From the NCBI RefSeq assembly GCF_024171895.1, contig NZ_JAMTCQ010000012.1:182283-246282 (forward strand): a stretch of DNA of 64,000 nucleotides. Reading direction: 5' to 3'. Made by a program: the position numbers and the translations under genes. Within the stretch, counting starts at the first letter, position 1. Every line of letters begins with the position of its first letter. The DNA comes from Prauserella halophila (GTDB lineage Bacteria; Actinomycetota; Actinomycetes; Mycobacteriales; Pseudonocardiaceae). Positions 1 to 64,000 of this stretch are shown piece by piece. Under the pieces are notes generated by a model. The model did not search any database, had not been told where the DNA came from, and saw only the letters and a list, made by a program, of their open reading frames with translations.

Positions 1-626
1 CGGTAGCGCGTCGAGATGACGCCGAGCATCAGCGTGACCCAGCCCGCGTTGAGCGCGAGGATCGCGAACCCGGGCACGGCGGTGAGGATCGTCCAGTCGA
101 TACCGGGGTGGCACAGGCCGTTGCCGGTGGTGCACGCGCCTTCCTGCACCGCGTACTGCTGCGACAGTGCGGGGAAGTAGATCGCCACGATGATCACGTA
201 GACGATCACGTTGTGCGCCGCCATCAACGTCTGCCGCCACACCGTCCGTAGCGCGTAGATCGTCAGCGGTGCCGGCATCTGCTTGATCAGACCCTCGTTG
301 GAGATGAAGGTCTGCATGCCCTCGGTGATGCAGCCGCTGACGAAGCCCCAGACGATGAAGCCGGTGACGATGTAGGGCAGGAACACTTCGATCCGCAGGC
401 CGAACAGCTGCGAATACAGCAGGCCGAGGCCGAGCGCGATGACACCCTGCGTGATGGTCAGCCAGAACGGGCCGATCACCGAGCGGCGGTACCGCTGCTT
501 GATGTCCTGCCACCCGAGGTGGCCCCACAGTTCTGTCTGCCGCAGGCCCGAGCGGATGTCGTCGAAGGCGCGTTTCCAGGACCGGCTGCCCGGTACGGGC
601 GCGGTATCGGTCGTGTCGGCATTCAT
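1..626 (-). CDS. wzm: ABC-2 type polysaccharide export permease (galactan exporter, Wzm-like), partial
   Basis: The reading frame starts with ATG at 626 and runs off the left window edge, leaving 208 residues of the N-terminal part. A basic cytoplasmic segment containing WGHLGWQDIKQRYRRS is followed by hydrophobic segments beginning FWLTITQGVIALGLGLLYSQ, the pattern of ABC-2/TagG-type polysaccharide exporters. In mycobacteria the equivalent gene (Rv3783) exports the lipid-linked galactan precursor of arabinogalactan with the ATPase Wzt. The neighbours to the right match the same mycobacterial locus, which supports the galactan assignment over O-antigen or teichoic-acid export. The ATPase and galactosyltransferase expected beside it would lie left of the window. 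Family call is strong; the exact substrate is inferred from synteny. Confidence 0.85.
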   Translation of the reverse strand, partial: MNADTTDTAPVPGSRSWKRAFDDIRSGLRQTELWGHLGWQDIKQRYRRSVIGPFWLTITQGVIALGLGLLYSQLFGLRIEVFLPYIVTGFIVWGFVSGCITEGMQTFISNEGLIKQMPAPLTIYALRTVWRQTLMAAHNVIVYVIIVAIYFPALSQQYAVQEGACTTGNGLCHPGIDWTILTAVPGFAILALNAGWVTLMLGVISTRY

Positions 627-884
627 CGGTGACGTCGTCCCTGGGCTGTCGCCTGATTCGCCGTCGCGCGAACCAGTGGCCGTCGAGGTGCTTGTGGCAT
701 GCACGAGATACGAGGGTACTGCTGCCGCGAACGCGCGAACGCGCGCGTCGGGTTCTGGGGCTTCCGTGTCGCCCGTGTGGGTGGAAATAGGTCCGAAATG
801 CCAGGTCAAGGCATTTTGTCGATGCCCGTTTCGAGCGAGGTGGGAGGTCTCGGAGGCAGGTTCCGGCGCTGGTAGTTTGCGGTC

Positions 885-2384
885 GTGAGTCGATTGGCCG
901 TGACGGCGGCGGGTCTGCTGGTGGTGTTCGCGTTCGGCACCTGGATGGCGTGGTCGTACGTCACCGACGCGACATTCGTCGATGCCCGCTACGCCCAGAA
1001 TCTCGCCGAAGGGCACGGCCTCGTCTACAACGTCGCCGACCACGACCCCGTCGAGGGATTCACCAGCCTCGTGTGGACGTTGTGGCAGGCGCCGTTCGCC
1101 GCATTCGGCGCCGACCCGGTGCTCGTTGCGCAGGTGACGGGAGTCGTGGCGGGGGTGGCGACCCTCATCCTGCTGATGCGCGCGGTCGACGGAGCCGCGG
1201 CTGTCGTGGCCGGCTGCGCCTACGTGCTGTTCCTTCCCACCTACTTCCACGTCGCGGGCGGACTCGAGACGGCCCTGGTGGCGCTCGTCGTGCTGCGCAT
1301 GGCCGTGCTGGGGATGCGCGTCGTCGAGGAGCGGCACGTCGTCGACCTCGAACCCCCGCTACTGCTCGTGCTCGCCGCGCTGCTGCGGCCCGAGGCGTTG
1401 ATCGCGGTGCTGCCCGCCTTCGTCGTCTGGTTCCGGTCCCGGCGGTTGTCCGGGCAGGCGCGCGTGGGGCTGATGATCGCCGTCGTGCTCGCGCTGGCCT
1501 GCGTGGTGTGGACGGTGGTGCGGTACGGCCACCTCGTGCCGAAACCGTGGAGCGACGCCGTCGGCCCGCTCGGGTTCGACGGATCGTGGCTGTGGTCGAC
1601 GTTCGTGGTGTTCGCGCCGTTGCTGCTGCTCACGGTGGCGTTGCTGACGTGGCCCGCGCTGCGCCGCGTCGGCGCGTTCTTCTGCGTCACGGTGCTGGCG
1701 GCAGGCCTGCCGATCGTGCTGTTCGGGCCGCCGGAGGCCGACGCCCTGCACCGCTACGCGTTCGCCGTGTTCCCGGTGCTGTGCCTGGCTGCGGGCGTCG
1801 CCGTGGCGGCCATGGCGGGGGTGCGGTTCGTGCAGGCGGGCGTGGGTGTCGTCGTGGTCGGCTGGGTGGCTGTCGCAGGCGTCGCGTCGCCGGGACTGCC
1901 GGCCGTGGCGAACACCGGCGTGGACCTCGAACGCACGCACGCCGCGATCGGCAGGGGACTCGCCGACGCGGACGTGCCCGCGGGCGCGCGCACCGTGGCG
2001 GTCGCCGACCCGGGTGTGATCCCGTACTACAGCGGCTGGAACGCCGTCGACTACAGCGGCCGCAACGACGGGACCATCGTCGACGGGGCGAGGCCCGACT
2101 CCGTGGTGCGCAGCCATGAGCCCGCCGTGATCGTCGTGCCCTCGCCCGGCAAGAACCTCCCCGACACGGTGCACGGACTCGACATTCCCATCGCCGTGGC
2201 GGGGTATTCGCAGCTCGGGCCGTTCCAGGCGCGCGACGGCAGCTGGCAGTTCGTGTTCGTCGCCCCCCGGTGGGAGCAGCAGGTCGAGGTGACCGTCCGC
2301 GCGGCCGTCGCCCGCGGCGAGGAGCAGTACGGCAACGACTACTCGGTGACGATCAACCGCTGGCTGAACAGCCTCAAGGACTGA
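885..2384 (+). CDS. Multi-pass membrane glycosyltransferase of the GT-C type (AftB-like family)
   Basis: A 499-residue polytopic protein with about ten hydrophobic segments and a soluble C-terminal domain. After the first membrane segment, near residues 26-70, it has VTDATFVDARYAQNLAEG and VEGFTSLVWTLW. This is the first-loop signature of AftB-type arabinofuranosyltransferases and related polyprenyl-phosphate-sugar GT-C enzymes, with Asp28 as the candidate catalytic aspartate. It likely transfers a sugar from a decaprenyl-phospho donor outside the membrane to cell-wall glycan. Start is GTG at 885; no strong ribosome-binding site precedes it. It is divergent from the exporter permease, and the same locus in mycobacteria carries the membrane protein gene Rv3779. 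The exact sugar and linkage cannot be read. Confidence 0.7.
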   Translation: MSRLAVTAAGLLVVFAFGTWMAWSYVTDATFVDARYAQNLAEGHGLVYNVADHDPVEGFTSLVWTLWQAPFAAFGADPVLVAQVTGVVAGVATLILLMRAVDGAAAVVAGCAYVLFLPTYFHVAGGLETALVALVVLRMAVLGMRVVEERHVVDLEPPLLLVLAALLRPEALIAVLPAFVVWFRSRRLSGQARVGLMIAVVLALACVVWTVVRYGHLVPKPWSDAVGPLGFDGSWLWSTFVVFAPLLLLTVALLTWPALRRVGAFFCVTVLAAGLPIVLFGPPEADALHRYAFAVFPVLCLAAGVAVAAMAGVRFVQAGVGVVVVGWVAVAGVASPGLPAVANTGVDLERTHAAIGRGLADADVPAGARTVAVADPGVIPYYSGWNAVDYSGRNDGTIVDGARPDSVVRSHEPAVIVVPSPGKNLPDTVHGLDIPIAVAGYSQLGPFQARDGSWQFVFVAPRWEQQVEVTVRAAVARGEEQYGNDYSVTINRWLNSLKD

Positions 2385-2399
2385 CCGGTGCTGCGCCGG

Positions 2400-2960
2400 T
2401 TACAGGTACTGGCCCGGGTTGCCGATGCCGGTGGGTGCGCCTTCGGCGGAGCCCTGCGGCAGGCCGCGGCGCATCTGCTCGAGCTGGGCGCGGGCGGCCA
2501 TCTGCTGGGCGAACAGCGCCGTCTGAATGCCGTGGAACAGCCCCTCGAGCCAGCCGACGAGCTGAGCCTGCGCGATCCGCAGTTCGGCGTCGGACGGCGT
2601 GCTGTCCTCGGCGAACGGTTCGACGAGGCGTTCCAGTTCCTTCCGCAGGTCGGGGGCGAGTGCCTCCTCGAGCTCCGTGATCGACGTCTGGTGGATCTCG
2701 CGCAGCCGCTGTCGGCTGGCGTCGTCGAGCGGCGCGGCTTTCACCTCTTCGAGGAGCTGCTTGATCATCGTGCCGATACGCATGACCTTCGCGGGCTCCT
2801 CGACCATGTCGCCGATCGACTCGCCCTGCTGTTCGGCCTCGCCGTCGGCGGCCTCCGGGTCGATCTGCGCGGCGCTGACCCGGGAACCGTCCGGTCCGAC
2901 CACCATGACGTGCTGGTCGTCCGAAGGGGTCGCGGTGTACGGGATGTTCGGCTCCGTCAT
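2400..2960 (-). CDS. bpa: Bacterial proteasome activator Bpa (PafE), DUF2587
   Basis: A 186-residue, largely helical, acidic protein that ends in GQYL, the C-terminal motif by which Bpa docks into the proteasome alpha-ring pockets. Bpa forms a dodecameric ring that opens the 20S proteasome gate independently of ATP and of Pup, feeding loosely folded proteins such as HspR. The conserved core includes EPAKVMRIGTMIKQLLEEV, and the helical region ends in MAARAQLEQMRRGLPQG before a flexible tail. Length is close to Rv3780. It converges with the upstream glycosyltransferase gene and is divergent from the aminotransferase-like gene, matching the mycobacterial order. The ATG at 2960 gives MTEPNIPYTA. 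Confidence 0.93.
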   Translation of the reverse strand: MTEPNIPYTATPSDDQHVMVVGPDGSRVSAAQIDPEAADGEAEQQGESIGDMVEEPAKVMRIGTMIKQLLEEVKAAPLDDASRQRLREIHQTSITELEEALAPDLRKELERLVEPFAEDSTPSDAELRIAQAQLVGWLEGLFHGIQTALFAQQMAARAQLEQMRRGLPQGSAEGAPTGIGNPGQYL

Positions 2961-3186
2961 GGCTCCATCCTGGGTCGCTGCGGAAGATGTCGCAGGATTC
3001 GAGGGTACTCAACCGGCCGGAGCGCGCCGGGCGTGCCGGGCCGTCGGCGGGGTGGCCGGACGGGTCAGGGGCACCCGGACGATCCGGCTGCCTCCGGTGG
3101 CGACGGTCGATCCGGACTCCGGGCCCCGGCTGCGCGGCGAAGGGCCCCGGCTGCGCGGCGAAAACCGACCTCCGTACCTTGTTCGC

Positions 3187-4386
3187 ATGGCGTTTGACGT
3201 CGCTCGGATCCGTGGGTTGTTCCCTGCGCTGGGTGACGGCTGGATTCACTTCGACGGTGGAACCGGAATGCTCGTCCCCGAACAGGTCGCGTCGGCCGTC
3301 TCGACGGCGATGCGGGCACCGGTCTCCGGGCCGGGCGGAGCGTTCCCGGCCTCCCAGCGGGCGGAGAGCATCGTGGCCGCGGCCCGGCGTGCCGTGGCCG
3401 ACCTCGTCGGAGGCGAGCCCGAGGGCGTGGTCCTCGGGCCGAGTGCCTCCGCGCTCATCGCCCGGTTCGCGGACACGTTGTCCACGCGCTGGACGATCGG
3501 TGACGAGGTCGTGGTGTCCCGGCTCGACGAGGCGGCCAATGTCTCGCCGTGGCTGCGGGCGATGAATCGCGTCGGCGGCAAGATTCGCTGGGGCGAGATC
3601 GACATCGAGAACTGTGAGCTGCCGGAGTGGCAGTACACCGGCCTGATGGGTGATCGCACCAAGGCCGTCGCCGTGACCGCGGCTTCCGGCGCCGTCGGTA
3701 CCCGGCCGGACCTGGGGCCGATCACGTCGGCGGCGCGGCAGGCGGGCGCGCTGATGGTGGTCGACGCGACGTACGCCGCGCCGTTCGTGCCGCTCGACCT
3801 CTCGACGCTCGGCGCGGACGTCGTCGTACTGTCGGCGCAGGCGTGGGGCGGGCCTGCGATCGGCGCGCTCGTGTTCCGTGACCCCGACCTGCTGGCACAA
3901 CTGCCGCCCGCGGAGCTGTCACCGGAGACGACCGGTCCGGAACGCCTCGAGCTGGGTCCGCACCCGTATCCGCTGCTGGCCGGGCTCATCGCCTCGGTCG
4001 ACTACCTCGCCGACCTCGACGATTCCGCGACCGGCACCCGCCGCGAGCGGCTGCTCACCTCGCTCGGCTCGGCGAAGTCGTATCAGGAGGGGCTGCTCGA
4101 CCGGCTCTCCGCGGACCTGCGGTCACTGCCGCACGTCACCGTGCTCGGCGATGCGATGCGGCGGATCCCCTCGTTGGCCTTCTACGTCGACGGGCACAAG
4201 GCCTCCGACGTCGCCGACCATCTCGCACGGCAAGGAGTCTGCGCGTTCGCCGATCCCGGCAACTGCGGTCTGTTCGACGCGCTCGGCCTCGGCGAGGTCG
4301 GCGGCGCGGTGCGGATCGGTCTGGCCCACTACTCGAACAGCTTCGAGATCGGCCAGCTCACGCGCATCCTCGCTGAACTGCCCTGA
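3187..4386 (+). CDS. Class V aminotransferase / cysteine desulfurase-like protein lacking the usual PLP lysine
   Basis: A 399-residue protein of fold-type I PLP enzymes, NifS/SufS branch, beginning MAFDVARIRGLFPALGDGW (ATG at 3187) with the family N-terminus (FPAL..G..HFDGGTG). Its order next to the quinone oxidoreductase equals Rv3778c-Rv3777. At the position where SufS-type enzymes carry SGHKxxGP, with the lysine that binds PLP, this protein reads SAQAWGGPAIGALVF, so alanine stands where the lysine is expected. The aspartate that contacts the PLP pyridine nitrogen is kept in VVDATYAAPF. It may therefore be an inactive or repurposed family member. I see no active-site cysteine loop typical of true desulfurases. 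The function of the mycobacterial homologue is not known to me. Confidence 0.75.
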   Translation: MAFDVARIRGLFPALGDGWIHFDGGTGMLVPEQVASAVSTAMRAPVSGPGGAFPASQRAESIVAAARRAVADLVGGEPEGVVLGPSASALIARFADTLSTRWTIGDEVVVSRLDEAANVSPWLRAMNRVGGKIRWGEIDIENCELPEWQYTGLMGDRTKAVAVTAASGAVGTRPDLGPITSAARQAGALMVVDATYAAPFVPLDLSTLGADVVVLSAQAWGGPAIGALVFRDPDLLAQLPPAELSPETTGPERLELGPHPYPLLAGLIASVDYLADLDDSATGTRRERLLTSLGSAKSYQEGLLDRLSADLRSLPHVTVLGDAMRRIPSLAFYVDGHKASDVADHLARQGVCAFADPGNCGLFDALGLGEVGGAVRIGLAHYSNSFEIGQLTRILAELP

Positions 4387-4450
4387 CCCGAACTGCCCGC
4401 CCCGGACCACGCCGATCCGAACCACGCCGACTCGCACTGCCCTGCCCCGG

Positions 4451-4484
4451 CCCACCCGCCGTGCCGGTCCGGCAGGCGGGTGGG
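4451..4484. terminator. Bidirectional hairpin between convergent genes
   Basis: Perfect 10-bp arms CCCACCCGCC (4451-4460) and GGCGGGTGGG (4475-4484), with an inner TGCCG/CGGCA stem, lie between the convergent aminotransferase-like and quinone oxidoreductase genes. No long T tract follows, as is common in high-GC actinobacteria. Confidence 0.7.
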
Positions 4485-4491
4485 TGGGTGC

Positions 4492-5466
4492 TCACCGCGC
4501 CGTCAGGACGACCTTGCCGAACACGTCGCCCTCGTCGAGCGCGCGGTGTGCCTCCGCGGCGTCGCCCAGCGGCAGCACCTGGTCGATCACGGGCAGCACC
4601 ATGCCCTGATCCAGCAGGGGCCACAGATGCGTGCGCACATCGGCCACGATTGCCGCCTTGCTCTCGAGCGACCGCGATCGCAGTGCCGTGGCCGACACGG
4701 TGCCGCGCTTGCGCAGCAGTTTGCCGATGTTCAGCTCGCCCTTCATGCCGCCCTGCATGCCGATGATCACCAGGTGGCCGCTGTCGCGCAGGACGTCGAT
4801 GTTGCGGTCGAGGTACTTGGCACCGATGTTGTCGAACACGACGTCGGCGCCGCCCGTGGCGGTCTTCAGTTCCTCGACGAAATCCTGCTCGCGGTAGTTG
4901 ACGGTGATGTCCGCGCCGAGTTGTCTGCACCGCTCGAGGCGGTCGGCCGACCCGGCGGTGACGGCGACCGTCGCGCCGAGTGCCTTGGCGACCTGGATGG
5001 CGTGGGTGCCGATGCCGCCCGCGCCGCCGTGCACGAGCAGAACGTCCCCTTCGGACAGACCTGCGTGCATCACGAGGTTGGACCACACGGTGCAGGCCAC
5101 TTCGGGCAGTCCGGCGGCGGCGTGCAGCTCCACCTCGTTGGGCAGTGGCAGCAGCTGGCCCGCGGGCACGGCGACCTTCTCGGCGTAGCCACCGCCTGCG
5201 AGCAGTGCGCACACCTCGTCGCCGAGCTGCCAGCCGGTCACACCGTCGCCGAGTGCGGCGACGGTGCCCGAGCATTCGAGGCCGAGGATCTCGCTGGCAC
5301 CGGGCGGCGGGGGATAGTTCCCCTGCCGTTGCAGCAGGTCCGCGCGGTTCACGGAGGTCGCGGAGACGTCGAGGAGCACTTCACCGGGCGCGGGCTCGGG
5401 GTCGGGCACCTCGGTCAGCTCGAGGTTCTCGGGAGGGCCGGGTTCTCGGACCATGATCGCGCGCAT
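4492..5466 (-). CDS. NAD(P)H-quinone oxidoreductase, zinc-free MDR family (zeta-crystallin type)
   Basis: A 324-residue medium-chain dehydrogenase/reductase. The N-terminal GroES-like domain has SVNRADLLQRQGNYPPPPG and GLECSGTV, and the nucleotide-binding loop is HGGAGGIG at residues 146-153. The zinc ligands of alcohol dehydrogenases are absent, as in quinone reductases, which reduce quinones or alpha,beta-unsaturated carbonyls with NADPH. The start chosen is ATG at 5466 (MRAIMVREPGPPENLEL), where the family begins; the longer frame upstream has no homologous sequence. Gene order beside the class-V aminotransferase equals Rv3777-Rv3778c. The physiological substrate is unknown. Confidence 0.88.
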   Translation of the reverse strand: MRAIMVREPGPPENLELTEVPDPEPAPGEVLLDVSATSVNRADLLQRQGNYPPPPGASEILGLECSGTVAALGDGVTGWQLGDEVCALLAGGGYAEKVAVPAGQLLPLPNEVELHAAAGLPEVACTVWSNLVMHAGLSEGDVLLVHGGAGGIGTHAIQVAKALGATVAVTAGSADRLERCRQLGADITVNYREQDFVEELKTATGGADVVFDNIGAKYLDRNIDVLRDSGHLVIIGMQGGMKGELNIGKLLRKRGTVSATALRSRSLESKAAIVADVRTHLWPLLDQGMVLPVIDQVLPLGDAAEAHRALDEGDVFGKVVLTAR

Positions 5467-5639
5467 ACCGCGACTGTATGTCACACCGGGAAGCCCGGCC
5501 GGGTGGTGGCGTGTACCTGCCCGGCGACGGCGGCCGGTGATGGCCATTCCCTTGCGGCTACGTGGTTTTCCTACGAACGGACCTTGACCTTTGGGAGAAC
5601 TCGCACAAAAGTGACGCCGCAAAGTCAGAAGGGGCTCAG

Positions 5640-7160
5640 ATGTCATTCAGTAGAGGGAAGTTGCGGTCCGTCACCGCCATCGCGGCGTGTGCGGGCCTGG
5701 TTCTCACCGGTACCGCTACGGCGCAGGCCGCGCCGAAGTCGTTGCCGGACGAGCTGCCGGAGAAGGTCGAACTCGGCTCCGTGCAGCGGCACCTGATCGC
5801 GATGCAGCGCATCGCCGACGTTCACGACGGCAACCGGGCCGCCGGTTCGATGGGACACGAGACGTCCGCCGAATACATGGCGCAGCGCCTCGAACGTGCC
5901 GGCTACGACATCACGCGCCAGCAGTTCCCGTTCACCTACACCGAGACTCTCGCCGAGAAGCTCACGGTCGGTGGCGAAGACGCGCCGATCGTCGTCATGG
6001 AGTACAGCAAGAACACCGAGGAAGGCGGCATGACCGCCCCGGTCGCCGCCATCGAGCCGGACGACACCCCGGGCTGCGAGGCCGCCGACTACGGTGACGT
6101 CACCGGTCGGATCGCGGTCGTCAAGCGTGGCGCCTGCTCGTTCGCCGCCAAGCAGGCCGCCGCGGCCGAGGCGGGCGCGGCCGCCGCGATCGTCTACAAC
6201 AACGAGTCCGGCCCGCTCAACGGCACGCTCGGCGATGCCGACAGCGCGGTGATTCCCACCGGCGGCGTCAGCCAGGAGGCCGGGAAGACACTGGTCGACG
6301 CCGACGGCCAGGACGTCACGCTCGAGCTGCGGCAGCTGCAGGAGGAGCGCACCACCTACAACGTGATCGCCGAGACCACCACCGGCCGCGACGACAACGT
6401 CGTGATGGCCGGTGCCCACCTCGACGGCGTCACCGACGGTGCGGGCATCAACGACAACGGCACCGGTTCGGCCGCGCTGCTCGAGACCGCGCTGCAGCTG
6501 GGTGGCTCCCCGGAGGTCAACAACAAGGTCCGGTTCGCCTGGTGGAGTGCCGAGGAGTTCGGCCTCGTCGGCTCGACGCACTACGTCAACTCGCTGAGCC
6601 AGGAGCAGCAGCTCGACATCGCGATGTATCTCAACTTCGACATGATCGGCTCGCCGAACGCCGGTTACTTCACCCTCGACGGCGACGACTCCGAAGGTGA
6701 GGGTGCGGGCCCCGGCCCGTACGGCTCGGCGCAGATCGAGAAGGCGTTCGAGGAGTCACTCGCCGAGCGCGGTGTCGAAGCGGAGGGCAGCGACTTCACC
6801 GGCCGCTCCGACTACGGCGAGTTCATCGCCTACGGCATTCCGGCCGGTGGCCTGTTCACCGGTGCCGAGGACGTCAAGACCGAGGAGCAGGCAGCCAAGT
6901 GGGGCGGAACCGCCGGTGAGGCGTACGACCCGTGCTACCACACGGCATGCGACAACCTGGGCAACGTCGACTACGGCGCCCTGGACGTCAACGCCGACGC
7001 GATGGCCCAGGTGACCGCGCAGTACGCGCTCAGCACCGAGGACGTCAACCACATCGCCCCGGCCGAGAAGAAGAACAGGGCCCAGGTCGCCAAGCAGCGG
7101 TCGGCGGACAAGAAGCTCCCGGCTGTTGCCAACGAGCGCGCACACGAGGCCACTGCCTGA
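5640..7160 (+). CDS. Secreted M28 family zinc aminopeptidase with PA domain
   Basis: A 506-residue exported peptidase. Residues 1-30 form a signal peptide (basic start, hydrophobic core, AQA before the mature APKS). A PA (protease-associated) insert spans about residues 130-235. The M28 zinc ligands are visible: His260 in GAHLDG, bridging Asp272 in GINDNG, Glu305/Glu306 in WWSAEEFG, Asp334 in NFDMIGS and His434 in PCYHTACDN. Such enzymes (Streptomyces aminopeptidase S, yeast aminopeptidase Y type) remove N-terminal residues from peptides outside the cell. The C-terminal tail after about residue 465 is charged and low-complexity (KKNRAQVAKQRSADKK). ATG 5640 is chosen because it opens the signal peptide. 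Confidence 0.92.
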   Translation: MSFSRGKLRSVTAIAACAGLVLTGTATAQAAPKSLPDELPEKVELGSVQRHLIAMQRIADVHDGNRAAGSMGHETSAEYMAQRLERAGYDITRQQFPFTYTETLAEKLTVGGEDAPIVVMEYSKNTEEGGMTAPVAAIEPDDTPGCEAADYGDVTGRIAVVKRGACSFAAKQAAAAEAGAAAAIVYNNESGPLNGTLGDADSAVIPTGGVSQEAGKTLVDADGQDVTLELRQLQEERTTYNVIAETTTGRDDNVVMAGAHLDGVTDGAGINDNGTGSAALLETALQLGGSPEVNNKVRFAWWSAEEFGLVGSTHYVNSLSQEQQLDIAMYLNFDMIGSPNAGYFTLDGDDSEGEGAGPGPYGSAQIEKAFEESLAERGVEAEGSDFTGRSDYGEFIAYGIPAGGLFTGAEDVKTEEQAAKWGGTAGEAYDPCYHTACDNLGNVDYGALDVNADAMAQVTAQYALSTEDVNHIAPAEKKNRAQVAKQRSADKKLPAVANERAHEATA

Positions 7161-7181
7161 CCCCGGCACGAGTGCACGAAC

Positions 7182-7219
7182 GCAGTGCCCGTTCCCCGGC
7201 TGCGGGGGACGGGCACTGC
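7182..7219 (+). terminator. Hairpin downstream of the M28 peptidase gene
   Basis: Arms GCAGTGCCC (7182-7190) and GGGCACTGC (7211-7219), extended inward by further GC pairs, start 22 bases after the peptidase stop codon. A short T-containing stretch follows. Confidence 0.75.
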
Positions 7220-7225
7220 TGCATT

Positions 7226-7489
7226 TCACGGAGGATTCTGTCTTGCTGCCGCAGCCCCGGTGGCGGGCGCCTGGGCGCGGCGCGTGGCCGCGCCCAGGCT
7301 CTTACCGAGGTTGCGATTGGCGAATCGCCGGCGGCCGAGGTGCATGCGCCCCGCTGCCGCGCGCGACCGGGCCGCCGTAGGACCCCGATCGCGGGGAACG
7401 CGGTCTCCGGCGCGACGGGCCTGTGGCCCCGGGTGCCGCACCGGGTTCGGCGCCGTGGGCCGCCGGCTGTGCCTTGATCTTCTTGCCAT
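7226..7489 (-). CDS. Possible small basic protein of unknown function
   Basis: An 87-residue frame starting at ATG 7489, preceded on its strand by AGGTGG. The product is very basic, with RRRFANRNLGKSLG in the middle and an Ala/Pro-rich tail. I recognise no family. Third codon positions are GC-rich but so are those of overlapping frames, so coding is uncertain. It may be a small actinobacterial nucleoid or ribosome-associated protein, or no gene at all. Confidence 0.3.
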   Translation of the reverse strand: MARRSRHSRRPTAPNPVRHPGPQARRAGDRVPRDRGPTAARSRAAAGRMHLGRRRFANRNLGKSLGAATRRAQAPATGAAAARQNPP

Positions 7490-7834
7490 GGCACCACCTG
7501 ACCCTTCCCGGGTGGAGTCGGCGAGCTGCCGGCTGGGTGCAGAGGCGTTCGGCTCGGCCGGCTCCCTCCGTGACTCCAGACTGCTCCCGTCCGGCGAGGT
7601 GCACAAGCCGGGCGCGCCGCGGAGTTCCGGCCTTCGGGTGAGGAGTTCCGGTCTCCGGGTGAGACCGCCGGCCCCGGCGGGGCGCGTTGGCTCACGGACA
7701 CGGAGGTGACGGCCCCGGAGACGACCGATACGGAGACGACCGACACGGAGACGATGGCGTGGCGGCCGAACTCGACGAGTGGAGGACGGGCGCCGGGTCC
7801 GGGAGTGATCGCGGCCCGTTACCCTGAGCGCCGG
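7490..7834. other. Non-coding stretch with short tandem repeats before tRNA-Ser
   Basis: I see no convincing gene here. Two short repeat blocks are visible: an imperfect repeat of about 19 bp containing GGAGTTCCGG at roughly 7620-7665, and a 15-bp repeat starting CGGAGACGACCGA at 7716, 7731 and (partial) 7746. Confidence 0.5.
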
Positions 7835-7919
7835 GGAAGCGTGGCAGAGCGGCCGAATGCACTCGACTTGAAATCGAGCGTGGGGCAACCCACCGGGGGT
7901 TCGAATCCCCCCGCTTCCG
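7835..7919 (+). tRNA. tRNA-Ser (anticodon TGA)
   Basis: An 85-nt class II tRNA. The acceptor arm GGAAGCG pairs with CGCTTCC and G is the discriminator base. The anticodon loop CTTGAAA carries TGA between CTCGA/TCGAG stems. A long variable arm and the T-arm GGGGG TTCGAAT CCCCC are present. CCA is not encoded. Confidence 0.97.
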
Positions 7920-7936
7920 CAGCTGTGAGCAGTGCC

Positions 7937-7971
7937 AACGCCGGGTCGGACATCGCGTCCGGCCCGGCGTT
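7937..7971 (+). terminator. Terminator of tRNA-Ser(TGA)
   Basis: Arms AACGCCGGG and CCCGGCGTT (7937-7945, 7963-7971) continue inward with CGGAC/GTCCG, giving a stem of about 15 bp with a 5-nt loop, followed by TT. It starts 18 nt after the tRNA end. Confidence 0.8.
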
Positions 7972-8011
7972 TCGCGCTAGCGGGCCTCAGTTTGGGTCTC
8001 GGTTCCCCGTC

Positions 8012-8545
8012 TCAGACGCCGGTTTCGCCGTCGATGCGTTCGCGGAGCAGGTCGGCGTGGCCGTCGTGGCGGGCGTACTCGGCGATCATGTGGGTGTAGA
8101 TCCAGCGCAGGCTGACCTCTGCGCCGTGGAACATCGCCGTGGTGTCCAGGGTGTGGTTCGCGCAGTTGCGCTTGGCGACGGCGATCTCCTCGCGCCACGC
8201 CGTCATCGCCTGCTCGGCGGACACCTCGTCCAGCAGGGCGAAGCCCTCGTCGTGCTGCCCACCCGTCGACGGGTACACCGACGCCGCGTCCTCGCCGGCG
8301 AGGACGCGGCGGAACCAGGCGCGTTCGACCTCGGTCAGGTGCTGCACCAATCCGAGCAGGGTCAGTGCCGACGGCGGCGCCGATGCGGTGCGCAGCTGCT
8401 CCTCGCCGAGTCCTTCGCACTTGAGCGCGAGCGTGTCGCGGTAGAAGTCGAGCCACGCCTCGAGGGTCGTCGGCTCGTCCGCGGTCGTCGGCGGCCGCTG
8501 TCGTTCCACGGCGACGTTGCTGTCGGGGGTGCGTTCGGTGGTCAT
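8012..8545 (-). CDS. DinB-like / DUF664 family protein
   Basis: A 177-residue protein with the DUF664 (DinB-like four-helix bundle) pattern. An N-terminal EAWLDFYRDTLALKCEGL precedes LTLLGLVQHLTEVERAWF, then WREEIAVAKRNCANHTLD and IYTHMIAEYARHDGHADLLRE near the C-terminus. The three histidines in QHLTEVE, IYTHMIAEYARH and nearby match the metal-binding triad of the superfamily, which includes mycothiol-dependent transferases and metal-dependent enzymes of unknown substrate. The start at ATG 8545 (MTTERTPDSN) is preferred over longer in-frame extensions, which read into the neighbouring gene. It lies 3' to the metallopeptidase gene on the same strand with 13 bases between them. Confidence 0.85.
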   Translation of the reverse strand: MTTERTPDSNVAVERQRPPTTADEPTTLEAWLDFYRDTLALKCEGLGEEQLRTASAPPSALTLLGLVQHLTEVERAWFRRVLAGEDAASVYPSTGGQHDEGFALLDEVSAEQAMTAWREEIAVAKRNCANHTLDTTAMFHGAEVSLRWIYTHMIAEYARHDGHADLLRERIDGETGV

Positions 8546-8558
8546 GACGATGATGCTC

Positions 8559-9224
8559 TCAGCGGGTACCGACGTTTCCGGGACTCTCGCCGGTGCCGGT
8601 GCCGGTGCCGGTGCCGGTGCCGGTGCCGTCGAGAGCGTGGGCTGCTGCGAACCGGGGACGCTTCGCGCGATGGCGCCGGGCGATCGTGCGCGCCCCCGTG
8701 GCGCCGAGCCGCCAGCGCGCCATCGGCCTGCTGACCCCGAACCGGCGCGCCACGGCGGCGTCGGTCCACCCGCGCAGCGCCGCCGTCCTCGCTGCGTCCC
8801 GGGGGAGCAGCAGCTCGCCCGCGAGCTCGTCGGCCTCGCGTTCGACGGACGTGGCCGTCGCGCCGCACAACTGGGCACCGGTCACCAGCAGGTCGAATTC
8901 GTGCTCGAGCAGCACGTGGGCCATCTCGTGGGCGATCGTCGCGCGCCTGCGCCGGGTGTCGTGCACGTGGTTCTCGACGATCACGCGTGCTCTGCCGACC
9001 GCGACGAGCGCACCCGAGAAGGAGTCCGCAGCGGGGCCGGTGAAGTGCCGGACGGCGTCACGGGGCATCGCCGGATCGTGCAGGTCGAGCACGGGGATGC
9101 CGTACAGCTCGGCGAGGGTGTACGGATCGAGCGGGTCGTGGGTGGACAGGCCCATCTCTTCCCTGACGGCGAGTGCGAGGCGCCCTGCATGCGCCTTGAA
9201 ACCGCGTCGGAGCGACTGTGCCAC
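8559..9224 (-). CDS. ImmA/IrrE family metallo-endopeptidase
   Basis: A 221-residue protein with the zinc protease motif HEMAH at residues 99-103 in an IrrE/ImmA context (RRRATIAHEMAHVLLEHE, then READELAGELLLPRDA, where the Glu is the likely third ligand). The family cleaves DNA-binding repressors; ImmA cleaves the XRE repressor ImmR and IrrE cleaves DdrO. The XRE gene immediately upstream fits that pairing. Two GTG codons are possible: 9233, which overlaps the upstream stop as GTGA, and 9224, which has GGGAGGTGA ahead at good spacing. I chose 9224. The C-terminus after a helix-turn-helix-like stretch (DAAVARRFGVSRPMARWRL) ends in a run of Gly-Thr dipeptides made by a 6-bp tandem repeat. Confidence 0.87.
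   Translation of the reverse strand: MAQSLRRGFKAHAGRLALAVREEMGLSTHDPLDPYTLAELYGIPVLDLHDPAMPRDAVRHFTGPAADSFSGALVAVGRARVIVENHVHDTRRRRATIAHEMAHVLLEHEFDLLVTGAQLCGATATSVEREADELAGELLLPRDAARTAALRGWTDAAVARRFGVSRPMARWRLGATGARTIARRHRAKRPRFAAAHALDGTGTGTGTGTGTGESPGNVGTR
8591..8626. repeat. 6-bp tandem repeat (CGGTGC x6) inside the metallopeptidase 3' end
   Basis: Six uninterrupted copies of CGGTGC encode alternating Gly-Thr residues near the C-terminus of the ImmA/IrrE protein. A copy-number change would add or remove whole GT dipeptides without shifting the frame. Confidence 0.9.
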
Positions 9225-9229
9225 GGCGC

Positions 9230-9682
9230 TCACCTCCCGGAATCGGGGTTGCCGGAACCGTCCGCGTCGGCGACACGGCTGCCGATGGTGCCGGAGTCGT
9301 CGGCGCGGCCGTCGTGCTTGATGCGGCGCATCGTCGCGCCGACGATCTCGAGCAGGTACTCCTTGTCGGCCTCGGGCAGGTCGTCGCGGGCGCGCAGCAG
9401 CATGGCGAGCTGGGTCTCCAACTCGGGGGTCGGGCCGTGGGCCGGGGGTGCGACACCGGGTTCGTCGCCGGGACGGCTCATGAATTCTTCCGCAGGCGTG
9501 CCGAGCCACTGGACGAGCGCGATGAATCCGTCGAGGTCGGGGCGTTGTCCGTTGCTCATGCGGCTGAGCAGGGACGGGCTGACCCCGGCTTCCTCTGCGA
9601 GCTGGCGCCAGGACAGGGCACGCGCGCGGCGCTGCGCATCGAGCGCGTCATGCAGTCGGGGCAGGTCGATGCGACCTGACAT
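9230..9682 (-). CDS. XRE-family transcriptional regulator
   Basis: A 150-residue protein with an N-terminal Cro/C1-type helix-turn-helix (residues about 5-65: SWRQLAEEAGVSPSLLSRMSNG), followed by a charged helical region. The ATG at 9682 is preceded by GGAGGTCCC. The gene overlaps or abuts the downstream ImmA/IrrE peptidase gene, so the pair is most likely co-translated and works as a repressor with a protease that relieves it. A dyad in the AT-rich leader 67-82 bases upstream of the start is a candidate operator for autoregulation and for the divergent operon on the other side. Confidence 0.87.
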   Translation of the reverse strand: MSGRIDLPRLHDALDAQRRARALSWRQLAEEAGVSPSLLSRMSNGQRPDLDGFIALVQWLGTPAEEFMSRPGDEPGVAPPAHGPTPELETQLAMLLRARDDLPEADKEYLLEIVGATMRRIKHDGRADDSGTIGSRVADADGSGNPDSGR

Positions 9683-9748
9683 GGGACCTCCTTCGGCGGA
9701 CCGGCGCAGCACAGCTTGGCAGGTGACCGGGGTGATGACCAGCGTTGT

Positions 9749-9776
9749 ATTGCAGTTGTGCAATGAAGTTGCAAAA
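9749..9776. promoter_or_regulatory. Candidate operator for the XRE regulator
   Basis: ATTGC-N6-GCAAT (9749-9764) is followed by a further half-site TTGCA (9769-9773) in an unusually AT-rich patch between the XRE gene and the divergent ORF at 9935. Repeated GCAA half-sites are typical of Cro/C1 operators. Confidence 0.5.
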
Positions 9777-9934
9777 TCGGTACATGTGGGTCATGCTGGC
9801 CCGGTAACGCGGTCCGACACGGGAGACAGCCGGTCGCTGCAGCCGGACCGGCCGTACGAACGGACCGCCCGAGCCGCAGGATCACGTGGCGATGCCCGAG
9901 CGGCCGTCACGCACACCGACAGGGGGAGATGGAC

Positions 9935-10618
9935 ATGACCACCGACCGAGCCGCCGGCCACGCCGCAAGTACGGCATCCGGCCCTGCCGTCGACCGAGAC
10001 CACTCCGGCGACCCCGTGCAGCACACGGCGTTCGCGGTGCGATTCCGGTTGTCGCCGGATTCGCTGACCTGGCTCGTCGTGCGCGACGGAGCCGTGCTGT
10101 CCCGCCACGTCCGCAAACGGGACGCCGAACGACTCGCCGCCGCACATGCGCGGGGATGCCGCCCGAGCAGTGTGACGATCGAGCGGATGGACGGCACCGA
10201 GCAGACTAGGCGGCACTACCGACAGCCCCGGGCCCGCGGCGACGTCGCCGTCGCCGTTGTCGCCGTCGCCGCCGCCGGGAATGCCGCTGCAGTCCCCCGG
10301 GGCGGTGAGAATTCGACACTCGTGACAGCGCCCGGACCGGCCTACTCGGCATCACCCGACGTGGACACCGCCGGAACGGGCACGGACACGGGTACGGACA
10401 CCACTGCGGACACCACTGGGCCGTCCCGCCCGCTGAACCGTGGGTTTTCGCTGGTCGAACGCCGTGTCCCGGTCCGTGCCGGGACGCAGGCCGCGGGGCG
10501 GCGCGGCTGGTCCGGCCGCGTGTCACGGCCGTGCGCACGGGGCACCCGCGCGACGAATGTGCGCGTGGTCGCCACGACGCGCCTGCCGGGACGAAGCCGT
10601 ACTGTGGAGACACGATGA
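9935..10618 (+). CDS. Hypothetical protein coupled to the lpqI-like gene
   Basis: A 227-residue frame. The first 90 residues look like a small folded domain (HTAFAVRFRLSPDSLTWLVV, DAERLAAAHARGCRPSSVTIE) that I do not recognise; the rest is Ala/Thr/Arg-rich and low-complexity. ATG 9935 sits six bases after GGGGGAG; an in-frame ATG at 9929 has no room for a ribosome-binding site. The stop codon overlaps the start of the glycosidase gene as ATGA, which supports the frame being translated to its end. It is divergent from the XRE/peptidase pair and could be its target. Confidence 0.55.
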   Translation: MTTDRAAGHAASTASGPAVDRDHSGDPVQHTAFAVRFRLSPDSLTWLVVRDGAVLSRHVRKRDAERLAAAHARGCRPSSVTIERMDGTEQTRRHYRQPRARGDVAVAVVAVAAAGNAAAVPRGGENSTLVTAPGPAYSASPDVDTAGTGTDTGTDTTADTTGPSRPLNRGFSLVERRVPVRAGTQAAGRRGWSGRVSRPCARGTRATNVRVVATTRLPGRSRTVETR

Positions 10619-11769
10619 GGAAACGTGTGTTGTTCGCGGCCATGACAGGCCTGCTCGTCGCCGGGTGCGGTTCATCCGAGGCTCCGACGACCCAGAATGC
10701 GCCCAGTCCGGGATCGGCGGCCTCGGAGACGCCGTCGGAATCGTCGTCGGCGCCCGCATCGTCGGCGAAGCCGGATTCCGCGCCGGCCTGTTCCGCAGTG
10801 GCCGACATGTCGACCCGTGAGAAGGTCGCGCAGCTCGTCGTGGTCGGCGTCGAATCCGGTGAGCAGGCCACGACGCAGATCGTGCGCGACAACCAGATCG
10901 GCGGCCTGTTCATCGGCGGCAACGCCACGGACCTGTTCACCGGTGACGCGCTGGCGTCGGTGCAGGAGGCGGCGGACGTACCGGTGTCCATTGCGATCGA
11001 CGACGAGGGCGGCCGGGTGCAGCGGCTCGACGAGCTCGTCGGCGACATTCCGAGCGCCCGCGAGATGGCGCGGACGATGAGTCCGCAGGACGTGCGGCAA
11101 TTGGCCGTCGAACGTGGTCGCGAGATGAACGAGCGCGGCGTGACGGTCGACTACGCGCCCGACCTCGACCTCACCGACGAGCCGGCGGGCGAGGCGATCG
11201 GCGACCGCTCGTTCAGCACCGACCCTGCGACGGCACGCCGCTACGCGAAGGCGTTCGGCGACGGCCTGCTCGAGGCGGGCATTCAGCCGGTGATCAAGCA
11301 CTTCCCGGGTCACGGCAACGCGAGCGGCGACTCGCACGCCGGCGACGTCACCACGCCGCCGCTGCCCGAGCTGCGCAAGCACGATCTCAAGCCGTACGAG
11401 CGGATCGGACAGTACGGCGACGTCGGCGTCATGGTCGGCCACCTCACGGTGCCGCAGTTGACCGACGGGCAGCCCGCGTCGATCTCACCCGCCGCGTACC
11501 GGCTGCTGCGCGAGGACTACGACTTCGACGGCCCCGTCGTCACCGACGACCTCGGCGCGATGAAGGCGATCACCGACCGGCATTCGCTCCCCGAGGCCGT
11601 GCTGCTGGCACTGCAGGCCGGTGCCGATCAGGCGCTGTGGTCGTCCGGTGGCAACGTGGCGCCGGTGCTGGACCGGCTCGAGCGGGCCGCGACCAGCGGT
11701 GACCTGTCGGCCGAGCGCATCGACACGTCGCTGACCCGGGTACTGCGTGCCAAGGACGCGTGTGACTGA
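10615..11769 (+). CDS. lpqI: Lipoprotein beta-N-acetylglucosaminidase, GH3 family (LpqI/NagZ-like)
   Basis: A 384-residue exported lipoprotein with lipobox LLVAGC (Cys18). A Ser/Pro-rich linker runs to about residue 60, then a GH3 TIM barrel. Family hallmarks are EGGRVQRL (131-138), KHFPGHG (228-234), the Asp239-His241 dyad of GDSHAGD that acts as acid/base in NagZ-type enzymes, and the nucleophile Asp311 in VVTDDLGAMKA. Such enzymes remove GlcNAc from muropeptides during cell-wall turnover; mycobacterial LpqI does this outside the membrane. The start ATG overlaps the stop of the preceding ORF. Confidence 0.92.
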   Translation: MRKRVLFAAMTGLLVAGCGSSEAPTTQNAPSPGSAASETPSESSSAPASSAKPDSAPACSAVADMSTREKVAQLVVVGVESGEQATTQIVRDNQIGGLFIGGNATDLFTGDALASVQEAADVPVSIAIDDEGGRVQRLDELVGDIPSAREMARTMSPQDVRQLAVERGREMNERGVTVDYAPDLDLTDEPAGEAIGDRSFSTDPATARRYAKAFGDGLLEAGIQPVIKHFPGHGNASGDSHAGDVTTPPLPELRKHDLKPYERIGQYGDVGVMVGHLTVPQLTDGQPASISPAAYRLLREDYDFDGPVVTDDLGAMKAITDRHSLPEAVLLALQAGADQALWSSGGNVAPVLDRLERAATSGDLSAERIDTSLTRVLRAKDACD

Positions 11770-11809
11770 CCGGTTCGGTATCCGGCGCTCGTGCCGATTA
11801 CCGAACCGG
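11770..11809. terminator. Bidirectional terminator hairpin
   Basis: Perfect 11-bp arms CCGGTTCGGTA (11770-11780) and TACCGAACCGG (11799-11809) lie between the convergent lpqI-like and SsgA-like genes. Confidence 0.8.
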
Positions 11810-11822
11810 ACCGGGCCGTCGG

Positions 11823-12233
11823 TCAGGGTCGGGCCGTGGTGAGTTCGTCGATCAGTCGGTCCAGGTCCAGCCGGTCGGCCTCGGTGCCGGGCGGCACGAT
11901 CGCCGTGGTGGCGTCGGCGAATCGGCGCACGTCCGCGATCTCGAGTTCGACCACGGCGTAGCCGTCCGGCGACTCGAGTTCGAGTACGAGGAACGTCTCG
12001 TCGGTGGCCAGGTCCGGCCGCAGGCGGATGTCGCCGATCCCCGCGGGTTCGGTCAGGCCGGTGAGCAGCAGTTCACGGGAAAAGTCCCACGCCACCCAAT
12101 CGCGCGCGTCGATGCGGAACGCGAGCGACACGGTGAACGGGTCGTCCGCGCGGTACATCAGGCGGGCGAGTACCGGCGTGCTGCAGCCGTTGAGGTGCAC
12201 GAACTGGCTCTGGTGTACGGCGTCGCTGTGCAC
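11823..12233 (-). CDS. SsgA family sporulation/cell-division regulator
   Basis: A 136-residue SsgA-like protein (SALP). The family pattern is visible: ARLMYRADDPFTVSLAFRI, then WVAWDFSRELLLTGLTEPAGIGDIR, and near the C-terminus VPPGTEADRLDLDRLIDEL. SALPs steer septum placement and peptidoglycan remodelling in sporulating actinomycetes; SsgB recruits FtsZ. The start is set at GTG 12233, six bases after GGGAG; the extra 24 codons upstream in the same frame lack homology. Presence of this family, restricted to morphologically complex actinobacteria, is a useful lineage marker. Whether it is SsgB itself cannot be decided from one sequence. Confidence 0.9.
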   Translation of the reverse strand: MHSDAVHQSQFVHLNGCSTPVLARLMYRADDPFTVSLAFRIDARDWVAWDFSRELLLTGLTEPAGIGDIRLRPDLATDETFLVLELESPDGYAVVELEIADVRRFADATTAIVPPGTEADRLDLDRLIDELTTARP

Positions 12234-12530
12234 TGCACACTCCCGTCTCTCCGGCGCCGCCCCCTCGGCGGCTGTGTCGTGGGTGAGACTCCGGATGGGG
12301 CACACTCTGATGCACCATTACTACGAAAACTCCCCACTACGCCCGATTGGGGCATCTGATGACTGTCTGTATGTGGGTCTTCATCCCATCGAGCTCTTCT
12401 GGTTGTGAATTCGGGACGTTGCCGTGACATGAGAGCCTGTTGGCGCGTTAATGGAGAGCCCCGCAAGCGGTCCCGCCGCGGTGATGTGTGTACCCGGTGA
12501 TTGCTCGACCGACACGTTCCTGGAGGTCTG
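12234..12530. other. Divergent intergenic region, partly AT-rich
   Basis: No gene seen. A locally AT-rich patch at about 12300-12420 contrasts with the surrounding GC-rich sequence and probably holds the promoters of the SsgA-like gene and of the repeat protein. I could not assign -35/-10 boxes with confidence. Confidence 0.4.
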
Positions 12531-13742
12531 ATGGCGCCGACGGCCCCGCGTCCGACGCCGCATGACGACGCGCTGCTCGACCGCACCGGGATCATCGGTG
12601 CCTCGGGGCATGGTCCGGCAGCGCCACCGACCCCGGGCATGAATCGTTCCGGCGTGGCCGGGTTCGTGGTGTTCGTGCTCATGGTGTTCGCCGCCGTCAC
12701 CGGGGTGTCGGAACTGGAACGGGACAACGGTGGGTCCACGCTGGTCGCCGGGGACGAGGTGACGGAAGCGGTGCCGGAGTCGCAGGCACCCGACGGCGCC
12801 GGGCCGGTCGGTGAAGGACCGGAGGAACCCGGCGCGAGGTCCGACGAGGGATCCGACGGTGACGCGGGCGGCGAACCGGAGCGAAAGGCCGATTCGCGGG
12901 AGGTTTCCGACGTCGAGCCGGCATCGCCGGATATCGGAGTGGCCCCCGGCGAGCCGGCGGACGTCGACGGGAAGGCCGGCGGGGAGCTTGCCGACGGAGC
13001 ACGGTCGCAGGTCGCGGCAGCGGCGTCGGCGGACCGTGCGGGCGGTGCTTCGGAGGCCGTCGAGCCATCGGCGGCCGGGTCGGAGGTCGAATCGCAGCAC
13101 CGGCGACTGGAGCTGTTCGCCGAGGAACTCCGCCACCGCATCGACAACTACGGCATCGAGCGTTACCGCGCCGAGCGGCACGACGTGAAGCGGTACGACG
13201 TCGAGAGCGGCCGCACCGAGCGCGGCGGCATCGATCGCGACGGCATCGAGCGCAACGGGTTCGAGAGGCTGCTCGACACGGTCGTCGGCCGTACACCGGT
13301 TCACGAACCGGAGCTGCGCGTTCCGAAGCAGAAGCCGGCGGACCAGGAGCCGGCCGAGGGTGAGCGCTACGGTCGTGAGCCGGCTGCGGCGCCGTCCGGT
13401 GAGCGCGAGAGCGGCACCTCCGACCGCGACGCCTCCGACCGAGGCGATACCGACCGCGATGACACCGACCGGGGCGACACCGACCGGAGCCTGCGTGATG
13501 CCCTGCCGGACGTCGCCGGTGAATACCGGACACACGACGGCGGGTGGTCCGGCGACCGCTCGTACAGCGCCGGTTCCTACGAAACCGGTTCCTACGAAGC
13601 TGGTGCCGATGATGCGACTGCCTACGGTGCCACCACCTACGACACCGGTGCTTACGACACCGGCACCTCCGAGGTTCACGCTTTCCCGGGTGGTTCCGAT
13701 GGCGGCGGTCACGAGTACGGCGGGTACGAGGCCGGCTGGTAA
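12531..13742 (+). CDS. Single-pass membrane protein with three blocks of five-residue repeats, unknown function
   Basis: A 403-residue protein starting at ATG 12531 behind GGAGG. Residues about 36-57 form one transmembrane segment (GVAGFVVFVLMVFAAVTGV). Everything after it is charged, low-complexity and presumably outside. Three tandem blocks have a period of five residues. Around residues 205-245 are units such as YGIER, YRAER, HDVKR, GGIDR, DGIER and NGFER. Around 295-320 are DRDAS, DRGDT, DRDDT and DRGDT. Around 340-380 are YSAGS, YETGS, YEAGA, YGATT and YDTGA. I recognise no family. The repeats are also visible as 15-bp DNA repeats, so the length may vary between strains. Confidence 0.7.
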   Translation: MAPTAPRPTPHDDALLDRTGIIGASGHGPAAPPTPGMNRSGVAGFVVFVLMVFAAVTGVSELERDNGGSTLVAGDEVTEAVPESQAPDGAGPVGEGPEEPGARSDEGSDGDAGGEPERKADSREVSDVEPASPDIGVAPGEPADVDGKAGGELADGARSQVAAAASADRAGGASEAVEPSAAGSEVESQHRRLELFAEELRHRIDNYGIERYRAERHDVKRYDVESGRTERGGIDRDGIERNGFERLLDTVVGRTPVHEPELRVPKQKPADQEPAEGERYGREPAAAPSGERESGTSDRDASDRGDTDRDDTDRGDTDRSLRDALPDVAGEYRTHDGGWSGDRSYSAGSYETGSYEAGADDATAYGATTYDTGAYDTGTSEVHAFPGGSDGGGHEYGGYEAGW

Positions 13743-13788
13743 GCCGCCCTGCGACGTGAACATCGGGCCCGGCCCGCCACTTCCGGGG

Positions 13789-13809
13789 GACTGTCCGAAA
13801 ACGACAGTC
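13789..13809 (+). terminator. Hairpin after the repeat protein gene
   Basis: Arms GACTGTC (13789-13795) and GACAGTC (13803-13809) with a 7-nt loop CGAAAAC lie 46 bases after the stop codon. No T tract follows, so it could instead be an operator for the next gene. Confidence 0.5.
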
Positions 13810-13925
13810 AGGTGATTGTGCAGGCGGCGGCCGTGAATCCGAACCCGGCCCTCGCGCGGGGTGGCGGGCGTCGACGGTCCGTTCGCGGCGTCCGTTCGGC
13901 GGATAGCGCGGACGTGTGAGCGAGA

Positions 13926-13938
13926 CATGTGTCACATG
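13926..13938. promoter_or_regulatory. Perfect dyad upstream of the KAS III gene
   Basis: CATGTG-T-CACATG is a perfect 13-bp palindrome about 100 bases upstream of the KAS III start. Its position suits an operator; the cognate regulator is unknown. Confidence 0.4.
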
Positions 13939-14036
13939 GTGTGCCTCTACCGGAAAGTAGGCCATACATAGGGGTCTGGAGGCGTTTGGGCGTCTCGGTA
14001 CGGGATCAATCAGCGCCTTCACTGGAGAGATCACAA

Positions 14037-15044
14037 GTGGCCACACGATCGACGGCGGTACTGACCGGCCTGGGCGGCTGGCTGCCACCGCGCGTGGTCG
14101 ACAACTTCGAATTGACGGACCGGCTCGACACGACCGACGAGTGGATCCGCTCGCGCACGGGGATCGCCGAGCGTCGCGTCGTCGACGACGGGATGTCCAC
14201 AGTGGACATGGCGGTCGAGGCCGGTGCGCGGGCGCTGCGGTCGGCGGGTACCGAGAACGTCGACGCCGTCGTGCTGGCCACATCGACCCCCGATCAGCCC
14301 TGCCCGGCCAGTGCTCCGCAGGTCGCGACCCGGTTGGGTCAGCGTGACGTCGCGGCCTTCGACGTCAATGCGGTGTGCAGCGGGTTCCTCTACGCCCTCG
14401 CGACGGCGGCCGGTCTCATCGCCGGCCGGGTCGCCCGCGACGTGCTCGTCGTCGGGTCGGACGCGTTCACCACGCTCATCGACCCCGACGACCGTGGCAC
14501 CGTGCCGATCTTCGGTGACGGCGCGGGCGCGGTCGTGCTGCGTGCGGGTGAGGAGGACGAACCCGGTGCACTCGGCCCGTTCGACCTGCACAGCGACGGC
14601 TCGGGCACCGACCTGCTCGTCGTTCCCGCCGGCGGATCGCGGCAGAAGACGCCGCAACAGCCGAGCGAGGCCTACCTGCACATGGAGGGCCCAGCGGTGT
14701 TCCGCCACGCCACGGCGCGAATGGCCGAGTCGTCGCGGGTGGTGCTCGGCGAGCTCGGCTGGGCGGTCGGCGACGTCGATCGCTTCGTCGGCCACCAGGC
14801 GAACCTGCGCATCCTGAACGCGGTCGCGAAACAGCTGGGCCTGCCAGCCGACGGCCTCGTCGTGAACATCGGCCACACCGGCAACACCAGTGCCGCGTCG
14901 ATTCCCCTCGCCCTCGCCGACGGTGTCCGCGACGGCAGCCTTCGGGCGGGCGACCGCGTCCTGCTCGCCGCCTTCGGAGCCGGCCTCACCTGGGGCGCCA
15001 CGGCCCTACGCTGGCCGGACCTGGCGGTCGAACCGGTCGAATGA
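14037..15044 (+). CDS. Beta-ketoacyl-ACP synthase III (FabH-like)
   Basis: A 335-residue thiolase-fold enzyme with the complete KAS III triad: Cys114 in NAVCSGF, His253 in VGHQANLRI and Asn283 in IGHTGNTSAASIP. WIRSRTGIAERR near residues 36-47 is the usual N-terminal signature. KAS III condenses an acyl-CoA primer with malonyl-ACP to start fatty-acid synthesis, and paralogues prime polyketide or long-chain pathways. GTG 14037 is preceded by GGAGAG at seven bases. No other fatty-acid synthesis genes flank it, so whether it is the housekeeping FabH or a paralogue is open. Confidence 0.9.
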   Translation: MATRSTAVLTGLGGWLPPRVVDNFELTDRLDTTDEWIRSRTGIAERRVVDDGMSTVDMAVEAGARALRSAGTENVDAVVLATSTPDQPCPASAPQVATRLGQRDVAAFDVNAVCSGFLYALATAAGLIAGRVARDVLVVGSDAFTTLIDPDDRGTVPIFGDGAGAVVLRAGEEDEPGALGPFDLHSDGSGTDLLVVPAGGSRQKTPQQPSEAYLHMEGPAVFRHATARMAESSRVVLGELGWAVGDVDRFVGHQANLRILNAVAKQLGLPADGLVVNIGHTGNTSAASIPLALADGVRDGSLRAGDRVLLAAFGAGLTWGATALRWPDLAVEPVE

Positions 15045-15162
15045 CTCCGTGGTCGACGCGCAGGCGCATCGCGCCGAAGTCGAGCCGGTGGACGGTGCGG
15101 TTGCCGAGTCGTGTCGTCACAAGCGGGGGCAGCGGGTGAGACTGCGACCACCTCTACCGTCC

Positions 15163-15191
15163 TTGACCTGGATTTAGGTCGAAGTTACATG
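15163..15191 (+). promoter_or_regulatory. Promoter with overlapping dyad
   Basis: TTGACC (15163-15168) and TACATG (15186-15191) are 17 bp apart. The dyad GACCT-N6-AGGTC (15165-15180) overlaps the -35 box, a common position for an operator. It serves the SnoaL-like ORF. Confidence 0.55.
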
Positions 15192-15225
15192 ATCGGATTC
15201 TGTTTACACCAGACAGGGGAAGATC

Positions 15226-15633
15226 TTGTACAACGTGACTAACGACGTCCCGGATAACCTCATCAAGCGATATGAACACGCCTTCAACACGAATGATGCC
15301 AAGTCCATGAACGATCTGTTCGTGGACGACCCGATCTTCGTCAATTTCGGCGGCAACCTGGTCGATGACAAGGAATCTCTCTATCGTGCCCAGGCGTTCG
15401 TGTTCGGCCCGGGTGGACCACTCGAGAACCTGAGCGTCAGCTATACGGTCGAGAAAATCACCGACCTTCCAGAAGGCCTGGCGGCGATCCACGCTCGTCA
15501 GCGGACACTGCGCTCCGATGCTGACGCGGAGGACCAACGCACAGATTCCATGGAGGCGATTTTTCTCGTTGTCGCTGAGCTGGTCGATGGAACTTGGAAA
15601 ATCAAGATCGGTCAGAACACGCCAGTGACGTGA
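15226..15633 (+). CDS. SnoaL-like / NTF2-fold protein
   Basis: A 135-residue protein with the NTF2-like pattern: an N-terminal helix pair (LIKRYEHAFNTNDAKSMNDLF), then VDDPIFVNFGG, and a closing strand IFLVVAELVDGTWKIKIGQN. Members of the SgcJ/SnoaL/DUF4440 group are small cone-shaped enzymes or ligand binders. The coding sequence is visibly lower in GC than its neighbours, with A/T at many third positions, suggesting recent acquisition. The start codon is probably TTG 15226, just after GGGGAAG; GTG 15235 is the alternative. It stands alone, with a strong promoter-like region ahead and a hairpin behind. Function unknown. Confidence 0.75.
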   Translation: MYNVTNDVPDNLIKRYEHAFNTNDAKSMNDLFVDDPIFVNFGGNLVDDKESLYRAQAFVFGPGGPLENLSVSYTVEKITDLPEGLAAIHARQRTLRSDADAEDQRTDSMEAIFLVVAELVDGTWKIKIGQNTPVT

Positions 15634-15671
15634 CAGGTGCAAACGTTCCGATGCCCCTGGTCGTTCGGTTG

Positions 15672-15700
15672 CCCCGCGGTCGGTCCGTGTCCGACCGGGG
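15672..15700. terminator. Hairpin between convergent genes
   Basis: CGGTCGG (15677-15683) pairs with CCGACCG (15691-15697), flanked by a further CCC/GGG pairing. It separates the SnoaL-like gene from the convergent cyclase gene. Confidence 0.6.
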
Positions 15701-15752
15701 CGGGTGAATCGGCCGGCGCCGTCGTACCTCGCCGTCCTGCCGGGTACGCAGG

Positions 15753-17435
15753 CTAGCCGTACTCGGCCGGCGTGGTGCCCCCGGCCGGCGCTGTGCCTTC
15801 GGCTGATGCAGCCTTCTCAGTTGGCGCGGTGTGCGTTTCCCGCGTCGCGTCCGGCGCCGCAGCCGGGTTGGTGTCCTGCTCCGAATCGTGCCGGGCCCAC
15901 GAGTCGGCTGGGGATGCCGCCTCGCCGGGCGGGGTCGCCCACGTCTCGGTCGGCTCGGTACGGCCGCGCAGTTGGTACGTCTCGTGTGCGTGCCACCGGT
16001 CGCGTTCGCTCTCGCCCGCCGCGTCGATCGCCGCGCGGCTGGCGAGGATCCGCCCGCCGGCGTGCTTGGCGTGCTCGGTGAGGCGGGCTGCTTCGTTCAC
16101 GGCGTCGCCGATCACGGTGTACTCGAATCGGGTGGCGGTGCCGAGCTGGCCCGCGAAGGCAGGGCCGGTCGCGACGCCGATGCCGAGGTCGAGTTCGCCG
16201 CCCGCGGTGACCGCGTCGCGGATCGCCCGTGCCGTGCGCAACGCCGACGTCGCGGGGTCGGCATGGCGGGCGGGCGCGCCGAAGATGCACATCGCCGCGT
16301 CACCCTGGAACTTGTTGACCAGGCCGCCGTGGGTGCTGACGGCGTCGACGACCACCGAGAACAGACTGTTCAGCGTGCGTGCCACCTCGTCGGGCGCGAG
16401 CTCGGCGGCGAGGCTGGTCGAGTCGACGACGTCCACGAACAGCGCCGTCACCACGCGCACGTCCCCGTCCATCGACGCACCGTGTTCCAGGGCGTGCCGC
16501 GCCACGTCGTCGCCGACGTGCCTGCCGAACAGGTCCCGCATCCGTTCCTGTTCGCGCAGCCCCGTGGTCAGGTCGTTGACCGACGCCTGCAGCATGCCGA
16601 TCTCGCTCGCGTCGTCCACGCCGACGGTCAGGTCACGGCGGCCGCGGGCGATCTCGTCGAGCGCGTCACGCAGCCGGTGCAGCGGAGCCGCGACCGAGCG
16701 GGCGAGCAGGAACGTGGCGAGCGCACCGAGCAGCAGTCCGAGGAACGACAGCGTCATGAGGCTGTAGCGGGGGTCGCCGCCGAGGTCCGGCGGCAGCACC
16801 AGGATCAGCACCCCGATCATCGGAGCGCCGCTGGCGAGCAGCCACGTCACGACCAGTCGCGCGAGCACCGTCGTCGCCAGGGACGATCCCGGCGGCACGG
16901 CGCGCAGTGCCGCTGCCAGCAGCGGCCGCGCGACCCATTCGGTCGCCAGGTAGTTGAGCCCGACCGTGGCGATCCCGCCGAGCGCGATCGCCAAGGCGAC
17001 GCCCATCGCGTCGAACCACGTACCGAACACCGTGGTGAGCGTGCCCAGTACCACGATCCCGCCGAGCCACAGTGTCCCGCTGACCTTCGCCAGCTGAAGC
17101 GGCAGCCGCAGCGCACGGCGCGCTTCGTCGCGGGTCGGGGTGCGCCCGAGGACGAACCACACCACGGTGCGCCGTTGCAGGAATCCTGCCCACGTGGTGC
17201 CGATCAGCACCGACAGCAGGACGTATCCGGCTGCGACGACCGCGATGATCCATTCGGCGCCCTGTGCGTCCGCAGGCACACCCTGCAGCAGCAACACGAG
17301 GAACACGACGCCCGCACCGAAGAAGCTCGAGCAGAAGCCGAGCGCGGCGAGGCCGAGGCTGGTGCGGAGTACGGGGCGCAGCTGCTGCGGGAGCAGCGGT
17401 CGGGGCACGGGCACGGGGCCGATGGTAAAGCGCAC
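15753..17435 (-). CDS. Membrane-bound class III adenylate cyclase with HAMP domain
   Basis: A 560-residue protein. Six predicted membrane helices (about residues 25-250) are followed by a HAMP linker (SVAAPLHRLRDALDEIARGR, about 247-300) and a class III cyclase domain (about 325-480). The catalytic set is complete: metal ligands Asp335 (FVDVVDST) and Asp379 (KFQGDA), the adenine-selecting pair Lys375 and Asp444 (VIGDAVNEAARL), transition-state Asn447 and Arg451. Adenylate rather than guanylate cyclase is therefore expected. The layout is that of mycobacterial Rv3645/Rv1318c-type cyclases. The C-terminal 80 residues are Ala/Thr/Pro-rich. The start codon is GTG 17435. It is followed upstream by the SigF gene on the same strand after a 191-bp gap. 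Confidence 0.93.
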   Translation of the reverse strand: MRFTIGPVPVPRPLLPQQLRPVLRTSLGLAALGFCSSFFGAGVVFLVLLLQGVPADAQGAEWIIAVVAAGYVLLSVLIGTTWAGFLQRRTVVWFVLGRTPTRDEARRALRLPLQLAKVSGTLWLGGIVVLGTLTTVFGTWFDAMGVALAIALGGIATVGLNYLATEWVARPLLAAALRAVPPGSSLATTVLARLVVTWLLASGAPMIGVLILVLPPDLGGDPRYSLMTLSFLGLLLGALATFLLARSVAAPLHRLRDALDEIARGRRDLTVGVDDASEIGMLQASVNDLTTGLREQERMRDLFGRHVGDDVARHALEHGASMDGDVRVVTALFVDVVDSTSLAAELAPDEVARTLNSLFSVVVDAVSTHGGLVNKFQGDAAMCIFGAPARHADPATSALRTARAIRDAVTAGGELDLGIGVATGPAFAGQLGTATRFEYTVIGDAVNEAARLTEHAKHAGGRILASRAAIDAAGESERDRWHAHETYQLRGRTEPTETWATPPGEAASPADSWARHDSEQDTNPAAAPDATRETHTAPTEKAASAEGTAPAGGTTPAEYG

Positions 17436-17626
17436 GGGTGGGAGGCGGGAATGAGCACTGCCGGGATGCGGGAAATGAGCACGGGGTGGGACGCGGAAGG
17501 CGAGCAGAGCCGGAAGGCGAGCAGAGCTGGGAGGCGAGCGGGCTGGGAAGCGAGCAGGTCGGGAGGCGAGCAGAGCTCGGAGGCGGGCAGAGCCGGGCCG
17601 GCGAGCCGGCGGATTCGGCGCCGCGG

Positions 17627-18421
17627 TCAGGTGTCGTCGGCGAGGCCCTGCCGGAGTTTGGCGAGCGTGCGGGCCAGCAGCCGGGAGACGTGCATCTGCG
17701 AGATGCCGACCTGCTCGGCGATCTGCGTCTGGGTGAGGTTGTGGACGAAGCGCAGCGCGAGGATCTTGCGTTCCCGTTCGGGCAGCTGTCTCACGAGCGG
17801 CTGCAGGGTCTCGTGGTTCTCGACACCGGCCAGCGCCGCATCCTCCTCCCCGAGGGTGTCACCGAGTGCCAGGTTCTCGACCTCGCCGGAGAGAACCTCG
17901 TCGAGTGACATCGAGTGGTAGGCGTTGCCCGCGTCGAGGCCTTCGAACACGGCGTCCTGCGAGATGCCCAGGTGCTCGGCGATCTCGCTCGGTGTCGGCG
18001 CGCGGCCGAGTCGCTGGGACAGCTGCGTGCTCGCGTTGTTGATCGACAGGTGCAGTTCTTTGAGCCTGCGCGGTACGCGGATCACCCAGCCGGTGTCGCG
18101 GAAGTGGCGGCGTACCTCGCCCATCACGGTCGGCACCGCGAACGAGAGGAAGTCCGAACCCCGCCGCGGGTCGAACCGGTCGACCGCATTGATCAGGCCG
18201 ACCCGTGCCACCTGCACGAGGTCTTCCTTGGCGACGCCGCGTCCGGAGAAGCGCTGGGCGATGTGCTCGGCCAGCGGCAGGTGTCCGCGCACGAGCTCCT
18301 CCCGCAGTTCGGCTCGTCGGCGGTCGCCCTCTTCCAGCGTCACCAGCTCGTCGAACAGCGGGCTCAGGTGCTCGTAGTCCTCGGAGGAACCACGCGATCC
18401 GCGTTTGGTGGATTCGGTCAC
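17627..18421 (-). CDS. sigF: RNA polymerase sigma factor of the SigB/SigF/SigG group
   Basis: A 264-residue sigma-70-family factor with region 2 (LVRGHLPLAEHIAQRFSGRG, EDLVQVARVGLINAVDRFD, FLSFAVPTVMGEVRRHFRD), region 3 (LHLSINNASTQLSQRLGRAP) and region 4 (LPERERKILALRFVHNLTQ, then the helix-turn-helix QTQIAEQVGISQMHVSRLL). This is the stress/sporulation SigF type. The GTG start overlaps the stop of the anti-sigma gene by four bases (GTGA), the classic coupled arrangement of rsbW-sigF. Its activity is expected to be held by the anti-sigma factor encoded just upstream and released by anti-anti-sigma factors located elsewhere. Confidence 0.93.
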   Translation of the reverse strand: MTESTKRGSRGSSEDYEHLSPLFDELVTLEEGDRRRAELREELVRGHLPLAEHIAQRFSGRGVAKEDLVQVARVGLINAVDRFDPRRGSDFLSFAVPTVMGEVRRHFRDTGWVIRVPRRLKELHLSINNASTQLSQRLGRAPTPSEIAEHLGISQDAVFEGLDAGNAYHSMSLDEVLSGEVENLALGDTLGEEDAALAGVENHETLQPLVRQLPERERKILALRFVHNLTQTQIAEQVGISQMHVSRLLARTLAKLRQGLADDT

Positions 18422-18918
18422 GTAAGCGTCGGCTTTCGTTTGGTCAGTTCGACGTGCACCCGGCCGTGAGTTCCGTCGAACACGGCGTCGGGTGCTGCGC
18501 CGTCCGGTGAGATCTCACCTGCCGGTTCGAGCCACGTGGTCGCCGAGTCGGCGAGCGTGGTGAGGACCTTCCAGCCGAACGAGGCCGTGCTGGGGGGATC
18601 CTGATCGGGGGAGGGGACCGTGCCGTGGAAGCGGAGTTCGTCGGATTCGATCGTGAAGCGGCAGCGCATGGTGGAGCCGTTCTCGGCGCTGGTGATCAAC
18701 GTGGAGCAGGCTTCGTCGACGGCGAGCCGCAGGTCGGAGATGGCATCGAGGTCGAAGTCGGCGCGGGCGGCGAGGTTGGCCGCGATCGAACGGACGATGG
18801 GCAGATGCGTCAGGTTTGCACCGAGTCGTAGCTCGATGTCGTTCTCGGCGGCCAGGGCGTCCTGTTCGCCGCCGGCCGAATGTGCGCGCCCTGTCGACTC
18901 TGTCTCTGTCACTTTCAC
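18418..18918 (-). CDS. Anti-sigma factor, RsbW/UsfX-like GHKL ATPase
   Basis: A 166-residue protein with an HATPase_c fold. THLPIVRSIAANLAARADFD is followed by the N-box-like DLRLAVDEACSTLI (the ATP/Mg-binding asparagine position reads Thr/Leu, as in several actinobacterial RsbW homologues) and FGWKVLTTLADSA as the lid region. It binds SigF and, in the family, phosphorylates anti-anti-sigma factors. The start GTG 18918 overlaps the stop of a 27-codon ORF (18915-18998) with an excellent ribosome-binding site, so translation may be coupled to that leader. SigF follows with a 4-bp overlap. Confidence 0.9.
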   Translation of the reverse strand: MKVTETESTGRAHSAGGEQDALAAENDIELRLGANLTHLPIVRSIAANLAARADFDLDAISDLRLAVDEACSTLITSAENGSTMRCRFTIESDELRFHGTVPSPDQDPPSTASFGWKVLTTLADSATTWLEPAGEISPDGAAPDAVFDGTHGRVHVELTKRKPTLT

Positions 18919-18998
18919 CTCAGTGGGGACGGGCCTCGTGCGGGCCGTGGGTGTCTTTCCTCGATGATGACTGGTGACCGTGACCGTCTGTCACTCAC
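18915..18998 (-). CDS. 27-codon leader ORF coupled to the anti-sigma gene
   Basis: GTG 18998 is preceded by GAGGAGGTACAA, the best ribosome-binding site near this operon. The frame encodes MSDRRSRSPVIIEERHPRP and a few more residues and ends AGGTGA, overlapping the anti-sigma start GTGA by four bases. The product is a very basic peptide of 27 residues that resembles nothing I know. It may be a regulatory leader, or it may simply deliver ribosomes to the anti-sigma gene. Confidence 0.5.
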   Translation of the reverse strand: MSDRRSRSPVIIEERHPRPARGPSPLR

Positions 18999-19157
18999 TT
19001 GTACCTCCTCGTGACTCGGTTCGCAGGGTGCGTGTCCCGACCGCGGCCCGGGCAGGGTTACCCGTGATCGCCGTCGGGAAACGTCGGGTGGTGAGTCCGG
19101 CCACGCCCACCTCCCCGCGGGCGGCCGCCGGGAAGCGGGGCGGCCTATCGTCGCCTG

Positions 19158-19949
19158 GTGATCTGGTGGCATGCCGTTCTCATCGTGACGGCCGGCGTCT
19201 GGGCCGGGATGATCAACACCGTCGTCGGCTCCGGGACGCTGGTGACGTTCCCGGTGCTCGTGGCGCTCGGCTATCCGCCGGTGACCGCGACGACGTCGAA
19301 CGCGATCGGGCTCGCACCCGGCAGCGTCAGCGGCGCGATCGGCTACCGCCACGAGCTGCGCGGCCACGGGCGCGTGCTGCTGTCGTTCCTGCCCGCGTCC
19401 GTACTCGGCGCCCTGGTGGGGACCATCCTGCTGCTGTCGTTGCCCGCGGACGCCTTCGAGACGATCGTTCCGGTGCTCATCGTGCTGGCACTGGTGCTGG
19501 TGCTGGTGCAGCCGAAGGTGTCGGCGTGGGTGACGCGCAGGCGCCAGCGCGCCGGTGTCGACGACGCCGACGGCGGGTCGATGACCGCGAAGAGTGCGGC
19601 GGGACTGGTGACGCTGGTCTTCCTGATCGGCATCTACGGTGGGTACTTCACCGCGGCGCAGGGCGTGATGCTGATGGCGGTCATGGGCATCCTCATGACC
19701 CTGCCGCTGCAGACGCTCAACGGCATCAAGAACGTCCTGTCCGCGGCCGTCAACATCGTCGCCGGCACGGTCTACGCGTTCGTGGCGCCGATCAGCTGGC
19801 CGGTCGTGGCCCTGCTCGCCGTCGGTTCGGTCGTCGGTGGCCAGCTCGGTGCGAAGATCGGCAGGAAGCTGCCGCCCCGGGTGCTGCGCGGTGTGATCGT
19901 CGTCGTCGGTGCCGCTGCTGCCGTCCAGCTCGTGGTGCAGCAGCTGTGA
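19158..19949 (+). CDS. TauE/SafE (DUF81) family sulfite/organosulfonate exporter-like permease
   Basis: A 263-residue protein with eight hydrophobic segments arranged as two repeats. The typical N-terminal GMINTVVGSGTLVTFPVL and TTSNAIGLAPGSVSGAIGYR are followed by the repeat equivalent FLIGIYGGYFTAAQGVMLM and LNGIKNVLSAAVNIVAG. Members export sulfite, sulfoacetate or related anions; the substrate here is unknown. GTG 19158 opens directly on the first membrane helix. The gene is divergent from the anti-sigma/SigF unit, and a tandem repeat array starts right at its stop codon. Confidence 0.88.
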   Translation: MIWWHAVLIVTAGVWAGMINTVVGSGTLVTFPVLVALGYPPVTATTSNAIGLAPGSVSGAIGYRHELRGHGRVLLSFLPASVLGALVGTILLLSLPADAFETIVPVLIVLALVLVLVQPKVSAWVTRRRQRAGVDDADGGSMTAKSAAGLVTLVFLIGIYGGYFTAAQGVMLMAVMGILMTLPLQTLNGIKNVLSAAVNIVAGTVYAFVAPISWPVVALLAVGSVVGGQLGAKIGRKLPPRVLRGVIVVVGAAAAVQLVVQQL

Positions 19950-20034
19950 CACCACGGCACACGTGGCACCACCGCACACGTGTCACCGCGGCACACGTGT
20001 CACCACGGCACACGTGGCACCACCGCACCGCTTA
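19950..20034. repeat. 17-bp tandem repeats with a CACGTG core
   Basis: Four consecutive 17-bp units start at 19950, 19967, 19984 and 20001 (consensus CACCACGGCACACGTGK), followed by a partial fifth. Each contains the palindrome CACGTG. The array begins inside the stop codon region of the TauE-like gene and lies between it and the convergent hisC. Confidence 0.85.
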
Positions 20035-20113
20035 TGACACCGCACCGTGACCACGCCGCGTCACCGCAGGGAATCACCGTGACCCGCGCGCTGCGGGGGC
20101 GTCGGCGGGCGCG

Positions 20114-21205
20114 TCACTTGTCGAACGCGCGGGCCGCGGCGAGGAACAGGTCGTTCTCGGCCGGTTCACCGATCGTCACGCGGACCCCGTCGGGGGCGTA
20201 GCCGCGCACGACGACCTTGTGCTCCAGCGCGTGCTCGGTGAACTCCTGGGTGCGCTCGCGCAGCGGCAGCCACAGGAAGTTGGCCTGCGTTTCCGGCACC
20301 TCGAACCCGGCGTCGCGCAGCGCGGCCACGACCCGCGTGCGCTCGGCGATGATGCCGCGGCACCGCTCCATCAGTTCGTCTGCCGCGTCGAGCGAGGCGA
20401 TCGCCGCCCGCTGGGCCAGCGCGTTGGTGCTGAACGGCACGTAGACCTTGCGCAGTGCCGTGATCACGTCGGCGGGCCCGATCCCGTATCCCACGCGCAG
20501 GCCCGCGAGCCCGTACGCCTTGGAGAACGTCCGCAGCACGAGCACGTTCGGGTAGGTCCGGGCCAGCTCGACGCCGTCCGGGACGTCGTCGTCGGTAACG
20601 AACTCGCGGTACGCCTCGTCGAGGACCACCAGCACGTTCGAGGGCACGGCGTCGAGGAAGCGGGTGAGCGCCTCGCGGCGGACGACCGTGCCCGTCGGGT
20701 TGTTCGGGTTGCACACGAACACCAGGCGGGTGGCGGGGGTGATCGCGGCGAGCATGGCGTCGAGGTCGTGGGTGTGCCCATCGTCGAGCGGCACCGGTGC
20801 GGCCGCGGCGTTGGCGATCTGCGTGGCGATCGGGTAGGCCTCGAACGAGCGCCACGCGTAGACGACCTCCTCGCCGGGGGCGCACATCGCCTGCACGAGC
20901 TGCTGGCACAGCGCCACCGAGCCGCATCCGACGGTGATCCGTTCGGACGGCACGTCCAGTTCCCGGGAGATCCGCTCGGTCAGGGCCGTCGACACCATGT
21001 CCGGATAGCGGTTGACCTCGGTGGCGGCGTCGGCGATGGCGCGGGCGACACTCGGCAGCGGCCCCTGCGGCGTCTCGTTGCTGGCCAGCTTCACCGCCCC
21101 CGGTACGGTCCGTCCCGCGACGTAGGCGGGCAGGTTCGCCAGATCGGCCCTGGTGCGGGGCTGCTGCGCGGAAGAATTCGCCGGGGACTGGGGTGCGCTG
21201 GACAC
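20114..21205 (-). CDS. hisC: Histidinol-phosphate / aromatic aminotransferase (HisC-like)
   Basis: A 363-residue class I/II PLP aminotransferase. It has LASNETPQGP at residues 40-49, CNPNNPTG at 165-172, DEAY at 196-199, the Schiff-base lysine 229 in TFSKAYGLAGLR, and C-terminal TQANFLWLPL and GVRVTIGEPAENDLFLAA. The reaction is imidazole-acetol phosphate plus glutamate to histidinol phosphate. In mycobacteria the second copy HisC2 (Rv3772), in the same chromosomal neighbourhood as Rv3777-Rv3783, is also called a phenylalanine aminotransferase, so this gene is more likely the HisC2/Pat paralogue than the his-operon copy. GTG 21205 gives MSSAPQSPAN. Confidence 0.88.
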   Translation of the reverse strand: MSSAPQSPANSSAQQPRTRADLANLPAYVAGRTVPGAVKLASNETPQGPLPSVARAIADAATEVNRYPDMVSTALTERISRELDVPSERITVGCGSVALCQQLVQAMCAPGEEVVYAWRSFEAYPIATQIANAAAAPVPLDDGHTHDLDAMLAAITPATRLVFVCNPNNPTGTVVRREALTRFLDAVPSNVLVVLDEAYREFVTDDDVPDGVELARTYPNVLVLRTFSKAYGLAGLRVGYGIGPADVITALRKVYVPFSTNALAQRAAIASLDAADELMERCRGIIAERTRVVAALRDAGFEVPETQANFLWLPLRERTQEFTEHALEHKVVVRGYAPDGVRVTIGEPAENDLFLAAARAFDK

Positions 21206-21446
21206 GGTGACGGCTCCCTGCTCTCGATCTGCTCGTGTACTGCCTGCTCGTGTACTGCCTGCTCGGGTGCTGCCGCCCGCAGGATTCGTCCACGGGCCGC
21301 TTCCACGCGTTCCTCCGCGCGGTGTCGTCTCAACGTAACGCGGCCGGTGGGCTGCGGGCCGAGGCGATTCGAAATCGGCCGAACCGGTCGGCTCCCGCGT
21401 GCGTCGCAGCTACAGTTGCCGACATCGACCGGACCGGGGTGTGATC

Positions 21447-21932
21447 GTGACGGAACCCAGCACGACGCGTGACGACGGTGCGGAGCCCGCAGGAACCGTC
21501 GACGTGTCGTCGGCCGCGCCCGCGCTGGACTTCGCCGAGGGTGCGGCGAACCGGCTCGCCCCGGTGGCCGAGGAACTGAACCAGGTCAGGGACCAGATCG
21601 ACAACGGTGACCTGCGGCTCGACGAGGGCGCGGCTCATGCGTTGCTCGCGACGCTGCTGCAGCTGCAGGGCCACGTGCACCGGCTGATCGCCGACGCGGG
21701 CGAGAACATCGGCGCGCCGCTGCAGTTCGGGGACAACTTCGTCGGCGAAACCCTGGCCCGGCGACTGCAGGGTGCCGCAGACGGGGACGACAACGCTGCG
21801 CTGCCCGTACTCAAGGCGTACGCGGCGCAGCTGGACAAACTCGAGGGCATCGTGCGGGCCGCGGCCGGGATGATCACCACGACGGACGAGGACGCCGGGG
21901 AAGCCCTGTACACCATCGGGAGGTCCGAGTGA
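21447..21932 (+). CDS. Hypothetical helical protein in the ESX-associated trio
   Basis: A 161-residue, acidic, mostly helical protein (APVAEELNQVRDQIDNGDLR, ALLATLLQLQGHVHRLIADA). I recognise no named family, but its size, helix content and position ahead of a PPE/WXG-like gene and espG suggest a small ESX substrate or partner. The GTG at 21447 is chosen; GTG 21441 is also possible. Its TGA overlaps the GTG start of the next gene by four bases. Confidence 0.65.
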   Translation: MTEPSTTRDDGAEPAGTVDVSSAAPALDFAEGAANRLAPVAEELNQVRDQIDNGDLRLDEGAAHALLATLLQLQGHVHRLIADAGENIGAPLQFGDNFVGETLARRLQGAADGDDNAALPVLKAYAAQLDKLEGIVRAAAGMITTTDEDAGEALYTIGRSE

Positions 21933-23239
21933 TCGCGAACTGTATGCCGCTCCCGTGGCCGCCGAGGGAACCGGAAGGTCCGCAGCCCGGCAAGGACGCG
22001 CTGGAGTCGGAGTTCGACTGGCAGGTCCTGCCGCACGCCGAGCTGCACCGCATGGCCACGACGGGGGTGGACGCCGACACGGCCGAGCAGGTGTCGGACA
22101 AGTGGGCCGAGCTCGGCGCCCAACTGCAGGACATCGGTGACAGCCTGCGCGCCGCACTGCGGGAAGCCTCGGAAGGCTGGCAGGGCGGCGGCGTCGAGCA
22201 GGCCCGCAGGCGCGTCGAACAGCTCTCGACATGGACCGACCGGACCGCGCGCGACAGTCACGGCGTCGCCGCCGCGATCCAGGCCCAGTCGCATCTCGCG
22301 CAGTGGGCGAAGAACAACATGCCCGAGCCGCCCCAGGCCACGCTTCCGTGGCCGTGGCGCCCGCCGCTGATGCTCATGCCGGCAGGTGAGGCCGCATCCC
22401 CCGGACACGACGTCGTCGCACTCGGCGGGTCGCATCCGGACGGGGTCCGGGGGAGCAGTCTGCCGGGGGAGATCGACGTGCTGGGTGACGGCGTGTCCGG
22501 CGCTGCGGGTGGCACCGGCGGTGGTGTGGCCGATGCGCCGGGTGACGGCGGGTGGGCGCTGGGCCGCGGGACCACCGACCCGGGAGCACGCACGGGCGGC
22601 ACCTCCGGTGGTTCTGGCGCGGCGGGTACGGGCGGCGGGTTCGCCGAAGGGGCCGCGCTGCCGCAGGACCCGTTCGTCGACGCCGAGCGCCGCGAGGAGC
22701 TGCACCGCCAGGCCGCCCAGGTCATGCGGACGTACCAGCTCGAATCGGGCACCGTGTTCCGTGGCGTGCCGCAGTTCGTGATGCCCGGCGAGGACATCGT
22801 CAAGGACGACCCGCGGGACGAGGAGAAGTCGCCACCGCCGGACCGGGGCACCGATCCGGCGCACACGGGGCCGCCGCCGAGCGGGGGCGGCGGGTTCACG
22901 CCCGGTGTCGTCGCGGCGCCGCTGGCCGCGGGCGTGGCGTCGGGCATGGCGGCGGGGTCCGTCGGGGCCCCCGCGTCGGGCATGCAGACCGGTGCGGGCG
23001 CCTCGGGCGGCTCGCCGGGTGCTGTCGGCGGGCAGGCCGCGTCGGCGCCGGGTGCGGCGCGCGGCGGTGCGCCGATGGGCATGATGGGCGGCGGTGCGGG
23101 CGCGCGTCCGAACCAGGACGAGGAGTCCGAACACAGCTCGCCGTCGTATCTGCAGGAGGAGGACGACGTGTGGGGCATGCCGGTGGGGCAGGTCGCGCCG
23201 CCGGTGATCGGGGAACGCGACTGGCGCAGGGACGAGTGA
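21929..23239 (+). CDS. PPE/WXG100-like ESX-secretion substrate
   Basis: A 436-residue protein. The N-terminal 130 residues form a helical hairpin with a WXG-type turn (EGWQGGG, Trp84), like PPE and WXG100 substrates of type VII secretion. The rest is a long Gly/Ala/Pro/Ser-rich region with a short helical island (VDAERREELHRQAAQVMRTY) and an acidic C-terminus ending near VWGMPVGQV. It probably dimerises with a small helical partner, possibly the product of the preceding coupled gene, and is recognised by the EspG protein encoded next. GTG 21929 overlaps the upstream stop. Confidence 0.8.
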   Translation: MIANCMPLPWPPREPEGPQPGKDALESEFDWQVLPHAELHRMATTGVDADTAEQVSDKWAELGAQLQDIGDSLRAALREASEGWQGGGVEQARRRVEQLSTWTDRTARDSHGVAAAIQAQSHLAQWAKNNMPEPPQATLPWPWRPPLMLMPAGEAASPGHDVVALGGSHPDGVRGSSLPGEIDVLGDGVSGAAGGTGGGVADAPGDGGWALGRGTTDPGARTGGTSGGSGAAGTGGGFAEGAALPQDPFVDAERREELHRQAAQVMRTYQLESGTVFRGVPQFVMPGEDIVKDDPRDEEKSPPPDRGTDPAHTGPPPSGGGGFTPGVVAAPLAAGVASGMAAGSVGAPASGMQTGAGASGGSPGAVGGQAASAPGAARGGAPMGMMGGGAGARPNQDEESEHSSPSYLQEEDDVWGMPVGQVAPPVIGERDWRRDE

Positions 23240-23245
23240 CGGCGG

Positions 23246-24004
23246 GTGCGTGACGAGAGTTCCGGATGGATCACGCTCCACCCGGGCGAGTTCTACCTGC
23301 TGTGGCGGACGCTGGAGCTCGGCGACCCGCCTGTCGTGCTCGACGTGCCGCGGGCCGGTGCCACGGAGTCCCACCGCGCGGAGTTGGTCGGGCTGGCAGG
23401 CGAATCGCTGGCCGGCCGCGGGCTGGGCACGATGACGGCGCCGGACCGCGACCTCGTGGACCTGCTGCGCACGCTGGCGAATCCGGACGTGTCGGTGGAC
23501 CTGAGCGCATCGGGCGCGGACGTATCGTTCCGGTCGTACGGCGCGATCGGCGAACGCGGCGCGGTGACGGTGGGCACGTCGGGGGAGGACGTGCTGGTCG
23601 GGCCGGTGCGGCCCGACCAGCTGATCCCGACGATGCTCGAGGCGCTGCCGGACGTCGAAGCGGCCCCGGGCGCGCCCGCGAACGTCGGCTTCGCGGAGTA
23701 CCGCCGCGCCTGCCGCGCGGGCGAAGCCGAGGGCGCCAGCGGATTCCTGGACGCGTTGCGCGAGGCGGGCGTGCGGTCGTCGCAGGCCGCGATGTTCCTG
23801 CGCGCGGTCGAGGGCAGGCGTGCAGGCGGTTACGTCGGTGCCACGTCGCGCACGCGCGGGCGCACGCAGGGCACCGTGAACTGGGTCGATACCGAGCACG
23901 GCCGGTACGCGCTGCGTAAACTGGGGGACTGGGTCACCGTGACGCCCGCGGATGTGGCGAGATTGCGTGGCATGGCGGAGGAAATGGTCGACGACCTGAC
24001 TTAG
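23246..24004 (+). CDS. espG: EspG-family ESX secretion-associated chaperone
   Basis: A 252-residue cytosolic protein with the EspG pattern: an N-terminal LHPGEFYLLWRTLELGDPP, a central beta region (VSFRSYGAIGERGAVTVG) and C-terminal GRYALRKLGDWVTVTPADVARL. EspG binds the tip of PE/PPE dimers and keeps them soluble for export by the ESX membrane complex. It begins with GTG seven bases after the PPE-like gene stop, forming one unit with the two preceding genes. No ecc or myc core components are in the window, so the secretion apparatus must be encoded elsewhere. Confidence 0.87.
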   Translation: MRDESSGWITLHPGEFYLLWRTLELGDPPVVLDVPRAGATESHRAELVGLAGESLAGRGLGTMTAPDRDLVDLLRTLANPDVSVDLSASGADVSFRSYGAIGERGAVTVGTSGEDVLVGPVRPDQLIPTMLEALPDVEAAPGAPANVGFAEYRRACRAGEAEGASGFLDALREAGVRSSQAAMFLRAVEGRRAGGYVGATSRTRGRTQGTVNWVDTEHGRYALRKLGDWVTVTPADVARLRGMAEEMVDDLT

Positions 24005-24014
24005 GGTCGCGGGC

Positions 24015-26066
24015 ATGAGCACGCAGGGCGGCGACGCTACCGATACACCCACAGCAGCCACCACCTCCGCGGCAGCGGGCACGTCCGGCGGAACGGGCAC
24101 CGCTCCCGAAGTCGTGTGGACGCCGACGCCGGAGCAGGTCGAGCGCACGCGCGTGGCGGATTTCCGCCGCTGGCTGGCCGGCGAGCGCGGCGTGACGACG
24201 AAGGATTACGCGCAGCTGCACGAGTTCTCGACGACGTCGCTGGGCGACTTCTGGTCCGCGGTCGCCGAGTACCTGGGTGTGATCTGGCACGACGAGCCCG
24301 GCCGGGTGCTGTCGGGGCCGGAGATGCCGGGCGCGACGTGGTTCGCGGGCGGCACGCTGAACTACGCCGAGCACGCCCTGACCGGCGGTGTCGCGGGTGC
24401 GGCGAAGGCCGACGACGAGGTCGCGGTGATCTTCGCCAGGGAGGACGGCCTCGAGCGGGATCTGACGTACGGCGAGCTGCGCGCCCGGGTGGCGGCGGCG
24501 CGCGCGGGCCTGATCGAACTGGGTGTCGGCAAGGGCGACCGTGTGGTGGCGCTGGCGCCGAACTGTCCGCAGACCCTGGTGGCGTTCCTGGCCGCGGCGA
24601 GCCTGGGTGCGATCTGGTCGTCGTGTTCGCCGGACTTCGGGGTGCGCGCGGTGGCCGACCGGTTCACGCAGATCGAGCCGAAGGTGCTGATCGCGGTCAA
24701 CGGCTACCGCTACAACGGGCGGGCTTTCGACATCCGCCCGACCGTCGAGGAGCTGCACGGACAGTTGCCGGGGCTGGGCGCGACGGTGCTGATCGACTAC
24801 GAGGACGGCGGCACCATGCCCGGTACGCGGGGCTGGGACGAGCTGCTGGCCGCCCACGAGGGCGCCGAGCTCGCCTTCGACGCCGTCGAGTTCGACCATC
24901 CGCTGTGGATCCTGTACTCGTCGGGCACGACCGGCCTGCCGAAGGGCATCGTGCAGGGCCACGGCGGCATCACGCTCGAACACCTGAAGGCCCTCGCGCT
25001 GCAGCAGGACCTGGGCGCGGGCGAACGGTTCTTCTGGTTCACCACGACCGGCTGGATGATGTGGAACTTCCTGATCTCCGGCCTGCTCGTGGGGTCGACG
25101 GTGGTGCTGTACGACGGCAGTCCCGGATACCCGGATCTGGGCGCGCTGTGGCGGTTGTCGGCGAGGCGCGGCGTGACGGTGTTCGGCACGTCGGCGCCGT
25201 TCGTGCAGACCTGCCTGAAGGCGCATCTGAGGCCGGCCGACGAGCTGGACCTGTCGGCGCTGCGGGCGATCGGCTCGACGGGAGCGCCGCTGTCGGAGGA
25301 GGGCTTCCGGTGGATCGCCGACGCGATCGGACCGGACGTGCAGATCTGTTCGGTGTCCGGCGGGACGGACCTGTGCACGGCGTTCGTCGGGCCGGCGCCG
25401 GACGTGCCGGTGTGGTTGGGTGAGCTCTCGTGCCGGAGCCTCGGTGCGGCGGTGCAGGCCTACGACGACAGCGGGCGCGCGGTCGTCGACGAGGTGGGCG
25501 AGCTGGTGGTCACCGAGCCGATGCCGTCGATGCCGGTGATGTTCTGGAACGACCCCGACGGCAGCAGGCTGCGGGCGGCGTACTTCGAGGATTTCCCCGG
25601 CGTGTGGCGGCACGGCGACTGGATCAAGATCACCAGGCGCGGGTCGGCCGTCATCTACGGCCGCAGCGACTCGACGCTCAACCGCGGCGGCGTGCGGATG
25701 GGCACCGCGGAGTTCTACCGCGTCGTCGAGAGCTACGACGCGGTCGTGGACTCGCTGGTGATCGACACGTCGGCAGCGGGCGAGGACGGCGAACTGCTGT
25801 GCTTCCTCGTGCTCGCCGAGGACGTCTCGCTGGAGGACCTGGAACCGGACCTGCGGAAACAGCTGCGCGGCGCGCTCTCGCCGAGGCACGTGCCGGACCG
25901 GTTCGTGGTGGTCGACGCCGTTCCCCGAACGCTGAACGGGAAGAAGTGCGAGGTGCCGGTGAAGAAGATCCTCTCCGGTGCCGACCCGGACCGTGCCGTG
26001 TCCCGCGACGCCCTGGCCAACCCGGATTCGTTGACCCCCTTCGTCGAGTACGCCGAACGCTCCTGA
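24015..26066 (+). CDS. aacS: Acetoacetate-CoA ligase (acetoacetyl-CoA synthetase)
   Basis: A 683-residue member of the ANL superfamily that activates acetoacetate to acetoacetyl-CoA with ATP. Signatures are the N-terminal LGDFWSAVAEYLGV and TWFAGGTLNYAEHAL typical of AacS, the P-loop YSSGTTGLPKGI near residue 300, the adenine-binding SVSGGTDLCTAFVG, and the C-terminal RTLNGKKCEVPVKK with the catalytic, acetylation-prone lysine. Roughly 35 low-complexity residues precede the family start. It lets the cell use ketone bodies or acetoacetate from leucine and fat breakdown. It begins 10 bases after espG, although a functional link with ESX is not expected. Confidence 0.93.
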   Translation: MSTQGGDATDTPTAATTSAAAGTSGGTGTAPEVVWTPTPEQVERTRVADFRRWLAGERGVTTKDYAQLHEFSTTSLGDFWSAVAEYLGVIWHDEPGRVLSGPEMPGATWFAGGTLNYAEHALTGGVAGAAKADDEVAVIFAREDGLERDLTYGELRARVAAARAGLIELGVGKGDRVVALAPNCPQTLVAFLAAASLGAIWSSCSPDFGVRAVADRFTQIEPKVLIAVNGYRYNGRAFDIRPTVEELHGQLPGLGATVLIDYEDGGTMPGTRGWDELLAAHEGAELAFDAVEFDHPLWILYSSGTTGLPKGIVQGHGGITLEHLKALALQQDLGAGERFFWFTTTGWMMWNFLISGLLVGSTVVLYDGSPGYPDLGALWRLSARRGVTVFGTSAPFVQTCLKAHLRPADELDLSALRAIGSTGAPLSEEGFRWIADAIGPDVQICSVSGGTDLCTAFVGPAPDVPVWLGELSCRSLGAAVQAYDDSGRAVVDEVGELVVTEPMPSMPVMFWNDPDGSRLRAAYFEDFPGVWRHGDWIKITRRGSAVIYGRSDSTLNRGGVRMGTAEFYRVVESYDAVVDSLVIDTSAAGEDGELLCFLVLAEDVSLEDLEPDLRKQLRGALSPRHVPDRFVVVDAVPRTLNGKKCEVPVKKILSGADPDRAVSRDALANPDSLTPFVEYAERS

Positions 26067-26070
26067 CCCG

Positions 26071-26154
26071 CGTGTTGCGCCCTCGGGGGTGAGTGTTGTG
26101 CTCTCCGGGGCGCGTGTTGCGCCGTCCGGGGTCCGTGTTGCGCATTCGGGCGCC
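26071..26154. repeat. 21-bp tandem repeats (four copies)
   Basis: Units start at exactly 21-bp intervals (26071, 26092, 26113, 26134). Each opens with a GTGTTGCGC-like core and ends in a G-rich TCCGGGG-like part, with a few substitutions. They directly follow the AacS stop codon. Confidence 0.85.
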
Positions 26155-26436
26155 GAGCGGGCGGCAGGTGGGTACGGCGGGACCCCGCCTCCGGATCGGG
26201 TCCCGCCGTGCGTGCCGCGGCTGCCCGTTGGTGCGGCGACGTCGGCTGCGCCGGACGTGCCCGTGCTCGTGGCCGACCCGTGGAGGTGCGCCGCTGAGCC
26301 TGCACGGGGCGCATCCGCGGGCAGCGGTCACGCAGGTCATAGAGGTGACGGTGCGGTCACCTGCGCGAGAGGGGGGTGGCTGGAAGTTCGGTGAGGGGCA
26401 TGCGTAAACTATGACGGCAGTGGTCGCGACGACCCG

Positions 26437-26526
26437 GGAGGCTTCGCCTAGTCCGGTCTATGGCGCCGCACTGCTAATGCGGTTGGGAGTGACCCTCCCT
26501 CGCGGGTTCAAATCCCGCAGCCTCCG
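26437..26526 (+). tRNA. tRNA-Ser (anticodon GCT)
   Basis: A 90-nt class II tRNA. The acceptor GGAGGCT pairs with AGCCTCC and G is the discriminator. The anticodon loop CTGCTAA sits in the CCGCA/TGCGG stem. A long variable arm and the T-arm GCGGGTTCAAATCCCGC are present. No encoded CCA. Confidence 0.96.
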
Positions 26527-26529
26527 CTG

Positions 26530-26551
26530 ACACTCGGTCCACCCTGAGTGT
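26530..26551 (+). terminator. Hairpin between the two tRNA genes
   Basis: ACACTC (26530-26535) pairs with GAGTGT (26546-26551), four bases after tRNA-Ser(GCT), followed by TTGG. A second hairpin CCCGAC/GTCGGG (26556-26572) follows. Confidence 0.6.
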
Positions 26552-26578
26552 TGGTCCCGACAACCCGTCGGGTACAAT
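26551..26578 (+). promoter_or_regulatory. Promoter of tRNA-Arg
   Basis: TTGGTC (26551-26556) and TACAAT (26573-26578) are 16 bp apart. The -10 box ends 10 bases before the tRNA 5' end. Confidence 0.65.
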
Positions 26579-26588
26579 CGAAAATGAC

Positions 26589-26661
26589 GCGCCTGTAGCT
26601 CAACGGATAGAGCATCTGACTACGGATCAGAAGGTTTGGGGTTCGAATCCCTACAGGCGCA
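26589..26661 (+). tRNA. tRNA-Arg (anticodon ACG)
   Basis: A 73-nt tRNA. The acceptor GCGCCTG pairs with CAGGCGC and A is the discriminator; CCA is encoded at 26662-26664. The anticodon loop CTACGGA sits in the TCTGA/TCAGA stem. The T-arm is GGGGTTCGAATCCCT. The arginine tRNA sits at the left edge of a gene-poor stretch followed by catabolic islands, a common insertion context. Confidence 0.97.
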
Positions 26662-26756
26662 CCACGGTTTTTCCTGCTCACAGCCATGCCGACGATGTCG
26701 GCATGGCTGTTTCTGTTGGTGTGTCCCTGTAGTTGTAGGGCTGCGCTGGTGGCGGT

Positions 26757-26843
26757 ATAGAGACGCCCGCGCGCGGGGTTTGTGTCATGGCATCGCCGAT
26801 CGGGCGAGGCCGGGACATAGAGACGCCCGCGCGCGGGGTTTGT
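26757..26843. repeat. Pair of 27-bp direct repeats, 60 bp apart
   Basis: Identical 27-bp copies at 26757-26783 and 26817-26843 start ATAGAGACGCCC and end GGGGTTTGT. They lie about 100 bases downstream of tRNA-Arg in a region without genes. Confidence 0.9.
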
Positions 26844-27436
26844 TGCGGCTGCGCGGGTGTGGCGGGCCTGCGGTTCGTGAGACCACGTGTCGTGGCGGTG
26901 GGTGTTGGTGTTCGAACGGTGCTCCGGCCCGGGGTGGACGTATCGCCGGTTGGCTGGTCTTCCCTGTTGATCCACTTCGTTGCAAATTTCGCAGCGTGCT
27001 TGTCGCGGTGACGTTGGGCGGCTTTCCTGGCTAACAGGACGTTGGCGACCGAGCGCGCCTTGCCGGGCGGGTGACTGGGCTAGCCCAGAACCATCTGTGT
27101 ACGAGCCTGCCCCTCGGGCCATCACTGCCGCTTGCTGGCATGTGCGTGCCGCACTGGGCTATTGGTGAGCGCAGTCCATTCGCCGCCCGGCGGAGTCCTC
27201 AGATCTCGATGGCATGGAAGGTTGCGCTGGTGGCCGGGTCGCGCTGTCGTTGCCGGATGGTGGGTGGTTGGCACGTTCGTCAGTGGGCGTGGTTGATGTC
27301 TTTCAGCCAGGTTCGGACGGTCGTGTTGTGTTGGCCGAGGCGGGTTTGGCGTTGGCGGCAGTGGTCGGCGCGTTCGCTTTCAGTGCCACGAAGCATCTGA
27401 GTCGTCGCCGGGTCGCCAGCCACAACTGACCGGCCG
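26844..27436. other. Gene-poor, lower-GC stretch downstream of tRNA-Arg
   Basis: No convincing intact gene. Codon pattern and GC are unlike the flanking genes. One short frame (27214-27429, plus) ends in a hydrophobic stretch followed by KHLSRRR and might be a fragment of a membrane protein. I read the region as eroded remains of an insertion at the tRNA. Confidence 0.45.
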
Positions 27437-27535
27437 GCTGATCGGGTCGCCGAAGACATCATGCGGCGGATCGACACCGGAGAATGGCCACCCGGGGCGT
27501 GCTTGCCGGTGCGATCAGCGCTGCGCGGCGAGTAC
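27437..27535 (+). pseudogene. Remnant of a GntR-family helix-turn-helix
   Basis: The frame reads DRVAEDIMRRIDTGEWPPGA then LPVRSALRGEYV, which follows the start of a GntR winged helix (VAxxIxxxIxxGxxxPGxxLPSExxLxxEYxVSR). After this the match stops, no ribosome-binding site or start precedes it, and neighbouring frames continue with no homology. KorSA-type GntR regulators are common on actinomycete integrative elements, so this could be an element relic. Confidence 0.4.
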
Positions 27536-27617
27536 GTGCACGGCCGAGGCGATCAAGGACGCGCTGATCACGCCGCTATGCCGCCATGTTCGGCACGTTG
27601 GAAACGGACCCCAGAAA

Positions 27618-27632
27618 TTGAATCCAATTCAA
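27618..27632. promoter_or_regulatory. Operator copy 1 for the TetR regulator
   Basis: TTGAATCCAATTCAA is a perfect 6-bp-arm dyad just upstream of the -35 box. The same dyad with a different centre occurs 60 bp further on. Confidence 0.7.
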
Positions 27633-27640
27633 GACATCCC

Positions 27641-27670
27641 TTGACGGGGCAGGCTGCCGGAACCTAGCCT
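27641..27670 (+). promoter_or_regulatory. Promoter of the TetR/BVMO operon
   Basis: TTGACG (27641-27646) and TAGCCT (27665-27670) are 18 bp apart, framed by the two TTGAAT-N3-ATTCAA operators. Confidence 0.6.
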
Positions 27671-27677
27671 CAAGTTA

Positions 27678-27692
27678 TTGAATCTGATTCAA
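27678..27692. promoter_or_regulatory. Operator copy 2 for the TetR regulator
   Basis: TTGAATCTGATTCAA, a perfect 6-bp-arm dyad, lies just past the -10 box and 15 bases before the TetR start, where a bound repressor would block transcription. Confidence 0.7.
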
Positions 27693-27706
27693 GACCTGGA
27701 GTGGTG

Positions 27707-28387
27707 ATGGTTGTCAATCGGCGCGGTGAGGCGTCTCGTTCCGCGCTGCTGGCCGCGGGCAAGACCGCGTTCAGCAGCCGTCGGTACGAAGAGGTCTCGA
27801 TCGTGGACTTGGCGCGCGAGCTCGGCGTGGCGGCCGGCTCGATCAGCTACCACTTCGGTGGCAAGCGGGGCTTCTACTTGGCCGTGCTCGAGGCTGCGGC
27901 AGACGAGTTCTGGGGCGATCTGCTGGCGATGCGCGGTCCCGCGCTGGACCGGTTGAGTCGCGGTGTCGACAGGTTGCTCGATGAGGCGGTGCAGCAGCCG
28001 GCGTCGTTCGAGGCGCTGATCGCTGATGTCGCCGATGTCGAGGTCCGCCAGATTCGTGAGCGGCATCGGGGTCAGCTGGCCGATGCGTTGGCCGTCGAGA
28101 TGACCGGTTCGAGTTCGTCGGCGGTATTGCGCGCGGCGATCAGCGGGTTCCTGTCTTTCGTCGAGGGGTTGGTGTTGCATTGGCTGCACACCGACGAGAT
28201 CACTCGTGTCCAGGTCAAGGATCTGATCATGGGCAACTTCTTCGGTGCCGCGATGAGCGCGTTGCGGGTCGATCCCGATATCGAACTTACCCAGCGAGCC
28301 ATCGATGCCGCGCTCTCGGATGCGCACGGCTTTGGCCTGTTTGCGGGTTCCCCGGGCGTTTTCCATCAAGCCGAAACACCGGAGTGA
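27707..28387 (+). CDS. TetR-family transcriptional regulator
   Basis: A 226-residue repressor with the TetR helix-turn-helix at residues about 10-55 (LLAAGKTAFSSRRYEEVSI, ELGVAAGSISYHFGGKRGFY) and a ligand-binding C-terminal domain. ATG 27707 has GGAG at proper distance; upstream GTGs at 27701 and 27704 lack one. It is the first gene of a six-gene plus-strand operon; the next start follows six bases after its stop. Two copies of TTGAAT-N3-ATTCAA flank the promoter, so it probably represses its own operon and is released by a pathway intermediate, perhaps an acyl-CoA or ketone. Confidence 0.9.
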   Translation: MVVNRRGEASRSALLAAGKTAFSSRRYEEVSIVDLARELGVAAGSISYHFGGKRGFYLAVLEAAADEFWGDLLAMRGPALDRLSRGVDRLLDEAVQQPASFEALIADVADVEVRQIRERHRGQLADALAVEMTGSSSSAVLRAAISGFLSFVEGLVLHWLHTDEITRVQVKDLIMGNFFGAAMSALRVDPDIELTQRAIDAALSDAHGFGLFAGSPGVFHQAETPE

Positions 28388-28393
28388 TCACTG

Positions 28394-29377
28394 ATGTCTG
28401 CAATTCTGCCCACCGGTCCGTCGCGTATCGTCGGCACCCCGGTCGCACGGGCGCTGGCTTGGCTGATCGGGCCGCGGGGATTGCGCGATCAGGCCACTCT
28501 GCGCCGCGAGATACAGGGCAAGGTCGTCGTGATCACCGGAGCGTCTTTCGGGGTCGGCGAGGCGACGGCGAAATGGTTTGCCGGTGCCGGTGCACGGGTT
28601 GTCCTCGCCGCGCGGTCGGTTGATCGGTTGAGTGAGGTTTCCGACGAGATCGCCGCCGCCGGTGGTGAGGCCTACTCGTATCCGCTCGACCTGACGAGCG
28701 AGGATTCGGTGCGCGAATTCGCCGATGCGGTTCTGTGTGACTTCGATGGCGTCGACGTACTGATTCACAACGCGGGCAAGTCGCTGCGGCGCTCGATCCA
28801 CCTGTCCTACGACCGGCCCAAGGACATCACCGCCACCACCGGCGCGAACTACCTGGGACCGATGCGGCTGACCCTGGCACTGCTGCCCGGTATGCGCGAG
28901 CGCGGCAGTGGCCATATCGTCAACATCTCGACGGTCGGCATCATGTTCCCCGTCGCGCCGAAGTGGAGTTTCTACCTGTCGTCGAAGCTGGCCTTCGACT
29001 GGTGGATGCGAGCGGTAGGCGCCGAAGCCCGTGCCGACGGCGTCACCTTGACCACCTTCTACGGCGGCCTGCTGCACACCAGGATGAGCGCGCCCAGCCG
29101 CTGGATGCGGGTGCTGCCGGGGCAGACTTCGCAGGACGCGGCCAAAGTGCTGGCCAAAGCCGTGGTGAACAAGCCGCGCACGATGACCCCGCTCTACGGC
29201 TTCCCGTCGGCGATCCTGGTGACGCTGCTGCGGCTGCCGCTCGAAGTGCTGGTGGAACGGATCTTCCGCAATCTCGGTGATACTCAGGCCTCGCTGTCGC
29301 GGCTGCGACCCGCCGCCGTTTCGCCACCGGTTGCGTCCGTCGGCGACAAGGCGGAGGTGGCCAGCGGTGCGCGCTGA
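28394..29377 (+). CDS. Short-chain dehydrogenase/reductase (first of two in the BVMO operon)
   Basis: A 327-residue classical SDR with a 40-residue N-terminal extension. It has the nucleotide motif TGASFGVG (48-55), NAG at 126-128 in VLIHNAGKS, active-site Ser179, and Tyr194-x3-Lys198 in FYLSSKLAF. The C-terminal tail contains hydrophobic helices (LVTLLRLPLEVLVERIF) that may hold it to the membrane, as in fatty alcohol or sterol dehydrogenases. Together with the monooxygenase and ligase it would oxidise an alcohol to a ketone or aldehyde. It overlaps the ligase gene start by 11 bases. Confidence 0.88.
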   Translation: MSAILPTGPSRIVGTPVARALAWLIGPRGLRDQATLRREIQGKVVVITGASFGVGEATAKWFAGAGARVVLAARSVDRLSEVSDEIAAAGGEAYSYPLDLTSEDSVREFADAVLCDFDGVDVLIHNAGKSLRRSIHLSYDRPKDITATTGANYLGPMRLTLALLPGMRERGSGHIVNISTVGIMFPVAPKWSFYLSSKLAFDWWMRAVGAEARADGVTLTTFYGGLLHTRMSAPSRWMRVLPGQTSQDAAKVLAKAVVNKPRTMTPLYGFPSAILVTLLRLPLEVLVERIFRNLGDTQASLSRLRPAAVSPPVASVGDKAEVASGAR

Positions 29378-31019
29378 TCTTCGACACGGCCTCCGGCAGT
29401 GGGGTTCGGCACTGCCCGCGATCGCGAAGTCGGGAATGCTCGCACCGGTCGGCCCGCGCAAGGCGGCGGCCCTGGCCCGCAGCTTCTACCGATACGGGCC
29501 GACCCCGGCGATGTTGCTGGCGGCGACGGCGATCCGCCACCCGGACAAGGTCGCGATCATCGACGACGCCGGGGAGCTGACCTACCGGCAGCTGCAAGGG
29601 CGTGCCGAAGCGATCGCGGCCGCGCTGTTCGCGGCCACGGCGACGCCCCCCAGATCAGTGGGCATCCTCTGCCGCAACCATCGCGGGTTCGCCGAGGCGC
29701 TGGCCGCGGGCGCACAACTCGGCGCAGAACTGATCTTCATCAACACCGAACTCGCACCGGCGCAGTTGCACGCGATCCTGGCCAGGCACCAGCCCGACGT
29801 GCTGATCTACGACGACGAGTACGCTGCCGCCGTCGAGGACGCCTACTATCCGGGGTTGCGGGTGCCGGCCTGGCGTGAACCCAGCGCCGAAACCTCTGCG
29901 CTGCCCAGCCTCGACGACCTCGCCGCGCGCAGTGGTCCGGCACCGCCGCGGGTGCGTGGCACGGTCAAGCTGACCTTGCTGACCTCGGGAACCACGGGAT
30001 TGGCCAAGGGGGTGCCGCGCGCGGTCAAGCCCACTGCGATCGTGCTGTTGGCCGTGACGGCGATGGCGATCGTGCGACTACGCACGACGGACCGGGTCTT
30101 GGTCGCACCGCCGATGTTCCACGGTTTCGGACTGCTCGCTCTACTCGGCCCGCTGGCCTTGGGCGCGACCGCGATCTGCCGCCGCCGATTCGACGCGCAG
30201 ACCGCGCTGGACGATATTGCCCGCCACCGGGTCACGGTGGTGATGGCGGTGCCGGCCATGTTGCAGCGAATGTTGGCCGTGCCCGGTCTTACCGACAACG
30301 CGTCGGCGCGTTCAGCGCTGCGGATCATGGTCACCGGCGCGGCACCGATCGCACCGGCAACGGTGTCGGCGCTGATCGAGGAATTCGGGCCGATTCTGGT
30401 CAACGGCTACGGCTCGACCGAGGCTGGTCTCGTCACTATCGCCACGCCCCAGGACCTCGTTGCCGCACCCGACACGATCGGCCGGACCTTGCTCGGGGTG
30501 TCGGTGCGAATCCTGCGCGCCGACCGAACCGAGGCAGCCACCGGCGAGATCGGTGAGATCTTCGTCCGCAGTGGACTGGAGTACACCGGCTACACCCCCG
30601 ACGCCGCCGCAACGGTGTCGTCGAAGGAGATCCTCGACGGCCACGTCAGCACCGGGGACCTGGGGCACTTCGACGCCGAAGGCCACCTGTTCATCGCTGG
30701 CCGCGCCGACGACATGATCGTCTCCGGCGGAGAGAACGTCTTCCCCGGCGAGGTCGAATACCGTCTCGTCGCGCACCCCGATATCACCGACGCCGTCGTG
30801 ATCGGCGTCGCGGACGCCGAGTTCGGTCAGGTCCTCAACGCGTTCATCGTGCTCGGTTCCGGGGCTGCAACCCCGGCCGATGACGCCCTCAAGCAGCATG
30901 TGCGCCAAGGGCTCGAACGCTACAAGGTGCCCAAACGGTTCATCGTGGTCGACGAGATTCCGCGCAACGCAAGCGGCAAGGTTCTGCGGACGAAACTGCA
31001 CGCCCCGACCGCGCCCTGA
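29367..31019 (+). CDS. Fatty-acyl-CoA synthetase / AMP-ligase (FadD-like)
   Basis: A 550-residue ANL enzyme with the P-loop LLTSGTTGLAKGVP (about residue 208), FHGFGLLALLGPLALGA, NGYGSTEAGLV as the adenine motif, STGDLGHFDAEGHLFIAGRADDMIVSGG, and the C-terminal lysine in NASGKVLRTKL. It likely activates a medium or long-chain acid to its CoA ester for beta-oxidation. The start is GTG 29367, behind GGAGG; the longer frame reads back into the SDR gene. It is the third gene of the TetR-led operon. Confidence 0.9.
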   Translation: MRADLRHGLRQWGSALPAIAKSGMLAPVGPRKAAALARSFYRYGPTPAMLLAATAIRHPDKVAIIDDAGELTYRQLQGRAEAIAAALFAATATPPRSVGILCRNHRGFAEALAAGAQLGAELIFINTELAPAQLHAILARHQPDVLIYDDEYAAAVEDAYYPGLRVPAWREPSAETSALPSLDDLAARSGPAPPRVRGTVKLTLLTSGTTGLAKGVPRAVKPTAIVLLAVTAMAIVRLRTTDRVLVAPPMFHGFGLLALLGPLALGATAICRRRFDAQTALDDIARHRVTVVMAVPAMLQRMLAVPGLTDNASARSALRIMVTGAAPIAPATVSALIEEFGPILVNGYGSTEAGLVTIATPQDLVAAPDTIGRTLLGVSVRILRADRTEAATGEIGEIFVRSGLEYTGYTPDAAATVSSKEILDGHVSTGDLGHFDAEGHLFIAGRADDMIVSGGENVFPGEVEYRLVAHPDITDAVVIGVADAEFGQVLNAFIVLGSGAATPADDALKQHVRQGLERYKVPKRFIVVDEIPRNASGKVLRTKLHAPTAP

Positions 31020-31044
31020 TCCAGCACTTCAGAAAGGCCGGACC

Positions 31045-32547
31045 ATGACTGTGAAGCCATATCGCGAGCCCTCGATCATCATCATCGGTGCCGGCGTCGC
31101 CGGAATCGCCGCCGCGGTGACATTCAAGAAGGCCGGGTTCGAGGATTTCGTTATCCTGGAAAAAGGCTCCGACGTCGGTGGGGTGTGGTTCTGGAATCGC
31201 TATCCGGGACTGACTTGCGATGTGCCCTCGCAGGTGTACCAGTTCGGGTTCGCCCCGAAGGCGGACTGGAGCCGGATCTGGGCCACCGGAGACGAAATCC
31301 AGCGTTATCACGCCGACGTGGTCGAGAAGTTCGGGTTACGCGAGCACTTGCGCCTGGACAGCGAGGTCACCGACGCGGTATTCGACGGGAACCGCTGGGA
31401 CGTCACCGTCGCCGATGGCACCCGACACCGCGCGGACTTCGTCATCGCCGCGACCGGCGTACTGCACCATCCGTTCACCCCCGACATCCCGGGACTGGAC
31501 GAATTTGCCGGTGACACGGTTCACACCGCGCGCTGGAACGACTCGATTGTCACCGAGGGCAAGCGGATCGCGGTGATCGGATCCGGCTCGACCGGTGTGC
31601 AGGTCGTGTCGGCACTACAGCCGGACGCGGCGACACTGACCCAGTTCGCCCGCTCCCCGCAGTGGGTGCTGTGGGCGCCGATGGGATTGCGACAGTCCTC
31701 GCTGGTGACCAAGGTGCTCTCGGCGTTCCCGGCTCTGCGCGATCGGGTCTACGGTGTGTCGCTGTGGGCGTCGGGGATTCTCGCCGACGTCGTCCTGCGT
31801 CCGACCTGGCGGCGCAGACTGGTCCAGCGATTCGCGCGCTGGTCGTTGCGCGCGCAGGTCCGCGACCGGAAGCTGCGCGAAACACTGACCCCCGACTATC
31901 AGCCACTGTGCAAGCGGCAGGTCGTCTCGGGCACCTACTACCAGGCCATCCAGGCAGCCAACGCGGAACTGGTCACCGAAGAGATCACCGAGATCACCCC
32001 GACCGGTATCCGCACCGCCGACGGGCGTGAGCACGAGATCGACCTGATCGTTTTCGCGACCGGGTTCCATCCGCACAACTACATGCGCCCGATGAACCTA
32101 CGTGGCCGCGACGGGTTCACCATCGATCAGGCGTGGGAGAAGGGCCCACGCGCCTACCGCATGTCCGCGATCCCCGGTTTCCCGAACCTGTTCACGGTGC
32201 TCGGGCCGAATTCGCCGACCGGGTCGATCTCGCTGCAGTACGCCGCCGAACTCACCTCCCGCTACATCACCCGCTGGCTCGAGCGTTTCCGGGCCGGTGA
32301 GTTCGACACCGTCGAGGTCACCGAGGATGCCACCACCCGGTTCAACGACGCGGTAGCCGAGGCGATGGGCCCGACCGTGTGGAACACCGGCTGCAACTCC
32401 TGGTACTTCACCGAGCAGAACACCATCGACCTGTGGCCCTTCGACCGCAAGACGATGACCGCGATGCTCACCGAACCCGACGACCACGACTTCCTGATCA
32501 ACCGAAACGCACCCGCGCGCGACTCCGCCGAATCATCGACCCGCTGA
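31045..32547 (+). CDS. Flavin-containing Baeyer-Villiger-type monooxygenase
   Basis: A 500-residue FAD/NADPH monooxygenase. Motifs are the FAD-binding GAGVAG (15-20), the BVMO fingerprint FAGDTVHTARW (154-164, matching FxGxxxHxxxW, followed by Asn instead of the usual Pro or Asp), the NADPH-binding GSGSTG (179-184) and ATGFHPHNYM in the C-terminal half. BVMOs insert oxygen next to a ketone to give an ester or lactone. MymA/EthA-type proteins of mycobacteria are close in domain layout. In this operon an SDR could make the ketone, and the patatin-like hydrolase could open the ester for the FadD-like ligase. Confidence 0.9.
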   Translation: MTVKPYREPSIIIIGAGVAGIAAAVTFKKAGFEDFVILEKGSDVGGVWFWNRYPGLTCDVPSQVYQFGFAPKADWSRIWATGDEIQRYHADVVEKFGLREHLRLDSEVTDAVFDGNRWDVTVADGTRHRADFVIAATGVLHHPFTPDIPGLDEFAGDTVHTARWNDSIVTEGKRIAVIGSGSTGVQVVSALQPDAATLTQFARSPQWVLWAPMGLRQSSLVTKVLSAFPALRDRVYGVSLWASGILADVVLRPTWRRRLVQRFARWSLRAQVRDRKLRETLTPDYQPLCKRQVVSGTYYQAIQAANAELVTEEITEITPTGIRTADGREHEIDLIVFATGFHPHNYMRPMNLRGRDGFTIDQAWEKGPRAYRMSAIPGFPNLFTVLGPNSPTGSISLQYAAELTSRYITRWLERFRAGEFDTVEVTEDATTRFNDAVAEAMGPTVWNTGCNSWYFTEQNTIDLWPFDRKTMTAMLTEPDDHDFLINRNAPARDSAESSTR

Positions 32548-32566
32548 ATCCAGAATGAGGACACAA

Positions 32567-33475
32567 ATGTCCAGCAAACCCCGAATCGATCTCACCGGCG
32601 TCGTCGTCATCATCACCGGCGGCGGCCGCGGAATCGGCGCCGCCACCGCGCAGGCGTTCAGCGCGCGCGGTGCGCACCTGTGGATCGGCGACATCGACAC
32701 CGATATCGCCTGCGCAACCGCAGCCTCGATCCCGCACTGCCGCAGCGCACGCCTGGACGTGACCAGCGCCGAATCCTGGCGTGAATTCCTCGCCGAAGTC
32801 ATCGAGGAGGAAGGCCGAATCGACATCCTGGTCAACAACGCCGGGGTCATGCCGCTCGGCGGCTTCATCGAGGAAACCCAGTCCACCACCGATCTCATCC
32901 TCGACGTCAACGTGCGCGGTGTCATCAACGGAATGCGCGCGGTGCTGCCCAGCATGGCCGAAGCAGGGCGTGGCCACATTGTCAATGTGGCGTCGATGGC
33001 CGGGATGATCCCGATTCCGGGCATGGTCACCTACAACGGTTCCAAGTTCGCCGCGCTGGGGCTGTCGCTGGCCGCGCGCCACGAGTACGCGGGCACCGGT
33101 GTCACCGTGACCGCAGTGCTGCCCTCGGCAGTGCGCACGGAACTGTCCTCGGGCGCGACTCTGGGCAAGGGCATGCCGACGGTCGATCCCGAAGACGTCG
33201 CGCGTGCCGTCGTCGACAGCGTGCGGCGCAGGCCCGAACGGGTCTCGGTCCCGGGCTGGGTGGCGCCCGGCTGGTCACTCGTGCGGGCACTGGTTCCCCG
33301 ATTCATCGAGAACGTCCTACGCCGCCTCGTCGACGACCGGCGTGCACTGAACGGGATCGACCCCGAGGGCCGACGTGCCTACCTCGACCGCATCGAACGT
33401 CATGCCCGGGAACACACCGCCACCGCCGAGACCACTTCCCAGCGCTCGCTAGCCCGCAAGACCGGCGTTCGATGA
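32567..33475 (+). CDS. Short-chain dehydrogenase/reductase (second in the BVMO operon, SadH-like)
   Basis: A 302-residue classical SDR with TGGGRGIG (17-24), NNAG at 90-93, Ser143, and Tyr156-x3-Lys160 (YNGSK). An extended basic C-terminus (ENVLRRLVDDRRALNGID) resembles mycobacterial SadH (Rv3085), which sits beside the MymA monooxygenase in the mymA operon. ATG 32567 is chosen because GAGGA precedes it; ATG 32555 is an alternative. Its stop overlaps the patatin gene start (ATGA). Confidence 0.88.
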   Translation: MSSKPRIDLTGVVVIITGGGRGIGAATAQAFSARGAHLWIGDIDTDIACATAASIPHCRSARLDVTSAESWREFLAEVIEEEGRIDILVNNAGVMPLGGFIEETQSTTDLILDVNVRGVINGMRAVLPSMAEAGRGHIVNVASMAGMIPIPGMVTYNGSKFAALGLSLAARHEYAGTGVTVTAVLPSAVRTELSSGATLGKGMPTVDPEDVARAVVDSVRRRPERVSVPGWVAPGWSLVRALVPRFIENVLRRLVDDRRALNGIDPEGRRAYLDRIERHAREHTATAETTSQRSLARKTGVR

Positions 33476-34398
33476 CCACCCGGGCTCTGGTACTCGGCTG
33501 CGGCGGCACGATCGGCAGGGCGTGGACCATCGCGGCCTTGTGCGCGCTGTCCGAACAACTCCAGTGGGATCCGCGCACCGCCGACCTGTTGCAGGGAACC
33601 TCTGCAGGCGCCGAACTGGTGACCATGCTCGCCAGTGGCGTCGCGGTCGACGAACTAGTGGCTATGCAGCAGGGCAACGCCGATGACCCACGGCTGCGCT
33701 CCCACCACGCCGACACACCGCCGAGCTTGCCGCCCCTACCGCTTCCCCGACCGCTCAACCCGCGGCTGCTGCGCTCGCAGCGTGGGCTGGCCGCACTGGC
33801 CGGGATCGCTCCGATCGGCCGCGGCGACCCGAGCTGGCTGGCGCGCCTGGCCGACGGTTTCACCGCGGGCCGGGACTGGTTCGACCACTCTGCCGCTCGA
33901 ATGGTCGCCTTCGACATCGATTCCGGAGAACGGGTCGCGTTCGGCGCTCCCGGTGCGCCCGCTGTATCACCGGCAACCGCCTTGCAGGCGTCCTGGTCGA
34001 TCCCGGGTTGGATGCCGCCGGTCACCGCGCACCGCCGCACCTACATCGACGGCGGTGCGGCCTCGACCGTCTCGCTCGACCTGCTCGCCGACGACGACTT
34101 CGACGAGATCTACCTCATCGCCCCGATGGCCTCACCGGACCGAGCCCGCATCCCTGGCCCCGGCGGGTTCCTCGAAGACCGCTGTCTGCGCCGGCCGATG
34201 ACCGGCGTCCTCGCCGCCGAGATCGCTACAGTCACCGCTCGCGGGACACGCGTGATCACGATCTGCCCTGGCATCGCAGACCTGGCGAACCTGCCGCCGA
34301 ACTTCATGCACCGCAAGCGGCAGCACCAGGCGTTCACCCACTCGAGCCGCACCGCCCACGACACTGTCGCCGCCGCACTGGCGACCGATACCGGCTGA
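33472..34398 (+). CDS. Patatin-like phospholipase / acyl hydrolase
   Basis: A 308-residue patatin-family protein. The glycine-rich oxyanion loop GCGGTIGRAW (9-18), the nucleophile elbow GTSAG (Ser44) and the catalytic Asp193 in YIDGGAAS give the Ser-Asp dyad. It hydrolyses an acyl ester, perhaps a lipid or the product of the monooxygenase. Last gene of the TetR-led operon; translationally coupled to the SDR before it. Confidence 0.87.
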   Translation: MTTRALVLGCGGTIGRAWTIAALCALSEQLQWDPRTADLLQGTSAGAELVTMLASGVAVDELVAMQQGNADDPRLRSHHADTPPSLPPLPLPRPLNPRLLRSQRGLAALAGIAPIGRGDPSWLARLADGFTAGRDWFDHSAARMVAFDIDSGERVAFGAPGAPAVSPATALQASWSIPGWMPPVTAHRRTYIDGGAASTVSLDLLADDDFDEIYLIAPMASPDRARIPGPGGFLEDRCLRRPMTGVLAAEIATVTARGTRVITICPGIADLANLPPNFMHRKRQHQAFTHSSRTAHDTVAAALATDTG

Positions 34399-34476
34399 AC
34401 CCATCCTTCGACGTCACCTTGATCAGGAACGCCACACATCGGATTCTCAAACAGGAATCCTTCAAAAGGAGACGAG

Positions 34477-34536
34477 ATGTCGACCGACACCAAGCTGAAC
34501 AGTCCCGGGTTCGATACCCCCTCGGCTTGTGTGTGA
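34477..34536 (+). CDS. Possible 19-residue peptide with strong ribosome-binding site
   Basis: AAAAGGAGACGAG directly precedes ATG 34477. The frame encodes a peptide starting MSTDTKLNSPGF and ending SACV, then TGA. It follows the patatin gene by 78 bases. It could be a small functional peptide, or the 5' stub of a gene whose body was lost when the next island was joined. I see no homologous continuation in any frame. Confidence 0.35.
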   Translation: MSTDTKLNSPGFDTPSACV

Positions 34537-34774
34537 TCGTCTTCGCGGCGCTGTGCGGCCCGCTGTCCTTGCTCCGGCCGAGCCTGCGCGCGATGTGTGG
34601 TTTGGCGGCCGGTCCCCGCGCGTATCGGCGGGAGCCGAGGCAGGATGAGACGGAGTACGAAGCGTCGCCTGCCGTCGCTGATGTGTTGGGCTCAGCTGGA
34701 TGCTATCGGGACCCATTGTGGCGAATCACGGTTGAGCTGTCGGACCTCGAACAGCAGCTGTTGCCCACCGAGGG
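34537..34774. other. Intergenic junction between the two catabolic islands
   Basis: No gene seen. The plus-strand TetR/BVMO operon and the minus-strand aromatic cluster converge here. The right end carries the permease terminator. Confidence 0.45.
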
Positions 34775-34819
34775 CCTCCTGACGGGGTGAATGCCGGACA
34801 CATCCACTCCGTCAGGAGG
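34775..34819 (-). terminator. Terminator of the BenE permease gene
   Basis: Perfect 11-bp arms CCTCCTGACGG (34775-34785) and CCGTCAGGAGG (34809-34819) lie 15 bases beyond the permease stop codon. Confidence 0.7.
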
Positions 34820-34834
34820 TTCGCTTTCGGCCGC

Positions 34835-36109
34835 TCAGGCGTGTGAGCGGGTCTTGAAGTCGTCGAACTCGAGCAGGAGGGAGACGCCGAGGCCGGCGAG
34901 GAGTGCCCAGAAGGGGCTGGAGATGCCGAAGATCGTGACGTCACCCATGGCGACGACGAGGGCGACCAGCGCGCCGAGCTTGTATCGGCCTTCGGAGAAC
35001 GCGCCCCGGAACGCGATGATGAGGACGCCGAACATCGCCAGTCCGGCGACGGTGGAGATGAGTTCACTCGGGAGTGCACTGACCACGCCCACGGCGATGC
35101 TGGCGAAGAAGCCGAACACGACGAAGATGATGCCGTTCACGACGGCTGCGGCGTAGCGACGGTTGTGGTGGGAACCGGCTTGGTCGGAGCCGCAGATGGC
35201 GGTCATCGGCCCGGCGATGCTGGCGTTGTGACCACCGAACCCGGAGACGAGCAGGCTGGCAGTTCCGCTGACCACGGTGATGTTGTTGACCGGCGGACGG
35301 TACTTCTCGGCGATGAGCACACCCATGGATTGGATGTTCTCCGCCTGGATCACCAGTGCGAGCGGGATTCCCACGCCCAGCATGGTCAGCGGGTTGAAGT
35401 CCACGCCGGCCCAGGTGGGCAGGGTGAAGTCGGTGCCGACCTGGGCCGAGGCGAACGAGTCGGTGAGCACGGCTGCGACGATGCCGAATGCGAGGGCGCC
35501 GATCACTCCCGGGACCGCCTTGACGAAGCGGCTGAGCAGGAGGAAACCGACGACTGCGGCACCGACCAGGAACGGCCGGGTCTCGGCGGCGCCGACGATG
35601 CTGAGCGCGTACTTGAACAGGACACCGCCGATCATGGCCATCAGGATCGGCATGGGTAGCCAGCGCACCAGGGTGCGGACGAAGCCGGACAGTCCGAGGA
35701 GTAACACCAGGACGCTGGCGGTGAAGTAGGCGCCGATCATCTCCGGGAGGGAGTGGTCGGCCAGGCTGGAGACGACCAGCGCCGCCGCGGGAATGCTCCA
35801 CGCGCCGACGATCGGCTGTTTGTAGTACAGCGCCATGATCAGCGAGATGAAACCGCCGACCAGGTAGACCGTGCTGACCCAGGACACCGTTTGTGCGGTG
35901 GTGAGTCCGGCGTTGGTGGCGCCGTTGACGACGATCAGTGCCGGGCCGGTGCAGCCGAAGACCGCGGCGACGACACCGGCGCCGATCGTCGAGACGTTGA
36001 GGGAACGTCGGAGACCCCGCAGCCCGGCGCGATAACCCGGGCCGCGTTCGATGAGCCGGTCGGGCTCGCCGGAGCCGCCGATCTCCTGGTCTTCGATGCT
36101 CTGGGACAT
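34835..36109 (-). CDS. benE: BenE-family benzoate/aromatic acid:H+ symporter
   Basis: A 424-residue polytopic permease with about 11-12 membrane segments. Family features include FGCTGPALIVVNGATNAGLT, AWSIPAAALVVSS, SIPGALAF-like repeats (AVPGVIGALAFGIVAAVLTD) and SGFGGHNASIAGPMTAICGS. BenE members import benzoate and related acids. ATG 36109 (MSQSIEDQEI) gives the usual length. A strong hairpin separates it from the flavin reductase gene upstream, so it may have its own promoter in the 200-base gap. It supplies the likely substrate of the HpaB-type oxygenase cluster. Confidence 0.92.
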   Translation of the reverse strand: MSQSIEDQEIGGSGEPDRLIERGPGYRAGLRGLRRSLNVSTIGAGVVAAVFGCTGPALIVVNGATNAGLTTAQTVSWVSTVYLVGGFISLIMALYYKQPIVGAWSIPAAALVVSSLADHSLPEMIGAYFTASVLVLLLGLSGFVRTLVRWLPMPILMAMIGGVLFKYALSIVGAAETRPFLVGAAVVGFLLLSRFVKAVPGVIGALAFGIVAAVLTDSFASAQVGTDFTLPTWAGVDFNPLTMLGVGIPLALVIQAENIQSMGVLIAEKYRPPVNNITVVSGTASLLVSGFGGHNASIAGPMTAICGSDQAGSHHNRRYAAAVVNGIIFVVFGFFASIAVGVVSALPSELISTVAGLAMFGVLIIAFRGAFSEGRYKLGALVALVVAMGDVTIFGISSPFWALLAGLGVSLLLEFDDFKTRSHA

Positions 36110-36276
36110 ACGTGTTCCATTCGTCAGGCTGCATCCCGTGGGTGCAGCTCGGCTGATGCGGAAAAGACCGACGCGCCCGTCCCAGTGGCGTCGGTGCGGC
36201 GGCATCGGCGACAACGCCGGGCGGATCGGAACCCGAGCGACCGGTGTCGCGAGAAGCGTGGCCGAGGTGGCCCCGT

Positions 36277-36309
36277 CCGCCCCGGGCCGAGGCTCCCGGC
36301 CCGGGGCGG
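36277..36309 (-). terminator. Strong hairpin after the flavin reductase gene
   Basis: Perfect 13-bp arms CCGCCCCGGGCCG (36277-36289) and CGGCCCGGGGCGG (36297-36309) with a 7-nt loop lie six bases after the flavin reductase stop. It would reduce read-through from the oxygenase operon into the permease gene. Confidence 0.8.
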
Positions 36310-36315
36310 AGGCGA

Positions 36316-36837
36316 TCAGAAGAACCAGTGCTCGGGTTCGGCGCCGTGGGGCGTGATGTCGCTGAAGCGGCCTTGATAGAAACCGAGCGGGTCGCCGTCC
36401 CGGGTGCACACGTCGGTGACCCTGCCGAAGACCACCGTGTGATCGCCGGCTTCGACGACCTGTCCGACCTCGCAATCGAGGTGTGCCAAGGCATTCGGCA
36501 CCACCGGAACCCCGTGGTCGCCGTACTCCAGGCCGAGGCCGCCGAAATGGTCCTCGCCACGCCTCGCGAACCGCATGGCGATCGGCTGTTGCCGTTGCGA
36601 GAGCAGGTTGACGACGAAGCGTCCCGATTCGGTGGCCGCCGTGGCACTGCGCGCGCCGTGGTTGAAACACACCAGCAGCAGCGGCGGATCCAGCGACACC
36701 GAGGTCAACGAGTTCATGGTCATGCCATGGGGGATGCCGTCGGACTCGGTGGTGATGACCGCGACACCGGTGGCGAAGCGCCCCATGGTCTGCCGCATCG
36801 TGGCGGGGTCGACCAGTTGCGAAGTCATGGCGGTCAT
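36316..36837 (-). CDS. FMN/FAD reductase, HpaC-like component of two-component monooxygenase
   Basis: A 173-residue flavin reductase domain protein: MRQTMGRFATGVAVITTE, then GMTMNSLTSVSLDPPLLLVC, SGRFVVNLLS and a C-terminal PLGFYQGRFSDI. It supplies reduced flavin to the oxygenase encoded two genes upstream. The start ATG 36837 follows the cupin stop by one base; an in-frame ATG at 36828 is also possible. The position within the operon, rather than sequence alone, ties it to the HpaB-type partner. Confidence 0.9.
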   Translation of the reverse strand: MTAMTSQLVDPATMRQTMGRFATGVAVITTESDGIPHGMTMNSLTSVSLDPPLLLVCFNHGARSATAATESGRFVVNLLSQRQQPIAMRFARRGEDHFGGLGLEYGDHGVPVVPNALAHLDCEVGQVVEAGDHTVVFGRVTDVCTRDGDPLGFYQGRFSDITPHGAEPEHWFF

Positions 36838-36838
36838 C

Positions 36839-37195
36839 TCACTGCTCCGCCGGCGCCGGGTACCGGACCTCGTAGGTGGTCACGCCCTCCTCGGAGCGCC
36901 ACGGTCCGTGCGGCATGCCCGGCGGCCGGCAGGCGAACTGGCCGGCGTGGAAGGTCTGGCCCAGCGTCAGGTCCGTGAAGGATCCCTCGACGATGTAGAC
37001 CTCCTCCCAGAAATCGTGTTTCTGCACCCCGATCGGAGTCGAGTCGGCACCCGGCTCGTAGCGCAGGATCCTGGTGGCGACGCCGGTCGCCGGGTCGGTG
37101 GCGAGGATCCGTTCCTTGATCAGCGGATCGTCGCCGGGGCACAGCGTGTACTCGATGTCGGTGATATCGGTGAATTCGATTGCGGGCTTGCTCAT
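36839..37195 (-). CDS. Small cupin protein
   Basis: A 118-residue single-domain cupin. The first motif is in QKHDFWEEVYIVEGSFTD (His and Glu metal ligands) and the second in HAGQFACRPPGMPHGPW. It could be a small dioxygenase, isomerase or metal-binding accessory in the pathway. Its ATG overlaps the HpaB stop (ATGA) and its stop abuts the flavin reductase start, so all three are tightly coupled. The specific reaction cannot be named. Confidence 0.8.
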   Translation of the reverse strand: MSKPAIEFTDITDIEYTLCPGDDPLIKERILATDPATGVATRILRYEPGADSTPIGVQKHDFWEEVYIVEGSFTDLTLGQTFHAGQFACRPPGMPHGPWRSEEGVTTYEVRYPAPAEQ

Positions 37196-38664
37196 CGCGC
37201 TGCCTCCATGCCGGTGCTGTCGTAGCTCGCGAGGAAGTCGTCGACCTCGGCGAGCGGCTGGTCGTAGCCGTAGTTGCGGTAGGCGTAGCCCTTCACGACG
37301 AAGGGCGCGCCCGCGTAGAAGAGTTCGTACTGCTGGTGCCGGCCGGCGAACTCCGACCCGATGGCGTCCCAGACCAGCTTGAACAGCTTGATCCGTTCCT
37401 CGGCGGAGGTGCCCGGGCTGCTGACGTAGCGGTCCATGTGTTCGCGGGTCGCCTCGCTGCGCAGTTCCTCGACGCTCGCGGGAAGCTGCAGGACGCCGCC
37501 GCCTGCGAGGTCGCGCAGGATGCCGATCACCCGTGGGTGGATCTCGGACTGCAACCCCATGGCCCCGTACAGTGCGCGCGCTCCGGGACGGCACAGCCCC
37601 TGGTCGTCGCTCTCGGCGGTGTGTTCGGCGGCGAGCACACCAGATTCCACAATCGACACCAGACTGGCCAGTTCGCCCAGCTTCTCCACGACGCCGGGGA
37701 ATTTGTCGACGCCGTTGACCTCGGCGACCTTGCGCGCCAGCCCGGCCAGGAAGCGCAGCTTGGTGGCGAATCGGATCTGGGCCTGCCAGTTCCCGAGAAC
37801 ATGGGCTCCGGTGCCGAAGAACTGCTGGCGGAGGCCGGGCACGTCCTTGTAGACGAAGACGTTCTCCCAGGGGATGAAGACCTCGTCGAACACCAGGAGG
37901 GCGTCGGTCTCGTCGTAGCGTGACGTGAGCGGGTAGTCGTACTCGCTGCTCGCTCCGGGGGCGTAGGGGCGCCGGCAGTACAGCGTCAGCCCGTCGGTGT
38001 CGACCGGGACGGTGAAGCTGACCGCGAAGTCCTCGTCCTCGGCCTGCAGGGGTTTGATGCAGGAGACCAGGATCTCGTCGGCCACCGCGCCCCCGGTGGC
38101 GAGCATCTGCGCGCCCTGCACGACGATCCCGTCGGGCCGTTCCTCCTTCACGCCGACCTGGATGAAGTCGCCTTCCCAGGCGTGCGCCGTGGTGGCACGG
38201 GAGACCTGCGGCGGGATGATCGAGTAGGAGACGTAGAGGTCGTCGTCGACCACGCGGCGATGGAAGGCGCGGACGTTCTCGGCCAGATTCTTGCCGGGAC
38301 CCCGGTCGTCGGCGAATGCCTCCGGATGGCTGGAGAATGCGGCGAGGAAGGCGCCGACGTGGTCGGGAGAGCGTCCCACGAAACCGTGGGTCTCGGTGGC
38401 CCAGACCTGAGCAGCTTCCCGGTAGGCCGTCAACTCCTCGGCGTCACGTGGCGGGAGGAAGAGGCGGTTGGCGACCCGTCCGGTGACCGGATCCTCGGTC
38501 TGCATGTTGTTGGCAGGATCGCCGGCCAGATCGAAGAGGCGCCCGATCGTGTGGGCGATCGGCGCGAAAGCCGGGTGCTCGACGACGTTCTTGACCGGCT
38601 CACCGTCGACGATGACGCGGCGGCCGTCCTCGAGTGACTGCAGGTAGTCGGTACTGGTACGCAT
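37192..38664 (-). CDS. Flavin-dependent aromatic hydroxylase, HpaB / 4-hydroxyphenylacetate 3-monooxygenase family
   Basis: A 490-residue protein of the acyl-CoA-dehydrogenase-like HpaB family, beginning MRTSTDYLQSLEDGRRVIVDG, the canonical family start. Further landmarks are FLAAFSSHPEAF, YVSYSIIPPQVSRATTAHAW, LLVFDEVFIPWENVFVYKD and AGLARKVAEVNGVDKFPGV. These enzymes use FADH2 from a partner reductase to hydroxylate phenols, or in relatives to oxidise pyrrole- and pyridine-type rings. The partner reductase is encoded two genes downstream. ATG 38664 overlaps the stop of the DUF2848 gene. The true substrate is not fixed by the sequence. Confidence 0.9.
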   Translation of the reverse strand: MRTSTDYLQSLEDGRRVIVDGEPVKNVVEHPAFAPIAHTIGRLFDLAGDPANNMQTEDPVTGRVANRLFLPPRDAEELTAYREAAQVWATETHGFVGRSPDHVGAFLAAFSSHPEAFADDRGPGKNLAENVRAFHRRVVDDDLYVSYSIIPPQVSRATTAHAWEGDFIQVGVKEERPDGIVVQGAQMLATGGAVADEILVSCIKPLQAEDEDFAVSFTVPVDTDGLTLYCRRPYAPGASSEYDYPLTSRYDETDALLVFDEVFIPWENVFVYKDVPGLRQQFFGTGAHVLGNWQAQIRFATKLRFLAGLARKVAEVNGVDKFPGVVEKLGELASLVSIVESGVLAAEHTAESDDQGLCRPGARALYGAMGLQSEIHPRVIGILRDLAGGGVLQLPASVEELRSEATREHMDRYVSSPGTSAEERIKLFKLVWDAIGSEFAGRHQQYELFYAGAPFVVKGYAYRNYGYDQPLAEVDDFLASYDSTGMEAAR

Positions 38665-39371
38665 CAGTTTTCCCTCACAGAACTGGTGTAGGTGAGTTCG
38701 ACGGCTGGCTGACCGGGAACGTGGAGGCGCATCCGCCATTCCCGGCCGAACCGGAACCCGCCGCCGAGGAGCGGCATCGTCCCTCCGAAAAGGACGAGAT
38801 CGTCGGCGTCGGTGTCGAAGTCGGTGTCGAAGTCGGTGCCGGCGCCGAAGGAGTCCCATTCGGCGAGGACCTGGGTGATGGGAAGCAGTTGGGCGAGGGC
38901 GCCGTCCTGGTAGAGCTCGCCGTCCAGCCAGCAGCCGGCCGTGATCTCGTCCCACGGAAGCGACTCGGGCCGGTCGCCCAGGTCGAGGACGGTGCCGGCC
39001 ATCGGTTTCGGGCATGCGCCCTTGGACGTCTTGATGTCGTCCCGTTCCAGCGCCCGGTCGGTGTGGTCGCTGCCCACCGTCAGGTAGTGGCGCCCTTCGC
39101 TGCGGATGAGGACGGGCTCGACTTCACCCGAGGTCTGCTCCCCGGCGACCTCGACGTCGTTGGCCACGGTGAGCAGGTCGGTGTCCAACTCGTAGAAGGC
39201 CGGGATGCTGTCCGGCTCGGGGACACCGATGGCTGCGAGTTCGTCGATGTGGTGCCGGACTGCGGCCTGGTCCCGTCCGGTGTAGCCGGCGACGACGAGG
39301 CGGCCGGGTGTCACGTCGACCGGCTCGCCCTCGACGGTTCGTAGCCGGATCGCGGCGGCTGTGCGGGTCAT
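38664..39371 (-). CDS. DUF2848 family protein
   Basis: A 235-residue protein with the DUF2848 core: VVAGYTGRDQAAVRHHIDEL, YLTVGSDHTDRALERDDIKT and SKGACPKPMAGTVLD. The family is FAH-like in character and recurs near amidases, transporters and aromatic oxygenases, but no reaction is established to my knowledge. The ATG at 39371 follows a ribosome-binding stretch and the stop overlaps HpaB by four bases. A short internal repeat (GTDFDTDFDTDAD) is made by a 12-bp tandem DNA repeat. Confidence 0.8.
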   Translation of the reverse strand: MTRTAAAIRLRTVEGEPVDVTPGRLVVAGYTGRDQAAVRHHIDELAAIGVPEPDSIPAFYELDTDLLTVANDVEVAGEQTSGEVEPVLIRSEGRHYLTVGSDHTDRALERDDIKTSKGACPKPMAGTVLDLGDRPESLPWDEITAGCWLDGELYQDGALAQLLPITQVLAEWDSFGAGTDFDTDFDTDADDLVLFGGTMPLLGGGFRFGREWRMRLHVPGQPAVELTYTSSVREN

Positions 39372-39443
39372 GATTCTCCTTGCGTGCCGGTGGTTGCGTT
39401 CGGAATGAGGAATGGCGCCGGGAACCTGCCGGAGTGGCGCCGG

Positions 39444-39515
39444 GACGTGGGCACCGACGTGGGCACCGACGTGGGCACCCATGTGGGCACCGACGTGGGC
39501 TACGACGCGGGCACC
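39444..39515. repeat. 12-bp minisatellite, six copies
   Basis: Units of the form GACGTGGGCACC start every 12 bases from 39444 to 39515, with a few substitutions. The array overlaps the last five codons of the CN-hydrolase gene and fills the gap to the DUF2848 gene. Confidence 0.85.
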
Positions 39516-40321
39516 GGGGCGGGCGCAGGGGCCGGCACCGGCCAGCGCCGGTCCGCGAGTGCGGAGAATTCGGCGCGCATCTTCTGCGGGAGAGCGGAAT
39601 CGACGTCGGCGTAGGTGAAGCCTTCTTCCGTGCCTGCCTCCACCAGAACCTCGCCGGTCGGCGCGACGACCCGACTGTGACCACCGAGCGCGACGTCGTG
39701 CTGCCGGCCGACGGCGTTGCAGGCGATCAGGGTGGCCTGCTGTTCGACGGCACGGACCGAGGTGAACAACCGCCAGTGCTCGAGCCTGGCCGCAGGCCAG
39801 GCGGCGCATACGAGCAGCTGCTCGGCGCCGTCGTCGACGAGGCTGCGGAACAGTTCGGGGAACCGCAGGTCGTAACACGTGGTGATGCCCGCGGTGGATC
39901 CGGCGACGTGACCCACACCGAGTTGATCGCCTGGGGTGAGCAGCTCCGATTCCCGCGATCCGTAGCCGAACAGGTGCACCTTGCGGTAGGTCGTGACGAC
40001 GGCCCCGTCGGGGGCGACGACGGCCGAGGTGTTGTGGAGGCGGCCGTCGGAACCGGCCTCCACGAAGCTTCCGAGATGGACGAACAGGTCGAAGGCACGC
40101 GCCCACCCGCGTGCGGCCGTGAGGGTGGGACCGTCGAACGGCTCGGCGCGGGACGCGTACTCCTCGAACGAGAAGTATCCGGCGGTCCACATCTCCGGAA
40201 GGATGAGCACGTCGGTGTCGTGAAGACCGTGCTCGGCGTCGATCATGCCGGTCACGCGGGCGATCCGGTCCTCGACGGACTCCTCGCCCGGACTGGCGAG
40301 TTGAAGGAGTGCGATCTGCAT
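39500..40321 (-). CDS. Carbon-nitrogen hydrolase (nitrilase superfamily amidase)
   Basis: A 273-residue nitrilase-fold enzyme with the full Glu-Lys-Cys triad: Glu43 in LILPEMWTAG, Lys114 in YRKVHLFG and Cys149 in TTCYDLRFPE. The motif set is that of omega-amidase/Nit2-like or N-carbamoyl amidohydrolase-like members rather than true nitrilases. In this operon it may hydrolyse an amide formed after oxidation of a nitrogen-containing ring or side chain. The C-terminus is an Ala-Pro run (VPAPAPAPVP) adjoining the 12-bp minisatellite. ATG 40321. Confidence 0.9.
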   Translation of the reverse strand: MQIALLQLASPGEESVEDRIARVTGMIDAEHGLHDTDVLILPEMWTAGYFSFEEYASRAEPFDGPTLTAARGWARAFDLFVHLGSFVEAGSDGRLHNTSAVVAPDGAVVTTYRKVHLFGYGSRESELLTPGDQLGVGHVAGSTAGITTCYDLRFPELFRSLVDDGAEQLLVCAAWPAARLEHWRLFTSVRAVEQQATLIACNAVGRQHDVALGGHSRVVAPTGEVLVEAGTEEGFTYADVDSALPQKMRAEFSALADRRWPVPAPAPAPVPAS

Positions 40322-40429
40322 TCCTCCACCATCGCGTGATGCAAGGCACACGGATATCGGATGAACGCCGAGCCGTTCTCGGAATTACGCAGCATCACGC
40401 AGCGGGCCGCACCGCGGGCAGGAACTGGA

Positions 40430-40475
40430 TCGAGACCGTGGGTCAGTGCCGATTCGAGACCGTGGGTCAGTGCCG
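40430..40475. repeat. 22-bp direct duplication at the 3' end of the AraC gene
   Basis: Two copies starting TCGAGACCGTGGGTCAGTG (40430-40451 and 40454-40475), 24 bp apart, straddle the AraC-gene stop codon at 40467. Confidence 0.85.
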
Positions 40476-41450
40476 TGTGGCCAGGAGTTTCGAGGGTGTG
40501 GTGCCGAAACGGCGGCGAAACGCGGTGCCGAACTCGCCGAGGTGGAAGAAACCGCAGCGGTAGGCGACATCGGTGACCGACAGCCCGAGTGCTCCCGTGG
40601 TCAGCAGCGCATGTGCGCGTTCCAGCCGCTGCTGGCGGAGCCATTGCAACGGTGAGGAACCGATCTCGCGCCGGAACGCCTGCTGCAGGGTTCGGACACT
40701 CGTGTCGCATGCCTCGGCGACGGCCGTGACGGCCAGTGGTTCGCTCAGCCGCTCGAGCATGAACTCCATCGCCTGGCGTACGCGTGGCGAGTTCGGCCGA
40801 CTCCGAGCGGTGTCGGTCATGCGGGTCCGGTTGTTCGGCTGGGTGACGAGCAGCGTCTCGAGAATCAATTGCTCGAACTGCCACACCAGTTGCGGGTGAT
40901 GGCCGGTGGTCTCGGAGCCGACGAGGCTCAGTGCCGATTCCAGCAGGCCGTCGAGCGTCGCCACGTCCGGAGCGAGCGGGAGGTCGAAGTCGACGGGACC
41001 GATGTCGCCGGTCAACGCCGCCGCGGCGGACTCGACTCGATCGCGGTCGAGCCGGATGACCAGTTGGTCCCAGGTCGGGCCGAAGTCGAACGCGAACTCG
41101 CGGTGGGGGCCGATGATGACGCCGCGGTCGGGCGAAGCGGTGGCGACGTCGTTGCCGTAGCGGAACGTGCCGTGGCCCGACAGGGGAAGCGTGAGCAGAT
41201 AGTCGTCGAGTGCGCCGTCGCCGGAACTGACGGTGACTTCGGTGCCGTAGCGCAGCCGATTGACCGAGGTGTCCTGCAGCCGGACGTGCACCAACCTGGT
41301 GGCGAGGTGCGAGACGCCGCTCTTCACGGTGAGGGAGTGGGGACGCAGCGTGCCGGTGCAGGCGTCGACCGTCTGTCCGGCGTCGTCGGTGTCGTCCAGG
41401 ATGGCGCGGCCGCGATGCTCCGCGAGTTGCGCCAGCGACGGGGCACTCAT
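40467..41450 (-). CDS. AraC-family transcriptional regulator of the aromatic cluster
   Basis: A 327-residue protein: an N-terminal AraC-binding-like domain (about 30-190), then two helix-turn-helix motifs (LAVTAVAEACDTSVRTLQQAF and LSVTDVAYRCGFFHLGEFGTAF, about 235-320) of the AraC/XylS type. XylS-like activators respond to benzoate-type effectors, which fits the BenE permease and the HpaB-type oxygenase downstream on the same strand. ATG 41450. The last codons lie in a 22-bp duplicated segment. Confidence 0.9.
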   Translation of the reverse strand: MSAPSLAQLAEHRGRAILDDTDDAGQTVDACTGTLRPHSLTVKSGVSHLATRLVHVRLQDTSVNRLRYGTEVTVSSGDGALDDYLLTLPLSGHGTFRYGNDVATASPDRGVIIGPHREFAFDFGPTWDQLVIRLDRDRVESAAAALTGDIGPVDFDLPLAPDVATLDGLLESALSLVGSETTGHHPQLVWQFEQLILETLLVTQPNNRTRMTDTARSRPNSPRVRQAMEFMLERLSEPLAVTAVAEACDTSVRTLQQAFRREIGSSPLQWLRQQRLERAHALLTTGALGLSVTDVAYRCGFFHLGEFGTAFRRRFGTTPSKLLATRH

Positions 41451-42240
41451 CTCATCACCTCATGACAGGTGAGCCGTGTGAGCTCGGGTGCTTCCTCGGG
41501 CGGGAAGTTCATCCTGTGCGATGTTGTGCGCTGCGTCAACGGTCAACGGTCAACGGTCAACGGTCAACGGTCAACGACGAAGGACCGCGGGCAGCCGGCC
41601 GTGCGACGACCGACCGGCCGGTCGGGTTCGTGGCAGAAGATGCCGACCCTCAGGCCTACCGGCCAACCAGTCGGTTGGACGTCCCGTGAGTGCGGCGTCG
41701 CGCATGACCACGATGACCGCAGGGCGTGGTGAGCGTCCGGCCACAGTGGACTCTCGTGGTGCCGTGGTCTTCCTCGGTGACCCGCGTGGAGTCCGCCGCG
41801 GTCCGGCTCGCCACGTGCCGGGTCCGGCGCAGGCCACCGGTGGTCGATCGCGGGTTTCGAGGACACGGCATGCGACGCCCCGGTCGGTGCCGACGTCGGT
41901 ACCCGATGCCGATGGCCCGGTGTCCAATGTGGTCTGTGGTGACGCCGGGTCCGCAACTGTGCCGGGCCCGTAATCGTGCCGGTTCGGTGTGGGGTCCGAC
42001 ACATCCTGGAGTGTGGACGGGTCTGTTACGTTCATCGGGCCGTGGTGATCGGGAATCCGGTGGCAAACCGGAGCGGCCCTCGCCACTGTGATCGGGAAGT
42101 GCTGTGCCACTCGACGAGTGGGTCACTGGAACGAATGTTCCGGGAAGGCAGGCGCAGCGCGGCAGGACCCGTCAGCCAGGAGACCGGCCACGGCACCGTA
42201 CGACCCGATTCCACGAGGACCTGGAAGGGTGGGCTGACAC
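41451..42240. other. Long intergenic region with repeats and dyads
   Basis: No convincing gene in 790 bases. Visible items are six heptamer repeats (41535-41576) and two dyads ahead of the uptake operon: CCACTC-N3-GAGTGG (42107-42121) and GGAAC-N4-GTTCC (42128-42141). I see no DtxR/IdeR-type iron box, so iron control of the transporter is not supported by sequence here. Confidence 0.5.
41535..41576. repeat. Heptamer tandem repeat (GTCAACG x6)
   Basis: Six perfect consecutive copies of GTCAACG, about 85 bases upstream of the AraC start on its promoter side. Copy-number slippage could alter the distance of upstream regulatory sites. Confidence 0.9.
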
Positions 42241-43284
42241 TTGTCATTGCCACCGCACCGTGTGCGCACTGCTGTCGCGATACTCGCCGGGTGCGCCCTG
42301 GCACTGGCCGGTTGCGCTCCGCCGGAACCCCGCTCGGCTGCCACGGGCGCCGACACGACCAGCAGGAACAACTGCGGGATCGATGTGTCCGTGGCGGATC
42401 CGCCGGAGCGCGTCTACGCGGCCTATCAGCCTGCGATCGAACTCGCCCACGCACTCGGCATCACCGACCGGCTCGTCGGGACGGCGTTCCTGGACGCGAA
42501 GGTCCTGCCCGAGTACGTGGACCAGCAGGCGGACGTGGATTACGTGCCCAGCCTCCCGAGCAGGGAGGCCCTGTTGCACACCGAGCCGGACTTCGTGCTG
42601 TCCGGATTCAACGGCTTCTTCGCAGAGGAGAGCGCGGACAGCTCGGTCGGCACCCGTGCGAGCCTGCGCGAATTGGGTGTACAGAGCTGGATTCTCTCGC
42701 CGCTCTGCCCGAGCGAGGACGGTCTCACCGACCGGTCGATCGACCCGGCCGAGGTGGAGGTCGAGACCATCTACCGGGACCTGCGTGACCTCGGCGCGCT
42801 GTTCGGTGTCGAAGACACCGCGGCGGAGGTGATCGGCGATCTGAAGGAACGGATCGCCGCGGTCGAGGACAAGGTCGCCGACGCCGACCGGCCGTCGGTC
42901 GCCATCGTCTCGCCCGAGGCGGACGGCAGTTACCGGGTCGCGAGCGGGACCGACTTCGGGTCGCACATCATCGACCGTGCGGGCGGCACGAACGTGTTCG
43001 GCGACCTGGCGGAGAAGCGCAATGTCGAGATCGGCGCCGAGAAACTGGTCGAGCGTGACCCCGACGTCATCCTGACCGACGCGTGCTGCGACGGGCAACT
43101 GACCGAGCAGGACGCGCGATCCGAGGTCGGGGCCATCGAGGGTGATCCGGCGCTGGCAGGCGTGACCGCAGTAGCCGACGACGCCGTGCACCCGTTCCTG
43201 TTCGCCAACCGCTCCGCGGGAATCCGTGCCGCACACAGCATCGAGCTGGTCGCGTCGCTGCTCCACCCCGATCTCGTTGACTAG
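42241..43284 (+). CDS. ABC transporter substrate-binding lipoprotein (FecB/BtuF type)
   Basis: A 347-residue lipoprotein with lipobox ALAGC (Cys25). The clamshell fold of helical-backbone metal/siderophore binders is visible in PPERVYAAYQPAIELAHALGI, then LLHTEPDFVLSGF and SIELVASLLHPDL. The start is TTG 42241; codons upstream offer no better choice. With two FecCD permeases and an ATPase it forms a complete importer. Ligand could be a ferric siderophore, heme, cobalamin or, given resemblance to F420-0-type binders, another cofactor-like compound; this cannot be decided by reading. Confidence 0.85.
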   Translation: MSLPPHRVRTAVAILAGCALALAGCAPPEPRSAATGADTTSRNNCGIDVSVADPPERVYAAYQPAIELAHALGITDRLVGTAFLDAKVLPEYVDQQADVDYVPSLPSREALLHTEPDFVLSGFNGFFAEESADSSVGTRASLRELGVQSWILSPLCPSEDGLTDRSIDPAEVEVETIYRDLRDLGALFGVEDTAAEVIGDLKERIAAVEDKVADADRPSVAIVSPEADGSYRVASGTDFGSHIIDRAGGTNVFGDLAEKRNVEIGAEKLVERDPDVILTDACCDGQLTEQDARSEVGAIEGDPALAGVTAVADDAVHPFLFANRSAGIRAAHSIELVASLLHPDLVD

Positions 43285-43309
43285 CGGCGGCCTCGTTGAC
43301 TAGCGGCGG
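43273..43309. repeat. 18-bp tandem duplication at the gene boundary
   Basis: CTCGTTGACTAGCGGCGG occurs at 43273-43290 and again at 43292-43309. The first copy holds the stop codon of the binding protein; the second holds the TTG used as start of the permease. Confidence 0.9.
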
Positions 43310-44462
43310 CGTGGCCGACGCCGGAACGGCCCGGTCAGCGCGGTCTCGCCCGGGCAGCGGCGGACCGGGCGACGGCGGCCAGGATGACAGCGGCGGAGCG
43401 GACGACGGCGGCGGACCGGGCGATCGGGGAACCGCTCCGTGTTCCGGCCCGGGCTCGCCGAACGGCGGCCGGTCCTCGACCGTGGTGCGGGCGGCCTCGG
43501 CGGTACTGCTTCTCGTGGCGACCTGCGTGCTGTCCCTTGTGGTCGGTACGTATCCCGCTTCGGTCTCGAGCGTGCTGTCCGCGGTCGTATCGCCCGGAAA
43601 CGGCGGCGACGTGGACGCGATCGTGTGGCACGTGCGGATCCCGCGGACACTCACCGGACTGCTGGCGGGCAGTGCGCTGGGCGTCGCCGGTGCACTCATG
43701 CAAGGCCTCACCCGTAATCCGTTGGCAGGTCCGGGAATTCTGGGCATCAACTCCGGAGCATCGTTCGCCGTCGTGGTGGCGATCGGTCTCGGTGTGACCG
43801 CCGTGAACGGCTACCTGTGGTTCGCGTTCGCCGGTGCCGGGGTGGCCGCGGTGGTGGTCTACACCCTCGGCTCGCTCGGCGGAGGCGGTGCGACGCCGGT
43901 GAAACTGGCACTGGCAGGGGCGGCGCTGACCGCCATGGTCGGGTCGATGACCACGATCGTCACCCTGCTCGACGCGGCCACGCTCGACGAGTACCGATTC
44001 TGGGCGATCGGCTCGCTCACCCGTGCCGGGAGCGACGCGCTGGCCACGGTCGGCCCGTTCCTCGCGGCCGGTTCCCTCCTGGCGGTGGCGGTCGGCGGCA
44101 GTCTCAACCTGCTCGCGCTGGGGGAGGACATGGCGCGCAGCCTGGGGGCGCGGCTGGTGGTCGTCCGGGTGCTGTCGGCCGTCGCGGTCCTGCTGCTCGC
44201 CGGGGCGGCGACCGTGATCGCAGGCCCGGTCGGATTCGTCGGTCTGGCCGTCCCGCACATCGCACGAGCTCTGACCGGACCCGACTACCGGTGGATCATG
44301 CCGTACTGCGTAGTGCTGGGACCGATCCTGCTGCTGCTCGCCGATGTGGTCGGCCGGATGCTGGTGCAACCGGAGCAGCTGCAGGTGGGCATCGTGACCG
44401 GGCTCGCGGGTGCACCGTTCTTCCTCTACCTGGTACGCCGTCGGAAGGTGGCACAGCTGTGA
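43296..44462 (+). CDS. FecCD-family ABC transporter permease, subunit 1
   Basis: A 388-residue permease. About 60 hydrophilic Gly/Asp-rich residues precede the membrane core, which has roughly nine to ten helices and the family motifs RIPRTLTGLLAGSALGVAGALMQG, NPLAGPGILGINSGA and GPVGFVGLAVPHIARAL (the ATPase-coupling region). TTG 43296 opens the frame inside an 18-bp duplication, so GTG 43311 is a reasonable alternative start. It pairs with the second permease gene, which overlaps it by four bases. Confidence 0.88.
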   Translation: MTSGGVADAGTARSARSRPGSGGPGDGGQDDSGGADDGGGPGDRGTAPCSGPGSPNGGRSSTVVRAASAVLLLVATCVLSLVVGTYPASVSSVLSAVVSPGNGGDVDAIVWHVRIPRTLTGLLAGSALGVAGALMQGLTRNPLAGPGILGINSGASFAVVVAIGLGVTAVNGYLWFAFAGAGVAAVVVYTLGSLGGGGATPVKLALAGAALTAMVGSMTTIVTLLDAATLDEYRFWAIGSLTRAGSDALATVGPFLAAGSLLAVAVGGSLNLLALGEDMARSLGARLVVVRVLSAVAVLLLAGAATVIAGPVGFVGLAVPHIARALTGPDYRWIMPYCVVLGPILLLLADVVGRMLVQPEQLQVGIVTGLAGAPFFLYLVRRRKVAQL

Positions 44463-45514
44463 CGGCCACCCGGCGAGACACGTTCCACGTGCGCATCGCC
44501 CGCCACGGCCTCGTGTTCCGGTTCAGCCGGCGCTCGACGGTGCTGACGTCGGTGCTCTGGCTGTGTGCCGGGGGAGTCCTGGCGCTGTCCCTCGGTCTCG
44601 GGGAGTTCGACCTGCGGTTGGCCGACACCCTGCGGGTGCTCGGAGGTGGCGGCACCCTCATCGAGTACGACGTCGTCGTCCGGGACCGGCTGCCGCGCGC
44701 GGTGACCGCACTCGGGGTCGGCGCCGCGTTCGGCGTCTCCGGGGCGATTCTGCAGCGGATCGCAGCGAACCCACTGGTCAGTCCGGACGTCATCGGAGTG
44801 AACGCCGGTGCGTCCTTCGGCGCCCTGTTCGTGATCACCGTCCTGGGCGGTGCGGGAGCGAGCCTCGTGCTGGGCGCGCTGGCCGGAGCATTGCTGACCG
44901 GAGCGGCGATCGTCCTCATCGCACTCAACCACGGGCTCAGCGGCTACCGGCTCGTGCTGGTGGGCATCGGGATCGCGGCCATGCTCTCCTCGGGGACGTC
45001 CTATCTGCTGATCCAGGCCGACTACCGCCAGGTGCTGAACGCGGCGTCCTGGCTGACCGGAAGTCTGGCCAACCGCGGGACCCTGCACGTCGCGGTCATC
45101 GCCGGCACGCTAGCGGTCGTCGTGCCGGTGCTGCTGGTGCTCGGCCGTCACCTCCGGGTGCTCGAACTGGGCGACGATCTGTCCCGCGCCCTGTCGGGAG
45201 GGACGCGGAGGATCAGACTGAGCCTGATCACCACTGCCGTCGTCCTCGCCGCGATGGCCACCGCGGCAGCCGGGCCGATCGGATTCGTCGCGCTCGTCGC
45301 ACCACAGATCACGCGCAGGTTGCTGCCGGGACGGCCGGTCCCGCTCGGGACGGCCGCAGCGACGGGCGCACTGCTCGTGATCGGCTCGGACCTCGCGGCC
45401 CGGCTCCTGTTCGCGCCCACCGAACTTCCCGTCGGCGCCGTGACCGGAGTCATCGGCGCACCGGTTCTGCTCTACCTCCTCGCCCGTGCCAACCGGATCG
45501 GACACACCGGATGA
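44459..45514 (+). CDS. FecCD-family ABC transporter permease, subunit 2
   Basis: A 351-residue permease with the same motifs as its partner: RDRLPRAVTALGVGAAFGVSG, NPLVSPDVIGVNAGASFGA and GPIGFVALVAPQITRRLL near the C-terminal coupling loop. GTG 44459 overlaps the preceding stop (GTGA). It forms a heterodimeric channel with subunit 1 for import of a chelated metal or cofactor. Confidence 0.9.
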   Translation: MTATRRDTFHVRIARHGLVFRFSRRSTVLTSVLWLCAGGVLALSLGLGEFDLRLADTLRVLGGGGTLIEYDVVVRDRLPRAVTALGVGAAFGVSGAILQRIAANPLVSPDVIGVNAGASFGALFVITVLGGAGASLVLGALAGALLTGAAIVLIALNHGLSGYRLVLVGIGIAAMLSSGTSYLLIQADYRQVLNAASWLTGSLANRGTLHVAVIAGTLAVVVPVLLVLGRHLRVLELGDDLSRALSGGTRRIRLSLITTAVVLAAMATAAAGPIGFVALVAPQITRRLLPGRPVPLGTAAATGALLVIGSDLAARLLFAPTELPVGAVTGVIGAPVLLYLLARANRIGHTG

Positions 45515-46374
45515 ACCCTGATTCGACCCCGGCCACCACGCTGTCGGCCACCACGCTGTCGGCCGGCACGCTGTCGGCCAGTGCGACGGCCACCACGCTG
45601 TCGACCAGCGATCTCACCCTCGCCTACGGGGACCGTCACGTCGTCCGCGACGTGTCCGTCGCCGTGCCGCCCGGCCGGATCACGGTGATCGTCGGCGCCA
45701 ACGGCAGCGGCAAATCCACCCTGCTGCGAGGGCTCGCACGGTTGATGGCCCCACGCCGCGGTTCCGTCCTGCTCGACGGCCGCGACATGGCGCGGCTGGG
45801 AGCCCGAACCCTGGCCCAGCGCCTCGGGCTGTTGCCGCAGCAGCCGCTCGCCCCGGACGGCATCACGGTGTCGGACCTCGTCGGCCGCGGGCGACATCCG
45901 CACCAGCGCTGGTTCCGTCAGCACACCGAGGCCGACAGCGCCGCGATCGCAGCCGCGATGGAGGCCACCGGCATCACTGACCTCGCCGAGCGGCCGGTCG
46001 ACGAACTCTCCGGTGGCCAGCGGCAACGGGCGTGGCTCGCGCTCGCTCTCGCCCAGGAGCCCGACGTCATGCTCCTCGACGAACCCACCACCTACCTCGA
46101 CCTGGCCCACCAGGTCGATCTGCTCGAGCTGCTCACCCACCTCAACGCCACGCTCGGCCGCACCACGGTCCTCGTACTGCACGATCTGAACCTCGCCAGC
46201 CGCTACGCCCACCACCTCGTCGCCGTCAAGGACGGCCGCATCGCCGCCGAAGGACCCCCTGCCGACGTCCTCACGCCGGACACCATCGAATCCGTCTTCT
46301 CGCTGAGCTGTGCCGTCATCAACGACCCGCTCACCGGAACGCCGATAGCCCTGCCCCGGCCGCAACCCCGTTGA
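45511..46374 (+). CDS. FepC-like ABC transporter ATPase
   Basis: A 287-residue ATP-binding subunit: Walker A GANGSGKST (62-70), Q-loop near LLPQQ, signature LSGGQ (166-170), Walker B VMLLDEPT (Asp190, Glu191) and the switch His in VLHDLNLA. The first 30 residues are a repeated Thr-Leu-Ser-Ala sequence (TTLSATTLSAGTLSAS) encoded by a 15-bp-type DNA repeat and are not part of the fold. The ATG overlaps the permease stop. Energises the four-gene importer. Confidence 0.93.
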   Translation: MNPDSTPATTLSATTLSAGTLSASATATTLSTSDLTLAYGDRHVVRDVSVAVPPGRITVIVGANGSGKSTLLRGLARLMAPRRGSVLLDGRDMARLGARTLAQRLGLLPQQPLAPDGITVSDLVGRGRHPHQRWFRQHTEADSAAIAAAMEATGITDLAERPVDELSGGQRQRAWLALALAQEPDVMLLDEPTTYLDLAHQVDLLELLTHLNATLGRTTVLVLHDLNLASRYAHHLVAVKDGRIAAEGPPADVLTPDTIESVFSLSCAVINDPLTGTPIALPRPQPR

Positions 46375-46482
46375 TCTCGGTTTCGACCCCGGTGCCGTGA
46401 CCGCCGCACCGGCGGTTGGGCTACGCTGCGTACCCGAGGTCCCCTGCCGTCGTGACGTTCCCGTGTAGCGAGGTCAGCTCGA

Positions 46483-47331
46483 ATGTCCGCTTCCCGCTCC
46501 GAGTCCGAATCCGCCCAGTCCGGCGTGGTGAGCATCGACACCACGACGCCGAGCATCGCCCGCGCCTACGATTACGCCATCGGCGGGAAGACGAACTACG
46601 AGGTCGACCGTGAGCTGATCCACCGCATGGACGAGGCCGTGCCGGAGGTCCGCCAGATCGCGATCAGCAACCGGATGTTCCTCATCCGGGTCGCGCGCTT
46701 CCTCGCCGCCAAGGTGGGCCTCGACCAGTTCCTCGACTGCGGTTCCGGACTGCCGACCGCGGAGAACACGCACGAGGTCGTGCAGCGGCTCAACGACGAG
46801 GCGCGCGTGGTCTACGTCGACAACGACCCCGTGGTGCTCGCGCACGGCCGCGCGATCCTCGAGGAGAACGCCCACACCCGCTTCGTCGGCGCCGACATCT
46901 TCCGGCCCGAGCAGGTGCTCGACAACGCGACGGTCCGGGAGTTCCTCGACTTCTCCCGGCCGATGGGGTTGTTGCAGGTGGCCACGCTGCACCACCACGA
47001 CGCCGAGTTCGGCCTTCCGCCCGCCGACGTCATGCGCGCCTACATCGACGCGCTGCCGTCGGGTTCCTACGTCGCGTTCACGCACTTTCTCGATCCGGAG
47101 AACGAGCACACCGAGACCGCCATGCGCGTGCAGGAGATCATGCGGGGCGCGGGCGGTACCGGCCGTGGCTACTGGCGGACGCGCGCGGAGATCATGGAGA
47201 TACTCGGGGGTCTCGACCTGATCGAACCGGGCCTGGTCGTCAACGACGACTGGTGGCCCGACGGACCCCGCGTGGACGAGCTGCCGTCCGCGGCCCACTG
47301 CATCGCCGCCGCCGTCGGCCGCAAGCCGTAG
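46483..47331 (+). CDS. DUF574 family SAM-dependent methyltransferase
   Basis: A 282-residue protein of the actinobacterial S-adenosyl-methyltransferase family PF04672. The diagnostic N-terminus is TPSIARAYDYAIGGKTNYEVDR, with the SAM-binding loop FLDCGSGLPTAENTHEV, VVYVDNDPVVLAHGRAIL, and GLLQVATLHHHDAEF. These proteins are abundant in filamentous actinomycetes; targets are mostly unknown. Stands alone after the importer operon. Confidence 0.9.
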   Translation: MSASRSESESAQSGVVSIDTTTPSIARAYDYAIGGKTNYEVDRELIHRMDEAVPEVRQIAISNRMFLIRVARFLAAKVGLDQFLDCGSGLPTAENTHEVVQRLNDEARVVYVDNDPVVLAHGRAILEENAHTRFVGADIFRPEQVLDNATVREFLDFSRPMGLLQVATLHHHDAEFGLPPADVMRAYIDALPSGSYVAFTHFLDPENEHTETAMRVQEIMRGAGGTGRGYWRTRAEIMEILGGLDLIEPGLVVNDDWWPDGPRVDELPSAAHCIAAAVGRKP

Positions 47332-47449
47332 CGGTGTGATTCGCGCCGCGCGGCAGGCGCGGGAGCGGAAGCCGTTCCCGGCGGATTCGTGCTGACGTGA
47401 CTGCAAAACCCGCGTGCGAGGCGGGGCCGGCCCGTGACAGGCTGCGGCC

Positions 47450-48616
47450 ATGACGTCCGCGTTGACCAGCATTCCCATCACTGGCGAACTCGTCGCCGGA
47501 GCCCTCGAACTCGAACGCACCGACCGCGGCGTGCTGGCGCATCGACTGCCCGCGTGGGCGCGTGCGCAGTGCTTCGACGGCCGGGGCGAGGGTGCCCAGC
47601 TGGCTCAGGCGGAGACGCAGCCCGCCGGGGTACGCCTCGCGCTGCGGACCTCCGCGAGTTCGATCGAGCTCGACGTCGTCCGCACGCGGAAGGTGTACCG
47701 CGGGGTGCCGCCCCGGCCCGACGGTGTCTACGACCTGCTCGTCGACGGCACGCTCGCCGCGCAGGCCACCGCGACCGGCGGCGACGTCGTTCATGTCGAC
47801 ATGACGACCGGCGAATCGCACGTCGAACAGGGCCCCGTCGGCACCCTCGCGTTCACCGGTCTGCCCGAGGGCGCGAAGGACGTCGAGATCTGGCTGCCCC
47901 ACAACGAACGGGCCGAGCTCGCCGACCTGCGTGCCGACGCACCCGTCGAGCCGGCGCGCCGCACCGGCCGCCGCGTGTGGCTGCACCACGGCAGTTCGAT
48001 CAGCCAGGGATCCAACGCCGCGAGCGGCGCCGGCACCTGGACCGCGCTCGCCGCCGCGTCCGGCGACGTCGACCTGGTCAACCTCGGCTACAGCGGCGCC
48101 ATGATGCTCGACCCGTTCGTCGCCCGCACCATCCGTGACCTGCCGGCGGACGTGCTCAGCCTCGAGATCGGCATCAATCTCGTCAATGCCGACGCCATGC
48201 GCACCCGCGCGTTCACCCCGGCCGTGCACGGTTTCCTCGACACGATCCGCGACGGCCACCCCGACACCCCGCTGTTCGTGGTCTCGCCGCTGTACTGCCC
48301 GATCCACGAGGACACCCCGGGCCCGGGAACGTTCGACGTCGACGCGCTCCGCGAGGGGCGGATCCGCTTCGCCGCCACGGGAGACCCGGCCGACGCCGCG
48401 GCGGGCAAGCTGACGCTGACGGCCATCCGTGAGGCACTGCAACGGATCGTCGAGCACCGCGCCGGCACCGACCCGAATCTGTTCATTGTGGACGGTCGGG
48501 ATCTGTACGGTCTCGGCGATCACGACGAACTGCCGCTTGCCGACGCGCTGCACCCCGACGGCGAGGCGCATCGCCGCATCGGGCAGCGGTTCGCGAAACG
48601 CGTCTTCACGACGTGA
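47450..48616 (+). CDS. SGNH/GDSL hydrolase with N-terminal beta-sandwich domain
   Basis: A 388-residue protein. Residues about 1-165 resemble the N-terminal jelly-roll of carbohydrate esterase family 2 or related SGNH proteins. The hydrolase domain follows, with Ser in HHGSSISQG, Gly in NLGYSGA, and the Asp-His pair in LADALHPDGEAH. No signal peptide is seen, so it is likely cytoplasmic. It may deacylate a sugar or small ester. ATG 47450. Confidence 0.85.
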   Translation: MTSALTSIPITGELVAGALELERTDRGVLAHRLPAWARAQCFDGRGEGAQLAQAETQPAGVRLALRTSASSIELDVVRTRKVYRGVPPRPDGVYDLLVDGTLAAQATATGGDVVHVDMTTGESHVEQGPVGTLAFTGLPEGAKDVEIWLPHNERAELADLRADAPVEPARRTGRRVWLHHGSSISQGSNAASGAGTWTALAAASGDVDLVNLGYSGAMMLDPFVARTIRDLPADVLSLEIGINLVNADAMRTRAFTPAVHGFLDTIRDGHPDTPLFVVSPLYCPIHEDTPGPGTFDVDALREGRIRFAATGDPADAAAGKLTLTAIREALQRIVEHRAGTDPNLFIVDGRDLYGLGDHDELPLADALHPDGEAHRRIGQRFAKRVFTT

Positions 48617-48635
48617 TCCGGGCGCTGCCCGGCGC

Positions 48636-49124
48636 TCACAGCTCGATGTACATGATGTGCAGGCCCACGCGGCCCTGCACCGGGTGATCGAACGCGCCGG
48701 GAACCGTGCCGATGATGCGGAAACCGAGCCGTTCGTACAGCTTCACCGCCGACGTGTTCGTCTCGATGACGGCGTTGAACTGCATGCCCGCGTAACCGTC
48801 GGCGCGGGCCCGGTCCAGCGCGTAGCGCACCAGCGCCTCGCCGACGCCCTTGCCGCGCGCGGCGCTCGAGACCATGAAGCTCGCGTTCGCGACGTGGCTT
48901 CCGCGTGCGGGGCGGACCGGACTCATGTGTGCGGTACCCAGAATGCCGCCACCGCCGGTGTCGTCGACCGCCACGACGGTGTGCTGGCCCGCCACCCAGA
49001 ACTCGTACGCCTGCTCGGGTGTCAGGTCCGGCTCGACGGCGTAGGTGTCCTCTGCCTTGATGACCTCCTGGACGATCGGCCACACGGCGTCCCAGTCGGC
49101 ATCGGTGAATTCGCGAATCTGCAC
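48636..49124 (-). CDS. GNAT family N-acetyltransferase
   Basis: A 162-residue acyltransferase beginning VQIREFTDADWDAVW. Acetyl-CoA binding is indicated by SSAARGKGVGEALVRYAL (the Q/RxxGxG/A loop) and the C-terminal NTSAVKLYERLGF. Typical GNAT length. GTG 49124 is preferred because members start at this point; GTG 49133 is possible. Substrate unknown. It converges with the SGNH hydrolase gene with 19 bases between them. Confidence 0.9.
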   Translation of the reverse strand: MQIREFTDADWDAVWPIVQEVIKAEDTYAVEPDLTPEQAYEFWVAGQHTVVAVDDTGGGGILGTAHMSPVRPARGSHVANASFMVSSAARGKGVGEALVRYALDRARADGYAGMQFNAVIETNTSAVKLYERLGFRIIGTVPGAFDHPVQGRVGLHIMYIEL

Positions 49125-49234
49125 GCATCTCACGGTACCCAGGCGGTGCGGGCCCGCGCCGACGTCGCCGGTGCGGGCCCTGCCGCGGTGAGCGGGTTCA
49201 CCTCACCCGGAACCCGCCGTCCCGCCGGGCCGGG

Positions 49235-49456
49235 TTGCCGGTGATCGGACGACGCATGTTGTTCCTGCGCCGATTCGCGCACCGCTGCGCCCGGTGGACG
49301 GCCGCCATCGTCGAGGAGTGCCATCGGCCGGCCGAGGTGCCGGGAACGGGCGTGCGGTTCGTGCCGGGGCGGTTGTTGCACTGCGCCGAACGTCCCGTGC
49401 CCGAACGTCCCGTGTCCTGGCGTTGTGCCGACGAGGTCGCCGCCCTGGCGGGGTGA
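49235..49456 (+). CDS. Possible small hypothetical protein
   Basis: A 73-residue frame, basic, with a central ARWTAAIVEECHRPAEVPG stretch. Start could be TTG 49235 or ATG 49256. No family recognised and coding is doubtful; the 380-base gap it occupies has no other candidate. Confidence 0.3.
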   Translation: MPVIGRRMLFLRRFAHRCARWTAAIVEECHRPAEVPGTGVRFVPGRLLHCAERPVPERPVSWRCADEVAALAG

Positions 49457-49514
49457 CCCGGGTCACGGCCGCCGGGATCTCGCCCCGCGGGCGCAGGGCG
49501 GCACAATCGTGGAC

Positions 49515-49961
49515 ATGACCACGCCGAGCCCGTACGTCGTCACCGCGCAGCGGACGGTTGCCGCTGACGCCGAGCGGATCTTCGACCTCATCGCCGACCC
49601 GTCGCTCCAGCCCCGCTGGGACGGCAACGACAACCTCGCCGAGGCGCCCGCCGGGCAGCGGGTCCGTGCGGTGGGCGAGGTGTTCGTCATGACGTTGACC
49701 AACGGTGGCATCCGCGAGAACCGGGTCGGGTTCGCGGAGGGGCGGCTGATCGAGTGGCTGCCGTCCGAACCCGGCGACGCGCCGCCCGGGCACCGGTGGC
49801 GGTGGGAACTCGAACCCGTCGACGCCACCTCCACGCTGGTCACCCACACCTACGACTGGTCGCAGCTCACCGACGAGAACCGGATCGCACTGGCGAGTGC
49901 CACGACCAGTGCCGAGCTGCAGGCCTCCGTCGACCGCCTCGCCCGGCTCGCCGAGTCCTGA
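49515..49961 (+). CDS. SRPBCC (START-like) domain protein
   Basis: A 148-residue polyketide-cyclase/SRPBCC fold protein: AQRTVAADAERIFDLIADPS, WDGNDNLAEAP, then RWRWELEPVDATSTLVTHTYDW and a C-terminal helix SAELQASVDRLARLAES. It likely binds a hydrophobic ligand in a deep pocket. ATG 49515; GTG 49509 is in frame too. Function unknown. Confidence 0.87.
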   Translation: MTTPSPYVVTAQRTVAADAERIFDLIADPSLQPRWDGNDNLAEAPAGQRVRAVGEVFVMTLTNGGIRENRVGFAEGRLIEWLPSEPGDAPPGHRWRWELEPVDATSTLVTHTYDWSQLTDENRIALASATTSAELQASVDRLARLAES

Positions 49962-50053
49962 ACGCGGACGCGGCGGGCTTGCGCGCTGCTCGGACGACGG
50001 GTGCCGCAGCCGGATGCGGCAGTGGTGCGCGGGACCGTGCCGGGCCACCGGGC

Positions 50054-50479
50054 TCAGGCCACGGATTCGTCGGTGGTCCTGCGGACGTGGATGCCGGGGT
50101 TCGCCTCGTCCAGTCCCCAGCTGCCGATCCACAGTGGAATGATGCGGATGACCTCGGGGCTCATCACGCCCGCCGCGGGCGGTTCGGTGTTCCCGATGGC
50201 TTCGGCCGTGCCGCGGATCTCCACGCCTCGCACCCGCCATGGATCCACCGACGGGAGGTCGTCCACCACCAGGCAGACGTACGGATTGCCGCGGACGTTC
50301 CGGAATTTGCGGGTCTTGCCCAGGTTGTAGCCGCCGATGTCGACCGTGCTCGCGCTCCGGTCGATCCGGTATCCCACCGGGCTGTTCTGCGGCGCGCCAC
50401 GGGAGTCGACGGTCGCAAGCCTCCCGATGCGCTGCGAGCGGAGGTAGTCCACTTCGGCCGTGGTCAAGGTCAGTGTCAT
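50054..50479 (-). CDS. PPOX-class F420/FMN-dependent oxidoreductase
   Basis: A 141-residue split-barrel protein of the pyridoxamine-phosphate-oxidase-like superfamily: LRSQRIGRLATVDSRGAPQNSPVGY, YNLGKTRKFRNVRGNP, VCLVVDDL and VEIRGTAEAI. This short form is frequent in actinobacteria and usually binds F420 or FMN. ATG 50479. Substrate unknown. Confidence 0.87.
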   Translation of the reverse strand: MTLTLTTAEVDYLRSQRIGRLATVDSRGAPQNSPVGYRIDRSASTVDIGGYNLGKTRKFRNVRGNPYVCLVVDDLPSVDPWRVRGVEIRGTAEAIGNTEPPAAGVMSPEVIRIIPLWIGSWGLDEANPGIHVRRTTDESVA

Positions 50480-50631
50480 GAACCGAACGTAGAATCTCTA
50501 CCAAGGTAGAGGTCAACGGACGGGTCGTCTCGACAGGCGCGCGTGCCGCAGATGGCCGACCATAGGGGGAGCAGTACGACACGTGGCGGTGCCCGAGTTC
50601 GCGGTACCGTCGCAGGTGGAGGGACGAGCTC

Positions 50632-51540
50632 GTGGCCGACACGAAGAAGACCGCCGCTACGGATGCCGAGGCCGGCGCTGCGACCGTGGCCTTCCTCGGC
50701 GCAGGCGGACTGATGGGCCTGCCGATGGCGCGCAACCTCGCGCAGGCCGGTTTCCCGGTGCGCGCGTGGAACCGTTCGCGCGAGAAGGCCGAGCCGTTGG
50801 CGGATGACGGTGCGGTCGTCGTCGGCGACGTGGCCACCGCCGTGGCCGGTGCCGACGTCGTCGTCACGATGCTCGCCGACACGGGCGCGATCATCGAGTC
50901 GCTGGGCGACGAGCTGGACTCCCTGGCCGCCGATGCCGTGTGGCTGCAGACCAGCACGGTCGGTGTCGACGGCACCCAGCGGCTCGCCGAGCTGGCCGCG
51001 GCGCACGACGTGACGTTCGTCGACGCACCCGTGCTGGGGACCCAGGCACCCGCGGAAAGCGGCGACCTCGTCGTGCTCGCCTCCGGTCCCGAGGACGTCC
51101 GCAGGCGGGCCGGTGCCGTGTTCGACGCGGTCGGGAAGAAGACGATCTGGGTCGGCGAGGTGGGCGCGGGCAGCAGGCTCAAGCTCGTCGCCAACGCGTG
51201 GGTGATGTCGCTCGTCGAAGCGACCGCCGAGACGGTGGCGCTCGCCGAAGGCCTCGACGTCGACCCGCAGCAGTTTCTCGACGCCGTCGCCGGCGGCCCG
51301 CTCGACCTGCCGTATCTGCAGGCCAAGGGTGCGATGATGATCGCCCGCGACTTCGACCCGTCGATGAAGCTCGCCCTGGCAGCCAAGGACGCCCGCCTCA
51401 TCGACGACGCCGCCGACGAGGCCGGACTCGACCTGCCGATGCTGCGCACCATCCGGCACCGCCTCGGCGAGGGCGTCGCCGACCACGGCGACGAGGACAT
51501 GGCCGCCACCTATCTCACCAGTAGCCCGGCGGGCGACTGA
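50632..51540 (+). CDS. NAD(P)-dependent beta-hydroxyacid dehydrogenase (3-hydroxyisobutyrate dehydrogenase family)
   Basis: A 302-residue protein with a Rossmann N-terminus (FLGAGGLMGLPMARNLAQAG), the substrate-binding VDAPVLGTQAPAESGDLVVLASG and the catalytic lysine in GAGSRLKLVANAW. The C-terminal all-helical domain ends near LPMLRTIRHRLGEG. Members reduce or oxidise short beta-hydroxyacids (3-hydroxyisobutyrate, tartronate semialdehyde) or imines. GTG 50632 follows GGAGG (AGGTGGAGGGACGAGCTC) at a suitable distance. No pathway partners adjoin it. Confidence 0.9.
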   Translation: MADTKKTAATDAEAGAATVAFLGAGGLMGLPMARNLAQAGFPVRAWNRSREKAEPLADDGAVVVGDVATAVAGADVVVTMLADTGAIIESLGDELDSLAADAVWLQTSTVGVDGTQRLAELAAAHDVTFVDAPVLGTQAPAESGDLVVLASGPEDVRRRAGAVFDAVGKKTIWVGEVGAGSRLKLVANAWVMSLVEATAETVALAEGLDVDPQQFLDAVAGGPLDLPYLQAKGAMMIARDFDPSMKLALAAKDARLIDDAADEAGLDLPMLRTIRHRLGEGVADHGDEDMAATYLTSSPAGD

Positions 51541-51611
51541 GCCGACGGCCCAGCCGACGGCCGGGGTCACGGCTCGTCGGTCAGGGGTCGGCCCGGTCGG
51601 CGCGGCCGAGG

Positions 51612-52175
51612 TTACGGCTCGACCCAGCCCGCCCGGTCGAGGATGTCCCGGATGACCGGGCCTTTCGCCTCGGCGTAGTAGTTCATGTCGTCCCACTCGT
51701 GCCGCGCGAGCTCGCGCTTGGTGGCGGCGTAGCGGTCACGGTCGTCCGGGTGGCTGCGCAGGTGATCGCGCAGCACCAGGTAACGGCGGGTCTCGACATC
51801 GTCGGGTGCGTAGCAGTGCAGGTTCACCGGTTCGCCCGGCTCGCCGGCCCGTAGCGCGCGGTGACGCGGCTCGGTGACGCGCAGCTCGTATCCCGCGGCC
51901 TCCAGGTCGGGCAGGTAGGCGGGTTCGTCGTCCGGGTCGTCGATGCCGACCACGATGTCCACCACCGGCTTGGCTGCGAGCCCGGGCACGGACGTCGACC
52001 CGATGTGTTCGACGAGCCGTGCCCGCTCGCCCAGAATCTCGCGCAGCTCGACGGCCCTGCGAGCGAACCGCCGTGGCCATTCCGGGTCGTAGTCGACGAT
52101 CTCGACTCGGGTCGGTGTCGGCCCGTGGACGAGCATCGCGGTCAGCCTCTCCTCGTCGAGTGGTTCGCGCGCCAT
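51612..52175 (-). CDS. GrpB/UPF0157 family nucleotidyltransferase-like protein
   Basis: A 187-residue protein. The core is VEIVDYDPEWPRRFARRAVEL, then VEHIGSTSVPGLAAKPVVDIVVGI (the nucleotidyltransferase-like GS..D.D pattern), and a C-terminal HEWDDMNYYAEAKGPVIRDIL. UPF0157 members are common and their substrates are mostly unknown. ATG 52175. Confidence 0.92.
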   Translation of the reverse strand: MAREPLDEERLTAMLVHGPTPTRVEIVDYDPEWPRRFARRAVELREILGERARLVEHIGSTSVPGLAAKPVVDIVVGIDDPDDEPAYLPDLEAAGYELRVTEPRHRALRAGEPGEPVNLHCYAPDDVETRRYLVLRDHLRSHPDDRDRYAATKRELARHEWDDMNYYAEAKGPVIRDILDRAGWVEP

Positions 52176-52335
52176 GCGATGTCACGGTAGTTGGATTCAG
52201 CTCGCGAACCCAGGTCACCTTCGGCGCCTCTGCCGGGCGCCGTGGTTGCCGTCCTCGAACACGGCCGTGCGGAGCGGGCCCGCCGAGTGTCGTGGGTGCA
52301 CCCACCGTATCCCCGGTGGCACCGCTTCCGCTCGG

Positions 52336-52740
52336 TCACGGCAGGGCTGCGACCCCGGCTTCGGCGACCTCTGTGTCCTGTTCGACGCTGCCCGCGCTCA
52401 CGCCGATCGCGCCGATGACCTCGCCGTCGCGCTCCAACGGGATGCCACCGCCGAAGATCACCAGGCCGCCGTTGGTTACCTCGACGCCGTACAGCGGCGC
52501 GCCGGGCTTGGCCGCCTCGCCGAGCTGCGCGGTCGTCATCTTCAGCAATGCCGACGTGCGGGCCTTGCGGGTCGCGATGTCGATGCTCGCCAGGATCGCG
52601 CCGTCCTGCCTGGCGAACGTCACGAGGTGTGCCCCGGCGTCGACGACGGCGACGTTCATCGGCTGGCCGATCTCTTCGGCCTTGGCCAAAGCGGCCTCGA
52701 GCACGGGCTTGGCATCCGCGAGTGTCAGTGGTGCGACCAC
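52336..52740 (-). CDS. GlcG/HbpS-like (PduO C-terminal-like) heme-binding protein
   Basis: A 134-residue protein of the GlcG/HbpS fold: LTLADAKPVLEAALAKAEEIG, MNVAVVDAGAHLVTFARQDGA, SIDIATRKARTSALL, and VIFGGGIPLERDGEVIGAIGVSAG. Members bind heme or cobalamin-related ligands; the same domain occurs at the C-terminus of PduO and next to diol dehydratase genes. GTG 52740 is preceded by GGAGG at five bases and overlaps the reactivase small-subunit gene by 16 bases. Last gene of the dehydratase operon. It may sense or stabilise the cofactor. Confidence 0.88.
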   Translation of the reverse strand: MVAPLTLADAKPVLEAALAKAEEIGQPMNVAVVDAGAHLVTFARQDGAILASIDIATRKARTSALLKMTTAQLGEAAKPGAPLYGVEVTNGGLVIFGGGIPLERDGEVIGAIGVSAGSVEQDTEVAEAGVAALP

Positions 52741-53168
52741 GTTTCCTCCATTTCGTCGGGCGGTTCCTTCAACGGCAGCCCGACGACGAGGCGGGCCGCG
52801 TTGTGCCCGCACCATCGGGCGCGGGTGGAATCAGCAGTGACGACGGGCCGGTCGGCGGGGCGTTTCGCGTGATGCACGCATACCCGTCCCTCGGCATCGA
52901 CGCCGACACCCACGTCCAGCGGGGACGCGCGGGCCGCGGCGTGCGCCAGCTCGACGGCCGTGGTGTTCACCCCGGCAGCCGTACCCGACTCGCCGTCGCC
53001 ACGTGCTTCGAGGTCCCGGCCGTCCGCGCCGGCGAGCCGCACGGGCACGCCCTCCTCCTCGATCCCGGCCAGCAGCTCACGCACGCCGCGCTCACCGGCA
53101 CACCGGACGACGACGGTCGGCGGTGACCGGCGGTCGAGCTCGACGCGGCGGTCGACGATGCCGCTCAT
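52725..53168 (-). CDS. pduH: Diol/glycerol dehydratase reactivase, small subunit
   Basis: A 147-residue protein homologous to PduH/DdrB: VVVRCAGERGVRELLAGIEEEGVPV, then AARASPLDVGVGVDAEGRVCVHHAKRP and ARWCGHNAARLVVGLPLK. With the large subunit it releases damaged cobalamin from the dehydratase in an ATP-dependent way. The ATG overlaps the large-subunit stop (ATGA). Its fold resembles the dehydratase medium subunit, which it displaces. Confidence 0.9.
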   Translation of the reverse strand: MSGIVDRRVELDRRSPPTVVVRCAGERGVRELLAGIEEEGVPVRLAGADGRDLEARGDGESGTAAGVNTTAVELAHAAARASPLDVGVGVDAEGRVCVHHAKRPADRPVVTADSTRARWCGHNAARLVVGLPLKEPPDEMEETWSHH

Positions 53169-54991
53169 CGGGCGCGTCCCGTGTGATCGTCGACCAGGCC
53201 GGTCGCGACAGCGTTGCGCGGGCCCTCACACCCCCGCACGTTGCCCGTGCCGCACACGATTCCCGCGCCCGCCACGGCCTCGGCGATCATGTCGGGGATC
53301 TCGAAGTCCAGGGCCGAACCGCCGAGCACCACCACGAACCCGATCTCCCGCAGGTTCCCGCCGGGTGCCACCCGCTCCAGCGCACGAAGGGCGTTGACGA
53401 CGAACACCTTGTGCTTGGCCGACCTGCGCACCTGGCGGACCTGCTCCAGCGAGTACCGCGTCGGCACAGGCCGCATGCCCTCCTCACCGAGCACGACCAC
53501 GCGGGCGAACGCCTCCGCGGGCAGCGGCTCGTCGAAGAACCGCGCCGTCCCGTCCTCCATGCGCACGTGGAAGAAGCTCTCGGCTTTCGCGAGGGGGCTC
53601 TTCTTGATGTCCTCGGCGACCTCTCGGTTGTCGAGGCCGAGTTCGGAGTCGATCAGCTTCGTCACCAGATCGCCCGCGCCCGCCAGGTGGACCGAACGCA
53701 CCTCGCCGTGGCCCGTGGCCAGGGCGGCGTCGGTGGAGCCACCACCGAGGTCGAGCACCGCCAGCGGCCGCTCGGTGCCCGGTGTGGTCAGCGCACCCAG
53801 CACGGCCATGTCCGCCTCGACGCCGCCGACGTGGACATCCACGTCGAGAGCCGACCGCAGCTGGTCGGCGAGCGCCTCCATCGGGGCCCGGCTCGTGCGC
53901 ACCATCGCCGCCAGCGCCACCGCGTTCTCCAGCGCGAACTCGCCCGCGAGTGCGCCGGTGACGAGCTGCGGGACGAAGGTGTCGACCGCGAGCACGTCCT
54001 GGATGTGCACGTCCTGTTCCTCGGCCGTGTCCGACAGCGTGTCGGCCATGGCGTCGCGCACCGTCGCCAGCATCCCGCCCACGTGGGTGCCTGCCTCGCC
54101 GGTCGCGTCGGCCAGCGGGGCCACCCGGCGCAGCGTCGCCATGATCTCGTCGGCGCCCGCGTCGACACCCACCGACAGGCGTGCGTGCTCGCCGATGAGC
54201 GTCAGCGTGCCCGCCGGAATGCGGCGGTCCGCGATGTCGCCTGACGGTGTGCGCACCACGACGGCCGACCGGTTGCCCACCAGCGCCCTGGCCACGGGCG
54301 CGACGAGGCGGGTCTGGTCGGGGTCGAGGTCGAACAGCGTTGCGAGGCCGTACGAGTTGGACAGCGTGCGCACCGTCCTGCCCGGTTCGGCCACCTCCAC
54401 CGCTGCGGGCATGCCCAACGGCACCTTCCCGATCAGCGTGACCTCGTCGACCACGGGGATCGGCGCGGGCAGCCGGTTGACGATCAGATTCGCGTCGTCG
54501 GCCTGCACCACCGCGCCGGTGACCTCGACACCGCGATCGCGGGCCGCCGCGATCCCCACCGCGGCGTCCTCGAAGTCCACACCCGCACCCACCACGCAGA
54601 TCACGTGTTCCCCGGGCCCGCACGAGCCGAGCTCGGTGAACGCAACGGTCGTGCCCGTGCCGAGACCTGCCCCGGCCGGCGTGTCCGGGTTGTGCCCGAT
54701 CATCGTCGACTCGGTGATGACGGTTTCGGTGATCGTTTCCATCGCCAGTCCGCTGATCACCGGCGTCGCCTCGTTGACCAGCACCGCCGCCACTTCGTGC
54801 TGGGCACTCCCGGTTGCCGACAGCGCCTCCTGCACCACCTTGACGACACCCGGCACGTTCTCCGCCGTGCCCTTCACACCGGACGTCGGCGCGAGCGCCC
54901 CGCCCAGGTAACGCGGACCGTCCGGGCCGAGCTCGGCCAGACACGCCTCAGTGGTCGAGTTTCCGATGTCGACGCCGACGAGCAGAGTCAC
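53165..54991 (-). CDS. pduG: Diol/glycerol dehydratase reactivase, large subunit
   Basis: A 608-residue actin-like ATPase (PduG/DdrA): phosphate-1 loop LLVGVDIGNSTTEACL at the N-terminus, VINEATPVISGLAMETITETVITEST-like pattern (read as LVNEATPVISGLAMETITE), the phosphate-2 region LAVLDLGGGSTDAAL, and GFVVVLGGSALDFEIP near the C-terminus. It exchanges inactivated cyanocobalamin-like cofactor for fresh adenosylcobalamin. The start GTG 54991 begins exactly at the family N-terminus; the longer frame upstream overlaps the medium-subunit gene. Directly follows the dehydratase medium subunit on the same strand. Confidence 0.93.
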   Translation of the reverse strand: MTLLVGVDIGNSTTEACLAELGPDGPRYLGGALAPTSGVKGTAENVPGVVKVVQEALSATGSAQHEVAAVLVNEATPVISGLAMETITETVITESTMIGHNPDTPAGAGLGTGTTVAFTELGSCGPGEHVICVVGAGVDFEDAAVGIAAARDRGVEVTGAVVQADDANLIVNRLPAPIPVVDEVTLIGKVPLGMPAAVEVAEPGRTVRTLSNSYGLATLFDLDPDQTRLVAPVARALVGNRSAVVVRTPSGDIADRRIPAGTLTLIGEHARLSVGVDAGADEIMATLRRVAPLADATGEAGTHVGGMLATVRDAMADTLSDTAEEQDVHIQDVLAVDTFVPQLVTGALAGEFALENAVALAAMVRTSRAPMEALADQLRSALDVDVHVGGVEADMAVLGALTTPGTERPLAVLDLGGGSTDAALATGHGEVRSVHLAGAGDLVTKLIDSELGLDNREVAEDIKKSPLAKAESFFHVRMEDGTARFFDEPLPAEAFARVVVLGEEGMRPVPTRYSLEQVRQVRRSAKHKVFVVNALRALERVAPGGNLREIGFVVVLGGSALDFEIPDMIAEAVAGAGIVCGTGNVRGCEGPRNAVATGLVDDHTGRAR

Positions 54992-54995
54992 GGCG

Positions 54996-55586
54996 TCAAC
55001 CGGCGTCGGCCAGCCGGATCCGGACGTCGAGCTCGACCGGCGGGGCATCGGGTGTCACGAACTCGGTTTCCTTGATGTGCAGCAGCGCCGCCTTGGCTTG
55101 CCAGCGCGGCCGGGCCATGTAGTCGTTGCGCGCGGGGACCGGTTCGGGCGACTCGGCCTTGGCGTAGCGCGCCGCGTTGCGGCCGACCTTACGGAACGTC
55201 TCCGGATCGAGCAGTGGTGCCTGTGGGAAAAGCTCCAGATTGGACAGGCGGACGAGGTCCTTCTGATGGATCATCGTCGTGCCGCGGGACAACACGCCGA
55301 CGCCGATACCCGAGCCCGACAGCCGCGCCGCCGAGTGGGCGATCACGGCGAGGTCCGACCCGCTGCGATACCGGATCACCCGGGCCTGCACGCCCTGCTC
55401 TTCGACCCCGGCGAGGAGTTCGCGCAGCACCTCGGAGTGCGGGATCCCGACGATCGTCTTGGTGAAGAAGTCTCCGAACGCGGGCGAAATGCCGATGACC
55501 ACCTCGTCCGGACGGGATCCCACCGTGGCTTCGCCCCTCTCGACCGCGTCGAGCACCCGCTCGGGCCGCGCTTCCATGCTCGTCAT
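54996..55586 (-). CDS. pduD: B12-dependent diol/glycerol dehydratase, medium subunit
   Basis: A 196-residue beta subunit: [45 protein letters not shown], and [22 protein letters not shown] are the family landmarks. It contributes the base-off cobalamin binding surface. The ATG at 55586 follows the large-subunit stop by 15 bases. In enterobacteria the order is large-medium-small; here medium is last of the three. Confidence 0.93.
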
Positions 55587-55601
55587 GGCAGGACCGTCCT
55601 T

Positions 55602-57308
55602 TCAGCCGTTTTCCTCTTCGGGATTGCTGGCGCTGACGACATGGCGAAGGCGTTTCATCTCGCGCCAGCGTTCGCCTGCAGGGCGGTACCCGCTGCCGGG
55701 GCCCGCGTAGTCGTTGGCGTCGTTGACCGCGGACAGGGTCTCCAGTTCGGAGGTGAGAATCGCCGAGGTGTGCAGCAGGTCGCCGGACACCCGGTGCCGC
55801 AGTACCGACAGCAGTGTGTGCGCCATGTCGCTGTACCCGGACGCCTCAAGTGCCTTGATCACGTCGAGTCCGGTGATCCCGCGGTCCATCACCGACTGTG
55901 CGGCTTTGAGGTCCTCGAGCACGTCCCGCATCGGCAGATCCTGGCTGCCGTGCGCGTAGGTGGCCGCCTCGACCTCCTTGTCGGAGATGGTCGGTAGTCC
56001 GAGCTGGGCGAACACCGCCTGCAGTGCGCGCGCCGCCTTGCTGCGTGCGGCCAGCAGTTCCTCCTCCGGAACGTGCCGCAGTGCGCCGTCGACCTGCAGG
56101 TCGCGCTGGATGGTGTTCCAGTCGTCGTAGTCCGTGGAGTCCAGATTGGAGCCGGCGAACATGTTGTCGTAGTTGGGCACGGACGAGTATCCGGAGCACA
56201 CAAAGTCCGTGCCCGACAGCAGCTGCGGCAGCAGGCGCGCGGTGCGGCGCATGTCCGAGTGCGAGAACGACTGGTCGTTGCCGGAAGCGCATTCGAGGTC
56301 GGCCGTGCTGGCGAGCAGGTTCTCGGCGAGTACCGCGCGGATACCCGCGGGCACGGCGCCCGGCACGCCGATGCAACTGATCGACCCGTTCTGCAGCCCT
56401 TGCACGCCCGCGCCCTTCGCGACGAGGATGCAGCGGATTTCCAGGTACAGCATCGAGCGGCCCTCGGCGTTGCCCATCTGCACCTCGGAACCGGTGCCGG
56501 AGGTGAATCGCATCTTGATGCCGCGCGAGGCGTAGGCCGAGGCCAGGAACGCCTTCGACCACGGTGTGTCGTCGCCGTCGCAGAACACCGGCTCGGTGCC
56601 GTAGACGGAGATCGTTTCCGCGTAGGCGGTGATGCCGCGCATGCCGAGTTCCAGCTCGGTGGCCTCTTCGAGAGCGCACTGGGTGAGTGCGCCCGGGGTG
56701 CCGGCCAGTGCACCGACCTGCAGTGCAATCGCCACGAGCGGCGCGTACCGCACCACACCCAGGGTCGTTTCCAGCTCCCGGAACCCGCGCAGCGACGCCT
56801 CGGCCGCCTCGGCCGCGACCTGCACCGGATTGTCGCGCGCGCTGGTGGAATGTGCCTGGTTGGCCGGCGTGCGCCGGGCGCGCATCTTCTGCAGCGCCTG
56901 CATCATCTCGACGACGTTCATCGTCTTGACGACCTCGAGCAGTGCGGCGGGGGTCAGACCGCCCGCGACCTCGACGACCTCCGATCGTGTCACCGTCGGG
57001 TCGACGAGCATGCGTGCCACCTCGACCGGTTCGAGTGACATGGCGCGTTCGGTCACCGACACGTCGATCGCGTGGTCGGAGATGAACTGGTCGAGGAAGT
57101 CGAATTCGGCACGCGGCTTGCCGTCCATCTCCACGATGACGCCGTCGGCCACCCGCACGCTCGGTGCAGGGTCGTAGGGGCTGTCCATCGCCACCATGCC
57201 GACCTCGGGCCATTCCTCGACGAACCCGTCGAGGTTGACCGGCCGCTCTTCGAGCGCCTCGGTGCGGCTGGATTTCGGCGTCGATACCGGAAGCGGTTCC
57301 GCGGTCAT
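55602..57308 (-). CDS. pduC: B12-dependent diol/glycerol dehydratase, large subunit
   Basis: A 568-residue TIM-barrel subunit, slightly longer than the usual 554-555. Landmarks are ERPVNLDGFVEEWPEVGMVAMDSP, MNVVEMMQALQKMRARRTP, ATELELGMRGITAYAETISVYG, TSGTGSEVQMG, and ASGNDQSFSHSDMRRTARLLPQ, which contain substrate and metal contacts. It converts 1,2-propanediol, glycerol or ethylene glycol to propionaldehyde, 3-hydroxypropionaldehyde or acetaldehyde by a radical mechanism with adenosylcobalamin. The start ATG 57308 follows GGGAGATCC; the longer frame reads into the small-subunit gene. Whether glycerol or diol is preferred cannot be judged by eye. Confidence 0.95.
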   Translation of the reverse strand: MTAEPLPVSTPKSSRTEALEERPVNLDGFVEEWPEVGMVAMDSPYDPAPSVRVADGVIVEMDGKPRAEFDFLDQFISDHAIDVSVTERAMSLEPVEVARMLVDPTVTRSEVVEVAGGLTPAALLEVVKTMNVVEMMQALQKMRARRTPANQAHSTSARDNPVQVAAEAAEASLRGFRELETTLGVVRYAPLVAIALQVGALAGTPGALTQCALEEATELELGMRGITAYAETISVYGTEPVFCDGDDTPWSKAFLASAYASRGIKMRFTSGTGSEVQMGNAEGRSMLYLEIRCILVAKGAGVQGLQNGSISCIGVPGAVPAGIRAVLAENLLASTADLECASGNDQSFSHSDMRRTARLLPQLLSGTDFVCSGYSSVPNYDNMFAGSNLDSTDYDDWNTIQRDLQVDGALRHVPEEELLAARSKAARALQAVFAQLGLPTISDKEVEAATYAHGSQDLPMRDVLEDLKAAQSVMDRGITGLDVIKALEASGYSDMAHTLLSVLRHRVSGDLLHTSAILTSELETLSAVNDANDYAGPGSGYRPAGERWREMKRLRHVVSASNPEEENG

Positions 57309-57516
57309 CTTTCGGATCTCCCTGTGTCGTGGGCACAGGCTGGGCTGTGCGGCGGTGAAGGCTGTGTCGCGGGTGGATGCCGGGCATGGGCGACAGCCGG
57401 GTGGTGCCGGTAGGTGTCGTGCCGGAAAATCCGGCCTCGGCTGCAGGAGGCGGGTCGCTGGCACGGCGGTGGCGTCGCCCTCGCGGGCTCGCCGCGGGAG
57501 GTGGTGGGCGGTGGTG

Positions 57517-57954
57517 TCAGGCGAGGATGTCGCGGCGCTCGTAGACGTCGGCCGCTTCGCGCACCAGCTCGGCGCACAGGGTCGCGGTGTACTCGTTCTC
57601 GAGCTGGTCGGCAATGTCCGTGAGCTGCTGTTTCGTCGAGGCATTCGGCCGTAGCGAGTTGTAGATCGACAGCACGAGATCGTCCGGGAGCGCGGTCAAC
57701 TCGGCGGCACGGCGGAAGTTGCGGGCCAACTGGGTGCGGCCCACCCGTTCGGCGACCTGTGCCTGCAATCGCAGCGTGTCGGGCGAGATGCGCAGGTCCT
57801 CGGGGGCGATGTCGCCGGAGAGGACGGCCTGCATCGTCAGTTCGTCGATCGGTTTGCCCGTCGGAGTGCGGAGCAGCTCCGGACGGTGCGACGCGAGCGG
57901 ATAGTCGCGTCCCGGGTCGAGTTCCGCCTGCTGGTCGGGAAGTGTCACCGCCAT
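57517..57954 (-). CDS. pduE: B12-dependent diol/glycerol dehydratase, small subunit (first gene of the operon)
   Basis: A 145-residue gamma subunit: DYPLASHRPELLRTPTGKPIDELT (start), VLSGDIAPEDLRISPDTLRLQA, QLARNFRRAAELTALPDD and LRPNASTKQQLTDIADQLEN. The start ATG 57954 lies behind AAGGCAGGTG. It is the first gene of the operon, about 50 bases after the two direct heptamers and -10 box that form the predicted promoter. A 208-base gap separates it from the large-subunit gene. Confidence 0.93.
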   Translation of the reverse strand: MAVTLPDQQAELDPGRDYPLASHRPELLRTPTGKPIDELTMQAVLSGDIAPEDLRISPDTLRLQAQVAERVGRTQLARNFRRAAELTALPDDLVLSIYNSLRPNASTKQQLTDIADQLENEYTATLCAELVREAADVYERRDILA

Positions 57955-57994
57955 CACCTGCCTTCTTCGTTGAAGCCGGTACCGGATGTCGAAC

Positions 57995-58025
57995 CTAGGA
58001 GTGGGGGCGTTGCACCGACGTTGCA
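57995..58025 (-). promoter_or_regulatory. Dehydratase operon promoter with direct heptamer repeats
   Basis: On the minus strand TGCAACG (58025-58019) and TGCAACG (58014-58008) are 11 bp apart, then after 10 bases TAGGTT serves as -10 box (57997-57992). The same arrangement occurs before the aldehyde dehydrogenase gene. The geometry fits a SARP/OmpR-type activator. Confidence 0.7.
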
Positions 58026-58040
58026 GGCGACGCCCGTCTG

Positions 58041-59564
58041 TCAGTCGTCGTCGTTGTCGAGCAGCCAAGCGAGTCGGGCATCCGCGACCGGGCGACGCGG
58101 ATCGCCGGCGGGCAGGACCCGCGTGAGGTGTTCGAACACCTCGACGTCGTCGTGGCCCGGTTCGCCCTCGGACAACGCCCACAGCGCCTCGGGGTCGCCG
58201 CTGTCGAGGACGGCCGTGCGCAGCGCCACGGTCCGCTGGTCGCGCTCCGCCCGGATCGTCGGCGATTCGGACCGGGCCAGCAGTGGTGCGGTCGCGATGG
58301 TGGCGGCCCTCCCGACATCGCCGGTCGCGAGGGCGTCGCGCACGCGCAGGAAGTCGGCGTCGGCCTCGGCGGCGAGCCGGTACGGTTTGGCGAGCAGAGC
58401 TTCGCCGAGTTCGCTGCGCAGGCGGTGCACTTCTGCTCGCACCGTCGTGGGGTTTCCTGCGTCACCGTAGAGGTGCAGTGCGAGTTGGTCCGCGGTCAAT
58501 CCCTCGGGATGCAGTGCCAGGAGGGCGAGGATCTCCGCCCTGCGCAACGTCAACGGCACGCTGCGCCCGTCCAACTGAGCCTCCGGGGTCGTGCCGAGGA
58601 ACGACAGTCGTAGCGTCGGCGCCGCCGGGCGCACGGGGATCGTCGTCCCACCTTCCCTCGGCAGCCGCAGCAGGTACCCGCCGGAGAGCGGTTCGAGCAG
58701 CGCCTCACGGCCTTCGACGTCGATCCGGTCGGTGCCGTCCTCGACCGAGACCCGGTGGGGGAATGTGCCGAGCGGGTTCGCGGCGATCACCCGCCCCGAC
58801 GTCGTGAGCAGCGCGCCGGGTTCGCCGCCGAGCCGTTCGAGATGGGACAGGTTCCGCCTGCGCAGACGTTCGTCGGAGTGCTCCATGCGCTGCCTCAGGT
58901 GGTTCTCGGCGACCTGCGCGGTGGCGTTGACCAGCGAGACCATCGCCGGATGCAGCGTGTCGAGCCTGCCGCTGATGTCGATGGCGCCCAGCACCCGGCC
59001 GGTGTCGGGATCATGGATCGGCGCCGCCGCGCAGGTCCACGAGTGGTAGGTGCGTACGAGGTGCTCGGCCGAGTAGATCTGCACCGGTGCGTCCGTGGCG
59101 AGTGCGGTGCCCATGGCGTTGGTCCCGATCGCCGTCTCGGCCCACTGCATGCCTTCATGCAGGCCGACCGGGTCGGCCAGCCGGCACAGCTCCGACGGGC
59201 CTTCCCGCCACAGGATCGTGCCGTCCGCGTCGGTGACGATCGTGATGTGCTGTGCCTCGTCGGCGATGCTCACCAGCAGTTCCCGCAACGGCGGTAGCAC
59301 GGCGTGCAGCTGATGCGAGGTGCGCACCTCGTCGAGCTGGTCGTCGTCGTACACGACCGGCGGCAGGTAGCCGTCCGGATCGACGCCGGTGGCCAGCGAC
59401 CGGCGCCAGGACTCGGAGATGAGCGTGCGCGGTGCCGCTCGACCGTCCGCGCCGCCTGCCTCCTCGTCACTGAGCGCGGCATCGCGGATCCGCTGGAGCA
59501 CACGCTGCTGAGCCAGCGGGTCCGACACGCTGTGCAGGGCGTTCGGGGCGGGTTGGGATCTCAT
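58041..59564 (-). CDS. AcoR-like GAF regulator with SARP/OmpR-type winged-helix output
   Basis: A 507-residue regulator. The N-terminal part carries the AcoR-type signature SWRRSLATGVDPDGY and a GAF domain (ETAIGTNAMGTALATDAPV, WTCAAAPIHDPDTGRVLGAIDISG, about 60-225). No AAA+ domain follows. Instead residues about 318-400 form a winged helix of the OmpR/SARP type (LTLRRAEILALLALHPEGLT, VRAEVHRLRSELGEALLAK). A helical C-terminal tail ends in DNDDD. ATG 59564 is preceded by GGAG at six bases. It lies between the dehydratase operon and the aldehyde dehydrogenase, whose promoters share direct repeats suited to such a domain, so it most likely activates both in response to a diol or aldehyde. Confidence 0.87.
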   Translation of the reverse strand: MRSQPAPNALHSVSDPLAQQRVLQRIRDAALSDEEAGGADGRAAPRTLISESWRRSLATGVDPDGYLPPVVYDDDQLDEVRTSHQLHAVLPPLRELLVSIADEAQHITIVTDADGTILWREGPSELCRLADPVGLHEGMQWAETAIGTNAMGTALATDAPVQIYSAEHLVRTYHSWTCAAAPIHDPDTGRVLGAIDISGRLDTLHPAMVSLVNATAQVAENHLRQRMEHSDERLRRRNLSHLERLGGEPGALLTTSGRVIAANPLGTFPHRVSVEDGTDRIDVEGREALLEPLSGGYLLRLPREGGTTIPVRPAAPTLRLSFLGTTPEAQLDGRSVPLTLRRAEILALLALHPEGLTADQLALHLYGDAGNPTTVRAEVHRLRSELGEALLAKPYRLAAEADADFLRVRDALATGDVGRAATIATAPLLARSESPTIRAERDQRTVALRTAVLDSGDPEALWALSEGEPGHDDVEVFEHLTRVLPAGDPRRPVADARLAWLLDNDDD

Positions 59565-59644
59565 GGACACTCCGCGGCGATGACGGTGACGGGCGGTGCT
59601 GTCGCTTGAGCATGCCCCGCTCACGTTGCCGAGGGCAAGCAACT

Positions 59645-59667
59645 GGCACGAGGGGGCCCTTCGTGCC
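59645..59667. promoter_or_regulatory. Long dyad in the regulator-aldehyde dehydrogenase divergent region
   Basis: GGCACGA-N9-TCGTGCC (59645-59667), extended by one more pair (T59644/A59668), is a 25-bp perfect-arm dyad between the divergent genes. Its centre is about 45 bases upstream of the TGCAACG repeats. A second protein, or the SARP-like regulator in a different mode, may bind it. Confidence 0.55.
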
Positions 59668-59691
59668 ACCGGCCGCCTGGTAGGGCGGCTC

Positions 59692-59725
59692 TGCAACGCG
59701 TCTGCAACGTCGCACTCCCTACGTT
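59692..59725 (+). promoter_or_regulatory. Aldehyde dehydrogenase promoter with direct heptamer repeats
   Basis: TGCAACG (59692-59698) and TGCAACG (59703-59709), 11 bp apart, are followed after 10 bases by TACGTT (59720-59725) as -10 box. Repeat, spacing and the CACTCC context equal those in front of the dehydratase operon. Confidence 0.72.
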
Positions 59726-59767
59726 CGCCGCCGAGGCAGTGAAATCGAGCAGAGAGGCTCACTTCGG

Positions 59768-61291
59768 ATGACCACTTACGCCGCACCGGGGCAGCCAGGC
59801 AGCGTCGTCGCGTTCGAATCGCGGTACGACCACTTCATCGGCGGGGAGTACGTGCCGCCCGCCAAGGGCCAGTACTTCGAGAACCCGACGCCGGTCACCG
59901 GCAAGGTGTTCACCGAGATCGCGCGCGGCACCTCCGAGGACATCGACCGCGCCGTGACCGCGGCGACAAGGGCCGCCGACGCGTGGGGCCGCAGTGCCCC
60001 CGCCGAGCGCGCCGCACTGCTCAACAAGATCGCCGACCGGATGGAGGCCAATCTCGAGGCCATCGCCGTGGCCGAGAGCTGGGAGAACGGCAAGCCCGTC
60101 CGCGAGACGCTGGCCGCCGACATCCCACTGGCCATCGATCATTTCCGGTACTTCGCCGGTGCGATCCGCGCACAGGAGGGTTCGCTCTCGCAGATCGACG
60201 CCGACACCGTGGCGTACCATTTCCACGAGCCGCTCGGCGTGGTCGGCCAGATCATCCCGTGGAACTTCCCGATCCTCATGGCGACGTGGAAGCTCGCACC
60301 TGCGCTGGCCGCGGGCAACTGCGTGGTGCTCAAGCCGGCCGAGCAGACTCCGGCTTCGATCCACGTGCTGCTCTCGCTGATCGCCGACCTGCTGCCCGCG
60401 GGCGTGTTGAACATCGTCAACGGCTTCGGCGTCGAAGCGGGCAAACCGCTCGCCCAGCATTCGGGCATCCGCAAGGTCGCTTTCACGGGTGAGACCACCA
60501 CCGGCAGGCTGATCATGCAGTATGCCAGCGAGAACATCATCCCGGTGACGCTCGAGCTCGGCGGGAAGAGCCCGAACATCTTCTTCGACGACGTCGCCGC
60601 GGCCGACGACGCCTTCTACAACAAGGCGCAGGAGGGCTTCGCGATGTTCGCCCTGAACCAGGGCGAGGTGTGCACGTGTCCGTCGCGGGCGCTGGTGCAG
60701 TCTTCGATGTACGACCGGTTCGTCACCGACGGCGTCGCCCGAGTCGAGAAGATCACGCAGGGCAACCCGCTCGACACCGACACGATGGTCGGTGCGCAGG
60801 CCTCCAACGACCAGTTCGAGAAGATCCTGTCCTACATCGACATCGGTAAACAGGAGGGCGCGAAGGTCCTCACCGGTGGCGAGAAGACGGACCTGGGCGG
60901 TGAGCTGTCCGGCGGGTACTACATCCAGCCGACGGTGTTCGCGGGCGACAACAAGATGCGTGTGTTCCAGGAGGAGATCTTCGGCCCGGTCGTATCGGTG
61001 GCGAAGTTCGACGACTACGACGACGCCATGAAGGTCGCCAACGACACGCTGTACGGCCTCGGTGCGGGCGTGTGGTCGCGGGACGGCAACACGGCGTTCC
61101 GCGCGGGTCGTGACATCCAGGCCGGCCGCGTGTGGACGAACTGCTACCACGCTTACCCCGCGCACGCGGCGTTCGGCGGCTACAAGCAGTCGGGTATCGG
61201 CCGCGAGAACCACCGGATGATGCTCGACCACTACCAGCAGACGAAGAACCTGCTCGTGTCGTACTCGCCCGATGCGCAGGGCCTGTTCTGA
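59768..61291 (+). CDS. NAD-dependent aldehyde dehydrogenase (acetaldehyde/propionaldehyde type)
   Basis: A 507-residue ALDH: PWNFP at 164-168, Lys189 in [10 protein letters not shown], the catalytic base Glu263 in [10 protein letters not shown] and the nucleophile Cys302 in [20 protein letters not shown] and the C-terminal [15 protein letters not shown] are typical of ExaC/AcoD-type enzymes that oxidise acetaldehyde and other short aldehydes to acids. It would remove the aldehyde made by the diol dehydratase. Divergent from the GAF/winged-helix regulator; DUF779 follows five bases after its stop. Confidence 0.94.
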
Positions 61292-61296
61292 AGCCG

Positions 61297-61665
61297 ATGA
61301 GCCGAGTGGATCTCACCGACGCTGCGGCTGACCTGCTGCGACGGCTGTCCGGAGAACACGGGCCTCTGATGTTCCATCAGTCCGGCGGTTGTTGCGACGG
61401 CAGCGCCCCCATGTGCTACCCGGCCGGTGAGTTCCGCACCGGCGCAGCGGACGTGCACCTCGGTGACCTCGACGTCGCCGGCGTGCACGATCCCGTTCCG
61501 GTGTGGATGTCGCGGGCGCAGTTCGAGTACTGGCAGCACACGCACCTGACCATCGATGTGGTCCAGGGGCGGGGCAGCGGATTCTCGCTCGAGGCCCCGG
61601 AGGGAGTGCGGTTCCTGATCCGTTCTCGGCTGCTCACCGACGAGGAACTCACCGGGCTCGGCTGA
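61297..61665 (+). CDS. DUF779 family protein
   Basis: A 122-residue protein with the DUF779 core HGPLMFHQSGGCCDGSAPMC, then VWMSRAQFEYWQHTHLTIDVV and FSLEAPEGVRFLIRSRLL. The conserved Cys/His residues suggest metal binding. The gene nearly always sits behind an acetaldehyde-type ALDH gene, as here, and may assist its maturation; the reaction is not established. Confidence 0.93.
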   Translation: MSRVDLTDAAADLLRRLSGEHGPLMFHQSGGCCDGSAPMCYPAGEFRTGAADVHLGDLDVAGVHDPVPVWMSRAQFEYWQHTHLTIDVVQGRGSGFSLEAPEGVRFLIRSRLLTDEELTGLG

Positions 61666-61711
61666 TCCCGAGCTCGTCCGTTGCCGGCCACCGCTGGTCC
61701 ACCCCGAACTG

Positions 61712-61764
61712 CGAGGCCCGTCCGCCGAAGAGTCCATTGTGGACATTCCGGCGGGCGGGCCTCG
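61712..61764 (+). terminator. Compound terminator hairpin after DUF779
   Basis: Sixteen-base arms CGAGGCCCGTCCGCCG (61712-61727) and CGGCGGGCGGGCCTCG (61749-61764) pair with one G-U, and the loop holds a second hairpin GTCCA-TTG-TGGAC. It lies 46 bases after the DUF779 stop and separates this unit from the convergent regulator gene. Confidence 0.85.
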
Positions 61765-61828
61765 TGCCACGTTCACCACGCGATGCGGCGTCGGCGTTCG
61801 AACGAGAGGGCGTTCCGGCGCGCTGAAT

Positions 61829-61933
61829 GCAACCAAGGTGCCCCTGGTGCGTCCGGGGTGCGAGCGTGCACGTCCGGGTGAGGCGGGATCTGTCGCACCC
61901 GACGCAACCAGGGTTCCCTTGGGGCGTCCGGGT
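61829..61933. repeat. Two imperfect copies of a 30-bp intergenic repeat
   Basis: Copies beginning GCAACCAAGGTGCC (61829) and GCAACCAGGGTTCC (61904), both ending GCGTCCGGGTG-like, lie between the DUF779 terminator and the second regulator gene. Each can form a small stem (CCAAGG/CCTGG type). Confidence 0.6.
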
Positions 61934-61951
61934 GCCGATGTCGGGCGGGTT

Positions 61952-63406
61952 TCACGGTGTGCGGTCGGGGACCGTGATGCGGTACTGCCGGAGCTTGCGA
62001 TAGATCGTCGCCCTGCCGAGCCCCAACTGCTCGGCCGCCTCGCTGACGGTGGTGCCCGGTTCGGTCAGGCAGCGGACGATCTCGTCCCGTTCCACCGACT
62101 GCAACCTGGTCAGCGGATGGCCCGGGCCGGTGAACACCTCGGGTGCGAGGTGGTGGAGGTCGATCCGGTCGGTCCTGGCGGCCGCCTCGCGGACGACCCG
62201 GCGGAGGCTGCGGACGTTGCCCGGCCAGTCGAACGTCGTCAGCGTACGCGCGGCCGCCGGGGTGAAGTCGATCTCGCGACCCCGGGCCTGGTGGGCGAAA
62301 TGCCTGGCCAGCGGCATGATGTCGTCCGGCCGGAACCGTAGGGCCGGCACTTCGACGATGACGTCGATCAGCTCGCGAAGCTCCGCCGGCAGCGTGTCGG
62401 CCGACGCGGCCGTGACCACGTAGGGCTGCATGTCGTCGGTGGCTCTCACCCGGGCGAAAAGGTGCGCGAGTTCCGTCGTCGCCCACGCGGGCATGCTGTC
62501 CACCCCGGAGACGATCACGCAGGTGCTGTCCTTGCCGAGTTCGGGAACCCACAGCTCGAACCACGACTGGACGTCCTCGGGGGCGGGCGGCCGCGCGCTG
62601 AGCACACGCTCCCGGCGCAGCTCGCGGCGGGCCAGCGAAGACAGGGCGGTCTTGCCCGTGCCCAGCTCGCCGACCACGGCGACGGCCAGTCCGCGCCGGA
62701 AGGCCGTGCGTGCCTCGGCGAACGCGCCGCGCCACCCGGTGGTCGGCAGCCCCTCTTCGGGTGCACGGGAGCGGTCGGCGTACACGCGGAACACCTCGCC
62801 GTGAGAAGTGGGCGGAGCGGCCTTCCCGGCACCTCTGGCCAGCATCAACGCCGATGTGTTGGCTGCCGCCGACTGGGCCAGCGCCATCAGCAGTTCCGAG
62901 GCCGAATCGGACCAGGTCGTGAGGTTGACGCTGCCGGCGATGTCACCCGACGGATCGACGACGGGTGCGGCCGCGCACGTGTAGCCGCGCAGGCCGCTGC
63001 AGTAGTGCTCGTCGGCACGCACCAGCGACGGTGCGCGGTCGGCCAGCGCGAGGCCGAGGCCGTTCGTGCCGGCGTTGCGTTCGGCGAAGTAGAACCCCGG
63101 GGCAAGGTGCACGCGGTCCAGGGAGCGGTTGATCGTGGCGTCCTCCGACAGTCTGCTCAGCACGAGCCCGTCCGGGTCGGTGATCATGATGCTGACCGGT
63201 TCGTTCGCCAGCGCCTTCTGCAGGCCGCGCAGTACCTCGCGACCGCATTCGTACAGCAGCGATTCGGTGTCGACCGAGCCCGTGAACACGGGCCGGATCT
63301 CGTCGGCGGCAAGGCCGTAACGCTCGCTGCGGCGCCAGGATGCGCGGAGTCGTGGTGCGCCGCCCTGCATCGGGTCCGTGGGGAGTGCGAAGTCGTCGCG
63401 GTGCAT
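61952..63406 (-). CDS. AcoR/MimR-like regulator with GAF, degenerate AAA+ and Fis-type HTH
   Basis: A 484-residue bacterial enhancer-binding-protein relative. The N-terminal ASWRRSERYGL and GAF domain (ERNAGTNGLGLALADRAPSLV, YTCAAAPVVDPSGDIAGSVNLT) are AcoR-like. Walker A is GELGTGKT (246-253). The sigma-54 contact motif GAFTGA is missing, the region around it is shortened, and the Walker B reads VIVSGVD without the usual DE. The C-terminus has DWPGNVRSLRRVVREA and a Fis helix-turn-helix (SEAAEQLGLGRATIYRKLRQY). Actinobacteria lack sigma-54, so it presumably works with sigma-70-type polymerase. A perfect dyad lies in front of it. It is divergent from the amidohydrolase gene. Confidence 0.88.
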   Translation of the reverse strand: MHRDDFALPTDPMQGGAPRLRASWRRSERYGLAADEIRPVFTGSVDTESLLYECGREVLRGLQKALANEPVSIMITDPDGLVLSRLSEDATINRSLDRVHLAPGFYFAERNAGTNGLGLALADRAPSLVRADEHYCSGLRGYTCAAAPVVDPSGDIAGSVNLTTWSDSASELLMALAQSAAANTSALMLARGAGKAAPPTSHGEVFRVYADRSRAPEEGLPTTGWRGAFAEARTAFRRGLAVAVVGELGTGKTALSSLARRELRRERVLSARPPAPEDVQSWFELWVPELGKDSTCVIVSGVDSMPAWATTELAHLFARVRATDDMQPYVVTAASADTLPAELRELIDVIVEVPALRFRPDDIMPLARHFAHQARGREIDFTPAAARTLTTFDWPGNVRSLRRVVREAAARTDRIDLHHLAPEVFTGPGHPLTRLQSVERDEIVRCLTEPGTTVSEAAEQLGLGRATIYRKLRQYRITVPDRTP

Positions 63407-63481
63407 GTCGGCCTCCCGAGCGCGTCGTTGCGCCTTCCTGGGTCAGACAACCACATCGTGCCTCGAACCTCAGCGGTCCAG

Positions 63482-63500
63482 GTGTCTCAAAGTGAGACAC
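63482..63500. promoter_or_regulatory. Perfect dyad, likely operator of the AcoR/MimR-like regulator
   Basis: GTGTCTCAAAGTGAGACAC has perfect 8-bp arms and a 3-bp centre. It lies 76 bases upstream of the regulator start and 82 bases upstream of the amidohydrolase start, suiting dimer binding by a Fis-type helix-turn-helix. Confidence 0.7.
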
Positions 63501-63581
63501 GCATGGGGTCCCCGGGGACTCCGGGCGCTCGTAGCGTTCCCGCACCACGGGCCACCGGCGGCCACGTACGGGAGGAGACCC

Positions 63582-64000
63582 ATGTACACGAAGGACGACG
63601 AGAAGTACTTCATTCTCGATGCGCACGTTGCACTTTGGGACGCCCGTCCCGAGAATCAGCGCAACATCCACGGAAAACAGTTCATCGACTGCTTCTACGA
63701 CTACCACCGCAACCTCAGCCCGGAATCCGAGGTCTGGCCGTACGAGGAGTACCTGTACCAGGGCGGCGAGCGGTTGATGCGTGACCTGTTCACCCACGGC
63801 TACGTGGATCACGCGATCTTCCAGCCCGCGCTGCTGAGTGCCTTCTACAACAACGGGTTCGGCCAGACGGAGGAAGCGTTCGCGCTCGCGCAGCGGCACC
63901 CCGACAAGCTGACCTACAACCACTGCTGGGACCCGCGGTTCGAGCAGGCGGGACTCGACCAGCTCAAGCGTGACGCGGAGCGGTTCGGGCTGAAAGGCGT
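63582..64000 (+). CDS. Amidohydrolase family protein, partial
   Basis: The ATG at 63582 is preceded by GGGAGGAGACCC. The visible 139 residues (MYTKDDEKYFILDAHVALWD, then FTHGYVDHAIFQPALLSAFY) have the IDAH-like metal-binding start and the overall look of amidohydrolase-2 (decarboxylase-like) proteins. The frame continues past the right edge. Such genes accompany the mimABCD propane/acetone/phenol monooxygenase clusters that MimR-type regulators control, so monooxygenase genes may follow outside the window; this is inference. Confidence 0.8.
   Translation, partial: MYTKDDEKYFILDAHVALWDARPENQRNIHGKQFIDCFYDYHRNLSPESEVWPYEEYLYQGGERLMRDLFTHGYVDHAIFQPALLSAFYNNGFGQTEEAFALAQRHPDKLTYNHCWDPRFEQAGLDQLKRDAERFGLKG

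Follow-up and report, generated by a model that had tools for sequence, protein, structure and literature searches.

A GAF-linked, SARP-like regulator very probably switches on an aldehyde dehydrogenase and, in some actinobacterial species, a B12-dependent diol dehydratase through paired TGCAACG repeats

The DNA analysed here, referred to below as the window, is a stretch of 64,000 nucleotides from Prauserella halophila in which a regulator gene lies between a diol dehydratase operon (57954-52336, beyond the 3' end of the regulator gene) and a divergently oriented unit consisting of an aldehyde dehydrogenase gene and a DUF779 gene. The genes concerned are the following:

52336..52767, minus strand: HbpS/PduO-C-like protein at the end of the operon (Pfam PF03928)
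52725..53168, minus strand: reactivase small subunit-like protein (Pfam PF02288)
53165..55048, minus strand: diol dehydratase reactivase large subunit (TIGR04491), the true start of which is probably further downstream
54996..55586, minus strand: diol dehydratase medium subunit (domain/family match)
55602..57308, minus strand: diol dehydratase large subunit (domain/family match)
57517..57954, minus strand: diol dehydratase small subunit, which opens the second putative target operon (ATG start read at 57954)
58041..59564, minus strand: the regulator, a DhaR/AcoR-type GAF sensor with a SARP-like output (Pfam, predicted structure)
59768..61291, plus strand: ExaC-type acetaldehyde dehydrogenase, the first putative target (NCBIfam NF050026, 959.5 bits, cut-off 900)
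61297..61665, plus strand: DUF779 protein downstream of the aldehyde dehydrogenase, probably co-transcribed with it
61952-63406, minus strand: a further regulator of AcoR-like type, next to DUF779, that combines a GAF domain with a degenerate AAA+ region and a Fis-type helix

At 54996-57954 (minus strand) the gene for the small subunit of diol dehydratase comes first, followed by those for the large and the medium subunit; pdu operons usually begin with the large subunit, followed by the medium and the small one.

Each of the two units is preceded by the same composite element, a direct heptamer repeat with a -10 box 10 nucleotides past its second heptamer:

58008..58025, minus strand: direct repeat TGCAACG-TCGG-TGCAACG before the diol dehydratase operon (direct reading, exact copy)
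57992..57997, minus strand: -10 box TAGGTT (direct reading, spacing kept in relatives)
59692..59709, plus strand: direct repeat TGCAACG-CGTC-TGCAACG before the aldehyde dehydrogenase gene (direct reading, exact copy)
59720..59725, plus strand: -10 box TACGTT (direct reading)

The sequence-only reading from which this analysis started had found, at both promoters, TGCAACG-N4-TGCAACG 10 nucleotides 5' of a TAnGTT box, which direct reading of the letters bears out. It had also proposed a genome-wide scan for the repeat, which, when carried out on the source genome (5.05 Mb in 16 contigs, 99.95% complete), returned two exact copies, both of them at this locus, against 0.027 expected per genome from the base composition of the window. 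Within the window itself the two promoter copies are the only exact ones, and when up to three mismatches are allowed there are 10 matches against 8.1 expected, a count reached by 32 of 100 shuffles; because this is no better than chance, the weak matches carry no meaning. The further suggestion that the spacers of the two promoters are alike around CACTCC did not hold up, since the likeness is lost even in Prauserella isguenensis (TCGCGGTTCC and CCCCTGCGCA), and it was discarded as a signal, most spacer columns holding little information across the 80 named loci described below. The flanks are equally uninformative in the logo of those loci, which has no visible -35 consensus. What is conserved is TGCAACGT-N3-TGCAACGT-N9-TAnnTT, and each repeat is therefore nearer to an octamer than to a heptamer.

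The regulator is composed of a Pfam GAF domain (residues 104-222), a small beta domain, a SARP-like winged helix at about 317-403 and a C-terminal helical domain (404-505). Its fold was predicted from an alignment of the window protein with relatives from 42 of the 80 named loci, and the resulting AlphaFold2 model of the whole protein (43 sequences) has a pLDDT of 83.5 and a pTM of 0.54. Foldseek matches this model to the N-terminal part of E. coli DhaR (4lrz, E 9e-14) and to AfsR (E 4e-7). The C-terminal 196 residues, modelled alone with a pLDDT of 94.1, match AfsR with E 2e-7 over 220 columns at an rmsd of 5.1 and a TMq of 0.63 (0.58-0.63 over three AfsR chains); apart from these three chains no match falls below E 0.001, the next best being GlnR at E 0.03. 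At the level of sequence profiles, Pfam GAF is found in 40 of 43 relatives, and the NCBIfam DhaR model matches residues 97-224 with a score far under its cut-off. Trans_reg_C reaches 21.4 bits in the window protein, where its cut-off is 26.2, and is found in 29 of the 43 relatives at E 0.01; Pfam BTAD (PF03704) has no match in the window protein or in any of the 43 at that same E value. Searches of the window protein gave no match to an AAA+ sigma-54 interaction domain or a Fis-type helix-turn-helix at E 0.1, and no receiver domain in Pfam. The predicted structure supports the proposal that an AcoR-like GAF sensor is here joined to a winged helix, where AcoR has AAA+ and Fis domains.

The model contains the elements that define the SARP fold, an OmpR-type winged helix followed by activation helices, and the promoters have the direct repeats near a -10 box that characterize SARP targets, with the 11-bp member of the two known periods (11 or 22 bp) and at a fixed distance. 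SARPs are further defined by an N-terminal SARP domain, and in the present protein the SARP-like part is C-terminal, behind the GAF domain. Judged by predicted fold and by promoter geometry the protein would be SARP-like in its working; having neither the N-terminal position nor a BTAD match, it is not classed among the SARPs.

Relatives of the regulator were found with an alignment as query, a single-protein query having given none, and 80 of the 379 relatives were kept as named loci. They come from Prauserella, Amycolatopsis, Saccharopolyspora, Pseudonocardia, Kribbella, Parafrankia and Klenkia, among other genera, and from Streptosporangiales (Planotetraspora and Microtetraspora, for example); of the named relatives, those in P. 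isguenensis and P. aidingensis are closest to the regulator, at 90-91% identity. In the 400 bp that lie 5' of the regulator gene, the best match to the repeat scores 14/14 at 54 loci, 13/14 at 24 and 8/14 at the remaining two (L214 and L234), each of which has a site elsewhere in the locus: 4.5 kb off and before the aldehyde dehydrogenase at L214, and a weaker one before the diol dehydratase small subunit gene (ddS) at L234. In 1600 shuffles the score never rose above 12/14. A control on the opposite strand reached 13/14 at 4 of the 80 loci, probably because TGCAACG following CGT belongs to the palindrome CGTTGCAACG, and is for that reason not independent. The -10 box is placed with the same regularity: between offsets 18 and 59, TAnnnT occurs only at +28 (70 of the 80 loci) and +27 (one locus), the background being 87 occurrences in 31600 positions of the same stretches with the sites included. 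The comparison of this region among related genomes, which had been put forward as a check, accordingly has the repeats kept across genera and the spacer and flanks not.

The pairing of regulator and site was also followed in the opposite direction, from exact copies of the repeat in 150 genomes of the family. There are 73 such copies of TGCAACG-N4-TGCAACG, in 54 of these genomes, and for 64 of the copies one of 95 regulator matches in 85 genomes is no more than 3 kb away. (These matches comprise the top of the match list and a few fragments, the weaker, paralog-type rows having been left out; genomes of the family with a regulator match of any kind number 121.) Orientation is uniform among the 64: the 50 copies on the 5' side of the regulator are all on the opposite strand and point away from it, and the 14 on its 3' side are all on the same strand. 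Of the nine copies further than 3 kb away, one (L069, G002:C12) is beside a regulator fragment and an aldehyde dehydrogenase gene, two (L073 and L074) precede a complete diol dehydratase operon at 192 and 223 kb from the regulator, and one (L075) has its -10 box 368 nucleotides before the start of a gene for an ErcA-like alcohol dehydrogenase (NCBIfam 466 bits, under the cut-off of 550). The remaining five are without related neighbours and without a -10 box. Among the 67 distinct contexts of exact copies (L001-L126), TAnnnT is found at exactly +28 in 58 and nAnnnT in four, and the five with neither are those same five copies. The association of regulator and site therefore persists through several gene arrangements, divergent and downstream ones as well as the diol dehydratase operons at 192 and 223 kb. 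Promoters that retain the regulator gene and lack the repeats, which the sequence-only reading had named as the observation that would count against it, are not the pattern found: in 49 of the 85 genomes an exact copy is no more than 3 kb from the regulator, and 35 of the remaining 36 carry, 5' of the regulator gene, a copy that deviates at one or two positions. The one family genome with a regulator for which this mismatch search of the 5' side found no site is that of L100. A reversed-pattern control in the 150 genomes gave hits that overlap true sites ending in T and was not used.

Over the phylum, a profile of 20 relatives was searched against 396 genomes and found matches in 38, while the pattern of repeat plus -10 box has 16 sites in 13 genomes. 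Thirteen of the 16 sites are within 1.3 kb of a profile match and one is at 3.2 kb (by eye); the two unassociated with a match are a second site in G437 and the site in G290. The reversed pattern with a -10 box has no hits in the 396 genomes. A site with the exact pattern is present in 12 of the 38 genomes with a profile match and absent from 26, some of which appear to contain only paralog-type or diverged relatives, whose sites differ. Among 12 shorter, distant relatives (L145-L156), 10 have a site when up to three mismatches are allowed and two (L151, L155) have none at an 11-bp period; at L150, L152, L153, L154 and L156 the site separates the regulator from an aldehyde dehydrogenase gene that runs in the same direction.

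The relatives whose sites differ include a sister clade, recovered with support 1.0 in an analysis of 53 loci plus the window (23 of them selected from the 80 named loci), which consists of the paralog in the same genome (L004) together with L129-L143 and in which the C terminus is cut short; L144 falls outside it. In these 17 loci, L144 included, TGCAAC-N4-TGCAAC with a 10-bp period is present at 10 and the 11-bp period at none. At the 80 orthologous loci the TGCAAC repeats have an 11-bp period at 70, 10 bp at two and 9 bp at one, and in the 12 distant relatives, by exact match, 11 bp in six and 10 bp in none. It may be hypothesized from this that the C-terminal domain sets the operator spacing. 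A -10 box at the same spacing was not seen at the paralog sites, and several of these sites are near the regulator's own start, so that autoregulation is as likely there. Genes adjoining the paralogs include a flavin monooxygenase-like gene at L004 (by eye) and aldehyde dehydrogenase genes at L131 and L137. A strongly conserved hairpin of the type GGGGGTGGTGCC...GGCACCACCCCC was seen by eye past the repeats at L130, L132, L133, L135 and L141-L143, and is probably the terminator of a convergent gene.

The genes that follow the site differ between lineages. Matches to aldehyde dehydrogenase occur at 69 of the 80 named loci, and those to DUF779 at 64. The ddS gene occurs at 26, and every one of the 26 has an upstream site, scoring 14/14 at 15 loci, 13 at seven, 12 at one and 11 at three, with TAnnnT at +28 for 24; the score of 11/14 is also reached by 31 of 1600 shuffles, and all three sites with this score have TAnnnT at +28. 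In three cases (L162 7488, L168 9148 and L170 8809) the -10 box is just 3-4 bp before the aligned ddS start, and these transcripts may be leaderless. The commonest target on the evidence of these sequences is thus the ExaC-type aldehyde dehydrogenase and not the diol dehydratase, which appears to be a member of the regulon in some lineages only. The compact regulon proposed earlier stands in so far as the regulator is linked to both promoters; the element itself extends well beyond one operon, and the diol dehydratase branch is confined to those lineages.

An aldehyde dehydrogenase match is lacking at 11 of the 80 loci, and the survey of first genes covers all of these but L207 and L230. At L165 and L179 the first gene past the site is acyl-CoA-ligase-like, with propionate-CoA ligase as best match (746 and 737 bits, under its cut-off of 955), and L165 exceeds the cut-off of an acetate-CoA ligase subfamily model (692 against 657). 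At L234 the first gene is diol dehydratase. In Pseudonocardia and similar genomes it is a gene for a NarL-type response regulator (scanned at L187 and L104; the same layout by eye at L188, L203, L211, L212, L228, L110 and L115), which suggests a regulatory cascade; the resemblance of this response regulator to MadR is under the curated cut-off, and no function is assigned to it. The steps catalysed by the targets, from alcohol or diol to aldehyde, acid and acyl-CoA, fit one catabolic theme, with an aldehyde or alcohol as the presumed signal.

The interpretation favoured here, with a probability of roughly 0.85, is that the 58041-59564 protein acts as a one-component activator which switches on both units through the paired repeats; over the range of species compared, it would very probably switch on the aldehyde dehydrogenase and, in some of them, the B12-dependent diol dehydratase. 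The GAF part would sense a small metabolite from the breakdown of an alcohol, diol or aldehyde, and the SARP-like C-terminal half would bind as a head-to-tail pair to two TGCAACGT repeats which, being 11 bp apart, lie on one face of the DNA. The resulting 22-bp box is at the place of the -35 element and at a fixed distance from the -10 box, and the bound pair would stand in for the missing -35 and recruit sigma-70-type RNA polymerase, as AfsR does. The aldehyde dehydrogenase-DUF779 unit on one side and the diol dehydratase-reactivase operon on the other would both be switched on, and diol dehydration would thereby be coupled to the oxidation of its toxic aldehyde product. The lack of a -35 consensus is as expected of an activator-dependent promoter, and both this lack and the rigid spacing are explained if the 22-bp box is placed as an afs box is.

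The position of the site argues for activation, although a box that overlaps the core promoter could also be the binding site of a repressor which sits between -35 and -10 and blocks the polymerase in the absence of an aldehyde or diol, and binding and conservation would look alike in the two cases. A blocker, however, has no need of a distance to the -10 box that is exactly the same at 70 of 80 loci, the promoter by itself should be weak given that its logo displays no -35 consensus, and the output fold matches that of AfsR, which is an activator; repression is accordingly judged unlikely. Considerably less probable is the binding of the repeats by the second GAF regulator (61952-63406) or by another factor. 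The second regulator adjoins DUF779, and its GAF domain is likewise of the AcoR type, but its C-terminal part is present at only 4 of the 80 named loci, all in Prauserella, and at none of the 60 loci L067-L126, and across genera the site instead tracks the GAF-SARP gene. Fis-type helices, moreover, usually read inverted repeats and not direct ones. As a general binder of the repeats this protein was rejected, having been met at Prauserella loci only among those examined. That the promoters resemble each other through functionless chance or recent duplication, as the chance-level rate of weak matches in the window might suggest, has almost no probability left, being already contradicted by the two exact copies against 0.027 expected per genome and by the conservation across genera of the repeats and not of the spacer and flanks.

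Activation through the paired repeats, if correct, would join a SARP-type output to a metabolite sensor and put it in the service of catabolism; SARPs are known for the control of antibiotic production. A regulator, an operator and a regulon would be supplied for the ExaC-type aldehyde dehydrogenase-DUF779 pair, which stands beside the regulator gene at most of the loci examined, and genes named only "GAF domain-containing protein" or "helix-turn-helix domain-containing protein", as among plasmid relatives, would gain a testable function. Among the open-access papers listed, titles and opening parts of abstracts contained no description of the GAF-SARP regulator or of its site, which is weak evidence of absence. 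The regulon is well supported by sequence comparison and would represent a new form of SARP-type activation, not a new kind of system. A broader generalization, with about an even chance of being right, is that the GAF-SARPs are undescribed but widespread actinobacterial one-component sensors of alcohols and aldehydes which all read TGCAAC, in which a full C terminus goes with an 11-bp period at a strictly fixed distance from the -10 box and the shortened C terminus of the sister group with a 10-bp period, the C-terminal domain setting the spacing of the operator, and in which a core of ExaC-type aldehyde dehydrogenase has been extended by diol dehydratase, acyl-CoA ligase, alcohol dehydrogenase or a response-regulator cascade. 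The two periods in sister subfamilies offer a way to test what determines operator spacing in tandem winged-helix activators, and a possible use of the system is as a biosensor for aldehydes or diols.

Several known systems share parts of this arrangement. The N-terminal part resembles that of DhaR and AcoR, the GAF-containing sigma-54 activators of dihydroxyacetone and acetoin genes (DhaR(N), E 9e-14); unlike these, the window protein has no AAA+ domain and no Fis-type helix and carries a SARP-like output instead. The PhoB/OmpR regulators and GlnR have the same winged-helix fold, GlnR being among the nearest solved structures, and the pho box likewise pairs two heptamers at an 11-bp distance, with the -10 box about 10 bp further on; the present protein differs in having no receiver domain and in its extra C-terminal helices, which match AfsR only (E <0.001). 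DfdR of Rhodococcus likewise combines a GAF-like sensor with a DNA-binding output in an actinobacterium, a likeness by description only, and is assigned to the LuxR family in the portion of PMC6099782 used here.

The closest parallel is with AfsR and the other SARPs of Streptomyces (AfsR structures 8k60 and 8hvr), with which the C-terminal winged helix and helices align over 220 columns and which share the direct repeats at 11 bp before the -10 box. SARPs differ from the present protein in their Pfam BTAD match, in the sequence of the repeat and in their targets, which are antibiotic genes instead of genes for aldehyde and diol catabolism. In AfsR, as far as the excerpts consulted describe it, NOD and TPR domains are present, and the extra domains of large SARPs are C-terminal according to the same sections of PMC10936776, whereas here the SARP-like part is itself C-terminal, behind a GAF sensor. 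The targets of SARPs are given there as direct repeats 11 or 22 bp apart with the 3' repeat 8 bp from the -10 box; the corresponding distance here, 10 bp from the heptamer or 9 from the octamer, is 1-2 bp longer. The passages of PMC10936776 drawn on here also describe a SARP dimer that engages the afs box together with sigma region 4, the box having its centre at -29.5 and its upstream repeat between -40 and -30. If the -10 box is assumed to begin at -12, the 22-bp box of the present promoters spans -40 to -19, which is the same placing as that of the afs box.
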